A stretch of DNA of 34,608 nt, taken from Alphaproteobacteria bacterium (GTDB lineage: Bacteria > Bacteroidota > Bacteroidia > Chitinophagales > Chitinophagaceae). Every line of letters begins with the position of its first letter. The stretch's first letter is position 1. The translations under genes were made by a program, and so were the position numbers. Shown here one piece after another: positions 1-34,608 of the stretch. The stretch lies in contig JASGCT010000023.1 of assembly GCA_030053915.1 (NCBI GenBank), positions 1 to 34,608 on the forward strand, given 5' to 3'. Under the pieces are notes generated by a model. The model worked only from the letters and a program-made list of their open reading frames with translations. It made no database searches and had not been told where the DNA came from.

Positions 1-9
1 TTTTTTTTG

Positions 10-40
10 CAAAGATACAATTTATATTTGTAATAACAAA
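10..40 (-). promoter_or_regulatory. Bacteroidota-type promoter for a gene left of the window
   Basis: On the minus strand a perfect -7 element TATCTTTG (CAAAGATA on plus, 10-17) is preceded by a -33 TTTG (CAAA at 37-40) with a 19-nt spacer. It points leftward, so the gene it serves lies outside the window. Confidence 0.6.
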
Positions 41-460
41 ATAGACTTTATATAATTTGATATAAATCTTGTTTTTCTTGTTTAGCATTACTATAAAATT
101 TTTTTACAAAAAGTTGGCCAAAATCGGTATTTTTAAAATGGGGTCATTACAAAAAAACAAATTATGGTTCACATAAAAAAACAAATTATTTAAAATTATT
201 TAAAAACATCTAAAATACATCATTTTTTACATTTTTTGATAAAACACAATATACACCTCACTTATTGCAATAATTCAAAACCAAAGTAACAAAATGACAT
301 TTTATCCTAACACCTATTTTTCAGACTGCGTGTACAAAAAGCAGTTTTTAAATAATGCTAATTATTTGCTAAAAACTTATTTATTATATTGATTATGTAT
401 ATATTATATATTATAAAAATGGTAATTTATAAAAAATAAAAAAATAAAAATGCAAAAATA

Positions 461-492
461 TTTGGAATTAACTAATTTTATTAGTAACTTGC
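461..492 (+). promoter_or_regulatory. weak candidate promoter of the XRE/S24 regulator
   Basis: A TTTG box (461-464) is followed 20 nt later by TAACTTGC (485-492). This resembles the TAnnTTTG element but lacks its third T. The start codon is at 514. The spacing is right but the -7 match is imperfect. Confidence 0.3.
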
Positions 493-513
493 ACCCAAAA
501 TAATATATTTTTT

Positions 514-1209
514 ATGAATAAACCATCAAAAAACATTAAATTCCTTAGAGTTAAATCGGGCTTAACCCAGGAAAAATTTGCTAAAAAATTAGGTATCAAA
601 CGGTCTTTACTTGGTGCATACGAAGAAGACAGGGCTGTACCCAATTTATCTGTAATTAAAAAACTTTGTGCAAAATTTGAAATCAGTTTTGAAGAGTTTT
701 TGTTAAAAGACATCGCCACAATTATGAATAATAAAGACGTTGAACCGATCGTTCAGAACACCCTAAAATATACCGAATCGCTAAATGATTTTAAAAACAA
801 AAAACCTAAAAATAGTATTCAATTTGTTCCCATAAAAGCCGCTGCAGGATATTTACAGGGCTATTCCGACCAAACCTTTATTGAAGAGTTAAACAGTTTT
901 ACCTTACCCATGATAGGAAGTGGTCATTATAGAGCTTTTGAAATAAAAGGCGACAGCATGTTACCAACCCCAAGTGGCAGCATTATTATTGGCGAAAAAA
1001 TAGCCTCTTCTGACGACATTAAATCTTCAAACACTTATATTGTGTTAACTAAAGAACAAGGAATCGTTTATAAAAGAGTGGTTAAAAAAAATAAATACAA
1101 AATTGAGCTTAGAAGCGACAACGAGCACTATGAACCTTATTTAATAGACACCAACGCCATATTAGAAATATGGAAAGCTCAATATGTGATTCAAAAACCA
1201 AGTAACTAA
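514..1209 (+). CDS. XRE-family HTH regulator with S24 (LexA/CI-type) peptidase domain
   Basis: This is a DNA-binding regulator of the LexA/phage-CI architecture. An XRE-type helix-turn-helix spans about residues 7-62, followed by a linker and an S24 self-cleavage domain (about 103-226). The catalytic serine is in GDSM (Ser148) and the general-base lysine in VYKRV (Lys187). An Ala-Gly pair in the sequence AAAGYLQGY (111-112) sits where such proteins cut themselves. From the family one expects dimeric repression relieved by autocleavage under DNA damage or another stress. No phage genes are nearby, so a host regulator is more likely than a prophage repressor. The gene stands alone and converges on the DUF5689 gene. 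Its operators are unknown; a palindrome found at 5150-5167 and again upstream of recA is a candidate worth testing. Confidence 0.88.
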   Translation: MNKPSKNIKFLRVKSGLTQEKFAKKLGIKRSLLGAYEEDRAVPNLSVIKKLCAKFEISFEEFLLKDIATIMNNKDVEPIVQNTLKYTESLNDFKNKKPKNSIQFVPIKAAAGYLQGYSDQTFIEELNSFTLPMIGSGHYRAFEIKGDSMLPTPSGSIIIGEKIASSDDIKSSNTYIVLTKEQGIVYKRVVKKNKYKIELRSDNEHYEPYLIDTNAILEIWKAQYVIQKPSN

Positions 1210-1237
1210 AAACAAGCAGTTCTTGATTTGTTTTTTG
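1208..1237. terminator. weak A/T-rich hairpin between convergent genes
   Basis: AAAAACAA (1208-1215) pairs with TTGTTTTT (1228-1235) around a 12-nt loop, just after the stop of the XRE/S24 gene and before the end of the convergent DUF5689 gene. The stem is nearly free of G-C pairs, so it is weak. It could act in both directions. Confidence 0.3.
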
Positions 1238-1249
1238 TAAAAAAAATTG

Positions 1250-2560
1250 TTACTTTGTAAACACTTTAATATTATCAATTAAAAAGGTTGTTGTTTTGTT
1301 TAATTGTATGTTTTTAGAATTAACCCCACTATATTTAAAAGCACATCGAATATCTTTACCAGCAAAACTACTAAGACGAACCTCACCTGACGATATAAAA
1401 TATTTTTCAAAATTTCCGGTAACTCCACGAGCTATTTGTGCCGATAACCGTTGCCAATGCGCCTCATTAATATCACCATAAAAATCCTCGCTAATATACG
1501 CATTCAGTTCTGCACCGTTATCAAAAGCACATTTTGTAGAAAACTCTAAAAACGTTTGCAAGTTTTGAGGAATCGATAATAAGGGTGAAACCAACCATGC
1601 TTCTAAAATACTATCATTAGAATATGCCGAAATGGATATTACGTTATTGTCATCAACTTGAATAACTTTAAATTTTTCTTGTCCCTTCTCGGTTAAATTA
1701 TACCAATCCTGCCCGCTAAACACCGAGTTTATAGGATAGTTTTCAAAGCTTTGGTTTAAAAGATAGTAATTATTTTCTAAGCCACAACGCTTTTTGTCTA
1801 ATTGAACATCCGTCCATTTATTTAAAATGAGTTGTAAGTCGTTATTATAAACCGACAAAATACCTTTAATTGTTCCGTTTGCACCGGGCACTTTTTGGGA
1901 TGCAAAATTGGCATAACCACTCGTGCGCACATATAAAGGCGTTCCGGTACAAAATTGTAATATACGATTTATTGAAAATTTATTGATATAATCAGCCATA
2001 AAATCGCCAGTATCTTTATAATTAAACTCAACATCTTGAAGTTCTATATACCTATTTTGCCAACTTAAATTCAGTGATGCTTCTGTTAACTGTGTGGCTT
2101 GGGGGGTTACAGTATCAACAAAACTAAAATAATTATTTTGTAACACAATGGGAATACCGATAGCCCTTTTATTAATAGTATCATATCCCAACCCTATTTG
2201 AATATTATTATTATAATCGAACAAACTTAACCCTTCTAAATTTATTGCCCACCTACTTCCAATTGGAAACGTATTATATAAACTACTCCCATCCACGTTT
2301 AAGTAAACACCTGCCGTACTATCTTCTACTATAATAGTTTTGTAAAAATTGTTTTCTTGGTCGTTAGCTACAACCGTTACCAAAACTATTTTTGACGTAT
2401 TAATTTTTTGAATCTTTCCAAACTGATAGGTTTCTAAAACTTTATTTAGGGTTGTATTGGGTTGAAATTGATTTCCTAATTGAATCTTATCGGGTAATTT
2501 AAAAGGGCTACATTGAAGTGCTAATAGCATCAAAAAGAAGGGATAAATTTTTGTTTTCAT
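1250..2560 (-). CDS. DUF5689 lipoprotein with choice-of-anchor-J-like C-terminus
   Basis: This is a 436-aa probable surface or periplasmic lipoprotein. The hydrophobic leader ends in LALQC (Cys17), a tolerable but not ideal lipobox. Residues about 40-260 match the DUF5689 family, an OB-fold-like module common in Bacteroidota, visible in segments such as VANDQENNFYKTIIVEDS and YNTFPIGSRWAINLEG. Residues about 265-436 look like a jelly-roll choice-of-anchor J domain (NQSFENY near its start, FLIDNIKV at its end). It starts only 5 nt after the stop of the upstream TonB-dependent receptor, so the two are surely co-transcribed. A secreted nuclease-family enzyme is divergent to them. By position it may replace a SusD-type substrate-binding lipoprotein for this receptor. 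That the OB fold binds nucleic acid is inference. Confidence 0.8.
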   Translation of the reverse strand: MKTKIYPFFLMLLALQCSPFKLPDKIQLGNQFQPNTTLNKVLETYQFGKIQKINTSKIVLVTVVANDQENNFYKTIIVEDSTAGVYLNVDGSSLYNTFPIGSRWAINLEGLSLFDYNNNIQIGLGYDTINKRAIGIPIVLQNNYFSFVDTVTPQATQLTEASLNLSWQNRYIELQDVEFNYKDTGDFMADYINKFSINRILQFCTGTPLYVRTSGYANFASQKVPGANGTIKGILSVYNNDLQLILNKWTDVQLDKKRCGLENNYYLLNQSFENYPINSVFSGQDWYNLTEKGQEKFKVIQVDDNNVISISAYSNDSILEAWLVSPLLSIPQNLQTFLEFSTKCAFDNGAELNAYISEDFYGDINEAHWQRLSAQIARGVTGNFEKYFISSGEVRLSSFAGKDIRCAFKYSGVNSKNIQLNKTTTFLIDNIKVFTK

Positions 2561-2565
2561 ATTAT

Positions 2566-5115
2566 TTAATTTATTGAATATTTAAAGCCAATAGTAAAGC
2601 TAATCCCTTGAGCATACAGCAATTTTGGACTAAACGTTGCAATATTATTGTCGTCGTAATTATACCGAAGTTGCTCGTATTGATAACTAACAATATGGAT
2701 ATTATTGGTAAGGTTATAACAAGAAACAAAGGCAGAAATGACATGGTAGGTTTTTGAGCTAATTTTAATACGGTTATTATAATATACACTTAAATCAATT
2801 TGATACAAATTAGAAAGCTGTAAAGGTGATAAAATTTGGGAATAGGTTGTTGACTTGGGGTTGATGTCTTGCAAAACTAAAGGCGTTCGGCGATAAGGAT
2901 TATAATTTGAATACGATTGAAATGCCGACCCGATGCTTAAATTACAATACCAGTGCGCATTGGGTTTACAAATTATTTGACAAAATGCCGACCATGCAGG
3001 AGATAGCTCAACAGGAAAACTATTTAATAAACTCATCCCGTCTTCAATACGTTTTAAATCATTTTTTAAAAACAAACTATAGCGCGGATTATTACCATAA
3101 ACGTGCTGACTGATACTTCCTGCAAATTTTAAACTCCACTGTTCTGTTAAAGTTAACACATTTCCAAAACTAAATCCAAGATAATTTTTTTGAACATTTG
3201 ATAGTACGCCTATAACAAAATTATTATATTTGTCGTTAAAAAAATTGTTTTTTATGGTTTCGTTATGTGATTGAACTAAATACAATTGTCCAAAAGCCTG
3301 TGTTTTTTCGTTTTTATATTGAATATCAAGCATAATTCCTTGATATTGTGTAAATTGAAAGTTTTGCAAAATCTTATTATGCCAAGAGATGTCTAAAAAA
3401 TAGTTTTGAATAGTTGGGATTTGCTGTGAGTAATATCCTGACAATAAAAATTGGAGATTGGGTAAAAACTTATATTGAACAGACATTTTTACAGAATGAG
3501 CCCCAAGTGTTTTTAAACCACTACTGCCTAAAGAATTTTCAGGAAACAATCCATTTTGATTGTATCCCATTCTAACCATACTAAACGAAGTATGTGTGCT
3601 ACCAAGATTAAAGATAAATTTATGAAATAAATATTGAATTTGCCAATAATATTTTGCTTGGTAAAAGTTTACGGCATAATTGGGCCCATACTTTTGATTT
3701 TCATAAATTATAGTATTGGGTTGTAAGAGGTTAAATTGTATGGCTTGTGGATTAAAAGTTGGGTCAGCATAAAAATTCCAATTAATATAAAACGAGCCTC
3801 CTAACAAATCTGCTAATTTTTGAAAATAATGATTCCATTCGCCTTGAACTTGTATCCCAGTAGCCAGGTAGAGACGATTATAATACCAACGATTAAACGA
3901 CCCAGCTAATTGCATACTATGCTGATTATTATATAAATGTCTTAGAATATAGTTAGAAATATTGCCTGATTTCACAAGTTGTTGATTGTCGTATAAATAA
4001 CTATAATTTTGGCGATTTATTTGATATAATTTTTCCCAGTTAAAATAGAGTAGCAAGGGGTTATTAATAAAATTAGAATAGACCTGATTTTTAATGAGAC
4101 TATCTGATTGATTTGAAGGAAGGTTTTTATAATAATCGGCTTTAGGGTCGGCCGCATCGTGCCAATCTAAATTTTGTTGAATGGTTTGATTATAATTATA
4201 CAAAAAACCAAGATTAAGATGCCCTTTTTTAAATGCATGATGATTATAATTTAAAATTAAAGTTGGGTTAATTGCTTTTTGAGTATTTACAAATTTAAGT
4301 CCACCATTGTAAAAACCCCAGTTGGGATTATAATAGTGGTTGTTACTAATATCTACCGCTTCCTGAGTTACCGAAGTGCGGCTGGAATTATGGCTATATG
4401 TAAACAAAACTTGAACCAAAAGCTCTTGCTGTAACTGCCATTGTTTATGATAAGCGGCTAAAAGCGAAGCCCTTCGGCTAAAACCAGCCAAAATTGCACC
4501 GTCGTTTGCCCAGCGAATTTTAGAAGATACTAAAAACCGGCTGTCATTTTTATAACGCTTACTTATAAAATCACTCCCATATAAATATTGAAAATTGCGA
4601 TTGGAATATTGAACATATTGATGCCAACCAGACTGTAGTGCCAAGACATTTAAATCTAAAACATTTAGCTGAGCCGGTGTTCCAAGTTGGTATGGATGAC
4701 TTGGTTGAAACGAATGAAAAAACTGAGATGAATAATTTAATATGTTATCATAAATAGCTAAAATAGTAATCCTTTTATTATTTAAACTATTTAAAGATAT
4801 ATTTTGAAAAGCAATTTCATTAAGCGCATTGGGCAACCCTTGGTATCGTAAATTAAAATTAAACCCTTTTGACAAAATAATGCTAAGATAAGGGTTCTTT
4901 GAGCTTTGAAGTAAAGACGGGGTTTGTTCTATAAATTCTTGATTGGTGTTCTCTTCTTGTTCAATTTCGTTTTGGTCTATTATAAATTCCTGTAAATTAA
5001 TAGTATCCAAAATAGCACGAGTCGAATTAAAATTCTTACCCATCGAGACTGCGTCAAAATTATTTAAGTAGCAACACATTATAATAACAAAAATTATTTT
5101 ATAGATTTCTTTCAT
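2566..5115 (-). CDS. TonB-dependent receptor with divergent plug
   Basis: This is an 849-aa outer-membrane beta-barrel receptor with an N-terminal signal sequence (about 1-23). It lacks the CarboxypepD_reg-like extension usual in SusC-type proteins. The plug (about 65-150) is recognisable but eroded: where relatives have an R-x-R-G-Y...N-G-x-x-x-N pattern this one reads LRYQGLPNALNE and QNISLNS. The barrel keeps family signatures such as NHYYNPNWGF and WHDAADPKADYYKNLPSNQ, which I recognise from Bacteroidota receptors linked to DUF5689 proteins. The C-terminal residue is Asn rather than the usual aromatic. It forms an operon with the downstream DUF5689 lipoprotein. A -7 element lies almost on the start codon. 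The substrate is unknown; nucleic acid or nucleotides are suggested only by the neighbouring nuclease-family gene. Confidence 0.8.
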   Translation of the reverse strand: MKEIYKIIFVIIMCCYLNNFDAVSMGKNFNSTRAILDTINLQEFIIDQNEIEQEENTNQEFIEQTPSLLQSSKNPYLSIILSKGFNFNLRYQGLPNALNEIAFQNISLNSLNNKRITILAIYDNILNYSSQFFHSFQPSHPYQLGTPAQLNVLDLNVLALQSGWHQYVQYSNRNFQYLYGSDFISKRYKNDSRFLVSSKIRWANDGAILAGFSRRASLLAAYHKQWQLQQELLVQVLFTYSHNSSRTSVTQEAVDISNNHYYNPNWGFYNGGLKFVNTQKAINPTLILNYNHHAFKKGHLNLGFLYNYNQTIQQNLDWHDAADPKADYYKNLPSNQSDSLIKNQVYSNFINNPLLLYFNWEKLYQINRQNYSYLYDNQQLVKSGNISNYILRHLYNNQHSMQLAGSFNRWYYNRLYLATGIQVQGEWNHYFQKLADLLGGSFYINWNFYADPTFNPQAIQFNLLQPNTIIYENQKYGPNYAVNFYQAKYYWQIQYLFHKFIFNLGSTHTSFSMVRMGYNQNGLFPENSLGSSGLKTLGAHSVKMSVQYKFLPNLQFLLSGYYSQQIPTIQNYFLDISWHNKILQNFQFTQYQGIMLDIQYKNEKTQAFGQLYLVQSHNETIKNNFFNDKYNNFVIGVLSNVQKNYLGFSFGNVLTLTEQWSLKFAGSISQHVYGNNPRYSLFLKNDLKRIEDGMSLLNSFPVELSPAWSAFCQIICKPNAHWYCNLSIGSAFQSYSNYNPYRRTPLVLQDINPKSTTYSQILSPLQLSNLYQIDLSVYYNNRIKISSKTYHVISAFVSCYNLTNNIHIVSYQYEQLRYNYDDNNIATFSPKLLYAQGISFTIGFKYSIN

Positions 5116-5120
5116 AGCGT

Positions 5121-5128
5121 CAAAACTA
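5121..5128 (-). promoter_or_regulatory. -7 element of the receptor/DUF5689 operon
   Basis: The minus strand reads TAGTTTTG, a full TAnnTTTG match, with only 5 nt between it and the receptor ATG. Transcription from it would give an mRNA with little or no leader. No clear -33 box is seen. Confidence 0.4.
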
Positions 5129-5149
5129 AGTTTTTTTTCGATTCGGTTT

Positions 5150-5187
5150 TTGCGTATTTATACGTAAAAAAGCGGTGGTTTTTACGT
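5150..5187. promoter_or_regulatory. operator-like palindromes in the divergent receptor/nuclease promoter region
   Basis: TTGCGTATTTATACGTAA (5150-5167) is an inverted repeat of 7-bp arms around 4 nt with one mismatch. It overlaps a second perfect 9-bp inverted repeat, ACGTAAAAA (5162-5170) and TTTTTACGT (5179-5187). They lie between the receptor start (5115) and the nuclease-family start (5237), where a regulator could control both. The first palindrome recurs at 34465-34482 upstream of recA. Confidence 0.45.
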
Positions 5188-5236
5188 GTTTTTGGTATTT
5201 ATAAAATGATTAAATTAGCCGCTTAAAATAATAAAT

Positions 5237-6331
5237 ATGAAACAAAAATGTATTACTAATTGGTTAAATTTTAAGTTACCAAAATCTTTTAAAAGCCAAT
5301 TCGTCTTAAAAATTTTAAAAGTATCTAAAGTATTAATAATAAGTGTATTATTAGGTACAAATATCGTGGTTGGTCAAAGAGCCATTGTAAGTTTTTACAA
5401 TTTAGAAAACTTTTACGACACCCTTGATGATCCTAAAATTAATGACGAGGATTTTTTGCCCCAAAGCCCCAAAAACTATACCAGTAAGGTGTTTAAACAA
5501 AAAACATACAATATGGTTGAGGTCTTAAACAAAATTGGCAAACATTACGACACGAACGGGGTAGCTATTTATGGATTCGCCGAGTTCGAAAATCAATCGA
5601 TACTTAAAACGCTCCAAGAGTCCTTTAAAACTAAAAACAGAGTTTACGAATATGTACATTATAATTCTGCAGACATGAGAGGTATTGATGTTGGATTGTT
5701 TTATCAACCCAACCGCTTTCAAGTTCTTGAATCTAAGCTAATTCCGGTTCTTGACAGCACCATAAAATATTCTATAAAACGCGAAATTCTTTATGTGTAT
5801 GGGTTATTAGACCACGAACCTGTTTTTGTTTTGGTAAGCCATTGGCCTAGTAGGCGTGGTGGCGAAAAGCGGTCGGCATCAGGGCGCATAGCCATTGCTA
5901 AAAAACTATATGCTGTGTGTCAAGATATTTTTAATAAAAATCCCTCAGCAAATATTATTGTTATGGGCGATTTTAACGACAATCCAGACAACAAAAGCTT
6001 AACCCATGCTCTACAAGCCATAGGTAATAAACAAGATTTAAAACAACGTTCTTTATACAACCCATTTTTTAATATTTATAAATTGCAAAATGGTAGTTTA
6101 GCACATGCCGATGTATGGGCATTGTTCGACCAGATTATTATTTCGGCAAATTTTTTAAATCAATCAAAACAAGGCTGGCATTTTAGAAAAGCAGAAATTT
6201 TTAAAACACCAGAAATTATAGAAACCAAAGGAAAGTATAAAGGATATCCTAAACGAACCTGGAACGGCAACTACTTTCAAAACGGTTTTAGCGACCATTT
6301 TCCTACCTATATTGTTTTAGATTGGCAATAA
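5237..6331 (+). CDS. secreted endonuclease/exonuclease/phosphatase (EEP) family enzyme
   Basis: This is a 364-aa member of the metal-dependent EEP (DNase I-like) fold, which hydrolyses phosphodiester or phosphomonoester bonds. The family motifs appear in order: SFYNLENFYD (52-61), AEFEN (115-119, metal-binding Glu), RGIDVG (148-153), SHWPSR (201-206, catalytic His202), GDFNDNP (244-250) and SDH (352-354). A hydrophobic segment at about 31-46 ending in VVGQ acts as a signal peptide, though its leading basic region is unusually long; no internal Met offers a better start. It is divergent from the receptor/DUF5689 operon. EEP and OB-fold modules also occur together in single-chain secreted nucleases of the ExeM/NucH type, so extracellular nucleic-acid digestion is the likely role. 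A phosphatase acting on another phosphoester cannot be excluded. Confidence 0.85.
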   Translation: MKQKCITNWLNFKLPKSFKSQFVLKILKVSKVLIISVLLGTNIVVGQRAIVSFYNLENFYDTLDDPKINDEDFLPQSPKNYTSKVFKQKTYNMVEVLNKIGKHYDTNGVAIYGFAEFENQSILKTLQESFKTKNRVYEYVHYNSADMRGIDVGLFYQPNRFQVLESKLIPVLDSTIKYSIKREILYVYGLLDHEPVFVLVSHWPSRRGGEKRSASGRIAIAKKLYAVCQDIFNKNPSANIIVMGDFNDNPDNKSLTHALQAIGNKQDLKQRSLYNPFFNIYKLQNGSLAHADVWALFDQIIISANFLNQSKQGWHFRKAEIFKTPEIIETKGKYKGYPKRTWNGNYFQNGFSDHFPTYIVLDWQ

Positions 6332-6499
6332 ACTGTTCTTATAATTCTAAATTTTAACTCCTGCTTATTTAATGACGCTAACTTTATTTTACCATAATTT
6401 TAATGCCTCGCTTCTAATAATTTGCTGCATGCTGATGATTACTTTATAAAGAAATTTTATAAAGCATTTTAATTACTGATTTAATCGCCAAAACTTTTG

Positions 6500-6507
6500 T
6501 AACTTTG
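6500..6507 (+). promoter_or_regulatory. -7 element of the restriction enzyme gene
   Basis: Perfect TAACTTTG, 23 nt before the ATG at 6531. No convincing -33 box was found. Confidence 0.55.
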
Positions 6508-6530
6508 TCCCCAAAAATCCAAGTTAAAAC

Positions 6531-8951
6531 ATGAAATATCAAAACATACGTGAAGAAGAACTCAAAAACAAGGTAGTTCAAGACTATTTTTGGCTTTACG
6601 ATTGCTCTAAAATAATCGGCAATATTGATTTTTGTGTTTGTATGCACCAAAGTCAGAAAGAGATTTTTGAACAAGAATCTCTGCTTTGGGCAGAAGCCAA
6701 AAAAGGAGCTTCAGATATATATAAATCACTCGTTCAACTCATTTTAACAATTGGTAAAGCTAGAATTTTTGATAAATTTTTACCTCCTACTTTGTTAAGC
6801 GCCTTCGATGGCGAAAAAATGGCTTTTATTCCTTACAATGATATTCATGATATTTTTTATATGAACGATTTTAACTGGAATGTAACGCCTTCAAATCACG
6901 ACACAAAAGAGTTCAAATTAATTCACAATAAAGTAAAAACAATCATTGATAGCAAAGCACTGCTCTTCAATTTTTTGAATGACGATAGTGACCTCAAAAA
7001 ATTTATCAAAACCAATTTAATTGCCGGTAAACATGGCTTAACCAAAACCAAAATTGACAAAAACAATTTTATGGTCATCTATAATAAATGGCTGCAAGCA
7101 GTAAAACCCACCATTGCCGTAAACTGGGACTTAGCAAAAAAAATTGGCATTATTGATGGCGATTTTTATCTTGCCGATTTACTCTCGCACGAAAACCATA
7201 CTTTAAAAGAAAAACTTTTTGTGTTACTAAAACGCGACCATTATGAACTGGATAGAAAATTAGATGAAGTAGGCATGTTTAGTAGTAAACGAACAGACTT
7301 TTTGGACAAACAAATGGCACATACGCAATTCTGGAATAAATACGACCGACCACCCAAAGAAGATTATTGGGATTATATTGTAGAACGGAGGGATTTATTA
7401 GTGCCGCAAGACGTAAGAGAACGCAAAGGCAGTTATTTTACACCACAAATATGGGTAGAATTATCTCAAAAATATTTAACAGATGTTTTAGGTGAAGACT
7501 GGCAAGACGAATATTATGTTTGGGATTGTGCAGCAGGTACAGGCAACCTTTTAACTGGACTTACCAACAAATATAATATCTGGGCATCTACCTTAGATAA
7601 ACAAGACGTTGAAGTGATGCACGACCGCATCAAAAATGGCGCCAATTTATTAGATGACCACGTGTTTCAGTTTGATTTTTTAAATGATGATTTTAACAAA
7701 TTACCCCAACCACTGCAAGACATCATCAACAATCCTAAAAAAAGAAAAAAATTAGTTATTTATATAAATCCACCGTATGCGGAAATAGCAGGTAATAAAA
7801 TTGGTGTGAACCTAACAAAAATTCACGATAAATATCATAATCAGCTCTCAGATGCAAACAGAGAATTGTATGCTCAGTTTTTAATAAGAATTTACAATGA
7901 AATTCCCAATTGTTTAATTTGTGAATTTTCTAAAATTAAGACGCTTTCTGGTTCACATTTTAAAGAGTTTAGAAACAATTTTAAAGCAAAATTAGTAAAA
8001 ATATTTCTTATTCCTGCATGGACTTTTGATAATGTTATAGGTCGCTTTCCTATAGGTTTTAAAATTTGGGATACATCTAAAAAAGTTAATTTTGAAAATA
8101 TAAACACTGAGGTATTTGATGAATACGGAAATAAAATCGAAGATAAAACTTTATATTCTTATGATAATGTAAGTTATTTTAGCAATTGGGTAACATCAAT
8201 TAAATCAAGTCAAAAAGAATATATTGGTTGGTTAGAAGGTGTAACGAGAAATGATTTTCAATCTCAAAGAGGCATAGTTTTATTAAATAATAAAGAACAA
8301 ATTGCGGTCCCAAGGGGTATTTATATAAGTCGGATTAATTTAATTCCATCTTGTGTTTGTATTACAGTAAGAATTGTTATAAAACATTTGTGGCTAAACG
8401 ACCGAGATCAATTTTTGCATCCAAACAAAAAATGGGAAAAAGATAAAGAATTTCAAAATGATTGTTTAGCACATACGCTGTTTCATAGTCAAAATCGTAT
8501 TAGCAGTAAATACGGCATAAACCACTGGATACCTTTTACCGAAAAAGAAGTTAATGCCAGAGAAAAATTTGATAGTGATTTTATGACCAATTTCATAAAA
8601 GGTAAACCAAAGCCGCCTTCAAAATTACCCAAAATTATGAATATGTTATTTGAAGACCAAGCCCCTTATTATACAAGCGACCCTTTAGAGTTCTCAAAAG
8701 CTGCTGCCGCTGTGTTTGATGCAGGTCGTGAACTCTGGAAATATTATCACCAACAACCCAAATCTAATGTCAATGCCTCTCTGTATGACATTAGAGAACA
8801 TTTTCAAGGCAGAAATGATGCCGGCAAAATGAACAACAAAAGTTCAGACGAAACCTATATGAATTTAATAAACAACTTGCGAGAAAAACTAAAACTTCTT
8901 GCCTTGAAAATTGAACCCAAGGTTTATGAATATGAGTTTCTGAAACAATAA
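6531..8951 (+). CDS. type IIG-like restriction enzyme: fused nuclease and N6-adenine methyltransferase
   Basis: This 806-aa protein combines DNA cleavage and modification. The N-terminus carries a PD-(D/E)xK-like pattern: Asp33 in GNIDF, then Glu55-Ala-Lys57 in WAEAKKG. The methyltransferase core has motif I DCAAGTG (332-338) for S-adenosylmethionine and motif IV NPPY (413-416), the gamma/N6-adenine type. The segment WTFDNVIGRFPIGFKIWDT and the C-terminal part containing FQNDCLAHTLFHSQNRI and HWIPFTEKEVNARE match single-chain type IIG or type I-like methylases known from Campylobacter and Bacteroidota. The C-terminal third presumably recognises the target. It is shorter than Eco57I-type enzymes (about 1000 aa). 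No separate restriction, specificity or helicase gene is adjacent. It stands alone between unrelated genes, as expected for an acquired defence gene. The recognition site cannot be read from sequence. Confidence 0.82.
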   Translation: MKYQNIREEELKNKVVQDYFWLYDCSKIIGNIDFCVCMHQSQKEIFEQESLLWAEAKKGASDIYKSLVQLILTIGKARIFDKFLPPTLLSAFDGEKMAFIPYNDIHDIFYMNDFNWNVTPSNHDTKEFKLIHNKVKTIIDSKALLFNFLNDDSDLKKFIKTNLIAGKHGLTKTKIDKNNFMVIYNKWLQAVKPTIAVNWDLAKKIGIIDGDFYLADLLSHENHTLKEKLFVLLKRDHYELDRKLDEVGMFSSKRTDFLDKQMAHTQFWNKYDRPPKEDYWDYIVERRDLLVPQDVRERKGSYFTPQIWVELSQKYLTDVLGEDWQDEYYVWDCAAGTGNLLTGLTNKYNIWASTLDKQDVEVMHDRIKNGANLLDDHVFQFDFLNDDFNKLPQPLQDIINNPKKRKKLVIYINPPYAEIAGNKIGVNLTKIHDKYHNQLSDANRELYAQFLIRIYNEIPNCLICEFSKIKTLSGSHFKEFRNNFKAKLVKIFLIPAWTFDNVIGRFPIGFKIWDTSKKVNFENINTEVFDEYGNKIEDKTLYSYDNVSYFSNWVTSIKSSQKEYIGWLEGVTRNDFQSQRGIVLLNNKEQIAVPRGIYISRINLIPSCVCITVRIVIKHLWLNDRDQFLHPNKKWEKDKEFQNDCLAHTLFHSQNRISSKYGINHWIPFTEKEVNAREKFDSDFMTNFIKGKPKPPSKLPKIMNMLFEDQAPYYTSDPLEFSKAAAAVFDAGRELWKYYHQQPKSNVNASLYDIREHFQGRNDAGKMNNKSSDETYMNLINNLREKLKLLALKIEPKVYEYEFLKQ

Positions 8952-9060
8952 ACTGAGAGGCGCCGTTGGCTATAAAAATAATATAGAGTACATATAACTA
9001 AATATGACATCTACCCCAAAATATTTATTAACTCTCAAAATACGATAAAAATCTACCCCC

Positions 9061-10494
9061 CTATCGTAACGATTTTTTGTTACGATTAAAATAATTAGAA
9101 ATATAATATAAAGGGAAGCCAATCAAAGTCAACAAAACACCTAAGAATGAGTTCACTACAGGAATCTTGCCTTCAAAAAAATGTTTAAAATCGGTATAAA
9201 CAGTGGTTATTAAAAAACACAGTACAAAACCAATAAAAATAATAGGAAGAATGGGATAACCAATTACTTTATAAGGACGTTCAACCTTTTTCCACTTATA
9301 TCGTAATACAAATAATCCAACGCCGCTAGCACCGTAATAAAACCATGATACAAATACCAACATATCGGTTAAAATATCAAAAGACCCACTAAATACTAAA
9401 ATAACAGCCCAAATTAAATTTATCCATAAAGCGTTAGCAGGTGTTTTATATTTAGGATGCTCTTTGCCCGCAATAGGTAAAATTTTATACCCTGTACCAA
9501 AAGAATAGGTAACTCTAGAAGTAGATAGAATACAGGCATTAGCGGCACCGAGTGTTGAAAAAATAATTAAAATTGTTATAAATGTTGCAGCTTGGGGGCC
9601 CCAAACTATACCAAAAGCCGTACTCGCAGCTAAAGGCGTTTTAGCTATCGTTCCTAAGGGTAAAATATATAAATAACTTACATTGACTAAAAAATAAATA
9701 ACAATACAAGTGAGCATTCCTAAAAACAAATTTTTGGGAATGTTTTTTTGAGGATTTTCAATTTCTCCAGCAACAAAAGTAATATTATTCCAACCATCAA
9801 AAGCCCAAAATACCGCAGAAACACAAGCCATATAAGACCCAAATGTGTTAAGGTTAAACGGGATATGAGCAGTTTGGGTATATAGATTTGTCCAGTTGCC
9901 TTTACCCGAAAACAATAAACCACAAATTAATAAACCAAATCCAAGTACTTTGATAATGCTTAATAATTTTTGAACCGAAGCACCTAAAGAAGTGCTATAC
10001 ACATTTAGAATGGTAAATATTAATAAATACCCAGCAGTGAGCAACTTTAACCCAAAATCTTTTAAGAAATAGATATGCCCAACATAAGGAATCAAAACAT
10101 GATATTTTTCTACAAGGTCGTTTGATACATTGGGGAGCTGAATCATAAATCCGGTGAAAGTAGCCCCAATATAGGCAATAGAAGCGTTTCCAGCAGTATT
10201 AAATACGACGATCGAAGCCCATCCGTACGAAAAGGCAAAGGTTTTGCCAAACATTTTTTCAAAAAAAACCAATTGACCACCCGTTTCTGGTATCATGGCG
10301 GCAACTTCAGCATTACTTAAAGCGCCTATTAAAGTTATAAAACCCGCAACAATCCACACACTTAAAATAAGTAAGGGGCTATCTAATTGGTTTGCCATAT
10401 AGGTTGGCTTCATAAAAATGCCAGAACCAATAATACCACCTACTATTAAAGCTAAGGTTGCTTTTGAATTTAATTGTCTTTTTAACTCAGACAT
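9061..10494 (-). CDS. APC-superfamily amino acid/amine permease
   Basis: This is a 477-aa inner-membrane transporter with about 12 hydrophobic segments. The N-terminus has the APC hallmark GGIIGSGIFMKP (TM1 substrate-binding loop), and AGEIENPQKNIPKN is the conserved cytoplasmic loop of the amino acid/cationic amino acid transporter branch. It begins 3 nt after the stop of the upstream Rieske oxygenase on the same strand, so the two form an operon. The natural inference is that it imports the oxygenase substrate or a related amine, although betaine or carnitine would more often enter through a BCCT or ABC system. An 8-bp hairpin (9063-9086) spans its last codons. Confidence 0.85.
   Translation of the reverse strand: MSELKRQLNSKATLALIVGGIIGSGIFMKPTYMANQLDSPLLILSVWIVAGFITLIGALSNAEVAAMIPETGGQLVFFEKMFGKTFAFSYGWASIVVFNTAGNASIAYIGATFTGFMIQLPNVSNDLVEKYHVLIPYVGHIYFLKDFGLKLLTAGYLLIFTILNVYSTSLGASVQKLLSIIKVLGFGLLICGLLFSGKGNWTNLYTQTAHIPFNLNTFGSYMACVSAVFWAFDGWNNITFVAGEIENPQKNIPKNLFLGMLTCIVIYFLVNVSYLYILPLGTIAKTPLAASTAFGIVWGPQAATFITILIIFSTLGAANACILSTSRVTYSFGTGYKILPIAGKEHPKYKTPANALWINLIWAVILVFSGSFDILTDMLVFVSWFYYGASGVGLFVLRYKWKKVERPYKVIGYPILPIIFIGFVLCFLITTVYTDFKHFFEGKIPVVNSFLGVLLTLIGFPLYYISNYFNRNKKSLR
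9063..9086 (-). terminator. hairpin at the end of the permease gene
   Basis: ATCGTAAC (9063-9070) and GTTACGAT (9079-9086) form a perfect 8-bp stem around an 8-nt T-rich loop, overlapping the last codons of the permease. Downstream on the minus strand there is no clean U-tract, so its role as terminator or 3' protector is uncertain. Confidence 0.35.
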
Positions 10495-10497
10495 CGC

Positions 10498-11577
10498 CTA
10501 ATTTGAAATATAATTATATATCAACTCATGAAAATGGTGGGTACCCAATTCGCGGGTGGGGGCATAACGTCCATGTTGATAAAAACGAGATTGTAAACCT
10601 TGTTGTACGTGTTGAACAATTTCTTGGTCTTCTAATTCAACCCCAACCACATCGCCACCTGCACCTAAATTCAATTTTGTGTCATCTAAAATAAAACTTA
10701 AAAACCGAACGCGACAGGTATCACTTGCTATAGGTTCTACGATATTTAACGATAAGCCCCAAGGATAAAAATTGAACATCATATTCGGGAAAACCCAAAA
10801 ATAATAAGCACAAATAGATTGCTTGTATTCGGGGTGATTCGGTTCAAATTCAAAACAATCGCTGGGGTTTTTACTGTAACCAACACTTAAATTTGCTAAT
10901 TCGTATCTTTCAAAAGGATATTGTTGAAAATCTAAGATTGTATTAAGTTTGGGATGCACAAAAGGTACGTGAAAGCCTTCTAAATAATTTTCGCAATATA
11001 GTGCCCAATTCGCTTTGATAATAAACGACCTATCAGATTGGGCATCAAATTGTAGTTTATCCATCGGAAACCATGCCATGCGTTTCATAATGGGTTCAAA
11101 ATAATTTTTAAAACTTGATTCGTTATTTAAGTTTGTAAATAACATAGGACCCCAAGATTCTATAGGCAACAGTTTTAAATGATTGTTTTCTGGAGTAAAA
11201 TTTGCAACCTCTTTAAATTCGGGCATCGACACAAACTTTCCATCTAAATTAAAAATACGACCATGATATTTACAACGTAAGTTATGTGATTTACATGCCG
11301 AATACGCTAATAAATTTCCCCGATGATTACATACGTTAGGCAAACAATGAAGTATCCCATCGTCCGATTTTGTAACCACCAAAGGTTCGTTTAAATAATC
11401 TTTAAATAAAGTAACAGGTATCACATTATTTACAGTTAGTATAGAATTGGGGATTAAAAATTGCCAACTTTTATCAAATATTTTTGCTTTCGATGCATGT
11501 AAAAAGCTAGCGTCAACATAGAACGACTTGTCAAGTGTTTCTGCGTATTTTATATCTTTGTTTATTGGTTTTAGCAT
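10498..11577 (-). CDS. Rieske non-heme iron oxygenase alpha subunit (quaternary-amine-type active site)
   Basis: This 359-aa protein is the oxygenase component of a Rieske monooxygenase or dioxygenase. The N-terminal Rieske [2Fe-2S] site is C-x-H (Cys83, His85) plus C-x2-H (Cys102, His105). The catalytic mononuclear iron site is His203 and His208 (EGFHVPFVH) with Asp317 (ELEDQE). Three residues before the first His is Glu200. Most ring hydroxylases have Asp at this bridging position, whereas carnitine monooxygenase CntA and relatives have Glu. This and the C-terminal pattern QQGLQSRFYQHGRYAPTRE point to an enzyme acting on a quaternary ammonium compound (betaine, choline, carnitine or similar). 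No reductase gene is in the window. It is co-transcribed with an APC permease. The substrate is inference; the fold and metal ligands are seen directly. Confidence 0.85.
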   Translation of the reverse strand: MLKPINKDIKYAETLDKSFYVDASFLHASKAKIFDKSWQFLIPNSILTVNNVIPVTLFKDYLNEPLVVTKSDDGILHCLPNVCNHRGNLLAYSACKSHNLRCKYHGRIFNLDGKFVSMPEFKEVANFTPENNHLKLLPIESWGPMLFTNLNNESSFKNYFEPIMKRMAWFPMDKLQFDAQSDRSFIIKANWALYCENYLEGFHVPFVHPKLNTILDFQQYPFERYELANLSVGYSKNPSDCFEFEPNHPEYKQSICAYYFWVFPNMMFNFYPWGLSLNIVEPIASDTCRVRFLSFILDDTKLNLGAGGDVVGVELEDQEIVQHVQQGLQSRFYQHGRYAPTRELGTHHFHELIYNYISN

Positions 11578-11612
11578 AGTGTTTTCGTTTAAATTTATAA
11601 ATTAGTAATAAG

Positions 11613-11620
11613 CAAATATA
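11613..11620 (-). promoter_or_regulatory. -7 element of the Rieske/APC operon
   Basis: The minus strand reads TATATTTG, a full match, 35 nt before the start codon at 11577. Confidence 0.45.
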
Positions 11621-11655
11621 CAAAAAATGTGTCAAATTTTTAATTTTATTTGATT

Positions 11656-11689
11656 TTTGTTAAAACTTAACTTTTTTATATTATATTTG
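11656..11689 (+). promoter_or_regulatory. promoter of the SulP transporter gene
   Basis: TATATTTG at 11682-11689 with a TTTG box at 11656-11659. The spacer is 22 nt, slightly long. The start codon is at 11730. Confidence 0.5.
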
Positions 11690-11729
11690 CAAGTTAACAA
11701 AATTAATTATTAAAACAAACCCTCAATTT

Positions 11730-13124
11730 ATGAATCATTCCAAATTTCCAACAACATTTCAAGGTAGATTAAAACTTTTTTTTACTTTTTGGGATGCACG
11801 TTGGGAAGATTTAACCAAAAAAAATTGGAAAAAAGCAGTTTATCAAGATTTTAGCGCAGGGTTGATTGTAGCCATGACAGCGATACCAATGTCAATGGGT
11901 TTTGCCATAGCTTCGGGCATGAGACCTGAACATGGCATTATTGCCGGTGCAATAGCCTGTATCGTTGGTAGAACTTTTGGCGGCTCTAAATATCAAGTTT
12001 ATGGACCAACAGCGGCTTTTATACCTATTATAGCGGCTCTTTTTGCAAAGTATAATCCAGATGGACAAACATTCGAAATGGCTCATGGATTTTTAGTTTT
12101 AGTTTCTTTAATTTCTGGAATTGTATTAATCATCTTAGGGTTTTTGGGTGTTGGTAAATTTGCTAAATTAGTTCCAAATTCAATAATCGTTGGATTTACT
12201 ATTGGTATTGCTGTATCAATTGCTCTTACCAATGTTGAAGACATCTTAGGTATCGAAAATTTTAAGGATTTTATGCAACAAGAAGACGACATAAAAGGCG
12301 GGCTCATTCATAATATTCAACTTGCTTTCAGTAATTTACATATTATAAATGGCTGGTCGATTTTATTAGGAGTTCTTACGTTTGTTTTGGCAAAATATCT
12401 TCTTAAAATTTCTATTTATATTCCAGGTCCTGTAATTGCTATGGCCGCTGCTACTTTTATAAGTAGCACTTGGTTAGCCAATAAAAATATTATTTTAGTT
12501 AAGGACTTATTTGGTTCTATTCCAAATAATTTTTTTAATCTTCAAATGCCTTATTGGCCTTCATTGAGTCATGTCAATGCAACCATTATATTTGACGTAA
12601 TTTATTTTGTTTTTGCTATTGTGTTTGTATCGAGCGTAGAAAGTGTTTTGTGCTCTTCCATGGCAGATAGGTTAGCCAAAAACGATAGAACACCCTTTAA
12701 TCCAGATAAAGAATTTTTTGGACAAGGGTTGGTGCAAATTATTACCCCATTAATGGAAGGATTCCCATGTACAGGTGCATTAGCAAGAACCGCTACAAGT
12801 ATTAAAGCAGGCGCCAAAACACCCTTAGCAGGATATTTTAAAAGTATCTTAAAACTTGCTATGGCATATTATCTTGCACAATATTTAGAATTAATACCAA
12901 TGGCTTGCATTGGAGGAATATTAGTTTGGGTAGCAACTAATATGATAAAGTTTTCAGAAATTAAAGAAATTAAAGCACATGGAAAATTTGAATTTTCTAT
13001 AATGCTTTATACTGCGGTGATGGTACCCTTAACCGACTTTTTAACAGGTGTACTGTCTGCCTTGATTATATATTTTGTTTCTAAATATGTCTTTAGTAAA
13101 CAATCCAAGCTGCCTTTAAAATAA
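11730..13124 (+). CDS. SulP-family anion transporter lacking the STAS domain
   Basis: This is a 464-aa inner-membrane protein of the SulP/SLC26 family, carriers of sulfate, bicarbonate or other anions. N-terminal family signatures are visible: QDFSAGLIVAMTAIPMSMGFA and YQVYGPTAAFIPI, the latter in the substrate-site region. GFPCTGALARTATSIKAGAKTP is the conserved TM8-9 segment. About 10-12 hydrophobic segments continue to near the end. Most bacterial SulP proteins run to 500-700 residues and end in a cytoplasmic STAS regulatory domain. This one stops after VSKYVFSKQSKLPLK and has none; no STAS gene follows. The reading frame shows no sign of truncation by frameshift. The transported ion cannot be decided from sequence. 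Confidence 0.87.
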   Translation: MNHSKFPTTFQGRLKLFFTFWDARWEDLTKKNWKKAVYQDFSAGLIVAMTAIPMSMGFAIASGMRPEHGIIAGAIACIVGRTFGGSKYQVYGPTAAFIPIIAALFAKYNPDGQTFEMAHGFLVLVSLISGIVLIILGFLGVGKFAKLVPNSIIVGFTIGIAVSIALTNVEDILGIENFKDFMQQEDDIKGGLIHNIQLAFSNLHIINGWSILLGVLTFVLAKYLLKISIYIPGPVIAMAAATFISSTWLANKNIILVKDLFGSIPNNFFNLQMPYWPSLSHVNATIIFDVIYFVFAIVFVSSVESVLCSSMADRLAKNDRTPFNPDKEFFGQGLVQIITPLMEGFPCTGALARTATSIKAGAKTPLAGYFKSILKLAMAYYLAQYLELIPMACIGGILVWVATNMIKFSEIKEIKAHGKFEFSIMLYTAVMVPLTDFLTGVLSALIIYFVSKYVFSKQSKLPLK

Positions 13125-13172
13125 TATTATTGCTTTAATAAAATCAAGGAGTTTTACAATAATGCCACATTA

Positions 13173-13697
13173 TTAATTTGTTACAACAATTGCAAAATCT
13201 TCGTCTGTTAGTTTTTTTGAATGTACCGCTTTGTATGCTTTACTATAATCTTTTTTATACTTTTTAAGGTCAACTTTATTAACAAAATTTTTACCAATTA
13301 TTTGAATTTCGGAACCTTCCAAAGATGGGTTTACAATAGACAACGATTTGTTATTTAATGTGATTTCGTTAGCTGATTTTACACTATTATCATCATATTT
13401 TAAAATTAATTTGGCAACAGATTGCCCCGCATTATGAATACATGTTTGAATAGTATAAATATCCACTGGCACGCCTTCAATTATATTAACCACAAACTCT
13501 TTATTAATAACATCATATTCAATTCCTTTAACAAAAGGAAGTTTACTTAAACTTTCTCGAGATACATTTGAACATACTAAACAATGTGCCCCCTCAATTT
13601 TTATATACGCTTTTGAAATTTGAGAACTAGAAAATTTGGATAAAAGAATAAATACTGTCAAAAAAATCAATAATTTTATGTTTTTCATAATTTGCAT
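13173..13697 (-). CDS. secreted protein with heavy-metal-associated (HMA)-like domain
   Basis: This is a 174-aa predicted exported protein. The leader MKNIKLLIFLTVFILLSKFS is followed by a roughly 65-residue domain resembling HMA metallochaperone folds. It carries the metal-ligand pair C-L-V-C (Cys39 and Cys42) in EGAHCLVCSNVS, then the strand-helix-strand region KLPFVKGIEYDVINKEFVVNI. A third Cys (CIHNAG) follows. The C-terminal 80 residues are unrecognised. An exported HMA-like domain would bind Cu(I) or another thiophilic metal, but the usual GMTCxxC is altered, so metal binding is inference. The start could be Met1 or Met4 (13688). It converges on the SulP gene with 48 nt between them. 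The nearest -7 match lies about 200 nt upstream. Confidence 0.65.
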   Translation of the reverse strand: MQIMKNIKLLIFLTVFILLSKFSSSQISKAYIKIEGAHCLVCSNVSRESLSKLPFVKGIEYDVINKEFVVNIIEGVPVDIYTIQTCIHNAGQSVAKLILKYDDNSVKSANEITLNNKSLSIVNPSLEGSEIQIIGKNFVNKVDLKKYKKDYSKAYKAVHSKKLTDEDFAIVVTN

Positions 13698-13892
13698 TTT
13701 AATAAATAATTAAATAAAGACCAAAGGTTTTTATGATACCCCTAAGTTGATAACGTAAAAAATATGAAAATATTTTATGAATCCTAATTTGTATTGATAC
13801 AACCTGAACTTTAATAAAACGAACCCTTGTAAATTTTAAATTAAAAGTTATGTTTTTAAATAGCATTGGGGTTCTTGTTTCTAAATTGGGTA

Positions 13893-13900
13893 CAAAATTA
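13893..13900 (-). promoter_or_regulatory. possible distant -7 element for the HMA-like gene
   Basis: The minus strand reads TAATTTTG at 13900-13893. It would give a leader of about 190 nt. No -33 box is found at normal spacing, so this is weak. Confidence 0.25.
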
Positions 13901-13990
13901 GATAATAAAATTCTAATTTTTTAGTTTTTGGCAAAAATTAAGTAAAAATTATCTTTTTTTTATAATTTTACAAAAATTTAACAATTTTTT

Positions 13991-14022
13991 TTTGGCAAAA
14001 TGGTTTCAAACCCCTAATTTTG
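13991..14022 (+). promoter_or_regulatory. promoter of the small secreted protein/PDZ operon
   Basis: TTTG at 13991-13994 and TAATTTTG at 14015-14022, separated by 20 nt. This is a textbook Bacteroidota promoter. The first start codon is at 14057. Confidence 0.7.
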
Positions 14023-14056
14023 CATTTACTAAACATTTCGTAACAAAAGTTTATTT

Positions 14057-14260
14057 ATGAACAAACATTTTTTAACAATCGTTTTAACTTTATGTACGAT
14101 TCTTTTCGTATATGCTCAACCCAAAATTAAAACACCACAAAGTAAACAAAATAAAAAAATAACGAAATCAATAAAAAAAGTTCCTCAAAATGCCAGTTGT
14201 AAATCTCAAAAACCTATATTAGATTTAGACTTTATAAAAATGAACATTGGAAAAATATAA
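14057..14260 (+). CDS. small basic secreted protein, unknown function
   Basis: A 67-aa protein I do not recognise. It has a clear signal peptide (MNKHFLTIVLTLCTILFVYAQ) and a lysine-rich mature part of about 46 residues with a single Cys in NASCKSQKP. It is the first gene after a strong promoter and ends 13 nt before the PDZ-protein start, so the two are probably co-transcribed and the products may act together in the envelope. Shortness and lack of a known family leave some doubt that it is translated. Confidence 0.5.
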   Translation: MNKHFLTIVLTLCTILFVYAQPKIKTPQSKQNKKITKSIKKVPQNASCKSQKPILDLDFIKMNIGKI

Positions 14261-14273
14261 AATTATAAAATAT

Positions 14274-15929
14274 ATGAAAAACAAATTAACAATTTTTGTT
14301 CCTTTAATGATGTTAGGAATCATTGGCTTTAGTCAGCCTAGTCCCCAAAAGGATACTACTAAAATCCGTCAAGTTTTTATTAAAACTAAAGATGGCACTA
14401 AACTGATTAAAAATTTTGACTCTTTTCAAAAAGCTGGGTTGCCAGATGCCAAGGATATTCAAGAAGTGCGCATTATGAATACTAAAGGTAGCGAAAAAGA
14501 AATGGAAATAACACTTAAAAATGACGATAACAATCCTGTTGTCGCACCTGTTAAACCAGTTAAAACTATTAAAGTTCTTAAAAAAGGTAATTTAATTGTA
14601 ACTGAAGACATTGAATCTGAATCGCCTCTTCAAAAAGAAGTAAATGTTACAGTGAATACCGAAGACAATGACCCTAATAATTTAGACATTTTGTTATCAA
14701 AAAATGGTAAATCATATAGTTTTAAGGGTTTTAATAAGAAAAAAAATATAAAAGAAGTGAAAGTCTTTTTAAAAAATGTTAAAGAAAATGCCTCATCAAT
14801 TGATGACATCGATTTTGACGATGAAAATGACTTTACGGAAGCTGGAAAAAAAGTAAAAATTATGAAAATTTATACGTCACCTACTACGTCCGAAAAGGTA
14901 TATCAAATAGGCGAAGGCGAAGATAAATTTCTAAAAAAAATCATCACTACGCCTACTACCAAAAAAATCTATATTATTGTAGATGATAAAAATAATCCAG
15001 GCAACAAAAAACAAATTTTACGCTACTACCGTACACCTACCACCGAACAAATTTATGGCAACGTAAATACCGAGGTGGATATTGAAGAAATCAAAGAAAA
15101 TGAAATCGATAACGAAGATTTTACTTTTGCTCCACCGCCACCAATGCCACCAATACCACCTGGCTATCCTCAAGATATTCAAGTTAGAATTAATAAAAAT
15201 AAAGGCTCACAAAAAGGGCAGCAATTTAGCTGGTCAACTACAGACGATGTTGATAATCCACAATCTAATAGAGCTTTTTTAGGTGTCATGGCAGATAACA
15301 GAGATAATGGTGCTTATATTAACGATGTTGTTCCTAATAGCGCTGCTCAAAAATATGGTTTAAAAAGTGGTGATATTATAACCAAAATTAATGGGTTTGA
15401 TATTAATAGCACGCAAACCTTATCCAAAATAATTGGAAAATTTAAACCCAATGATACAATTGATGTAGCTATTATTACTAATGGTAAACCTTGGAAACAC
15501 AAAAACGTTGTTTTAGGAACTAACACCGAAAATAATACGATCGTAAAAAACTTCACAATATCTAAAGACTTTAATAATATGAATTTAGATAATTTAGAAG
15601 GATTAGCATTTTTAGATAATTTTGAATCCACTTTAGATAATTTAAAAGACCAACCTAAATTAGGTTGTTCGGTAAAAGATTTAGAAGACACTACGGGTGT
15701 ATTAATTACCGCTGTAGAACAAAATTCTGCTGCCGAAAAAGCTGGTTTAAAGAAAGATGATATTATTACAATGTTTAATAAAAAAACTATTGATAACGTA
15801 GCAAGTTTAAAAACCAGCTTAAAACAAATTCAGGCAGGCAACCGCTATGATATACAATATATTAGAAACAATGTGTTAAATACAACAACTATTAAAATAA
15901 AAAGAAAAGTCCAAGAAGCCGATTTATAA
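14274..15929 (+). CDS. exported double-PDZ protein with TPTT repeats, no protease domain
   Basis: This is a 551-aa exported protein. I start it at the ATG at 14274 because this gives a standard signal peptide (MKNKLTIFVPLMMLGIIGFSQ); a start at 14247 would add nine residues in front and overlap the preceding gene. After an acidic N-terminal region come three spaced repeats of a (S/T)PTT motif followed by an IY or VY pair (about residues 202, 225 and 252), a proline-rich hinge (APPPPMPPIPPGYP), and two PDZ domains at about 332-416 (RAFLGVMADN, GLKSGDIITKING) and 460-550 (GLKKDDIITMFNKKTI). PDZ domains bind C-termini or exposed loops. No HtrA-type Ser-His-Asp domain or other catalytic domain is present, so it probably acts as an envelope adaptor or sensor. 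Its function is unknown. Confidence 0.8.
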   Translation: MKNKLTIFVPLMMLGIIGFSQPSPQKDTTKIRQVFIKTKDGTKLIKNFDSFQKAGLPDAKDIQEVRIMNTKGSEKEMEITLKNDDNNPVVAPVKPVKTIKVLKKGNLIVTEDIESESPLQKEVNVTVNTEDNDPNNLDILLSKNGKSYSFKGFNKKKNIKEVKVFLKNVKENASSIDDIDFDDENDFTEAGKKVKIMKIYTSPTTSEKVYQIGEGEDKFLKKIITTPTTKKIYIIVDDKNNPGNKKQILRYYRTPTTEQIYGNVNTEVDIEEIKENEIDNEDFTFAPPPPMPPIPPGYPQDIQVRINKNKGSQKGQQFSWSTTDDVDNPQSNRAFLGVMADNRDNGAYINDVVPNSAAQKYGLKSGDIITKINGFDINSTQTLSKIIGKFKPNDTIDVAIITNGKPWKHKNVVLGTNTENNTIVKNFTISKDFNNMNLDNLEGLAFLDNFESTLDNLKDQPKLGCSVKDLEDTTGVLITAVEQNSAAEKAGLKKDDIITMFNKKTIDNVASLKTSLKQIQAGNRYDIQYIRNNVLNTTTIKIKRKVQEADL

Positions 15930-16023
15930 AATGTTGTAATAAATTGATTTTAAAGTATTACCAGCAATATAAATTTTTGTTAAAAATTATTTTTTTTAAT
16001 TAACAAATTATTTAAAAAATTCA

Positions 16024-16031
16024 TAGCTTTG
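16024..16031 (+). promoter_or_regulatory. -7 element of the 66-aa hypothetical gene
   Basis: Perfect TAGCTTTG, 29 nt before the ATG at 16061. It supports the plus-strand reading of this locus over an overlapping minus-strand frame. Confidence 0.5.
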
Positions 16032-16060
16032 TTTTCGTTTGATTATCAAACAATAAATTT

Positions 16061-16261
16061 ATGAACCCACTTGTAATTAAAAACTTACCCCTAAACTTTC
16101 TAAATGCAGAAGATAGGGAGCAAATTTGTAACAACGAATTTGAAGAAAATTTTGCTAACGACACTGTAGTAAACACCTTCAAAAGAACAACCTCCTTTGA
16201 AACCACATCTCATTTTATTATGAATTGGATTGATGGTTTTACTGAAGTGTCGTTTAATTAA
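16061..16261 (+). CDS. 66-aa acidic hypothetical protein
   Basis: A small open frame with no recognised family. It has no signal peptide or membrane segment, is rich in Asn, Glu and Phe, and has one Cys (QICNNEFEEN). It is preceded by a perfect -7 element and ends 9 nt before the convergent DUF4834-like gene. A similar-sized minus-strand frame overlaps it but lacks a promoter. It could be a small regulatory protein or, less likely, a peptide precursor; nothing in the sequence decides. Confidence 0.45.
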   Translation: MNPLVIKNLPLNFLNAEDREQICNNEFEENFANDTVVNTFKRTTSFETTSHFIMNWIDGFTEVSFN

Positions 16262-16270
16262 GGCAAAAGC

Positions 16271-16510
16271 TTATTTTGATTTTACTTCTTCAAAGTCAAT
16301 GTACTCACCGTTGTGTTTGGGGTTAACCCGTTCGTCTGTTTTTTTGGTAGATTGCTTCGGTTCTTGAAAATCAGACGAACGACTTCGGTTGTTTATATCA
16401 TCAAAATTTTTTTTAATATGTTGTATGTTTTTTTGTACAGGTATTACAAAATTAAATATAAACCTATATAAAACGTAGATTCCAAATAAAGTAAATAACA
16501 CTTTAAACAT
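16271..16510 (-). CDS. DUF4834-like small membrane protein
   Basis: A 79-aa protein with one N-terminal membrane helix (VLFTLFGIYVLYRFIFNFVIPV), a charged middle and the C-terminal motif GEYIDFEEV. I recognise this layout as the DUF4834 family of Bacteroidota, whose function is not known. Its own -7 element is at 16531-16538. It lies downstream of htpG on the same strand but with 123 nt between, so it is a separate unit. Confidence 0.7.
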   Translation of the reverse strand: MFKVLFTLFGIYVLYRFIFNFVIPVQKNIQHIKKNFDDINNRSRSSDFQEPKQSTKKTDERVNPKHNGEYIDFEEVKSK

Positions 16511-16530
16511 ATTCTCTTTGTTAGTCTATG

Positions 16531-16538
16531 CAAAGATA
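16531..16538 (-). promoter_or_regulatory. -7 element of the DUF4834-like gene
   Basis: CAAAGATA on the plus strand, that is TATCTTTG on minus, 20 nt before the start codon. No clear -33 box. Confidence 0.55.
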
Positions 16539-16633
16539 CAAAAAATTTTAATATCTTAGCATAAATTTGCCAAGTATTACAAAATATTGTTTTATAAAAA
16601 AATCGGTCTATTGCTTTGCTACTTTACAAAACT

Positions 16634-18625
16634 TTATTTTGAATAACTTTGCATATTTCTTTCTACAAACTGGGTTAAAGCATTGCCTGTTAATAGCCCT
16701 TGTGATAGCAAACTTAAATCCAAAATGTTTTTAGCTTGAACTTTTTGAATGGCTTCGTCTGACTCTTGCAAAAGTTTAGAAAACATGGCATGATTGCCAT
16801 TTATATTGATATCTACCTCATCTTTCATTTTGGCATAAAAACTCATCATCCCATTTGCCCCGCCTAAAGACGACATATCTTTCATGCGTCTCATAAACTC
16901 GGGGCGTGTAGCCGTTATGGGCGTAGCATCAGGTGCTAAGCCTAAAACATGAACAGATAAATTTACCTCTAAATCTTCATTTTTAAATAATTTTTCTAAT
17001 TTTTCTACTTCTTCTTTAGAAAGTACACACTCTTTCTTTTCTTGTTTGTCTATAATGTTTTCAACAATATCACTATCTACACGCACAAACGATAAATCAC
17101 TCCATTTAGATTCCATATTATTAATAAATGCTGCATCTACTAAGGTTTCCATTTTAATAATAAAATATTCTTTTTCGGCGCATTTTTTAATATAGTTGTC
17201 TTGTTGAATAGGATTGGTAGTATATAAAGCAACAATTTTACCATCTTTGTTTTTTTGTTTATCGGCAGCTTTAGCTTTATAATCTTCTATGGTGTAAAAC
17301 AAGGGCTTCACTGAACCGTCTTCTGTTTTAATCGTATTAACGGCGTCTTCTAAAATTAAAAATTTATTGGCTTTTTCTAAAAACTTGTCGTCTGTCATCA
17401 TACCATATTTAACAAACAAGCCTAAACTTTCCCATTTTTTTTCAAACTCATCACGTTCTTTATTAAAAATTTCTTCTAACTTATCAGCCACTTTTTTGGT
17501 AATATGGTTATTTATTTTTTTAACATTAGGGTCGCCTTGAAGATAAGAACGGCTTACATTTAAAGGAATATCGGGACTATCAATAACTCCATGAAGTAAC
17601 ATTAAAAATTCTGGCACGATCTCTTTAACTTCATCGGTTACAAAAACTTGATTGCAATATAATTGAATTTTATCCTTTTGAATTTCGTAAGATTGTTTTA
17701 TCTTTGGAAAATATAAGACTCCTGTTAGTTTAAAAGGAAAATCGACATTTAAATGAATCCAAAACAAGGGTGTTTCACTAAATGGATATAACTTGCGATA
17801 AAAGGCTTCATAATCTTCTTTTTTTAAATCGCCTGGCTTCTGAACCCAAATGGGTTTGGTATCGTTGATTGGTTTTTCTTCGGGCAAAACTACGTCTTTC
17901 TTAGCGTTTTCGGGTTGTGTTGTCTCGGTGTTTTCTGGGTTGTTTAAATCTTCAATGACTTCAGCAATGTCTTCGGTAGCAGAATTGGACTCAGTTTCTT
18001 TTTTGTCTTCTTCAACACCTTCTTCTTTAAAATAGATAGGAATCGGCAAAAATTTACAAAATTTTTCTAAAATTGATTTAAGTCGATAGGCTTCTAAAAA
18101 TTCAGCACTGTCTTCGTTAATATGTAAAACTATTTTAGTGCCCCTTTCTTTAAAATCTACTTGATATAACTCGTAATGTGTAGTGCCGTCGCAACTCCAA
18201 AAAACGCCAGGCTCCTCTTTATAAGATTTAGAAAAAATATCAACCTTACTACTAACCATAAACGCACTGTAAAAACCCAAGCCAAAATGTCCTATAATGT
18301 TGGTATCTTTATACTTCTGAACAAACTCTTCGGCACCACTAAAAGCAACCTGATTAATATATTTATCTACTTCCAACTCAGTCATTCCAACACCATTATC
18401 TTGTATGGTGAGTGTTTTTTCTTTTTTGTTTAAGACAATGTTAATTCTTAGGGGCGATTCATCTACTTTAATGCTATCGCTTAATTGAATTGCCATAATT
18501 TTTTGGCAAGCATCTACAGCATTACTTACTAATTCTCTTACAAAAATTTCATGATCTGAATATAAAAACTTTTTGATAATTGGAAAAATGTTTTCCGTTT
18601 GAACACGTATTTGACCTTTTTGCAT
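16634..18625 (-). CDS. htpG: Hsp90-family chaperone HtpG
   Basis: This 663-aa protein is the bacterial Hsp90, an ATP-dependent cytoplasmic chaperone. The GHKL ATPase residues are present: Glu31 and Asn35 in FVRELVSNAVDAC, Asp76 in DNGVGM, and the lid GHFGLGFYSAFMV. The middle-domain segment IPLNVSRSYLQGD and the C-terminal dimerisation region (AKNILDLSLLSQGL) follow. It is longer than E. coli HtpG (624 aa) because of an acidic linker of about 60 residues (roughly 200-262, rich in Glu, Asp, Asn and Thr) between the N-terminal and middle domains. This recalls the charged linker of eukaryotic Hsp90. Synthesis is probably stress-regulated, but no clear TAnnTTTG element lies directly upstream. Confidence 0.97.
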   Translation of the reverse strand: MQKGQIRVQTENIFPIIKKFLYSDHEIFVRELVSNAVDACQKIMAIQLSDSIKVDESPLRINIVLNKKEKTLTIQDNGVGMTELEVDKYINQVAFSGAEEFVQKYKDTNIIGHFGLGFYSAFMVSSKVDIFSKSYKEEPGVFWSCDGTTHYELYQVDFKERGTKIVLHINEDSAEFLEAYRLKSILEKFCKFLPIPIYFKEEGVEEDKKETESNSATEDIAEVIEDLNNPENTETTQPENAKKDVVLPEEKPINDTKPIWVQKPGDLKKEDYEAFYRKLYPFSETPLFWIHLNVDFPFKLTGVLYFPKIKQSYEIQKDKIQLYCNQVFVTDEVKEIVPEFLMLLHGVIDSPDIPLNVSRSYLQGDPNVKKINNHITKKVADKLEEIFNKERDEFEKKWESLGLFVKYGMMTDDKFLEKANKFLILEDAVNTIKTEDGSVKPLFYTIEDYKAKAADKQKNKDGKIVALYTTNPIQQDNYIKKCAEKEYFIIKMETLVDAAFINNMESKWSDLSFVRVDSDIVENIIDKQEKKECVLSKEEVEKLEKLFKNEDLEVNLSVHVLGLAPDATPITATRPEFMRRMKDMSSLGGANGMMSFYAKMKDEVDININGNHAMFSKLLQESDEAIQKVQAKNILDLSLLSQGLLTGNALTQFVERNMQSYSK

Positions 18626-18870
18626 AATTTAAATTTTTTATTTTGTTATTGCAAATTTGTTGCTTTACTACAACACCGCCATTTTGTCATATTCAATTAA
18701 TTCACGTCAAGCTAAAACAAATTATTAATTTCAAATTCCAACTTTGATACGAAGCCCTTAGTTTTCTCCTTTTAAATAAATTGTGAATATGATTATCTAT
18801 TATTTACACCCTTTGGATAAAAAAAGACCACATAATAAAAAAAGAGCTTATCTTTACAAAAATTTTAAAT

Positions 18871-19665
18871 ATGAAAGCACTCTCTTTTTTTAAAAAATAT
18901 TTTTTTTTAAGTATTTTTTTACTATACACTTTAAGTAGCTGTATCGTTTCGGTTAATGCCAACAATTGGGGAACAGGCACCCTTATTGAAGGAAGTGGTG
19001 TCATCAAAAAAGATTTAAGGAATCCAACAACACCCTTTGAAAGTGTTAGCTCTTCGGGGTTTTACAATGTTTATGTTAGCTATGGAACTCAATTTAAAAT
19101 TGAAGTAGAAGCCGATGATAATTTGTTAGAATATATTATAACTGAGGTAAAAAGCAATGGCACCTTAGAAATTAAAAGCAAAAAATTATATCGATTAAAG
19201 CCCAAAAAAGACATCAATGTTTATGTAACCTTACCTCAACTAAAAAGTTTAAGTTTGGCTGGAAGTGGTGATATCGAGCTTGAAGGCAATTTTAGTTTTG
19301 ACCAAGATCTTAATTTTTCAATTGCTGGTAGTGGCGATATTATCGTAAAAGGCAATTATACTATTAATAAATTAAATTGTAGTATTGCTGGCAGCGGCGA
19401 TATTAAAATTTCTGGACAATCAAAATGCGACATATTAGATTGTAGTATTGCCGGAAGTGGCGATATTAAAGCCCAAGAGCTAAAAGCCGACAATGTGCAG
19501 GTAAGCATTGCTGGCAGTGGTAATGTTTATACATTTTGCAATAATTATTTAAATGTAAGCATTGTGGGTAGTGGGGATGTTTTTTATTATGGACAACCTC
19601 AAATAAAGGTTTCAAAAGTTGGCAGTGGCGATGTGATATCTAAATCGAATATCACAAAATCGTAA
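18871..19665 (+). CDS. GIN-domain (DUF2807) lipoprotein with seven GSG(D/N) repeats
   Basis: This is a 264-aa envelope lipoprotein with leader MKALSFFKKYFFLSIFLLYT and lipobox LSSC (Cys24). The mature part is a head GIN/DUF2807 domain: an N-terminal strand-rich part (SGFYNVYVSYG, a family marker) followed by seven evenly spaced repeats of roughly 20 residues built on S-[IL]-A-G-S-G-D-I, expected to stack as a right-handed beta-helix. Such proteins are common in Bacteroidota and have no settled function; adhesion and trans-envelope signalling have been suggested. It converges on rimM with only 4 nt between the stop codons, so the two transcripts must overlap. Confidence 0.85.
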   Translation: MKALSFFKKYFFLSIFLLYTLSSCIVSVNANNWGTGTLIEGSGVIKKDLRNPTTPFESVSSSGFYNVYVSYGTQFKIEVEADDNLLEYIITEVKSNGTLEIKSKKLYRLKPKKDINVYVTLPQLKSLSLAGSGDIELEGNFSFDQDLNFSIAGSGDIIVKGNYTINKLNCSIAGSGDIKISGQSKCDILDCSIAGSGDIKAQELKADNVQVSIAGSGNVYTFCNNYLNVSIVGSGDVFYYGQPQIKVSKVGSGDVISKSNITKS

Positions 19666-19669
19666 TGGG

Positions 19670-20212
19670 TTATTGGTTGTTTTTTAAATAAATATCTAAC
19701 AAACCCTCTGGAATTTTTAAATCGATTTCTTTTTTAGAAACGTTCAAATTAATAATTAAGTCGGGGTGATACGGAAGCAAAACCTCTTTACCAAGAATGG
19801 TGGTTTTACAAATCAATGTGTTGTTCATGTCTATAATGTCTTCAACACAACACTGGTAATTTTTAAGTGCAACTATGGCAAATCCTAAAACATCTTTTTT
19901 CTTTTTGTTAAAAAATTGTTTTATGTCTTTTTCTAAAATATATATCGCTTTGTTTTTAAATTTTTGAGCTTGTTCTATATTAACAATCTGTTTAAACAAG
20001 AATACGCCATAATTATCAGACATAAGTTTGTAATCTACAACCTCATAAGGTATATAGGAGGCTATATTTTCTTGAAAAAAAAGGGTGGTGATTTTAGGGA
20101 GTGGTGATTTTAAAGATTCGATAAACTTGATACATACCTGACCCTTTAAGCCTTTTTCTTTAACAATATGTCCTATAACAATAAAGTTTTCTTGGTTCAT
20201 TTGGTTTATCAA
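19670..20212 (-). CDS. rimM: ribosome maturation factor RimM
   Basis: A 180-aa protein that assists 30S head assembly by binding uS19. The N-terminal RimM domain begins FIVIGHIVKEKGLKGQVCIKF, and the second beta-barrel (PRC-like) part contains KDVLGFAIV, GKEVLLPYHPDLI and the closing IPEGLLDIY. All are standard. The usual order rpsP-rimM is interrupted here by an MmcQ/YjbR gene and a 198-nt gap, and rimM has its own -7 element at 20228-20235. Confidence 0.9.
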   Translation of the reverse strand: MINQMNQENFIVIGHIVKEKGLKGQVCIKFIESLKSPLPKITTLFFQENIASYIPYEVVDYKLMSDNYGVFLFKQIVNIEQAQKFKNKAIYILEKDIKQFFNKKKKDVLGFAIVALKNYQCCVEDIIDMNNTLICKTTILGKEVLLPYHPDLIINLNVSKKEIDLKIPEGLLDIYLKNNQ

Positions 20213-20227
20213 TTAGCGGTTTCTTTG

Positions 20228-20235
20228 CAAAACTA
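20228..20235 (-). promoter_or_regulatory. -7 element of rimM
   Basis: The minus strand reads TAGTTTTG, a full match, 15 nt before the rimM start codon. No -33 box is evident. Confidence 0.5.
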
Positions 20236-20280
20236 CAACTTTAATTTTGAAAAAATGAAAAATGTTTTTAATTTTAGTAG

Positions 20281-20400
20281 GGCATATTGGAGTGCTCGTT
20301 CATTCGGGTTGGATGAGGACATGGGTTTTGGAGCTTAAATCCGATTTTCAAAACAGAAATGTAACTTAGGGCGTAATCAGGCTTTATGGGCTGCCACTCT
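20281..20400. other. GC-rich non-coding island upstream of rimM
   Basis: These 120 nt are 45% GC (54 of 120, counted by hand) against about 30% around them. They code for no recognised protein. A 35-codon plus-strand frame (20262-20369) and a short minus-strand frame are open but have no family. The composition fits a structured RNA, a dispersed repeat or a relic of transferred DNA. I could not build a convincing secondary structure by eye. Confidence 0.4.
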
Positions 20401-20410
20401 TCTGTTGTTT

Positions 20411-20764
20411 TTATTTTTCTGTCAGCTCGTGTTGTACATTCTTAGGAAGACCTGCCACAACTAATTTATACGAATTTTTTATCCATTCTTTTATTTGATT
20501 GTCGGTAATTTTTCCTGTCGTTTTAACACTATTCCAATGTTTTTTGTTCATGTGGTACCCTGGTGTAACCTCACTATACTTTTTTCGTAAAACTTTGGCT
20601 TCTTCGGGGTCGCACTTTAGGTTTATAAATTCAAACGCTGTAAGGTCCGTTAAACAAAACATTTTACCTTTGACAGTAAAAACAAGTGTTTTGTCGTCAA
20701 AAGGCATTTTCTCTTCTACCCCTTTAAACAACAAACAATAATTTCTTACCTCTACTATATTCAT
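20411..20764 (-). CDS. MmcQ/YjbR family protein
   Basis: A 117-aa cytoplasmic protein of the MmcQ/YjbR (CyaY-like fold) family. Typical features are GVEEKMPFDDKTLVFTVKGKMF near the N-terminus, the Lys- and Asp-rich middle (LKCDPEEAKVLRKKY), PGYHMNKKHWNSV, and the closing helix KEWIKNSYKLVVAGLPK. The family is described as DNA-binding from fold comparison; its cellular role is not established. It follows rpsP by 48 nt on the same strand and may share its transcript. Confidence 0.88.
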   Translation of the reverse strand: MNIVEVRNYCLLFKGVEEKMPFDDKTLVFTVKGKMFCLTDLTAFEFINLKCDPEEAKVLRKKYSEVTPGYHMNKKHWNSVKTTGKITDNQIKEWIKNSYKLVVAGLPKNVQHELTEK

Positions 20765-20812
20765 AGTTATTCTGCTTTTTCAGCAAATTCAAGAGTATAA
20801 CCGTTAAAAATT

Positions 20813-21208
20813 CTAAGAAACTACTGCGTGTTCTTTTTTGTGTTTATGTTTTGCGTGGCGCGTCTCAACTTTCGATTGATGTTCTTTAAGCCAGTTTTCA
20901 AACTTCGCTTCAGCTGTTTGTTTATCAAACAAATTCAATTTTACACCGCGGTGTAAATGTCTTAAAAAACGAACGCCTTTAAAAACAAAAATACGGTTGA
21001 CGGTTTCAGAAGGAATAGCGCCCTTATCTAACCATTCCACACAGGCTTGTCTATTAAGTTCAATGGTTGCTGGTGACGTTAAAGGATTATAAGTTCCAAG
21101 TTTCTCGATGAATTTACCATCTCGAGGGGCACGGCTATCTGCCGCTACCAAAATGTAAAACGGACGCTTTTTAGCTCCGTGTCTTTGCAATCTAAGTTTT
21201 ACTGCCAT
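20813..21208 (-). CDS. rpsP: 30S ribosomal protein bS16
   Basis: A 131-aa small-subunit protein. The start MAVKLRLQRHGAKKRPFYIL is the conserved one; a longer frame beginning at 21253 is excluded because its first codons overlap the promoter at 21251-21258. The core (ADSRAPRDGKFIEKLGTYNP, EWLDKGAIPSETV) is canonical. The C-terminus carries a basic His/Lys-rich tail (HAKHKHKKEH), shorter than in many Bacteroidota. It is the first gene of the bS16-MmcQ unit. Confidence 0.96.
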   Translation of the reverse strand: MAVKLRLQRHGAKKRPFYILVAADSRAPRDGKFIEKLGTYNPLTSPATIELNRQACVEWLDKGAIPSETVNRIFVFKGVRFLRHLHRGVKLNLFDKQTAEAKFENWLKEHQSKVETRHAKHKHKKEHAVVS

Positions 21209-21250
21209 TGTAAATAAAAATTTATGGGCGTGATTAAAAAATTTGAGATG

Positions 21251-21282
21251 CAAAGATACAACTTTTTTTCAATATTTCCAAA
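21251..21282 (-). promoter_or_regulatory. rpsP promoter
   Basis: On the minus strand TATCTTTG (CAAAGATA, 21251-21258) lies 20 nt from a TTTG box (CAAA, 21279-21282). The transcript should start near 21245, which fixes the rpsP start at 21208. Confidence 0.7.
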
Positions 21283-21357
21283 AAAAATTATATTTTTTTA
21301 AGTAGGTGTCGTCTTGAACCTATTTTTATCGATTAAAACGATCAAGTTTAAATTTTA

Positions 21358-24201
21358 TTAAAATCTTACTGTGATGCCTGCACTAAAAATAGTACCAAGC
21401 TGGCTAAATTGAGATCCCGAGTAGCCTGTATTTCTATAACGTCCTCTAAATGTAATATCACTTTCAATGAGCCGTCTATTGCTAATTGTTTGCCCAGCAA
21501 TAACTTTAGTTGCATCTAATTCTGCTTGTCCTTGAGCATTAACAGCCTCAAGCGACCATTTTGGTAAAATATTAAATATATTATTTATAGAAATATACGC
21601 TGAAATAGAGCTATTAAAATCGTATCCTACATTTAAATCTGTAACCACAGCAGGTTTAAACACTTGTTTGATATTTGGACTACTTCCTAAATCAATATCA
21701 ATAAATTTTGTTGGGCCAAACAAGATATTGTTTAAAAATATTTTAAGATTATTAATTTTAAAATCAAAACCCAAAATACCTTTATAGACAGGGCGGCTTT
21801 CGGTAATTAAAGACTCTATTTGTTCGTTAAGAATAGAAGCACCTGAAGATTTAATAGCGGCAGGCGCATTTGCATTAGGATCGCCAACCAATTGATTCAC
21901 CAACTGATAGTTCAAGCCCAAATTAATATTGAGGTTCGCACGATTTCCAATATAAATGTTTTTATAATTTGACACTAAATCTAAACCAGAAGTTTTAGTT
22001 TCCAAAGCATTAATAAAAAATGTAATTTTACTAATATTATTTTGTTGTAATATTTTATATAAATCTGTTGATGGATTAGACGATGTAATACTAGAGCTTA
22101 GCAATATACGATCTTTAATAACAATATCATAATAATCTAACGTTAAACTAAAATGTGTTCCGAATTTTAAACCAAATCCAAACGTTAGATTATTTGAATA
22201 TTCAGGTTTTAAAGCTGGTATGCCAAGTGCACGGGCTTGATTGCTTTGATTATTAAATAAGCCAGCAATTGCAAAACTTCCATTATTAGTTGTAGTATAG
22301 TATGTTTGGGTATAAATTTGTTGAATTGATGGTGCTCTGAACCCTGTTGAAAACGAACCTCTTAAAATAATTTTATCTTCCAAGATATTAAATCTAGTAG
22401 AAAGTTTCCAAACGCTGGCATTTCCAAAATCGCTATAATTTTCATACCTATATGTACCATTCACAAGCCACCATTTAAAAATATCTATCCCTAAATCAGC
22501 ATAAAAACCCAAATTATATCTTGTAAATATACCTGCCGCACCTTGATTAATACCAGGGAAAGAAATAGAACCGCTTAAAGAATAAGAAGCGGTATCGCCA
22601 GCAAAAATTTGGTATGTTTCTTTTCTAAACTCTGAACCAAATGCGATGCTTGTAAATTTATTCAATTGTTTAGAGATATCAATATTTCCAACAACATGAT
22701 TAAAACTATAACCTCCAGGTTTAAAATTAATAGGTGATGACGCTGGTCCATAAGCAATTGCTAACCCTTTATTCACGGTATTCCGTATATTGTATAATTG
22801 CGAATTACCACCAATTGTTAAACTCATGTCGGTTGACCAACCATTATTAAAATACCTTAAGCCTAAGGTAGCATTGTAGTCTTTTAAATCGCCTTCAAAA
22901 GTAGGTTGAAATCCTAAATAGCCTTTGTAAATTTCTTGACCGTTGGTATTAAGCGTAAAATTGTTAGTATAATTTGTGCCGCTTGGATCGTTAGTATGTA
23001 GCAAACCGTAGTCAACTTCCCAATATGGTTGTCTAAAATTAGCATTACTTAAAACATTTTTTAAAACGACACTAGCATTACTGTAAAGATAGGTGTTTTG
23101 ATTTATATATAATTCAGAATTATAGGAAAACTGGATAAATTGAGTTGCACCAGTACCATTGATATTATTACCAGTAGGGTATTTGTTTAAATAATTAATA
23201 ATATTTTGGTTCACTGGATCGCTGGCTGATGCATTGGGGTTGCCTAAAGTATAAATTTCACCTAATGGGTCGATTGGCGTTGAGCGAACAGCATTATCTG
23301 TTTTATTTGCCCCGAGTGCATAATTAAAAAAACTTTTATTATCTAAGCCAAATGAAAAACCTGAATTCAAAGATATTCTGAGGCTTTGACCATCGCCTTT
23401 ACTGGTAATACCGCTAGACACATTTAGAATAGATTTATCTACTTTTTTCTTTAATATAACATTCAAAACACCTGCTATGGCATCAGAACCATAATGAGCC
23501 GAAGCACCATCACGAAGAATTTCAACACGTTCTATCATATCAAGAGGTATTGCAGATAAATCAGCCCCAACTTCGCCGCGAGCTACTGATGGCTGAATAT
23601 ATAGTAAAGACGACAAATTTTTTCTTTTACCATTAATTAAAATTAAGGATCTACTTGGACCAAGGTTTCTAATTTCATAAGGATCTAAAAGGGTTGTGGC
23701 ATCATTTACAGGTATGTTTACGCTATTAAAAGACGGTACTACAAATTGAAGGGCTTTATCGAAAGCAGGTTGTCCTGTTACACGTAAATCATTCTGGCTG
23801 AACACATCAATTGGTATTGGAGAATTGATTAAGGTACGTTGATTTGTACGTGAACCCGTTGTTACCACAACATTCTCTAAAACTCCTGCGGCTTTTAAAA
23901 TAATTTTTAAATTTTTGCCTTCTTTGGGCTTATATTCCTCTAAATAATAATATTCGTAGCCTATATGAACAACAGTGATATTAAGCGTTACATCTGGAAC
24001 ATCAACTCTAAAAATACCACTATCATTTGTAATGGCTATTAATTTTTCATCTAAGGTAGCGTTTGTAAAGGTTAACTTTGCATCTTCTATGGGTTTGCCT
24101 TTCTGATTAATAACAATGCCTGTTAATATTTTATTTATTTTTTGAGAGAACGAACTATTCACAATTACTGATAAACAAAAAATGTAAATAAGTTTTTTCA
24201 T
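21358..24201 (-). CDS. TonB-dependent receptor with CarboxypepD_reg-like domain
   Basis: A 947-aa outer-membrane active transporter. A signal peptide (MKKLIYIFCLSVIVNSSFSQ) precedes a CarboxypepD_reg-like domain (about 25-110, LTGIVINQKGKPIEDAKLTF), a TonB-box-like segment (ENVVVTTGSR), and the plug with RNLGPSRSLILINGKRK and ERVEILRDGASAHYGSDAIA. A long barrel ends in an aromatic (SAGITVRF). The plug resembles CirA/MalA-type receptors of Proteobacteria rather than SusC, and no SusD partner is present. It begins 8 nt after the stop of tsf with no promoter visible between, so it appears to be the last gene of the ribosomal operon. The substrate is unknown. Confidence 0.92.
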   Translation of the reverse strand: MKKLIYIFCLSVIVNSSFSQKINKILTGIVINQKGKPIEDAKLTFTNATLDEKLIAITNDSGIFRVDVPDVTLNITVVHIGYEYYYLEEYKPKEGKNLKIILKAAGVLENVVVTTGSRTNQRTLINSPIPIDVFSQNDLRVTGQPAFDKALQFVVPSFNSVNIPVNDATTLLDPYEIRNLGPSRSLILINGKRKNLSSLLYIQPSVARGEVGADLSAIPLDMIERVEILRDGASAHYGSDAIAGVLNVILKKKVDKSILNVSSGITSKGDGQSLRISLNSGFSFGLDNKSFFNYALGANKTDNAVRSTPIDPLGEIYTLGNPNASASDPVNQNIINYLNKYPTGNNINGTGATQFIQFSYNSELYINQNTYLYSNASVVLKNVLSNANFRQPYWEVDYGLLHTNDPSGTNYTNNFTLNTNGQEIYKGYLGFQPTFEGDLKDYNATLGLRYFNNGWSTDMSLTIGGNSQLYNIRNTVNKGLAIAYGPASSPINFKPGGYSFNHVVGNIDISKQLNKFTSIAFGSEFRKETYQIFAGDTASYSLSGSISFPGINQGAAGIFTRYNLGFYADLGIDIFKWWLVNGTYRYENYSDFGNASVWKLSTRFNILEDKIILRGSFSTGFRAPSIQQIYTQTYYTTTNNGSFAIAGLFNNQSNQARALGIPALKPEYSNNLTFGFGLKFGTHFSLTLDYYDIVIKDRILLSSSITSSNPSTDLYKILQQNNISKITFFINALETKTSGLDLVSNYKNIYIGNRANLNINLGLNYQLVNQLVGDPNANAPAAIKSSGASILNEQIESLITESRPVYKGILGFDFKINNLKIFLNNILFGPTKFIDIDLGSSPNIKQVFKPAVVTDLNVGYDFNSSISAYISINNIFNILPKWSLEAVNAQGQAELDATKVIAGQTISNRRLIESDITFRGRYRNTGYSGSQFSQLGTIFSAGITVRF

Positions 24202-24209
24202 ATTAAATT

Positions 24210-25040
24210 TTATTGTCCAACAGAGACTCTTTTAAAACCTAAAATTTTTAAATTGTTTTGAACAGTGCTTAAATAGTCTTGAACAGATTGGGATTGATTT
24301 TTAACATAGGGTTGAGCAACTAAAGTTTGTTCTTTAAAAAATGCAGAAAGTTTGCCTTCGGAAATTTTAGCCAACATATCATCAGGCTTACCCTCCATTT
24401 TGGGGTCCAATTTTAGTTGTTCAATAATAACTGCTCGTTCGCGTTCAATAATTGATGTTGAAACTTGAGATGCGTCTAAGGCAACGGGGTTCATGGCGGC
24501 AATTTGCATGGCAATATTCTTACCAACTTCTTCATGGTCTTGATTTAAGGCAACTAGAACGCCAATGCGGTTAGCACCGTGAATATAGGATGTCAGAAAT
24601 TCGCCTCCAAGCGTTTCATACTTTGAAATTTCAATTTTTTCTCCAATTGTAGCCAATTTTTCATTAATTAAATCTGCAACAGTATGATCATTAAGTTTTA
24701 GAACTAATATATCTTGAATAGCAGTAGCTTTATGTTGTACTGCAACGTTTAAAATTTGTTGAGCAAACTTAATAAAGTCAGCATTCTTAGCAACAAAGTC
24801 GGTTTCGCAAGATAGGCACATAATATATCCGACACCTTCGTTTTTAGCAACTAAAACAACGCCTTCGTTGGCTTCACGGTCGCTTCTTTTACTAGCAATT
24901 TTTTGACCTTGTTTTCTTAACCAATCAATGGCTTGTTCAAAATCACCATTCGCTTCGGTAAGTGCTTTGCGGCAGTCCATCATACCGGCGCCAGTGGCTT
25001 TTCTTAGTTTATTAATTTCATTAGCAGTTATTGTACTCAT
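24210..25040 (-). CDS. tsf: translation elongation factor Ts
   Basis: This 276-aa protein is the nucleotide exchange factor of EF-Tu. The start MSTITANEINKLRKATGAG is chosen because it begins the conserved UBA-like N-terminal domain (GAGMMDCRKALTEA); the longer open frame runs back into rpsB. TDFVAKN, the EF-Tu contact motif, and two dimerisation subdomains follow. It lies 28 nt after rpsB in the standard order. Unusually, the next gene downstream is a TonB-dependent receptor, not pyrH or frr. Confidence 0.96.
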   Translation of the reverse strand: MSTITANEINKLRKATGAGMMDCRKALTEANGDFEQAIDWLRKQGQKIASKRSDREANEGVVLVAKNEGVGYIMCLSCETDFVAKNADFIKFAQQILNVAVQHKATAIQDILVLKLNDHTVADLINEKLATIGEKIEISKYETLGGEFLTSYIHGANRIGVLVALNQDHEEVGKNIAMQIAAMNPVALDASQVSTSIIERERAVIIEQLKLDPKMEGKPDDMLAKISEGKLSAFFKEQTLVAQPYVKNQSQSVQDYLSTVQNNLKILGFKRVSVGQ

Positions 25041-25068
25041 AGTTTTTTTATTAAGTGTTTGGGTTGGG

Positions 25069-25932
25069 TTATTTCTTTTTAAATGTACTGTTATTGTTTC
25101 TTTTAAATCCACTTGAACTTGGTTTTCTTTGTGAACGAGAGTTGGCTTCTTTTTGAGCTTCTTCTTCGAGTCTTTTAACTTTTATTTCATCTTCGTTTTT
25201 TAAATCGTCTGAGTCATCGTGGTCTTCTTTTTGTTGGGCTTGACGTTCAGACAATCCTGCCATAATAGCATCGGTAACATAGTTTACAATAATTTCAATA
25301 GACTTTGTAGCATCGTCGTTCGCTGGAATGGGGTAATCCACTTTATTAGGATCGCAGTTTGTATCTACTACTCCAAACGTTATAATGCCAAGTTTTTTAG
25401 CTTCCGCTAAGGCAATGTGTTCGTGTCCAATATCTACCAAAAACAAAGCGGTTGGGAGTCTAGAATTTTGGGCAATGCCACCAAGTACTTTTTCCATTTT
25501 ATCTTTGTCTCTTGTATAAATTAATTTTTCTTTTTTGGTTAAGCTATCGCCACTTCCATCGCTTAAAAGTTTTTTAATAGAGTTCATTTTTTTTACACTT
25601 TTGCGAACGGTATTAAAATTAGTGAGCATTCCTCCAAGCCAACGTTCGGTAACGAATGGCATATTTGAACGCATAGCGGCTTCTTTTACAATTTCTTTGG
25701 CTTGTTTTTTAGTAGCAACAAATAAGATGCTTTTTCCGGCCTTTGCCATTTGTTTCATGGCTTGGGTACTTGTTTCTAAGCATTCAATAGTTTTGTTTAA
25801 ATCGATAATATGAATTCCTTTTCTTTCATTGTAGATATAAGGTAGCATTTTAGGATTCCATTTTTTCTTTAAATGACCAAAATGAACTCCTGCGTCTAAA
25901 AATTTTTGTTGTAATGACGTAATATTTTCCAT
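25069..25932 (-). CDS. rpsB: 30S ribosomal protein uS2
   Basis: A 287-aa small-subunit protein. Conserved parts include AGVHFGHLKKKWNPKMLPYI, RWLGGMLTNFNTV and DTNCDPNKVDYPIPANDDA. After the globular part the chain continues for about 50 residues as an acidic-then-basic tail (EDHDDSDDLKNEDE ... SGFKRNNNSTFKKK), so it is longer than E. coli uS2 (241 aa). It is third in the operon rplM-rpsI-rpsB-tsf. Confidence 0.97.
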   Translation of the reverse strand: MENITSLQQKFLDAGVHFGHLKKKWNPKMLPYIYNERKGIHIIDLNKTIECLETSTQAMKQMAKAGKSILFVATKKQAKEIVKEAAMRSNMPFVTERWLGGMLTNFNTVRKSVKKMNSIKKLLSDGSGDSLTKKEKLIYTRDKDKMEKVLGGIAQNSRLPTALFLVDIGHEHIALAEAKKLGIITFGVVDTNCDPNKVDYPIPANDDATKSIEIIVNYVTDAIMAGLSERQAQQKEDHDDSDDLKNEDEIKVKRLEEEAQKEANSRSQRKPSSSGFKRNNNSTFKKK

Positions 25933-25959
25933 AAATATATATAATTGTGTGTGTTAAAA

Positions 25960-26349
25960 TTATCGTTTGCTAAATTGAAAACTTTTTCTTGCTTTTTTAT
26001 GTCCGAATTTTTTACGTTCTACATTTCTTGGGTCTCTGGTTAAAACACCGGCAGCTTTTAAAGCGGGTTTATAATTTTCATTAACTTCTACTAAGGCTCT
26101 GGCAATACCAAGTTTTGCGGCTTCGGCTTGTCCTTTTAACCCACCACCGCTGGCTGTAATTTTAATAGTAAACGAGGTGATAGTTTCGGTAAGTTTTAGT
26201 GGTAACTCTACTTGATTTTGAAGATAGGGGACATTAAAATATGCTTTATAGTCCTTGTCATTAACTAAAATAGTACCATCGCCTTTTTTCAAAAAGACTC
26301 TGGTAACGGCTTCTTTGCGACGGCCTAAGGTTGATTTTATTTTTTCCAT
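25960..26349 (-). CDS. rpsI: 30S ribosomal protein uS9
   Basis: A 129-aa small-subunit protein whose C-terminal tail reaches the P-site. The start MEKIKSTLGRRKEAVTR fits the family; an ATG two codons earlier (26355) is possible. The central ASGGGLKGQAEAAKLGIARAL and the terminal basic KKARKSFQFSKR are canonical. It follows rplM by 17 nt, as in most bacteria. Confidence 0.96.
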   Translation of the reverse strand: MEKIKSTLGRRKEAVTRVFLKKGDGTILVNDKDYKAYFNVPYLQNQVELPLKLTETITSFTIKITASGGGLKGQAEAAKLGIARALVEVNENYKPALKAAGVLTRDPRNVERKKFGHKKARKSFQFSKR

Positions 26350-26366
26350 TTGCAATGTGTTTATTA

Positions 26367-26819
26367 TTAACTAAGTATTAATTCTTTAGGTTGTTGTGCT
26401 GCATGAGGGTGTTGGTTGTCTTTAAAAACAAATAATTTACGAAACATTTTTCGTCCTAGTCTGTTTTTAGGTAACATGCCTTTAATGGCGTGTTCTATAA
26501 CTGCTATCGGTTTCCTTTTTAATAAATCTTTGGCTGATTCTTCTTTTTTACCGTCTGGATAGCCAGAAAATCTTACATACATTTTATCTTCTAGTTTGTT
26601 TCCTTTGAAGATAACTTTTTCTGCGTTCAATACAATTACATAGTCGCCGCAATCTACATGGGGCGAGTAATACGCTTTGTTTTTTCCTTTTAAAACTGCG
26701 GCAATTTTAGATGCAACTCTACCAACGGGTTGATTGGTAACATCTACATAATGCCAATTGTGCTTTACAGTAGCTGCAGACGCATGCTTGGTTGTGAAAT
26801 GTGGGTTTTTAAGTGCCAT
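26367..26819 (-). CDS. rplM: 50S ribosomal protein uL13
   Basis: A 150-aa large-subunit protein, first gene of the rplM-rpsI-rpsB-tsf-receptor transcript. Family marks are WHYVDVTNQPVGRVASKIA, VDCGDYVIVLNAEK and GMLPKNRLGRKMFRKLFVF. A -7 element is 27 nt upstream. Confidence 0.97.
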   Translation of the reverse strand: MALKNPHFTTKHASAATVKHNWHYVDVTNQPVGRVASKIAAVLKGKNKAYYSPHVDCGDYVIVLNAEKVIFKGNKLEDKMYVRFSGYPDGKKEESAKDLLKRKPIAVIEHAIKGMLPKNRLGRKMFRKLFVFKDNQHPHAAQQPKELILS

Positions 26820-26846
26820 ATTTAGAATGTTTTTTTGTTAGTTTTG

Positions 26847-26854
26847 CAAAGGTA
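26847..26854 (-). promoter_or_regulatory. -7 element of the rplM operon
   Basis: The minus strand reads TACCTTTG, a full match, 27 nt before the rplM start. The nearest CAAA on the plus strand is only 14 nt away, too close for a standard -33 box. Confidence 0.55.
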
Positions 26855-27105
26855 CAACAAAAGATTCACAAAAAACCACTTTTGGTGCAGTTTTTTTTAT
26901 GAGTTGTTCTAAGTCATTGAAAAACAATTTAAAAAAGTTTAAAATATTTTTAAGTTATATGGGTTTAAGTGGTGTTTTTCAAAAACTTTAACTATTTTTG
27001 CTTTTTTTTTTAAAAATTTGGGCTTTTTTGGGGTATCTATTTCAATGTTAATAAATTGTGAATAAAAATTTTATGGACAAATGATTTATATTAAAAACTT
27101 TTATT

Positions 27106-27113
27106 TATCTTTG
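27106..27113 (+). promoter_or_regulatory. -7 element of the HU gene
   Basis: Perfect TATCTTTG. Its last base overlaps a potential GTG start at 27113, which shows that the real start is the ATG at 27146. Confidence 0.6.
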
Positions 27114-27145
27114 TGAAAATATATTTTAAACTAAAAACATTATTT

Positions 27146-27415
27146 ATGAACAAATCAGAACTAGTAGATTTTATTGCAGACAAAAGTGGCTCTACAAAAT
27201 CACAAGCTGTGCAATGTGTAGATGCTTTTGTTGAAGCTGTTGCCAAAACATTAAAAAAAGGCGGAAAGCTAACATTAGTTGGTTTTGGTACTTTTTCGGT
27301 TGTTAAACGCGCAGCACGAACCGGTAGAAACCCTCAAACTGGTGCTACTATTAAAATCAAAGCCAAAAAAGTTGCGAAATTTAAACCCGGAAAGGATTTA
27401 AGTTCTAAACTTTAA
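27146..27415 (+). CDS. HU-family DNA-binding protein
   Basis: An 89-aa nucleoid protein that bends and packages DNA as a dimer. I place the start at MNKSELVDFIADKSG because the longer frame begins inside the promoter. The signature GFGTFSVVKRAARTGRNPQTG includes the arm that inserts into the DNA minor groove (RNPQTG with the intercalating proline), and the C-terminus KKVAKFKPGKDLSSKL is typical. It stands alone, ended by a good terminator. Confidence 0.95.
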   Translation: MNKSELVDFIADKSGSTKSQAVQCVDAFVEAVAKTLKKGGKLTLVGFGTFSVVKRAARTGRNPQTGATIKIKAKKVAKFKPGKDLSSKL

Positions 27416-27432
27416 GCCCATTTTAATTTTTT

Positions 27433-27471
27433 AAAAAGCCCCTTGTTTCTAAAAAACAGTGGGCTTTTTTT
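27433..27471 (+). terminator. Rho-independent terminator after HU
   Basis: AAAAAGCCC (27433-27441) pairs with GGGCTTTTT (27461-27469). An inner TGTTT/AAACA helix extends the stem, and a T-run continues to 27471. The stop codon of HU is 18 nt upstream. This is the clearest terminator in the window. Confidence 0.85.
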
Positions 27472-27601
27472 ATGACCTTATGTTTTTAAAAACGGGGTCA
27501 TCCTAAAATACTTTTTATTATCTCTTACTGCTGTTTTATGTTGTTACCACTTAATTGTGTGTAATTTAAAATAAAAGCACCAAATTTGCCACCTATCAAT
27601 A

Positions 27602-27802
27602 TACATCAAAAACTGGCAATATACCCTTATTCATTACACCCAAGAGCTCGTTGAATACTTTTTGCCAAAAATTTATAAAACCATCGCTTGGGATAAAAAG
27701 TTCCAATTTTTACAATAAGAACTTACGAAATTAAATATTAAAGATTTAGGTAAACCCCATTTTTGAGACTGCTTTTTAGTTAAGCAAGCGGGTTGTTGTT
27801 AG
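27602..27802 (+). pseudogene. decayed Rpn/PD-(D/E)xK nuclease-like gene fragment
   Basis: One frame reads through with two internal stops (27716 and 27764). The residues between them keep the pattern of Rpn-family (recombination-promoting nuclease/putative transposase) proteins: LVEYFLPKIYKTIAWDKKFQFLQ, then a stop where relatives have a Lys in F-L-D-K-E-L, then ELTKLNIKDLGKPHF, a second stop, and DCFLVKQ resembling D-x-L-V-K-V. The start and the catalytic C-terminal part are missing. The resemblance is from memory of the family and should be checked by a translated search. Confidence 0.45.
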
Positions 27803-27881
27803 AGTCTTTTTAATTTAACCCCAAAATAACATAATATATTATTTTTTTTTGATATTTTTATTTTATATATTTATTTTTAAG

Positions 27882-27889
27882 TATCTTTG
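27882..27889 (+). promoter_or_regulatory. -7 element of the PfkB kinase, very close to the ATG
   Basis: Perfect TATCTTTG with only 8 nt before the ATG at 27898. Given the usual distance from this element to the transcription start, the mRNA would have a leader of at most a few nt. Confidence 0.55.
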
Positions 27890-27897
27890 TTCAAAAA

Positions 27898-28803
27898 ATG
27901 TCGTTAGTTATTTTAGGAACCTTAGCATTTGATGCTATAGAAACACCTTATGGTAAAACAGATAAAATTGTTGGGGGTGCAGCTTTATATAATGCTTTAG
28001 CTGCAATAAATTATTGCCCAGTAAACCTTATTTCGGTTATAGGAGACGATTTTCCAAAATTAACCCTAAACATGTTATCAGAGAAACAAATCAATCTAGA
28101 CGGCGTTGAAGTTAAAAAAGGAGAAAAAACTTTTTTTTGGGCATGCAAATATCATAACGATATGAACCACAGAGATACGCTCCAAACCGATTTAAATGTT
28201 TTAGCAAATTTTGAACCGCATGTACCTTCTTTATATCAACAAAATCAATTTTTAATGCTTGGCAATTTAATGCCTTCCATCCAACGTACGGTAATTTTGC
28301 AATACCCCAAACGCCCCTGTTTTGTGGCAATGGATACCATGAACTTTTGGATTGAACATTATTATAACGACCTTATAGAAACCTTAAAATTAGTGGATTG
28401 TTTGTTTTTAAATGATAGCGAAGCCAAGCTTTTAACCCAGGAAGTATCTTTAGTTGCTGCTGCAAAAAAAATAATGTCTTTAGGACCCAAGTATGTGATT
28501 GTTAAAAAGGGCGAACATGGTGCTATTTTATTCCACAAAGATTTTATGTTTTGCGCACCGGCAATTCCTTTGGAACTTGTTTTTGACCCAACAGGTTGTG
28601 GCGATACCTTTGCAGGAGGCTTTATGGGTTATCTTGCTCAACAAAAAGAACTTAATAAAGAGGTGTTTAAAATGGCATTAATTCAAGGAACCGCCGCCGC
28701 AAGTTATTGTATAGAAAAATTTGGTATTGAACGCTTAACAGAAATCAACTTATCAGACATTCAAAGTAGGGTTGAAGCACTAAAAGAGATGACAGCTTTT
28801 TAG
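27898..28803 (+). CDS. PfkB-family carbohydrate (ribokinase-like) kinase
   Basis: A 301-aa cytoplasmic sugar or nucleoside kinase. PfkB motifs are present: the N-terminal GGAALYNAL (26-34) and the C-terminal DPTGCGDTFAGGF (230-242), with catalytic base Asp236 and the anion hole GCGD. LNDSEAKLL (171-179) and VIVKKGEHGAI (200-210) are the usual nucleotide-site segments. The length fits the family. The substrate cannot be decided; ribose, adenosine and fructose-1-phosphate kinases share these motifs. The last codons and stop are duplicated 67 nt downstream. The promoter lies so close that translation may be leaderless. Confidence 0.9.
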   Translation: MSLVILGTLAFDAIETPYGKTDKIVGGAALYNALAAINYCPVNLISVIGDDFPKLTLNMLSEKQINLDGVEVKKGEKTFFWACKYHNDMNHRDTLQTDLNVLANFEPHVPSLYQQNQFLMLGNLMPSIQRTVILQYPKRPCFVAMDTMNFWIEHYYNDLIETLKLVDCLFLNDSEAKLLTQEVSLVAAAKKIMSLGPKYVIVKKGEHGAILFHKDFMFCAPAIPLELVFDPTGCGDTFAGGFMGYLAQQKELNKEVFKMALIQGTAAASYCIEKFGIERLTEINLSDIQSRVEALKEMTAF

Positions 28804-28872
28804 AGCTGGTGTCGCACTCGACGATTTACTCCCCCATATTTAAGAACTAAAAGAGATGACAGCTTTTTAGAG
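28775..28872. repeat. 31-bp direct repeat duplicating the end of the PfkB gene
   Basis: Positions 28775-28805 (last codons LKEMTAF and stop) recur at 28842-28872 with one mismatch (C at 28778, A at 28845). The offset is 67 bp and 36 bp lie between the copies. The spacer contains a small perfect hairpin, GTCG-CACT-CGAC (28811-28822). It looks like a scar of local duplication or of an excised element. Confidence 0.75.
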
Positions 28873-28956
28873 GGTAATTAAAATAGTTCGAAATTAAGAT
28901 GAAAACAATTTTTTTTTAAACAAAGAGGGTTATAGAATTGATGATAAAAACCGTTG

Positions 28957-29031
28957 TGGGAGTGCACGGGTTCGAACCGCGGACCCTCTGCTTGTAAGGC
29001 AGATGCTCTAAACCAGCTGAGCTACACTCCC
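28957..29031 (-). tRNA. tRNA-Val (anticodon TAC)
   Basis: The minus strand folds as a complete cloverleaf. The acceptor GGGAGTG (29031-29025) pairs with CACTCCC (28964-28958), with discriminator A at 28957. The T-arm has GGTTCGAACC. The anticodon stem-loop CTGCC-TTACAAG-CAG gives anticodon TAC at 28996-28994. CCA is not encoded. It has its own promoter just upstream. Confidence 0.95.
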
Positions 29032-29043
29032 TATCCTTTTTTG

Positions 29044-29075
29044 CAAAGATAGTACTTATTTTTAAAATAAACAAA
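29044..29075 (-). promoter_or_regulatory. promoter of tRNA-Val
   Basis: On the minus strand TATCTTTG (CAAAGATA, 29044-29051) lies 20 nt from TTTG (CAAA, 29072-29075), immediately before the tRNA. It uncouples the tRNA from the heme uptake operon upstream. Confidence 0.7.
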
Positions 29076-29088
29076 TATTTTTAAAAAA

Positions 29089-29769
29089 TTAATTTCCTGG
29101 CGCCCAATATGTGCCGCCATTCCTTGTACATTGTGTTTGAAATGATATAAGTCTTTGAGCTTGCAGTTTTTGTTGTGTGGTATAATTTGCAAAAGCAGCA
29201 GCATTTTTAACGTCTATTTGGTCTTTATAATAACTAATGATTTGAAGCTTACAATACGAATTTTGGTTCGTCTTTATTATAAAATAGGTTCCTGGTGTTG
29301 GTTTGAGTATCATATTAATACCATCATAGGTGTACCATCTTTTATATTTTGAAAAAGCCAGAGTTGTGCCATTGTCAGTATAAAAAGTTGAGTCTTTGGG
29401 TACATTTCGGGTAGTATCAAAAAGTCCAATTTGTAAAAAACCAGCACTATTTCCAGGACCACTTGTGCCACTATTGACTCTAACGGTTGAGCCACTAAAG
29501 GCGAGATCCCATTTATTGGTATTACTGTCGCTGGAGGCAATAATTTTATTGCTATCAAGACTGAAAAAAGTAAATTTTCCAGAATAAATAGGTTGTCCCA
29601 TAGCAGAGGTTCCGATTTGGGTAGTATCTGAAGGCAAGTTATAAAAGTCACGATATACTTGGGTTTGAGCTGGCGTATCATCGCCAATTTCAACCTTCAC
29701 ACAAGAGTTTAAAAGCATTAAACAAGACAGCCCAACAAGGGCAAACATAAAAACATGGTTTTTTTTCAT
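29089..29769 (-). CDS. HmuY-family heme-binding lipoprotein
   Basis: A 226-aa surface lipoprotein with leader MKKNHVFMFALVGLSCLMLL and lipobox LNSC (Cys23). The family core is visible: KWDLAFSGSTVRVNSGTSGPG, the beta-rich middle, and YCKLQIISYYKDQ near the C-terminus. HmuY proteins capture heme, in Porphyromonas through two His, and pass it to a TonB-dependent partner. Here the gene follows such a receptor by 10 nt. I cannot map the heme ligands: no His occurs in the expected part, so other residues, or a different ligand, may be used. The hmuSTUV genes are not present nearby. Confidence 0.82.
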   Translation of the reverse strand: MKKNHVFMFALVGLSCLMLLNSCVKVEIGDDTPAQTQVYRDFYNLPSDTTQIGTSAMGQPIYSGKFTFFSLDSNKIIASSDSNTNKWDLAFSGSTVRVNSGTSGPGNSAGFLQIGLFDTTRNVPKDSTFYTDNGTTLAFSKYKRWYTYDGINMILKPTPGTYFIIKTNQNSYCKLQIISYYKDQIDVKNAAAFANYTTQQKLQAQRLISFQTQCTRNGGTYWAPGN

Positions 29770-29779
29770 ATATAAAATT

Positions 29780-31891
29780 TTAAAATAAAGAATAGGTAAA
29801 AGTTAAATAATAATTTCTGCCAAGAAGGCTCGGTTGTGTTAAAGGGTCGGCATAATTGGTAACATTATTAATACCGCCTTGTAAGGTGTATTTTAGTTTA
29901 AAGGTTTTGCCACCGGCGATATTGATTAAATAATTGCCTGGAACCAAGTCGTCATAAACATCAAATACGCCGTTACCATTGGTGTCATTAAAGCCCCAAG
30001 CACTTCTATAAAAAAACCTCGCATTGGCAAACCACTGCTTTTGAGACGTGTATAATATTTTAAACGTTACCTGATGCGGGCTTCTATACGGCAAGCCAAT
30101 GTACTCGGCAAGCGTAATAGATTTCGTAAAAAGATGACCATTGTTATAAGAAGACGTAAACACCAACCCATTTTTGATTTTTTGAATTTCATCTCGATCG
30201 CCCGTTTGTAGATATTGATACCCTAATTCTAAGTCTAAGCCCATATTAAATTTTTTGACGATTTCAATTTCAGCACCTTGCGTAAATATTTCTCGAATAT
30301 TTAAATAGCTAAATATTTGAGCGCCATTTGTTTTTACGGCTACCAATCTTGAATCAATAAAATTATCAATATTGTTATAAAAAAAATTAGTTTTGACACT
30401 AAAATTTTTACTATAAAACCAATTAAACCCCAGGTTGACACCAACGGACTCTTCGGGCACCAAGGCGCTCAATTTGCTATAAAACTCGTTGGTATAACTT
30501 ATTTGACCTACATTTTGTAATTGTTGAATTGTAATAACAGCCAAATTGGCTCCAAAAACACTATAACTACCAGCTGCATTATTTGTAAAGTTTAAATAAA
30601 GTTGTCTAAAATCTGGCGCCTTGAAGCCTTTACCAATACTGGCTCTGATTTGAAAAGAAGGACTGATTTTTATTAAGGTAGAAAGCTTAGGACTCCAAGC
30701 CGAAGCATAGAGGTGATTATTGTCGTATCGAATACCACCAATAAGTGTCCAGTTTTTAAATACCGACCATTCTGTTTGAAAAAAAACATATTTTACTAAA
30801 TTCGTTTTTTCAACACGGATAGAATCATATCGATTGGTATTAACTTGTTCCATAATTTGTCCAAAGCCTAAGACAAAGTCTAGTTTTTTTAATGTGTAGT
30901 TGGATTGACTTTCGAGGCGCCAAAAAGATTGTTTAAAAACGTCCTGATAGTTAAGTCCGCTTAGATTGACAAGATTTTGCTGGCTTTGGAATAGGGTATA
31001 ATAGGATTTAATTTGTGTTTTTAAGTTTTTTAAAATTTGATAATCCCAACGTAAAGTGGTATTTATATCTTTTTGGTTTTCGCTGCCGTCGGATATTGTG
31101 GTGGTACCTAAATTAGTCGTTTCAATAACGTTTTTTAAATTATTATAATTGTAACGAATATCGCCGTGTAATATCTGTTTTGTGTTTAAAGTCCAGTCTA
31201 AACTATGAGAGGTGGTAATTCGAGTGATGGGTGTGGCGGTGCGACCTACAGTAAAAGGCTTAACAGTAAACCCATTTTGAAAACTATAGTCGGCACTACC
31301 AATATATTTAATTTTGTTAGCCTGAATGCTGCCTTGGATATTCGCTTGAATTTGGTTGAAATTACCAATGCGTCCAAAAGCCTTTAAGTTAGATGGGATG
31401 TTGTCTTTGGTAATAATATTAATAACCCCTGCCAAAGCTTCGCTGCCGTATAAACTAGACGAAGGTCCTTTTACGATTTCAATTTTTTGAATATTGGCAA
31501 TAGAAATACGGCTAAGGTCTAAGGTGCCAGAGTTTCGTCCAACCAAGGGTTCGCCATTAATTAAAATAAGTGTATAATCGCCACTTAGCCCCTGTATTTG
31601 TACTGCATCTCCAAAATACGACACGACATTTAAGCTGGCTTGTTCTCTTAAAACGTCTTGTAAAAAATAAGAGGCGGTTTGTTTAATATAATTTTGATTA
31701 ATAATATTTGCAGGCACCGTTAAATTACTTAGTTTTCGGAGTGTTTTGGTGGCAGTAATAACAACTTCGTCTAATTGGGCTGTGTCTCGTTTGGAACTCG
31801 TGGGTTTCTTTTTGTTTAAATAAACCTGATTTTTTGCCAGAAGACTATTTGTTTGAATAAAGCAAAAAATACCAAAGATTAACATTTTCAT
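29780..31891 (-). CDS. TonB-dependent receptor, HmuR-like (heme or related ligand)
   Basis: A 703-aa outer-membrane receptor. It has a signal peptide (MKMLIFGIFCFIQTNSLLA), a TonB box (DEVVITATKT), a plug with IQGLSGDYTLILINGEPLVG and IEIVKGPSSSLYGSEALAGVINII, and a barrel ending in an aromatic (TFTYSLF). The segment GKGFKAPDFRQLYLNF corresponds to the F/Y-R-A-P region of heme receptors, followed by FGANLAV near the position of their NPNL motif. Together with the HmuY-family gene directly downstream this indicates heme acquisition. The length fits the HmuR group. No iron box or Fur site could be recognised upstream. Confidence 0.88.
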   Translation of the reverse strand: MKMLIFGIFCFIQTNSLLAKNQVYLNKKKPTSSKRDTAQLDEVVITATKTLRKLSNLTVPANIINQNYIKQTASYFLQDVLREQASLNVVSYFGDAVQIQGLSGDYTLILINGEPLVGRNSGTLDLSRISIANIQKIEIVKGPSSSLYGSEALAGVINIITKDNIPSNLKAFGRIGNFNQIQANIQGSIQANKIKYIGSADYSFQNGFTVKPFTVGRTATPITRITTSHSLDWTLNTKQILHGDIRYNYNNLKNVIETTNLGTTTISDGSENQKDINTTLRWDYQILKNLKTQIKSYYTLFQSQQNLVNLSGLNYQDVFKQSFWRLESQSNYTLKKLDFVLGFGQIMEQVNTNRYDSIRVEKTNLVKYVFFQTEWSVFKNWTLIGGIRYDNNHLYASAWSPKLSTLIKISPSFQIRASIGKGFKAPDFRQLYLNFTNNAAGSYSVFGANLAVITIQQLQNVGQISYTNEFYSKLSALVPEESVGVNLGFNWFYSKNFSVKTNFFYNNIDNFIDSRLVAVKTNGAQIFSYLNIREIFTQGAEIEIVKKFNMGLDLELGYQYLQTGDRDEIQKIKNGLVFTSSYNNGHLFTKSITLAEYIGLPYRSPHQVTFKILYTSQKQWFANARFFYRSAWGFNDTNGNGVFDVYDDLVPGNYLINIAGGKTFKLKYTLQGGINNVTNYADPLTQPSLLGRNYYLTFTYSLF

Positions 31892-32006
31892 TTAAAAGTT
31901 TAGGCAAATTTCGATGATATAACCCCAAAGATTGTCATTTTATTGTCATTTTTAATATTTAAAACAAAATAAATGAGGTTTCGTTAAAATTGTGATTAAA
32001 AATCAT

Positions 32007-32014
32007 TAAATTTG
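32007..32014 (+). promoter_or_regulatory. -7 element of the TPR protein gene
   Basis: Perfect TAAATTTG, 22 nt before the ATG at 32037. An ATTG at 31989-31992 is too close to be a standard -33 box. Confidence 0.45.
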
Positions 32015-32036
32015 TGATTAAAATTGCTTTTTAGTT

Positions 32037-32690
32037 ATGAAATTTTATAATTTTTTAATACGGTATCGATTGTCTTTAAGTTGTCTGGCACTTATTTTAG
32101 GGATTTTATTAAATGTTTTTTATACGAGTTTTTGGCCCGTTTTTCCGTTATATTTAATAAGTGTTATTGGTTTAGTATCTCATTTTTTAATAGGACCATT
32201 ACGCCTTATTCAAGAACCAATGGAAAAAGGGCAGGTTGAAGAGGTGCAAAAAATCCTAAAATCTATCAAATATCCTGGCTTATTAATAAAACCTGTAAGA
32301 GCCACTTATTATACCATTTTGGGCAACATGTCGATGTTAAACCAAGATTTTGCAACAGCAGAAAAGCATTTGAAAAAAAGTTCAAGCATAGGGTCGTCTA
32401 TCGCCGAAACAGACGGTGCCAATAAATTACAATTAGGGATGATGGCTATTCAAAAAGGCAATATTAGAGAAGGTGAAAGCTATTTAAAACACGCTTTAAG
32501 AATTGGTATTCCAGATAAAGAAAGCGAAAGTATGGCACATTTAGGGTTGTGTCAAATTTATATTCAACGGCGAGAATATAAGGCGGCTAAAATGTTTTTT
32601 AGAAAGGCTAAAGATTGTAAGCCCAAAACCAAACAACTGGTTGACCAAATTAACGAAATGAACAAGTATATTTCAAGAATTCCTGGTTAA
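32037..32690 (+). CDS. membrane-anchored tetratricopeptide repeat protein
   Basis: A 217-aa protein with two N-terminal hydrophobic segments (about 12-29 and 32-55) and a cytoplasmic helical part. At least three TPR-like repeats are visible: TYYTILGNMSMLNQDFATAEKHL, LQLGMMAIQKGNIREGESYL and AHLGLCQIYIQRREYKAAKMFF. TPR arrays mediate protein contacts; the partner is unknown. The gene is a single unit divergent from the heme receptor. Confidence 0.75.
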   Translation: MKFYNFLIRYRLSLSCLALILGILLNVFYTSFWPVFPLYLISVIGLVSHFLIGPLRLIQEPMEKGQVEEVQKILKSIKYPGLLIKPVRATYYTILGNMSMLNQDFATAEKHLKKSSSIGSSIAETDGANKLQLGMMAIQKGNIREGESYLKHALRIGIPDKESESMAHLGLCQIYIQRREYKAAKMFFRKAKDCKPKTKQLVDQINEMNKYISRIPG

Positions 32691-32730
32691 AGACACAACC
32701 TAGCGAAGTGTTAATAAATAGGTGGTTGTT

Positions 32731-32768
32731 ATGAAAGCAAATCATGTTATATTCTTCTGTTTTATAGC
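32731..32768 (+). repeat. imperfect copy of the DCC gene start
   Basis: The sequence from 32731 (ATGAAAGCAAATCATG...) resembles the true start of the next gene at 32810 (ATGAAAAACAAACCCTG...), including a shared TGTTATATTCT. It opens a 19-codon frame that ends before the gene. It may be a duplicated 5' end or chance. Confidence 0.3.
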
Positions 32769-32809
32769 AGAGCTCCCTTGTTTTTGTTGATTATAAAAAG
32801 AATCTTATT

Positions 32810-33205
32810 ATGAAAAACAAACCCTGTTATATTCTGTTATTTGATGGCAAATGTGCTATGTGTAATTATTGGGTTCGTTTCGTGTCTTCAAAAAGAACCA
32901 AAGGTTCGTTTAAATTTATAGCTCAAGATTCAAAAGAAGGCAAAATAGTTCTAAAAAAATACGCCCTTGAATCCATTTGTAAAAAAACACTCATTGTCAT
33001 TAAAGTTTTTAACGAAAACCAAGAAGGGTTACCTCCAAAAAAGCCTGTAATATTTATAAAATCAAGCGCTGTAATATTGATTTTATGGAATTTGTCGTTT
33101 TACTATAAGCTTCTGGCAATTGTTTTATATATATTACCAAAATACTTGCGAGACAAAGGATACGAATGGGTTGCTAATAACAGACATTCTTTTTACAAAA
33201 ACTAA
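32810..33205 (+). CDS. thiol-disulfide oxidoreductase-like DCC-family protein (DUF393)
   Basis: A 131-aa protein of the DCC family, named for its N-terminal D-x-x-C-x-x-C. Here FDGKCAMCN gives Asp12, Cys15 and Cys18. The family has a thioredoxin-like fold and the redox role is predicted, not proven. Other family features are FKFIAQDSKEGK, the hydrophobic segment ILWNLSFYYKLLAIVLYILP, and the terminal YEWVANNRHSFYK. It is convergent with recA, 55 nt between the stops. Confidence 0.85.
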   Translation: MKNKPCYILLFDGKCAMCNYWVRFVSSKRTKGSFKFIAQDSKEGKIVLKKYALESICKKTLIVIKVFNENQEGLPPKKPVIFIKSSAVILILWNLSFYYKLLAIVLYILPKYLRDKGYEWVANNRHSFYKN

Positions 33206-33260
33206 ATTTATAGTACATTAGTATTAGTAAACACCTTGTTTTACAAATAAATTTATAGAA

Positions 33261-34316
33261 TTAGTCAACATTAAGGTTTAAACCTTCTGTGGCTTTAGCA
33301 GCAATTTTGGCTTTAATAAGTTGTTCAATTTCTATGGCTAATTCTGGGTTGTCGCTGAGTAGTTTTTTTATAGCATCTCTACCTTGTCCTAATTTATTAT
33401 TATTATACGAAAACCAGCTACCGCTTTTTTGAATAACGCCATGTTCAACACCTAAATCAACGAGTTCTCCAACTTTGCTGATACCTTCTCCAAAAACTAT
33501 ATCAAATTCAGCATTTCTGAATGGTGGGGCAATTTTGTTTTTGACAACTTTAACTTTAACTCTATTACCAACGGCTACATCACCGTCTTTAATTTGTTGA
33601 ATTCTGCGAATATCTAAACGGACTGAGGCGTAGAATTTTAAAGCGTTACCGCCTGTAGTTGTTTCGGGATTGCCAAACATAACGCCAATTTTGTCTCTTA
33701 ATTGGTTTATAAAAATACAAATAGTATTTGTTTTGTTGATGGTTGCGGTAAGTTTTCGAAGGGCTTGGCTCATTAATCTGGCTTGTAGTCCCATTTTGCT
33801 ATCTCCCATATCGCCTTCAAGTTCGCTTTTGGGTACAAGTGCTGCCACGGAGTCTATAACAACTACGTCTAAAGCGCCTGAAAGGATGAGTCGGTCGGCA
33901 ATTTCAAGTCCTTGTTCGCCATAATCGGGCTGTGAAATTAACAAACTATCCACATTAACACCAAGTTTTTGGGCATAGGTACTGTCAAAAGCGTGTTCCG
34001 CATCAATGATAGCACAAATACCCCCTTTTTTTTGAGCTTCGGCAATAACATGAATGGCAACTGTTGTTTTTCCTGAGGCTTCTGGTCCAAATATTTCTAC
34101 AATTCTTCCACGAGGTAAACCACCTAAGCCTAAAGCAATATCTAAGCCTAAAGAACCTGTTGAAATAAAATCCATGGTTTCTTTGGCTTTTTCGTTCATC
34201 ATCATAACACTGCCTTTACCGTAATCTTTTTCTAGCTTGTCGATAGTCATTTTAAGGGCTTTAAGTTTTTCTAAGTTTTGACTTTTGTCATTGTTTTGAT
34301 TTTTTTCTGTACTCAT
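33261..34316 (-). CDS. recA: recombinase RecA
   Basis: A 351-aa ATP-dependent strand-exchange protein, central to recombination and the DNA-damage response. I start it at [17 protein letters not shown]; the longer frame from 34337 begins inside the -7 element. Walker A is GPEASGKTT (77-85), Walker B lies in [13 protein letters not shown], and [29 protein letters not shown] holds the L2 region. The C-terminus is not strongly acidic, unlike that of E. coli. A palindrome identical in its arms to one at 5150-5167 lies about 150 nt upstream of the start. Confidence 0.98.
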
Positions 34317-34334
34317 ATAATTAAAATTTTTTTG

Positions 34335-34342
34335 CAAAGATA
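34335..34342 (-). promoter_or_regulatory. -7 element of recA
   Basis: The minus strand reads TATCTTTG, a full match, 18 nt before the chosen ATG. A CAAA at 34358-34361 is only 15 nt away, short for a -33 box. Confidence 0.6.
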
Positions 34343-34464
34343 GTGTTTTTTTTGATTCAAACTAATATATTTAGTAAAAGTTTTCAACATTTGATTCATT
34401 ATTTATGTGCAAAGTTAATTCGTTTTTTTGAAAAAAATCAAATTAAGTATAAATACTCAACATT

Positions 34465-34482
34465 TTGCGTAGAAATACGTAA
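34465..34482. promoter_or_regulatory. operator-like palindrome upstream of recA
   Basis: TTGCGTAGAAATACGTAA has the same arms (TTGCGTA and TACGTAA, 4 nt apart) as 5150-5167. It lies between the recA -7 element and the end of the upstream gene. A second small inverted repeat, CTGTT-AA-AACAG, follows at 34483-34494. Confidence 0.4.
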
Positions 34483-34530
34483 CTGTTAAAACAGAATCGC
34501 TAAGTTTTTATAAATAAACATAACGATTGT

Positions 34531-34608
34531 CTAATAAAAAGACATGTTTTTACTTTTTAGGGGTTTTAAATCTAAAAATCCCTCTTGTTTCTTGATCGCC
34601 TCTATAAT
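34531..34608 (-). CDS. C-terminal end of an unidentified gene (partial, runs off right edge)
   Basis: On the minus strand 25 codons are open from the window edge to a TAG at 34533-34531. They read as a plausible C-terminus (AIKKQEGFLDLKPLK then SKNMSFY). It is on the same strand as recA with about 190 nt between its stop and the recA -7 element. It is too short to identify, and could be a chance open frame. Confidence 0.45.
   Translation of the reverse strand: MIEAIKKQEGFLDLKPLKSKNMSFY

Follow-up and report, generated by a model that had tools for sequence, protein, structure and literature searches.

How DNA crosses the outer membrane in Bacteroidota without type IV pili is an unsolved problem, and it is addressed here through a three-gene locus in a 34,608-nucleotide stretch of DNA, referred to below as the window. 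A lipoprotein gene (1250..2560, minus strand; 436 aa) and a gene for a receptor-like outer-membrane protein (2566..5115, minus strand; 849 aa) are separated by 5 nt, and a gene for an EEP (DNase I-like) enzyme (5237..6331, plus strand; 364 aa) diverges from this pair across a 121-nt intergenic region (5116..5236) that presumably carries promoters for both directions. All three open reading frames are full length. An earlier, sequence-only reading of this DNA had described receptor and lipoprotein genes 5 nt apart and a divergent EEP gene, and the coordinates and the 5-nt gap agree with that description.

Products of the three genes

The lipoprotein matched DUF5689 in Pfam (4e-45) and choice-of-anchor J in NCBIfam (6e-12), and its match to the M949_1556 lipoprotein family (9e-48) fell under that family's own cut-off. 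It is the sole DUF5689 protein of the window's genome, with the DUF5689 domain at residues 34-252 followed by a choice-of-anchor J/MAM-like jelly roll at approximately 262-436. Cys17, the site of lipid attachment, is invariant across alignment A2. Acidic residues follow this cysteine in 101 of 119 relatives, a surface-export-like feature; the window protein (LALQCSPFKLPDK) has no acidic residues after the Cys, which is preceded by an unusual Gln. The long lipoproteins that we scanned (680-691 aa; L097 and L025) contain two tandem DUF5689 domains vs. one in the window protein, and this length is common among Weeksellaceae lipoproteins.

Structural comparison of residues 262-436 with VIA-align revealed a resemblance of the C-terminal domain to carbohydrate-binding and adhesin modules (Z 14-16). 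A Foldseek search with the lipoprotein hit the p204 HINab-dsDNA structure with a probability of 0.99, yet a TM of just 0.16-0.21, and PF01336 gave sub-cut-off matches in 3/19 and 4/36 members. These weak OB-fold and HIN matches are suggestive of a possible OB fold in DUF5689. The locus had previously been compared with ExeM/NucH nucleases split in two. The lipoprotein and the EEP enzyme are indeed encoded by separate genes and have separate export signals, unlike the single ExeM/NucH chain that joins an OB-type and an EEP module, and the likeness, an EEP enzyme accompanied by a possible OB-fold module, depends entirely on the possible OB fold of DUF5689. Similarly, the lipoprotein gene does lie where a susD gene would sit, and SusC/SusD importers also combine a TonB-dependent-type barrel with an adjoining lipoprotein gene; the window lipoprotein, however, consists of DUF5689 and a jelly roll and had no match to SusD families in the Pfam and NCBIfam scans.

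For the 849-aa protein the Pfam and NCBIfam scans gave zero matches, so the designation "TonB-dependent receptor" made earlier could not be read from family scans. It is upheld instead by the alignment of the family, in which some relatives carry recognisable Plug and CarboxypepD_reg domains, and by the predicted fold. The predicted structure (mean pLDDT 62; residues 1-155 are left out of the model) is a barrel of about 22 long strands, as expected for the 22-strand barrel of TonB-dependent receptors, and all 50 PDB matches listed in the fold search with the barrel model were TonB-dependent receptors or complexes thereof. A plug-like segment at approximately residues 60-155 precedes the barrel. 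The Pfam Plug profile matched weakly in 7 of 21 relatives, aligned at this segment, and did not match the window copy, in which the plug motifs are eroded. The N-terminal CarboxypepD_reg domain occurs in about half of the relatives, the window receptor not being among them.

The EEP enzyme matched Exo_endo_phos_3 (PF19580, 4e-95), and its catalytic-type motifs (FYNLENFYD, AEFEN, SHWPSR, GDFND, and SDHFP) are intact and conserved in the homologue alignment, which places it among EEP (DNase I-like) proteins by both profile and motifs. The N-terminus is signal-peptide-like, but the label "secreted" given to the enzyme before is too strong. The tail after the SDHFP motif spans 7-20 residues across EEP homologues, too short to accommodate the C-terminal signal of type IX secretion, and action of the enzyme at the cell surface is therefore unlikely. 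Judged from these features, a periplasmic location is as likely as secretion or likelier, which makes the enzyme a candidate periplasmic nuclease. No solved relatives of the lipoprotein, the receptor, or the enzyme were found by sequence profile.

The lipoprotein gene adjoins a gene (514-1209, plus strand) for a protein with an HTH (phage-repressor-like) domain and an S24 peptidase domain. Located 3′ of the EEP gene, an 806-aa open reading frame (6531-8951, plus strand) with the NPPY-type motif INPPYAEIAG encodes a probable DNA methyltransferase; the Pfam scan gave nothing for it, NCBIfam matched it weakly to MAD2, and it is not kept as a neighbour of the trio in relatives. An HSP90 (htpG) gene is present in the window at 16634-18625 (minus strand), and in two relatives htpG lies closely 3′ of the lipoprotein gene (L034:4430-6271 and L032:10134-12005). 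PADLOC returned no match for the EEP enzyme or the lipoprotein, and the idea that either belongs to a defence system or a phage was dropped.

Relation to the transformation genes of Riemerella

In Riemerella anatipestifer, RA0C_RS04915, a CarboxypepD_reg (PF13620) outer-membrane protein, adjoins RA0C_RS04920, a protein with DUF5689 and DUF5017 (PMC8459023). Clean (markerless) deletion of either gene brought transformants below detection, and mutants in comEC, dprA, recA, comF, and the HhH and DUF1343 genes behaved like these deletions (PMC8459023). A Riemerella genome in our set (G649; 2,164,087 bases in one contig) carries in succession recA, a DinB-like gene, three sdh genes, comEC, two further genes, the EEP gene (minus strand), the receptor gene (plus strand), and the lipoprotein gene (plus strand). 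Its assignment to the genus refers to G650, which is 100% identical to the named R. columbina locus. When locus tags were counted by five starting at recA (RS04870), comEC became RS04895, the receptor RS04915, and the lipoprotein RS04920, so that all published tags fit. From this agreement we infer that the genome is that of R. anatipestifer and that the EEP gene corresponds to RA0C_RS04910, which the published study mentions solely as an upstream gene with unchanged transcription (PMC8459023). The trio is also present in R. columbina DSM 16469, with domain calls equal to the published ones (PF13620; DUF5689 and DUF5017), and competence of R. columbina is proven (PMC7965970).

Pairwise comparison of the window with Riemerella gave E-values of 3e-25 for the receptor, 9e-18 for the lipoprotein (against a sister Riemerella species), and 3e-66 for the enzyme. 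The Riemerella receptor had one match only in the window's genome, the window receptor itself, at 22% identity. The window lipoprotein gene is adjacent to and downstream of the receptor gene and likewise encodes DUF5689 with a C-terminal jelly roll. By these sequence comparisons, the window receptor and lipoprotein are orthologues of RA0C_RS04915 and RA0C_RS04920, and the EEP enzyme would be the orthologue of the putative RA0C_RS04910. The two loci thus share an orthologous pair in the same order and strand arrangement, in single copy and with a divergent EEP gene beside it. They differ in that the window receptor is very divergent and has no CarboxypepD_reg domain, and the host belongs to another order of the class. 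The window recA (33261-34337, minus strand) is on the same contig as the trio at approximately 28 kb from the receptor gene, vs. approximately 10 kb in Riemerella with comEC in between; comEC of the window's genome is on a different contig.

The window's genome contains further genes of Riemerella-type transformation: in addition to recA, comEC (cut at a contig end), dprA, and a gene for a helix-hairpin-helix (HhH) protein, the match of which was weak but above cut-off. Two NamZ/DUF1343 proteins are also encoded (G000:C162:6118-6708 and G000:C115:3595-4194). R. anatipestifer cannot be transformed without one protein of this family (PMC8459023), which perhaps serves in wall remodelling. As predictors of the trio, ComEC, DprA, HhH, and NamZ (DUF1343) proved uninformative, being near-universal. 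A secretin was detected in 1 of 38 genomes and in neither the window's genome nor the two Riemerella genomes, which makes a PilQ-type pore unlikely. The type IV pilus/PilQ machinery likewise brings DNA over the outer membrane to ComEC, but the proteins of the trio are unrelated to it.

As the receptor and lipoprotein are relatives of proteins that the duck bacterium R. anatipestifer requires for transformation, a DNA-import device is probable, and we put the probability that the locus serves natural transformation as a DNA-uptake module of the outer membrane, as in Riemerella, at roughly 0.6. The sequence-only reading had proposed scavenging of nucleic acid or another phosphoester instead. In a nutrient-scavenging version, the three proteins would bind, cut, and import extracellular nucleic acid for phosphate or nucleosides, and transformation in Riemerella would be a by-product. 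The link to nucleic acid is borne out by the Riemerella genetics of the orthologous pair. The arrangement of receptor, lipoprotein, and enzyme does resemble nutrient loci, no further competence genes occur in the immediate neighbourhood in the window, and the patchy distribution of the trio does not follow that of the remaining machinery, since comEC and dprA occur also in most trio-less relatives. Nevertheless, scavenging as the main role is unsupported, because the only experimental phenotype is the loss of natural transformation (PMC8459023); the missing type IX signal of the enzyme and the position of the Riemerella trio close to recA, with comEC three genes away, also speak against it, and we regard it as unlikely.

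Other published observations bear on an uptake module to different degrees. Mutants in tonB show reduced transformation in Riemerella (PMC8383284), an effect that may in part act through iron. The transposon screen of R. anatipestifer covered 3000 mutants and was unsaturated; the EEP gene was absent among its hits (PMC8459023). Flavobacterium johnsoniae has the pair and showed no competence in the conditions used (PMC7965970, PMC8459023). We found no literature after 2021 naming these loci; preprints were outside the search, and a later report is possible.

Conservation and linkage of the trio

Apart from the window's own genome, the receptor was found in 22 of 58 relatives searched, in one copy each. 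When 296 genomes of the phylum were searched with a profile, the scores were bimodal, full-length matches lying above approximately 600 bits and unrelated receptors at or below approximately 200 bits. The full-length receptor occurred once per genome (as two frames in one genome) and in some families of the window's class only. The receptor gene is followed by a DUF5689 lipoprotein gene in 39 of 41 loci (nine families) and adjoined by an EEP gene in 30 of the 41, divergently in 28 and co-directionally in two. Among 80 named Weeksellaceae loci, 79 have the lipoprotein gene and 78 the divergent EEP gene. A search for linkage of DUF5689, EEP, and receptor genes across Bacteroidota had been suggested as a check on the locus, and these counts (39/41, 30/41, and 78/80) answer it in the affirmative; with 41 loci in nine families and the 80 named loci, the layout of the trio is not due to chance.

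In the window's family, an EEP orthologue was present in 16/16 receptor-bearing vs. 1/20 receptor-free genomes (Fisher p 2e-9), the single exception being a fragmented assembly. Lower-scoring EEP paralogues of receptor-free genomes were set aside as a different subfamily, having no adjoining receptor orthologue or lipoprotein. When kinship was corrected for on a ComEC tree, the receptor-EEP association came down to four independent contrasts with support, each of them in agreement (p = 0.125), and with just four contrasts significance is out of reach. In 4 of the 16 genomes (G001, G011, G019, and G030) the EEP gene is unlinked to the receptor gene, so that a shared position does not explain their co-retention.

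These results bear on whether the EEP gene is a mere stable divergent neighbour with no part in the work of the receptor pair. Shared promoters can preserve divergent neighbours, and two genomes (G186 and G032) have the enzyme with the receptor undetected. At the same time, every receptor-bearing genome of the window's family keeps the enzyme, even where unlinked, and in family f27 (L082 and L083) EEP, receptor, and lipoprotein genes are co-directional in an apparent operon with gaps of 9-22 nt. We consider such a bystander role of the EEP gene improbable. A second EEP gene is located nearby in L082 (16067-17083).

Proposed route of DNA and its meaning

For the DNA-uptake module we propose, by analogy, that the receptor is a DNA channel across the outer membrane and the surface lipoprotein its DNA-binding partner. 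The lipoprotein would capture double-stranded DNA, and the receptor-like barrel would conduct it across the outer membrane, with TonB as the probable source of energy; the exported EEP enzyme may then nick or trim the DNA in the periplasm. Single-stranded DNA would then be moved by ComEC through the inner membrane and integrated by DprA and RecA. The published Riemerella model gives no maker of single strands (PMC8459023), and the EEP enzyme is a candidate for this missing component. Transformation is metal-dependent, as judged from the effect of EDTA, which agrees weakly with a metal-dependent nuclease. The least likely of the readings is an indirect role, with the receptor importing another substrate or shaping the envelope and the EEP enzyme acting on a phospholipid or small phosphoester: the breadth of the DUF5689, choice-of-anchor J, and EEP families, the carbohydrate-binding and adhesin-like C-terminal domain of the lipoprotein, and the lower transformation that some lipid-metabolism and envelope genes also gave in the Riemerella screen (PMC8459023) would fit it, but deletion of the pair abolished transformation on par with comEC and dprA, and the receptor-lipoprotein pairing is kept across orders.

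The receptor-lipoprotein pair is known already in Riemerella. Three points are new: these two genes now extend to further orders within the class, they have a conserved and co-retained EEP partner for which a catalytic task is plausible, and the locus in the window is assigned to the Riemerella-type system. A functional meaning also emerges for DUF5689, which Pfam lists as a family without known function. It is conceivable, though we say so tentatively, that many Bacteroidota use a secretin-free, TonB-receptor-type DNA importer composed of the receptor, a DUF5689 lipoprotein, and a dedicated periplasmic EEP nuclease supplying ComEC with single-stranded DNA. If this is true, the component that the published Riemerella model leaves "unidentified" would be the EEP nuclease.
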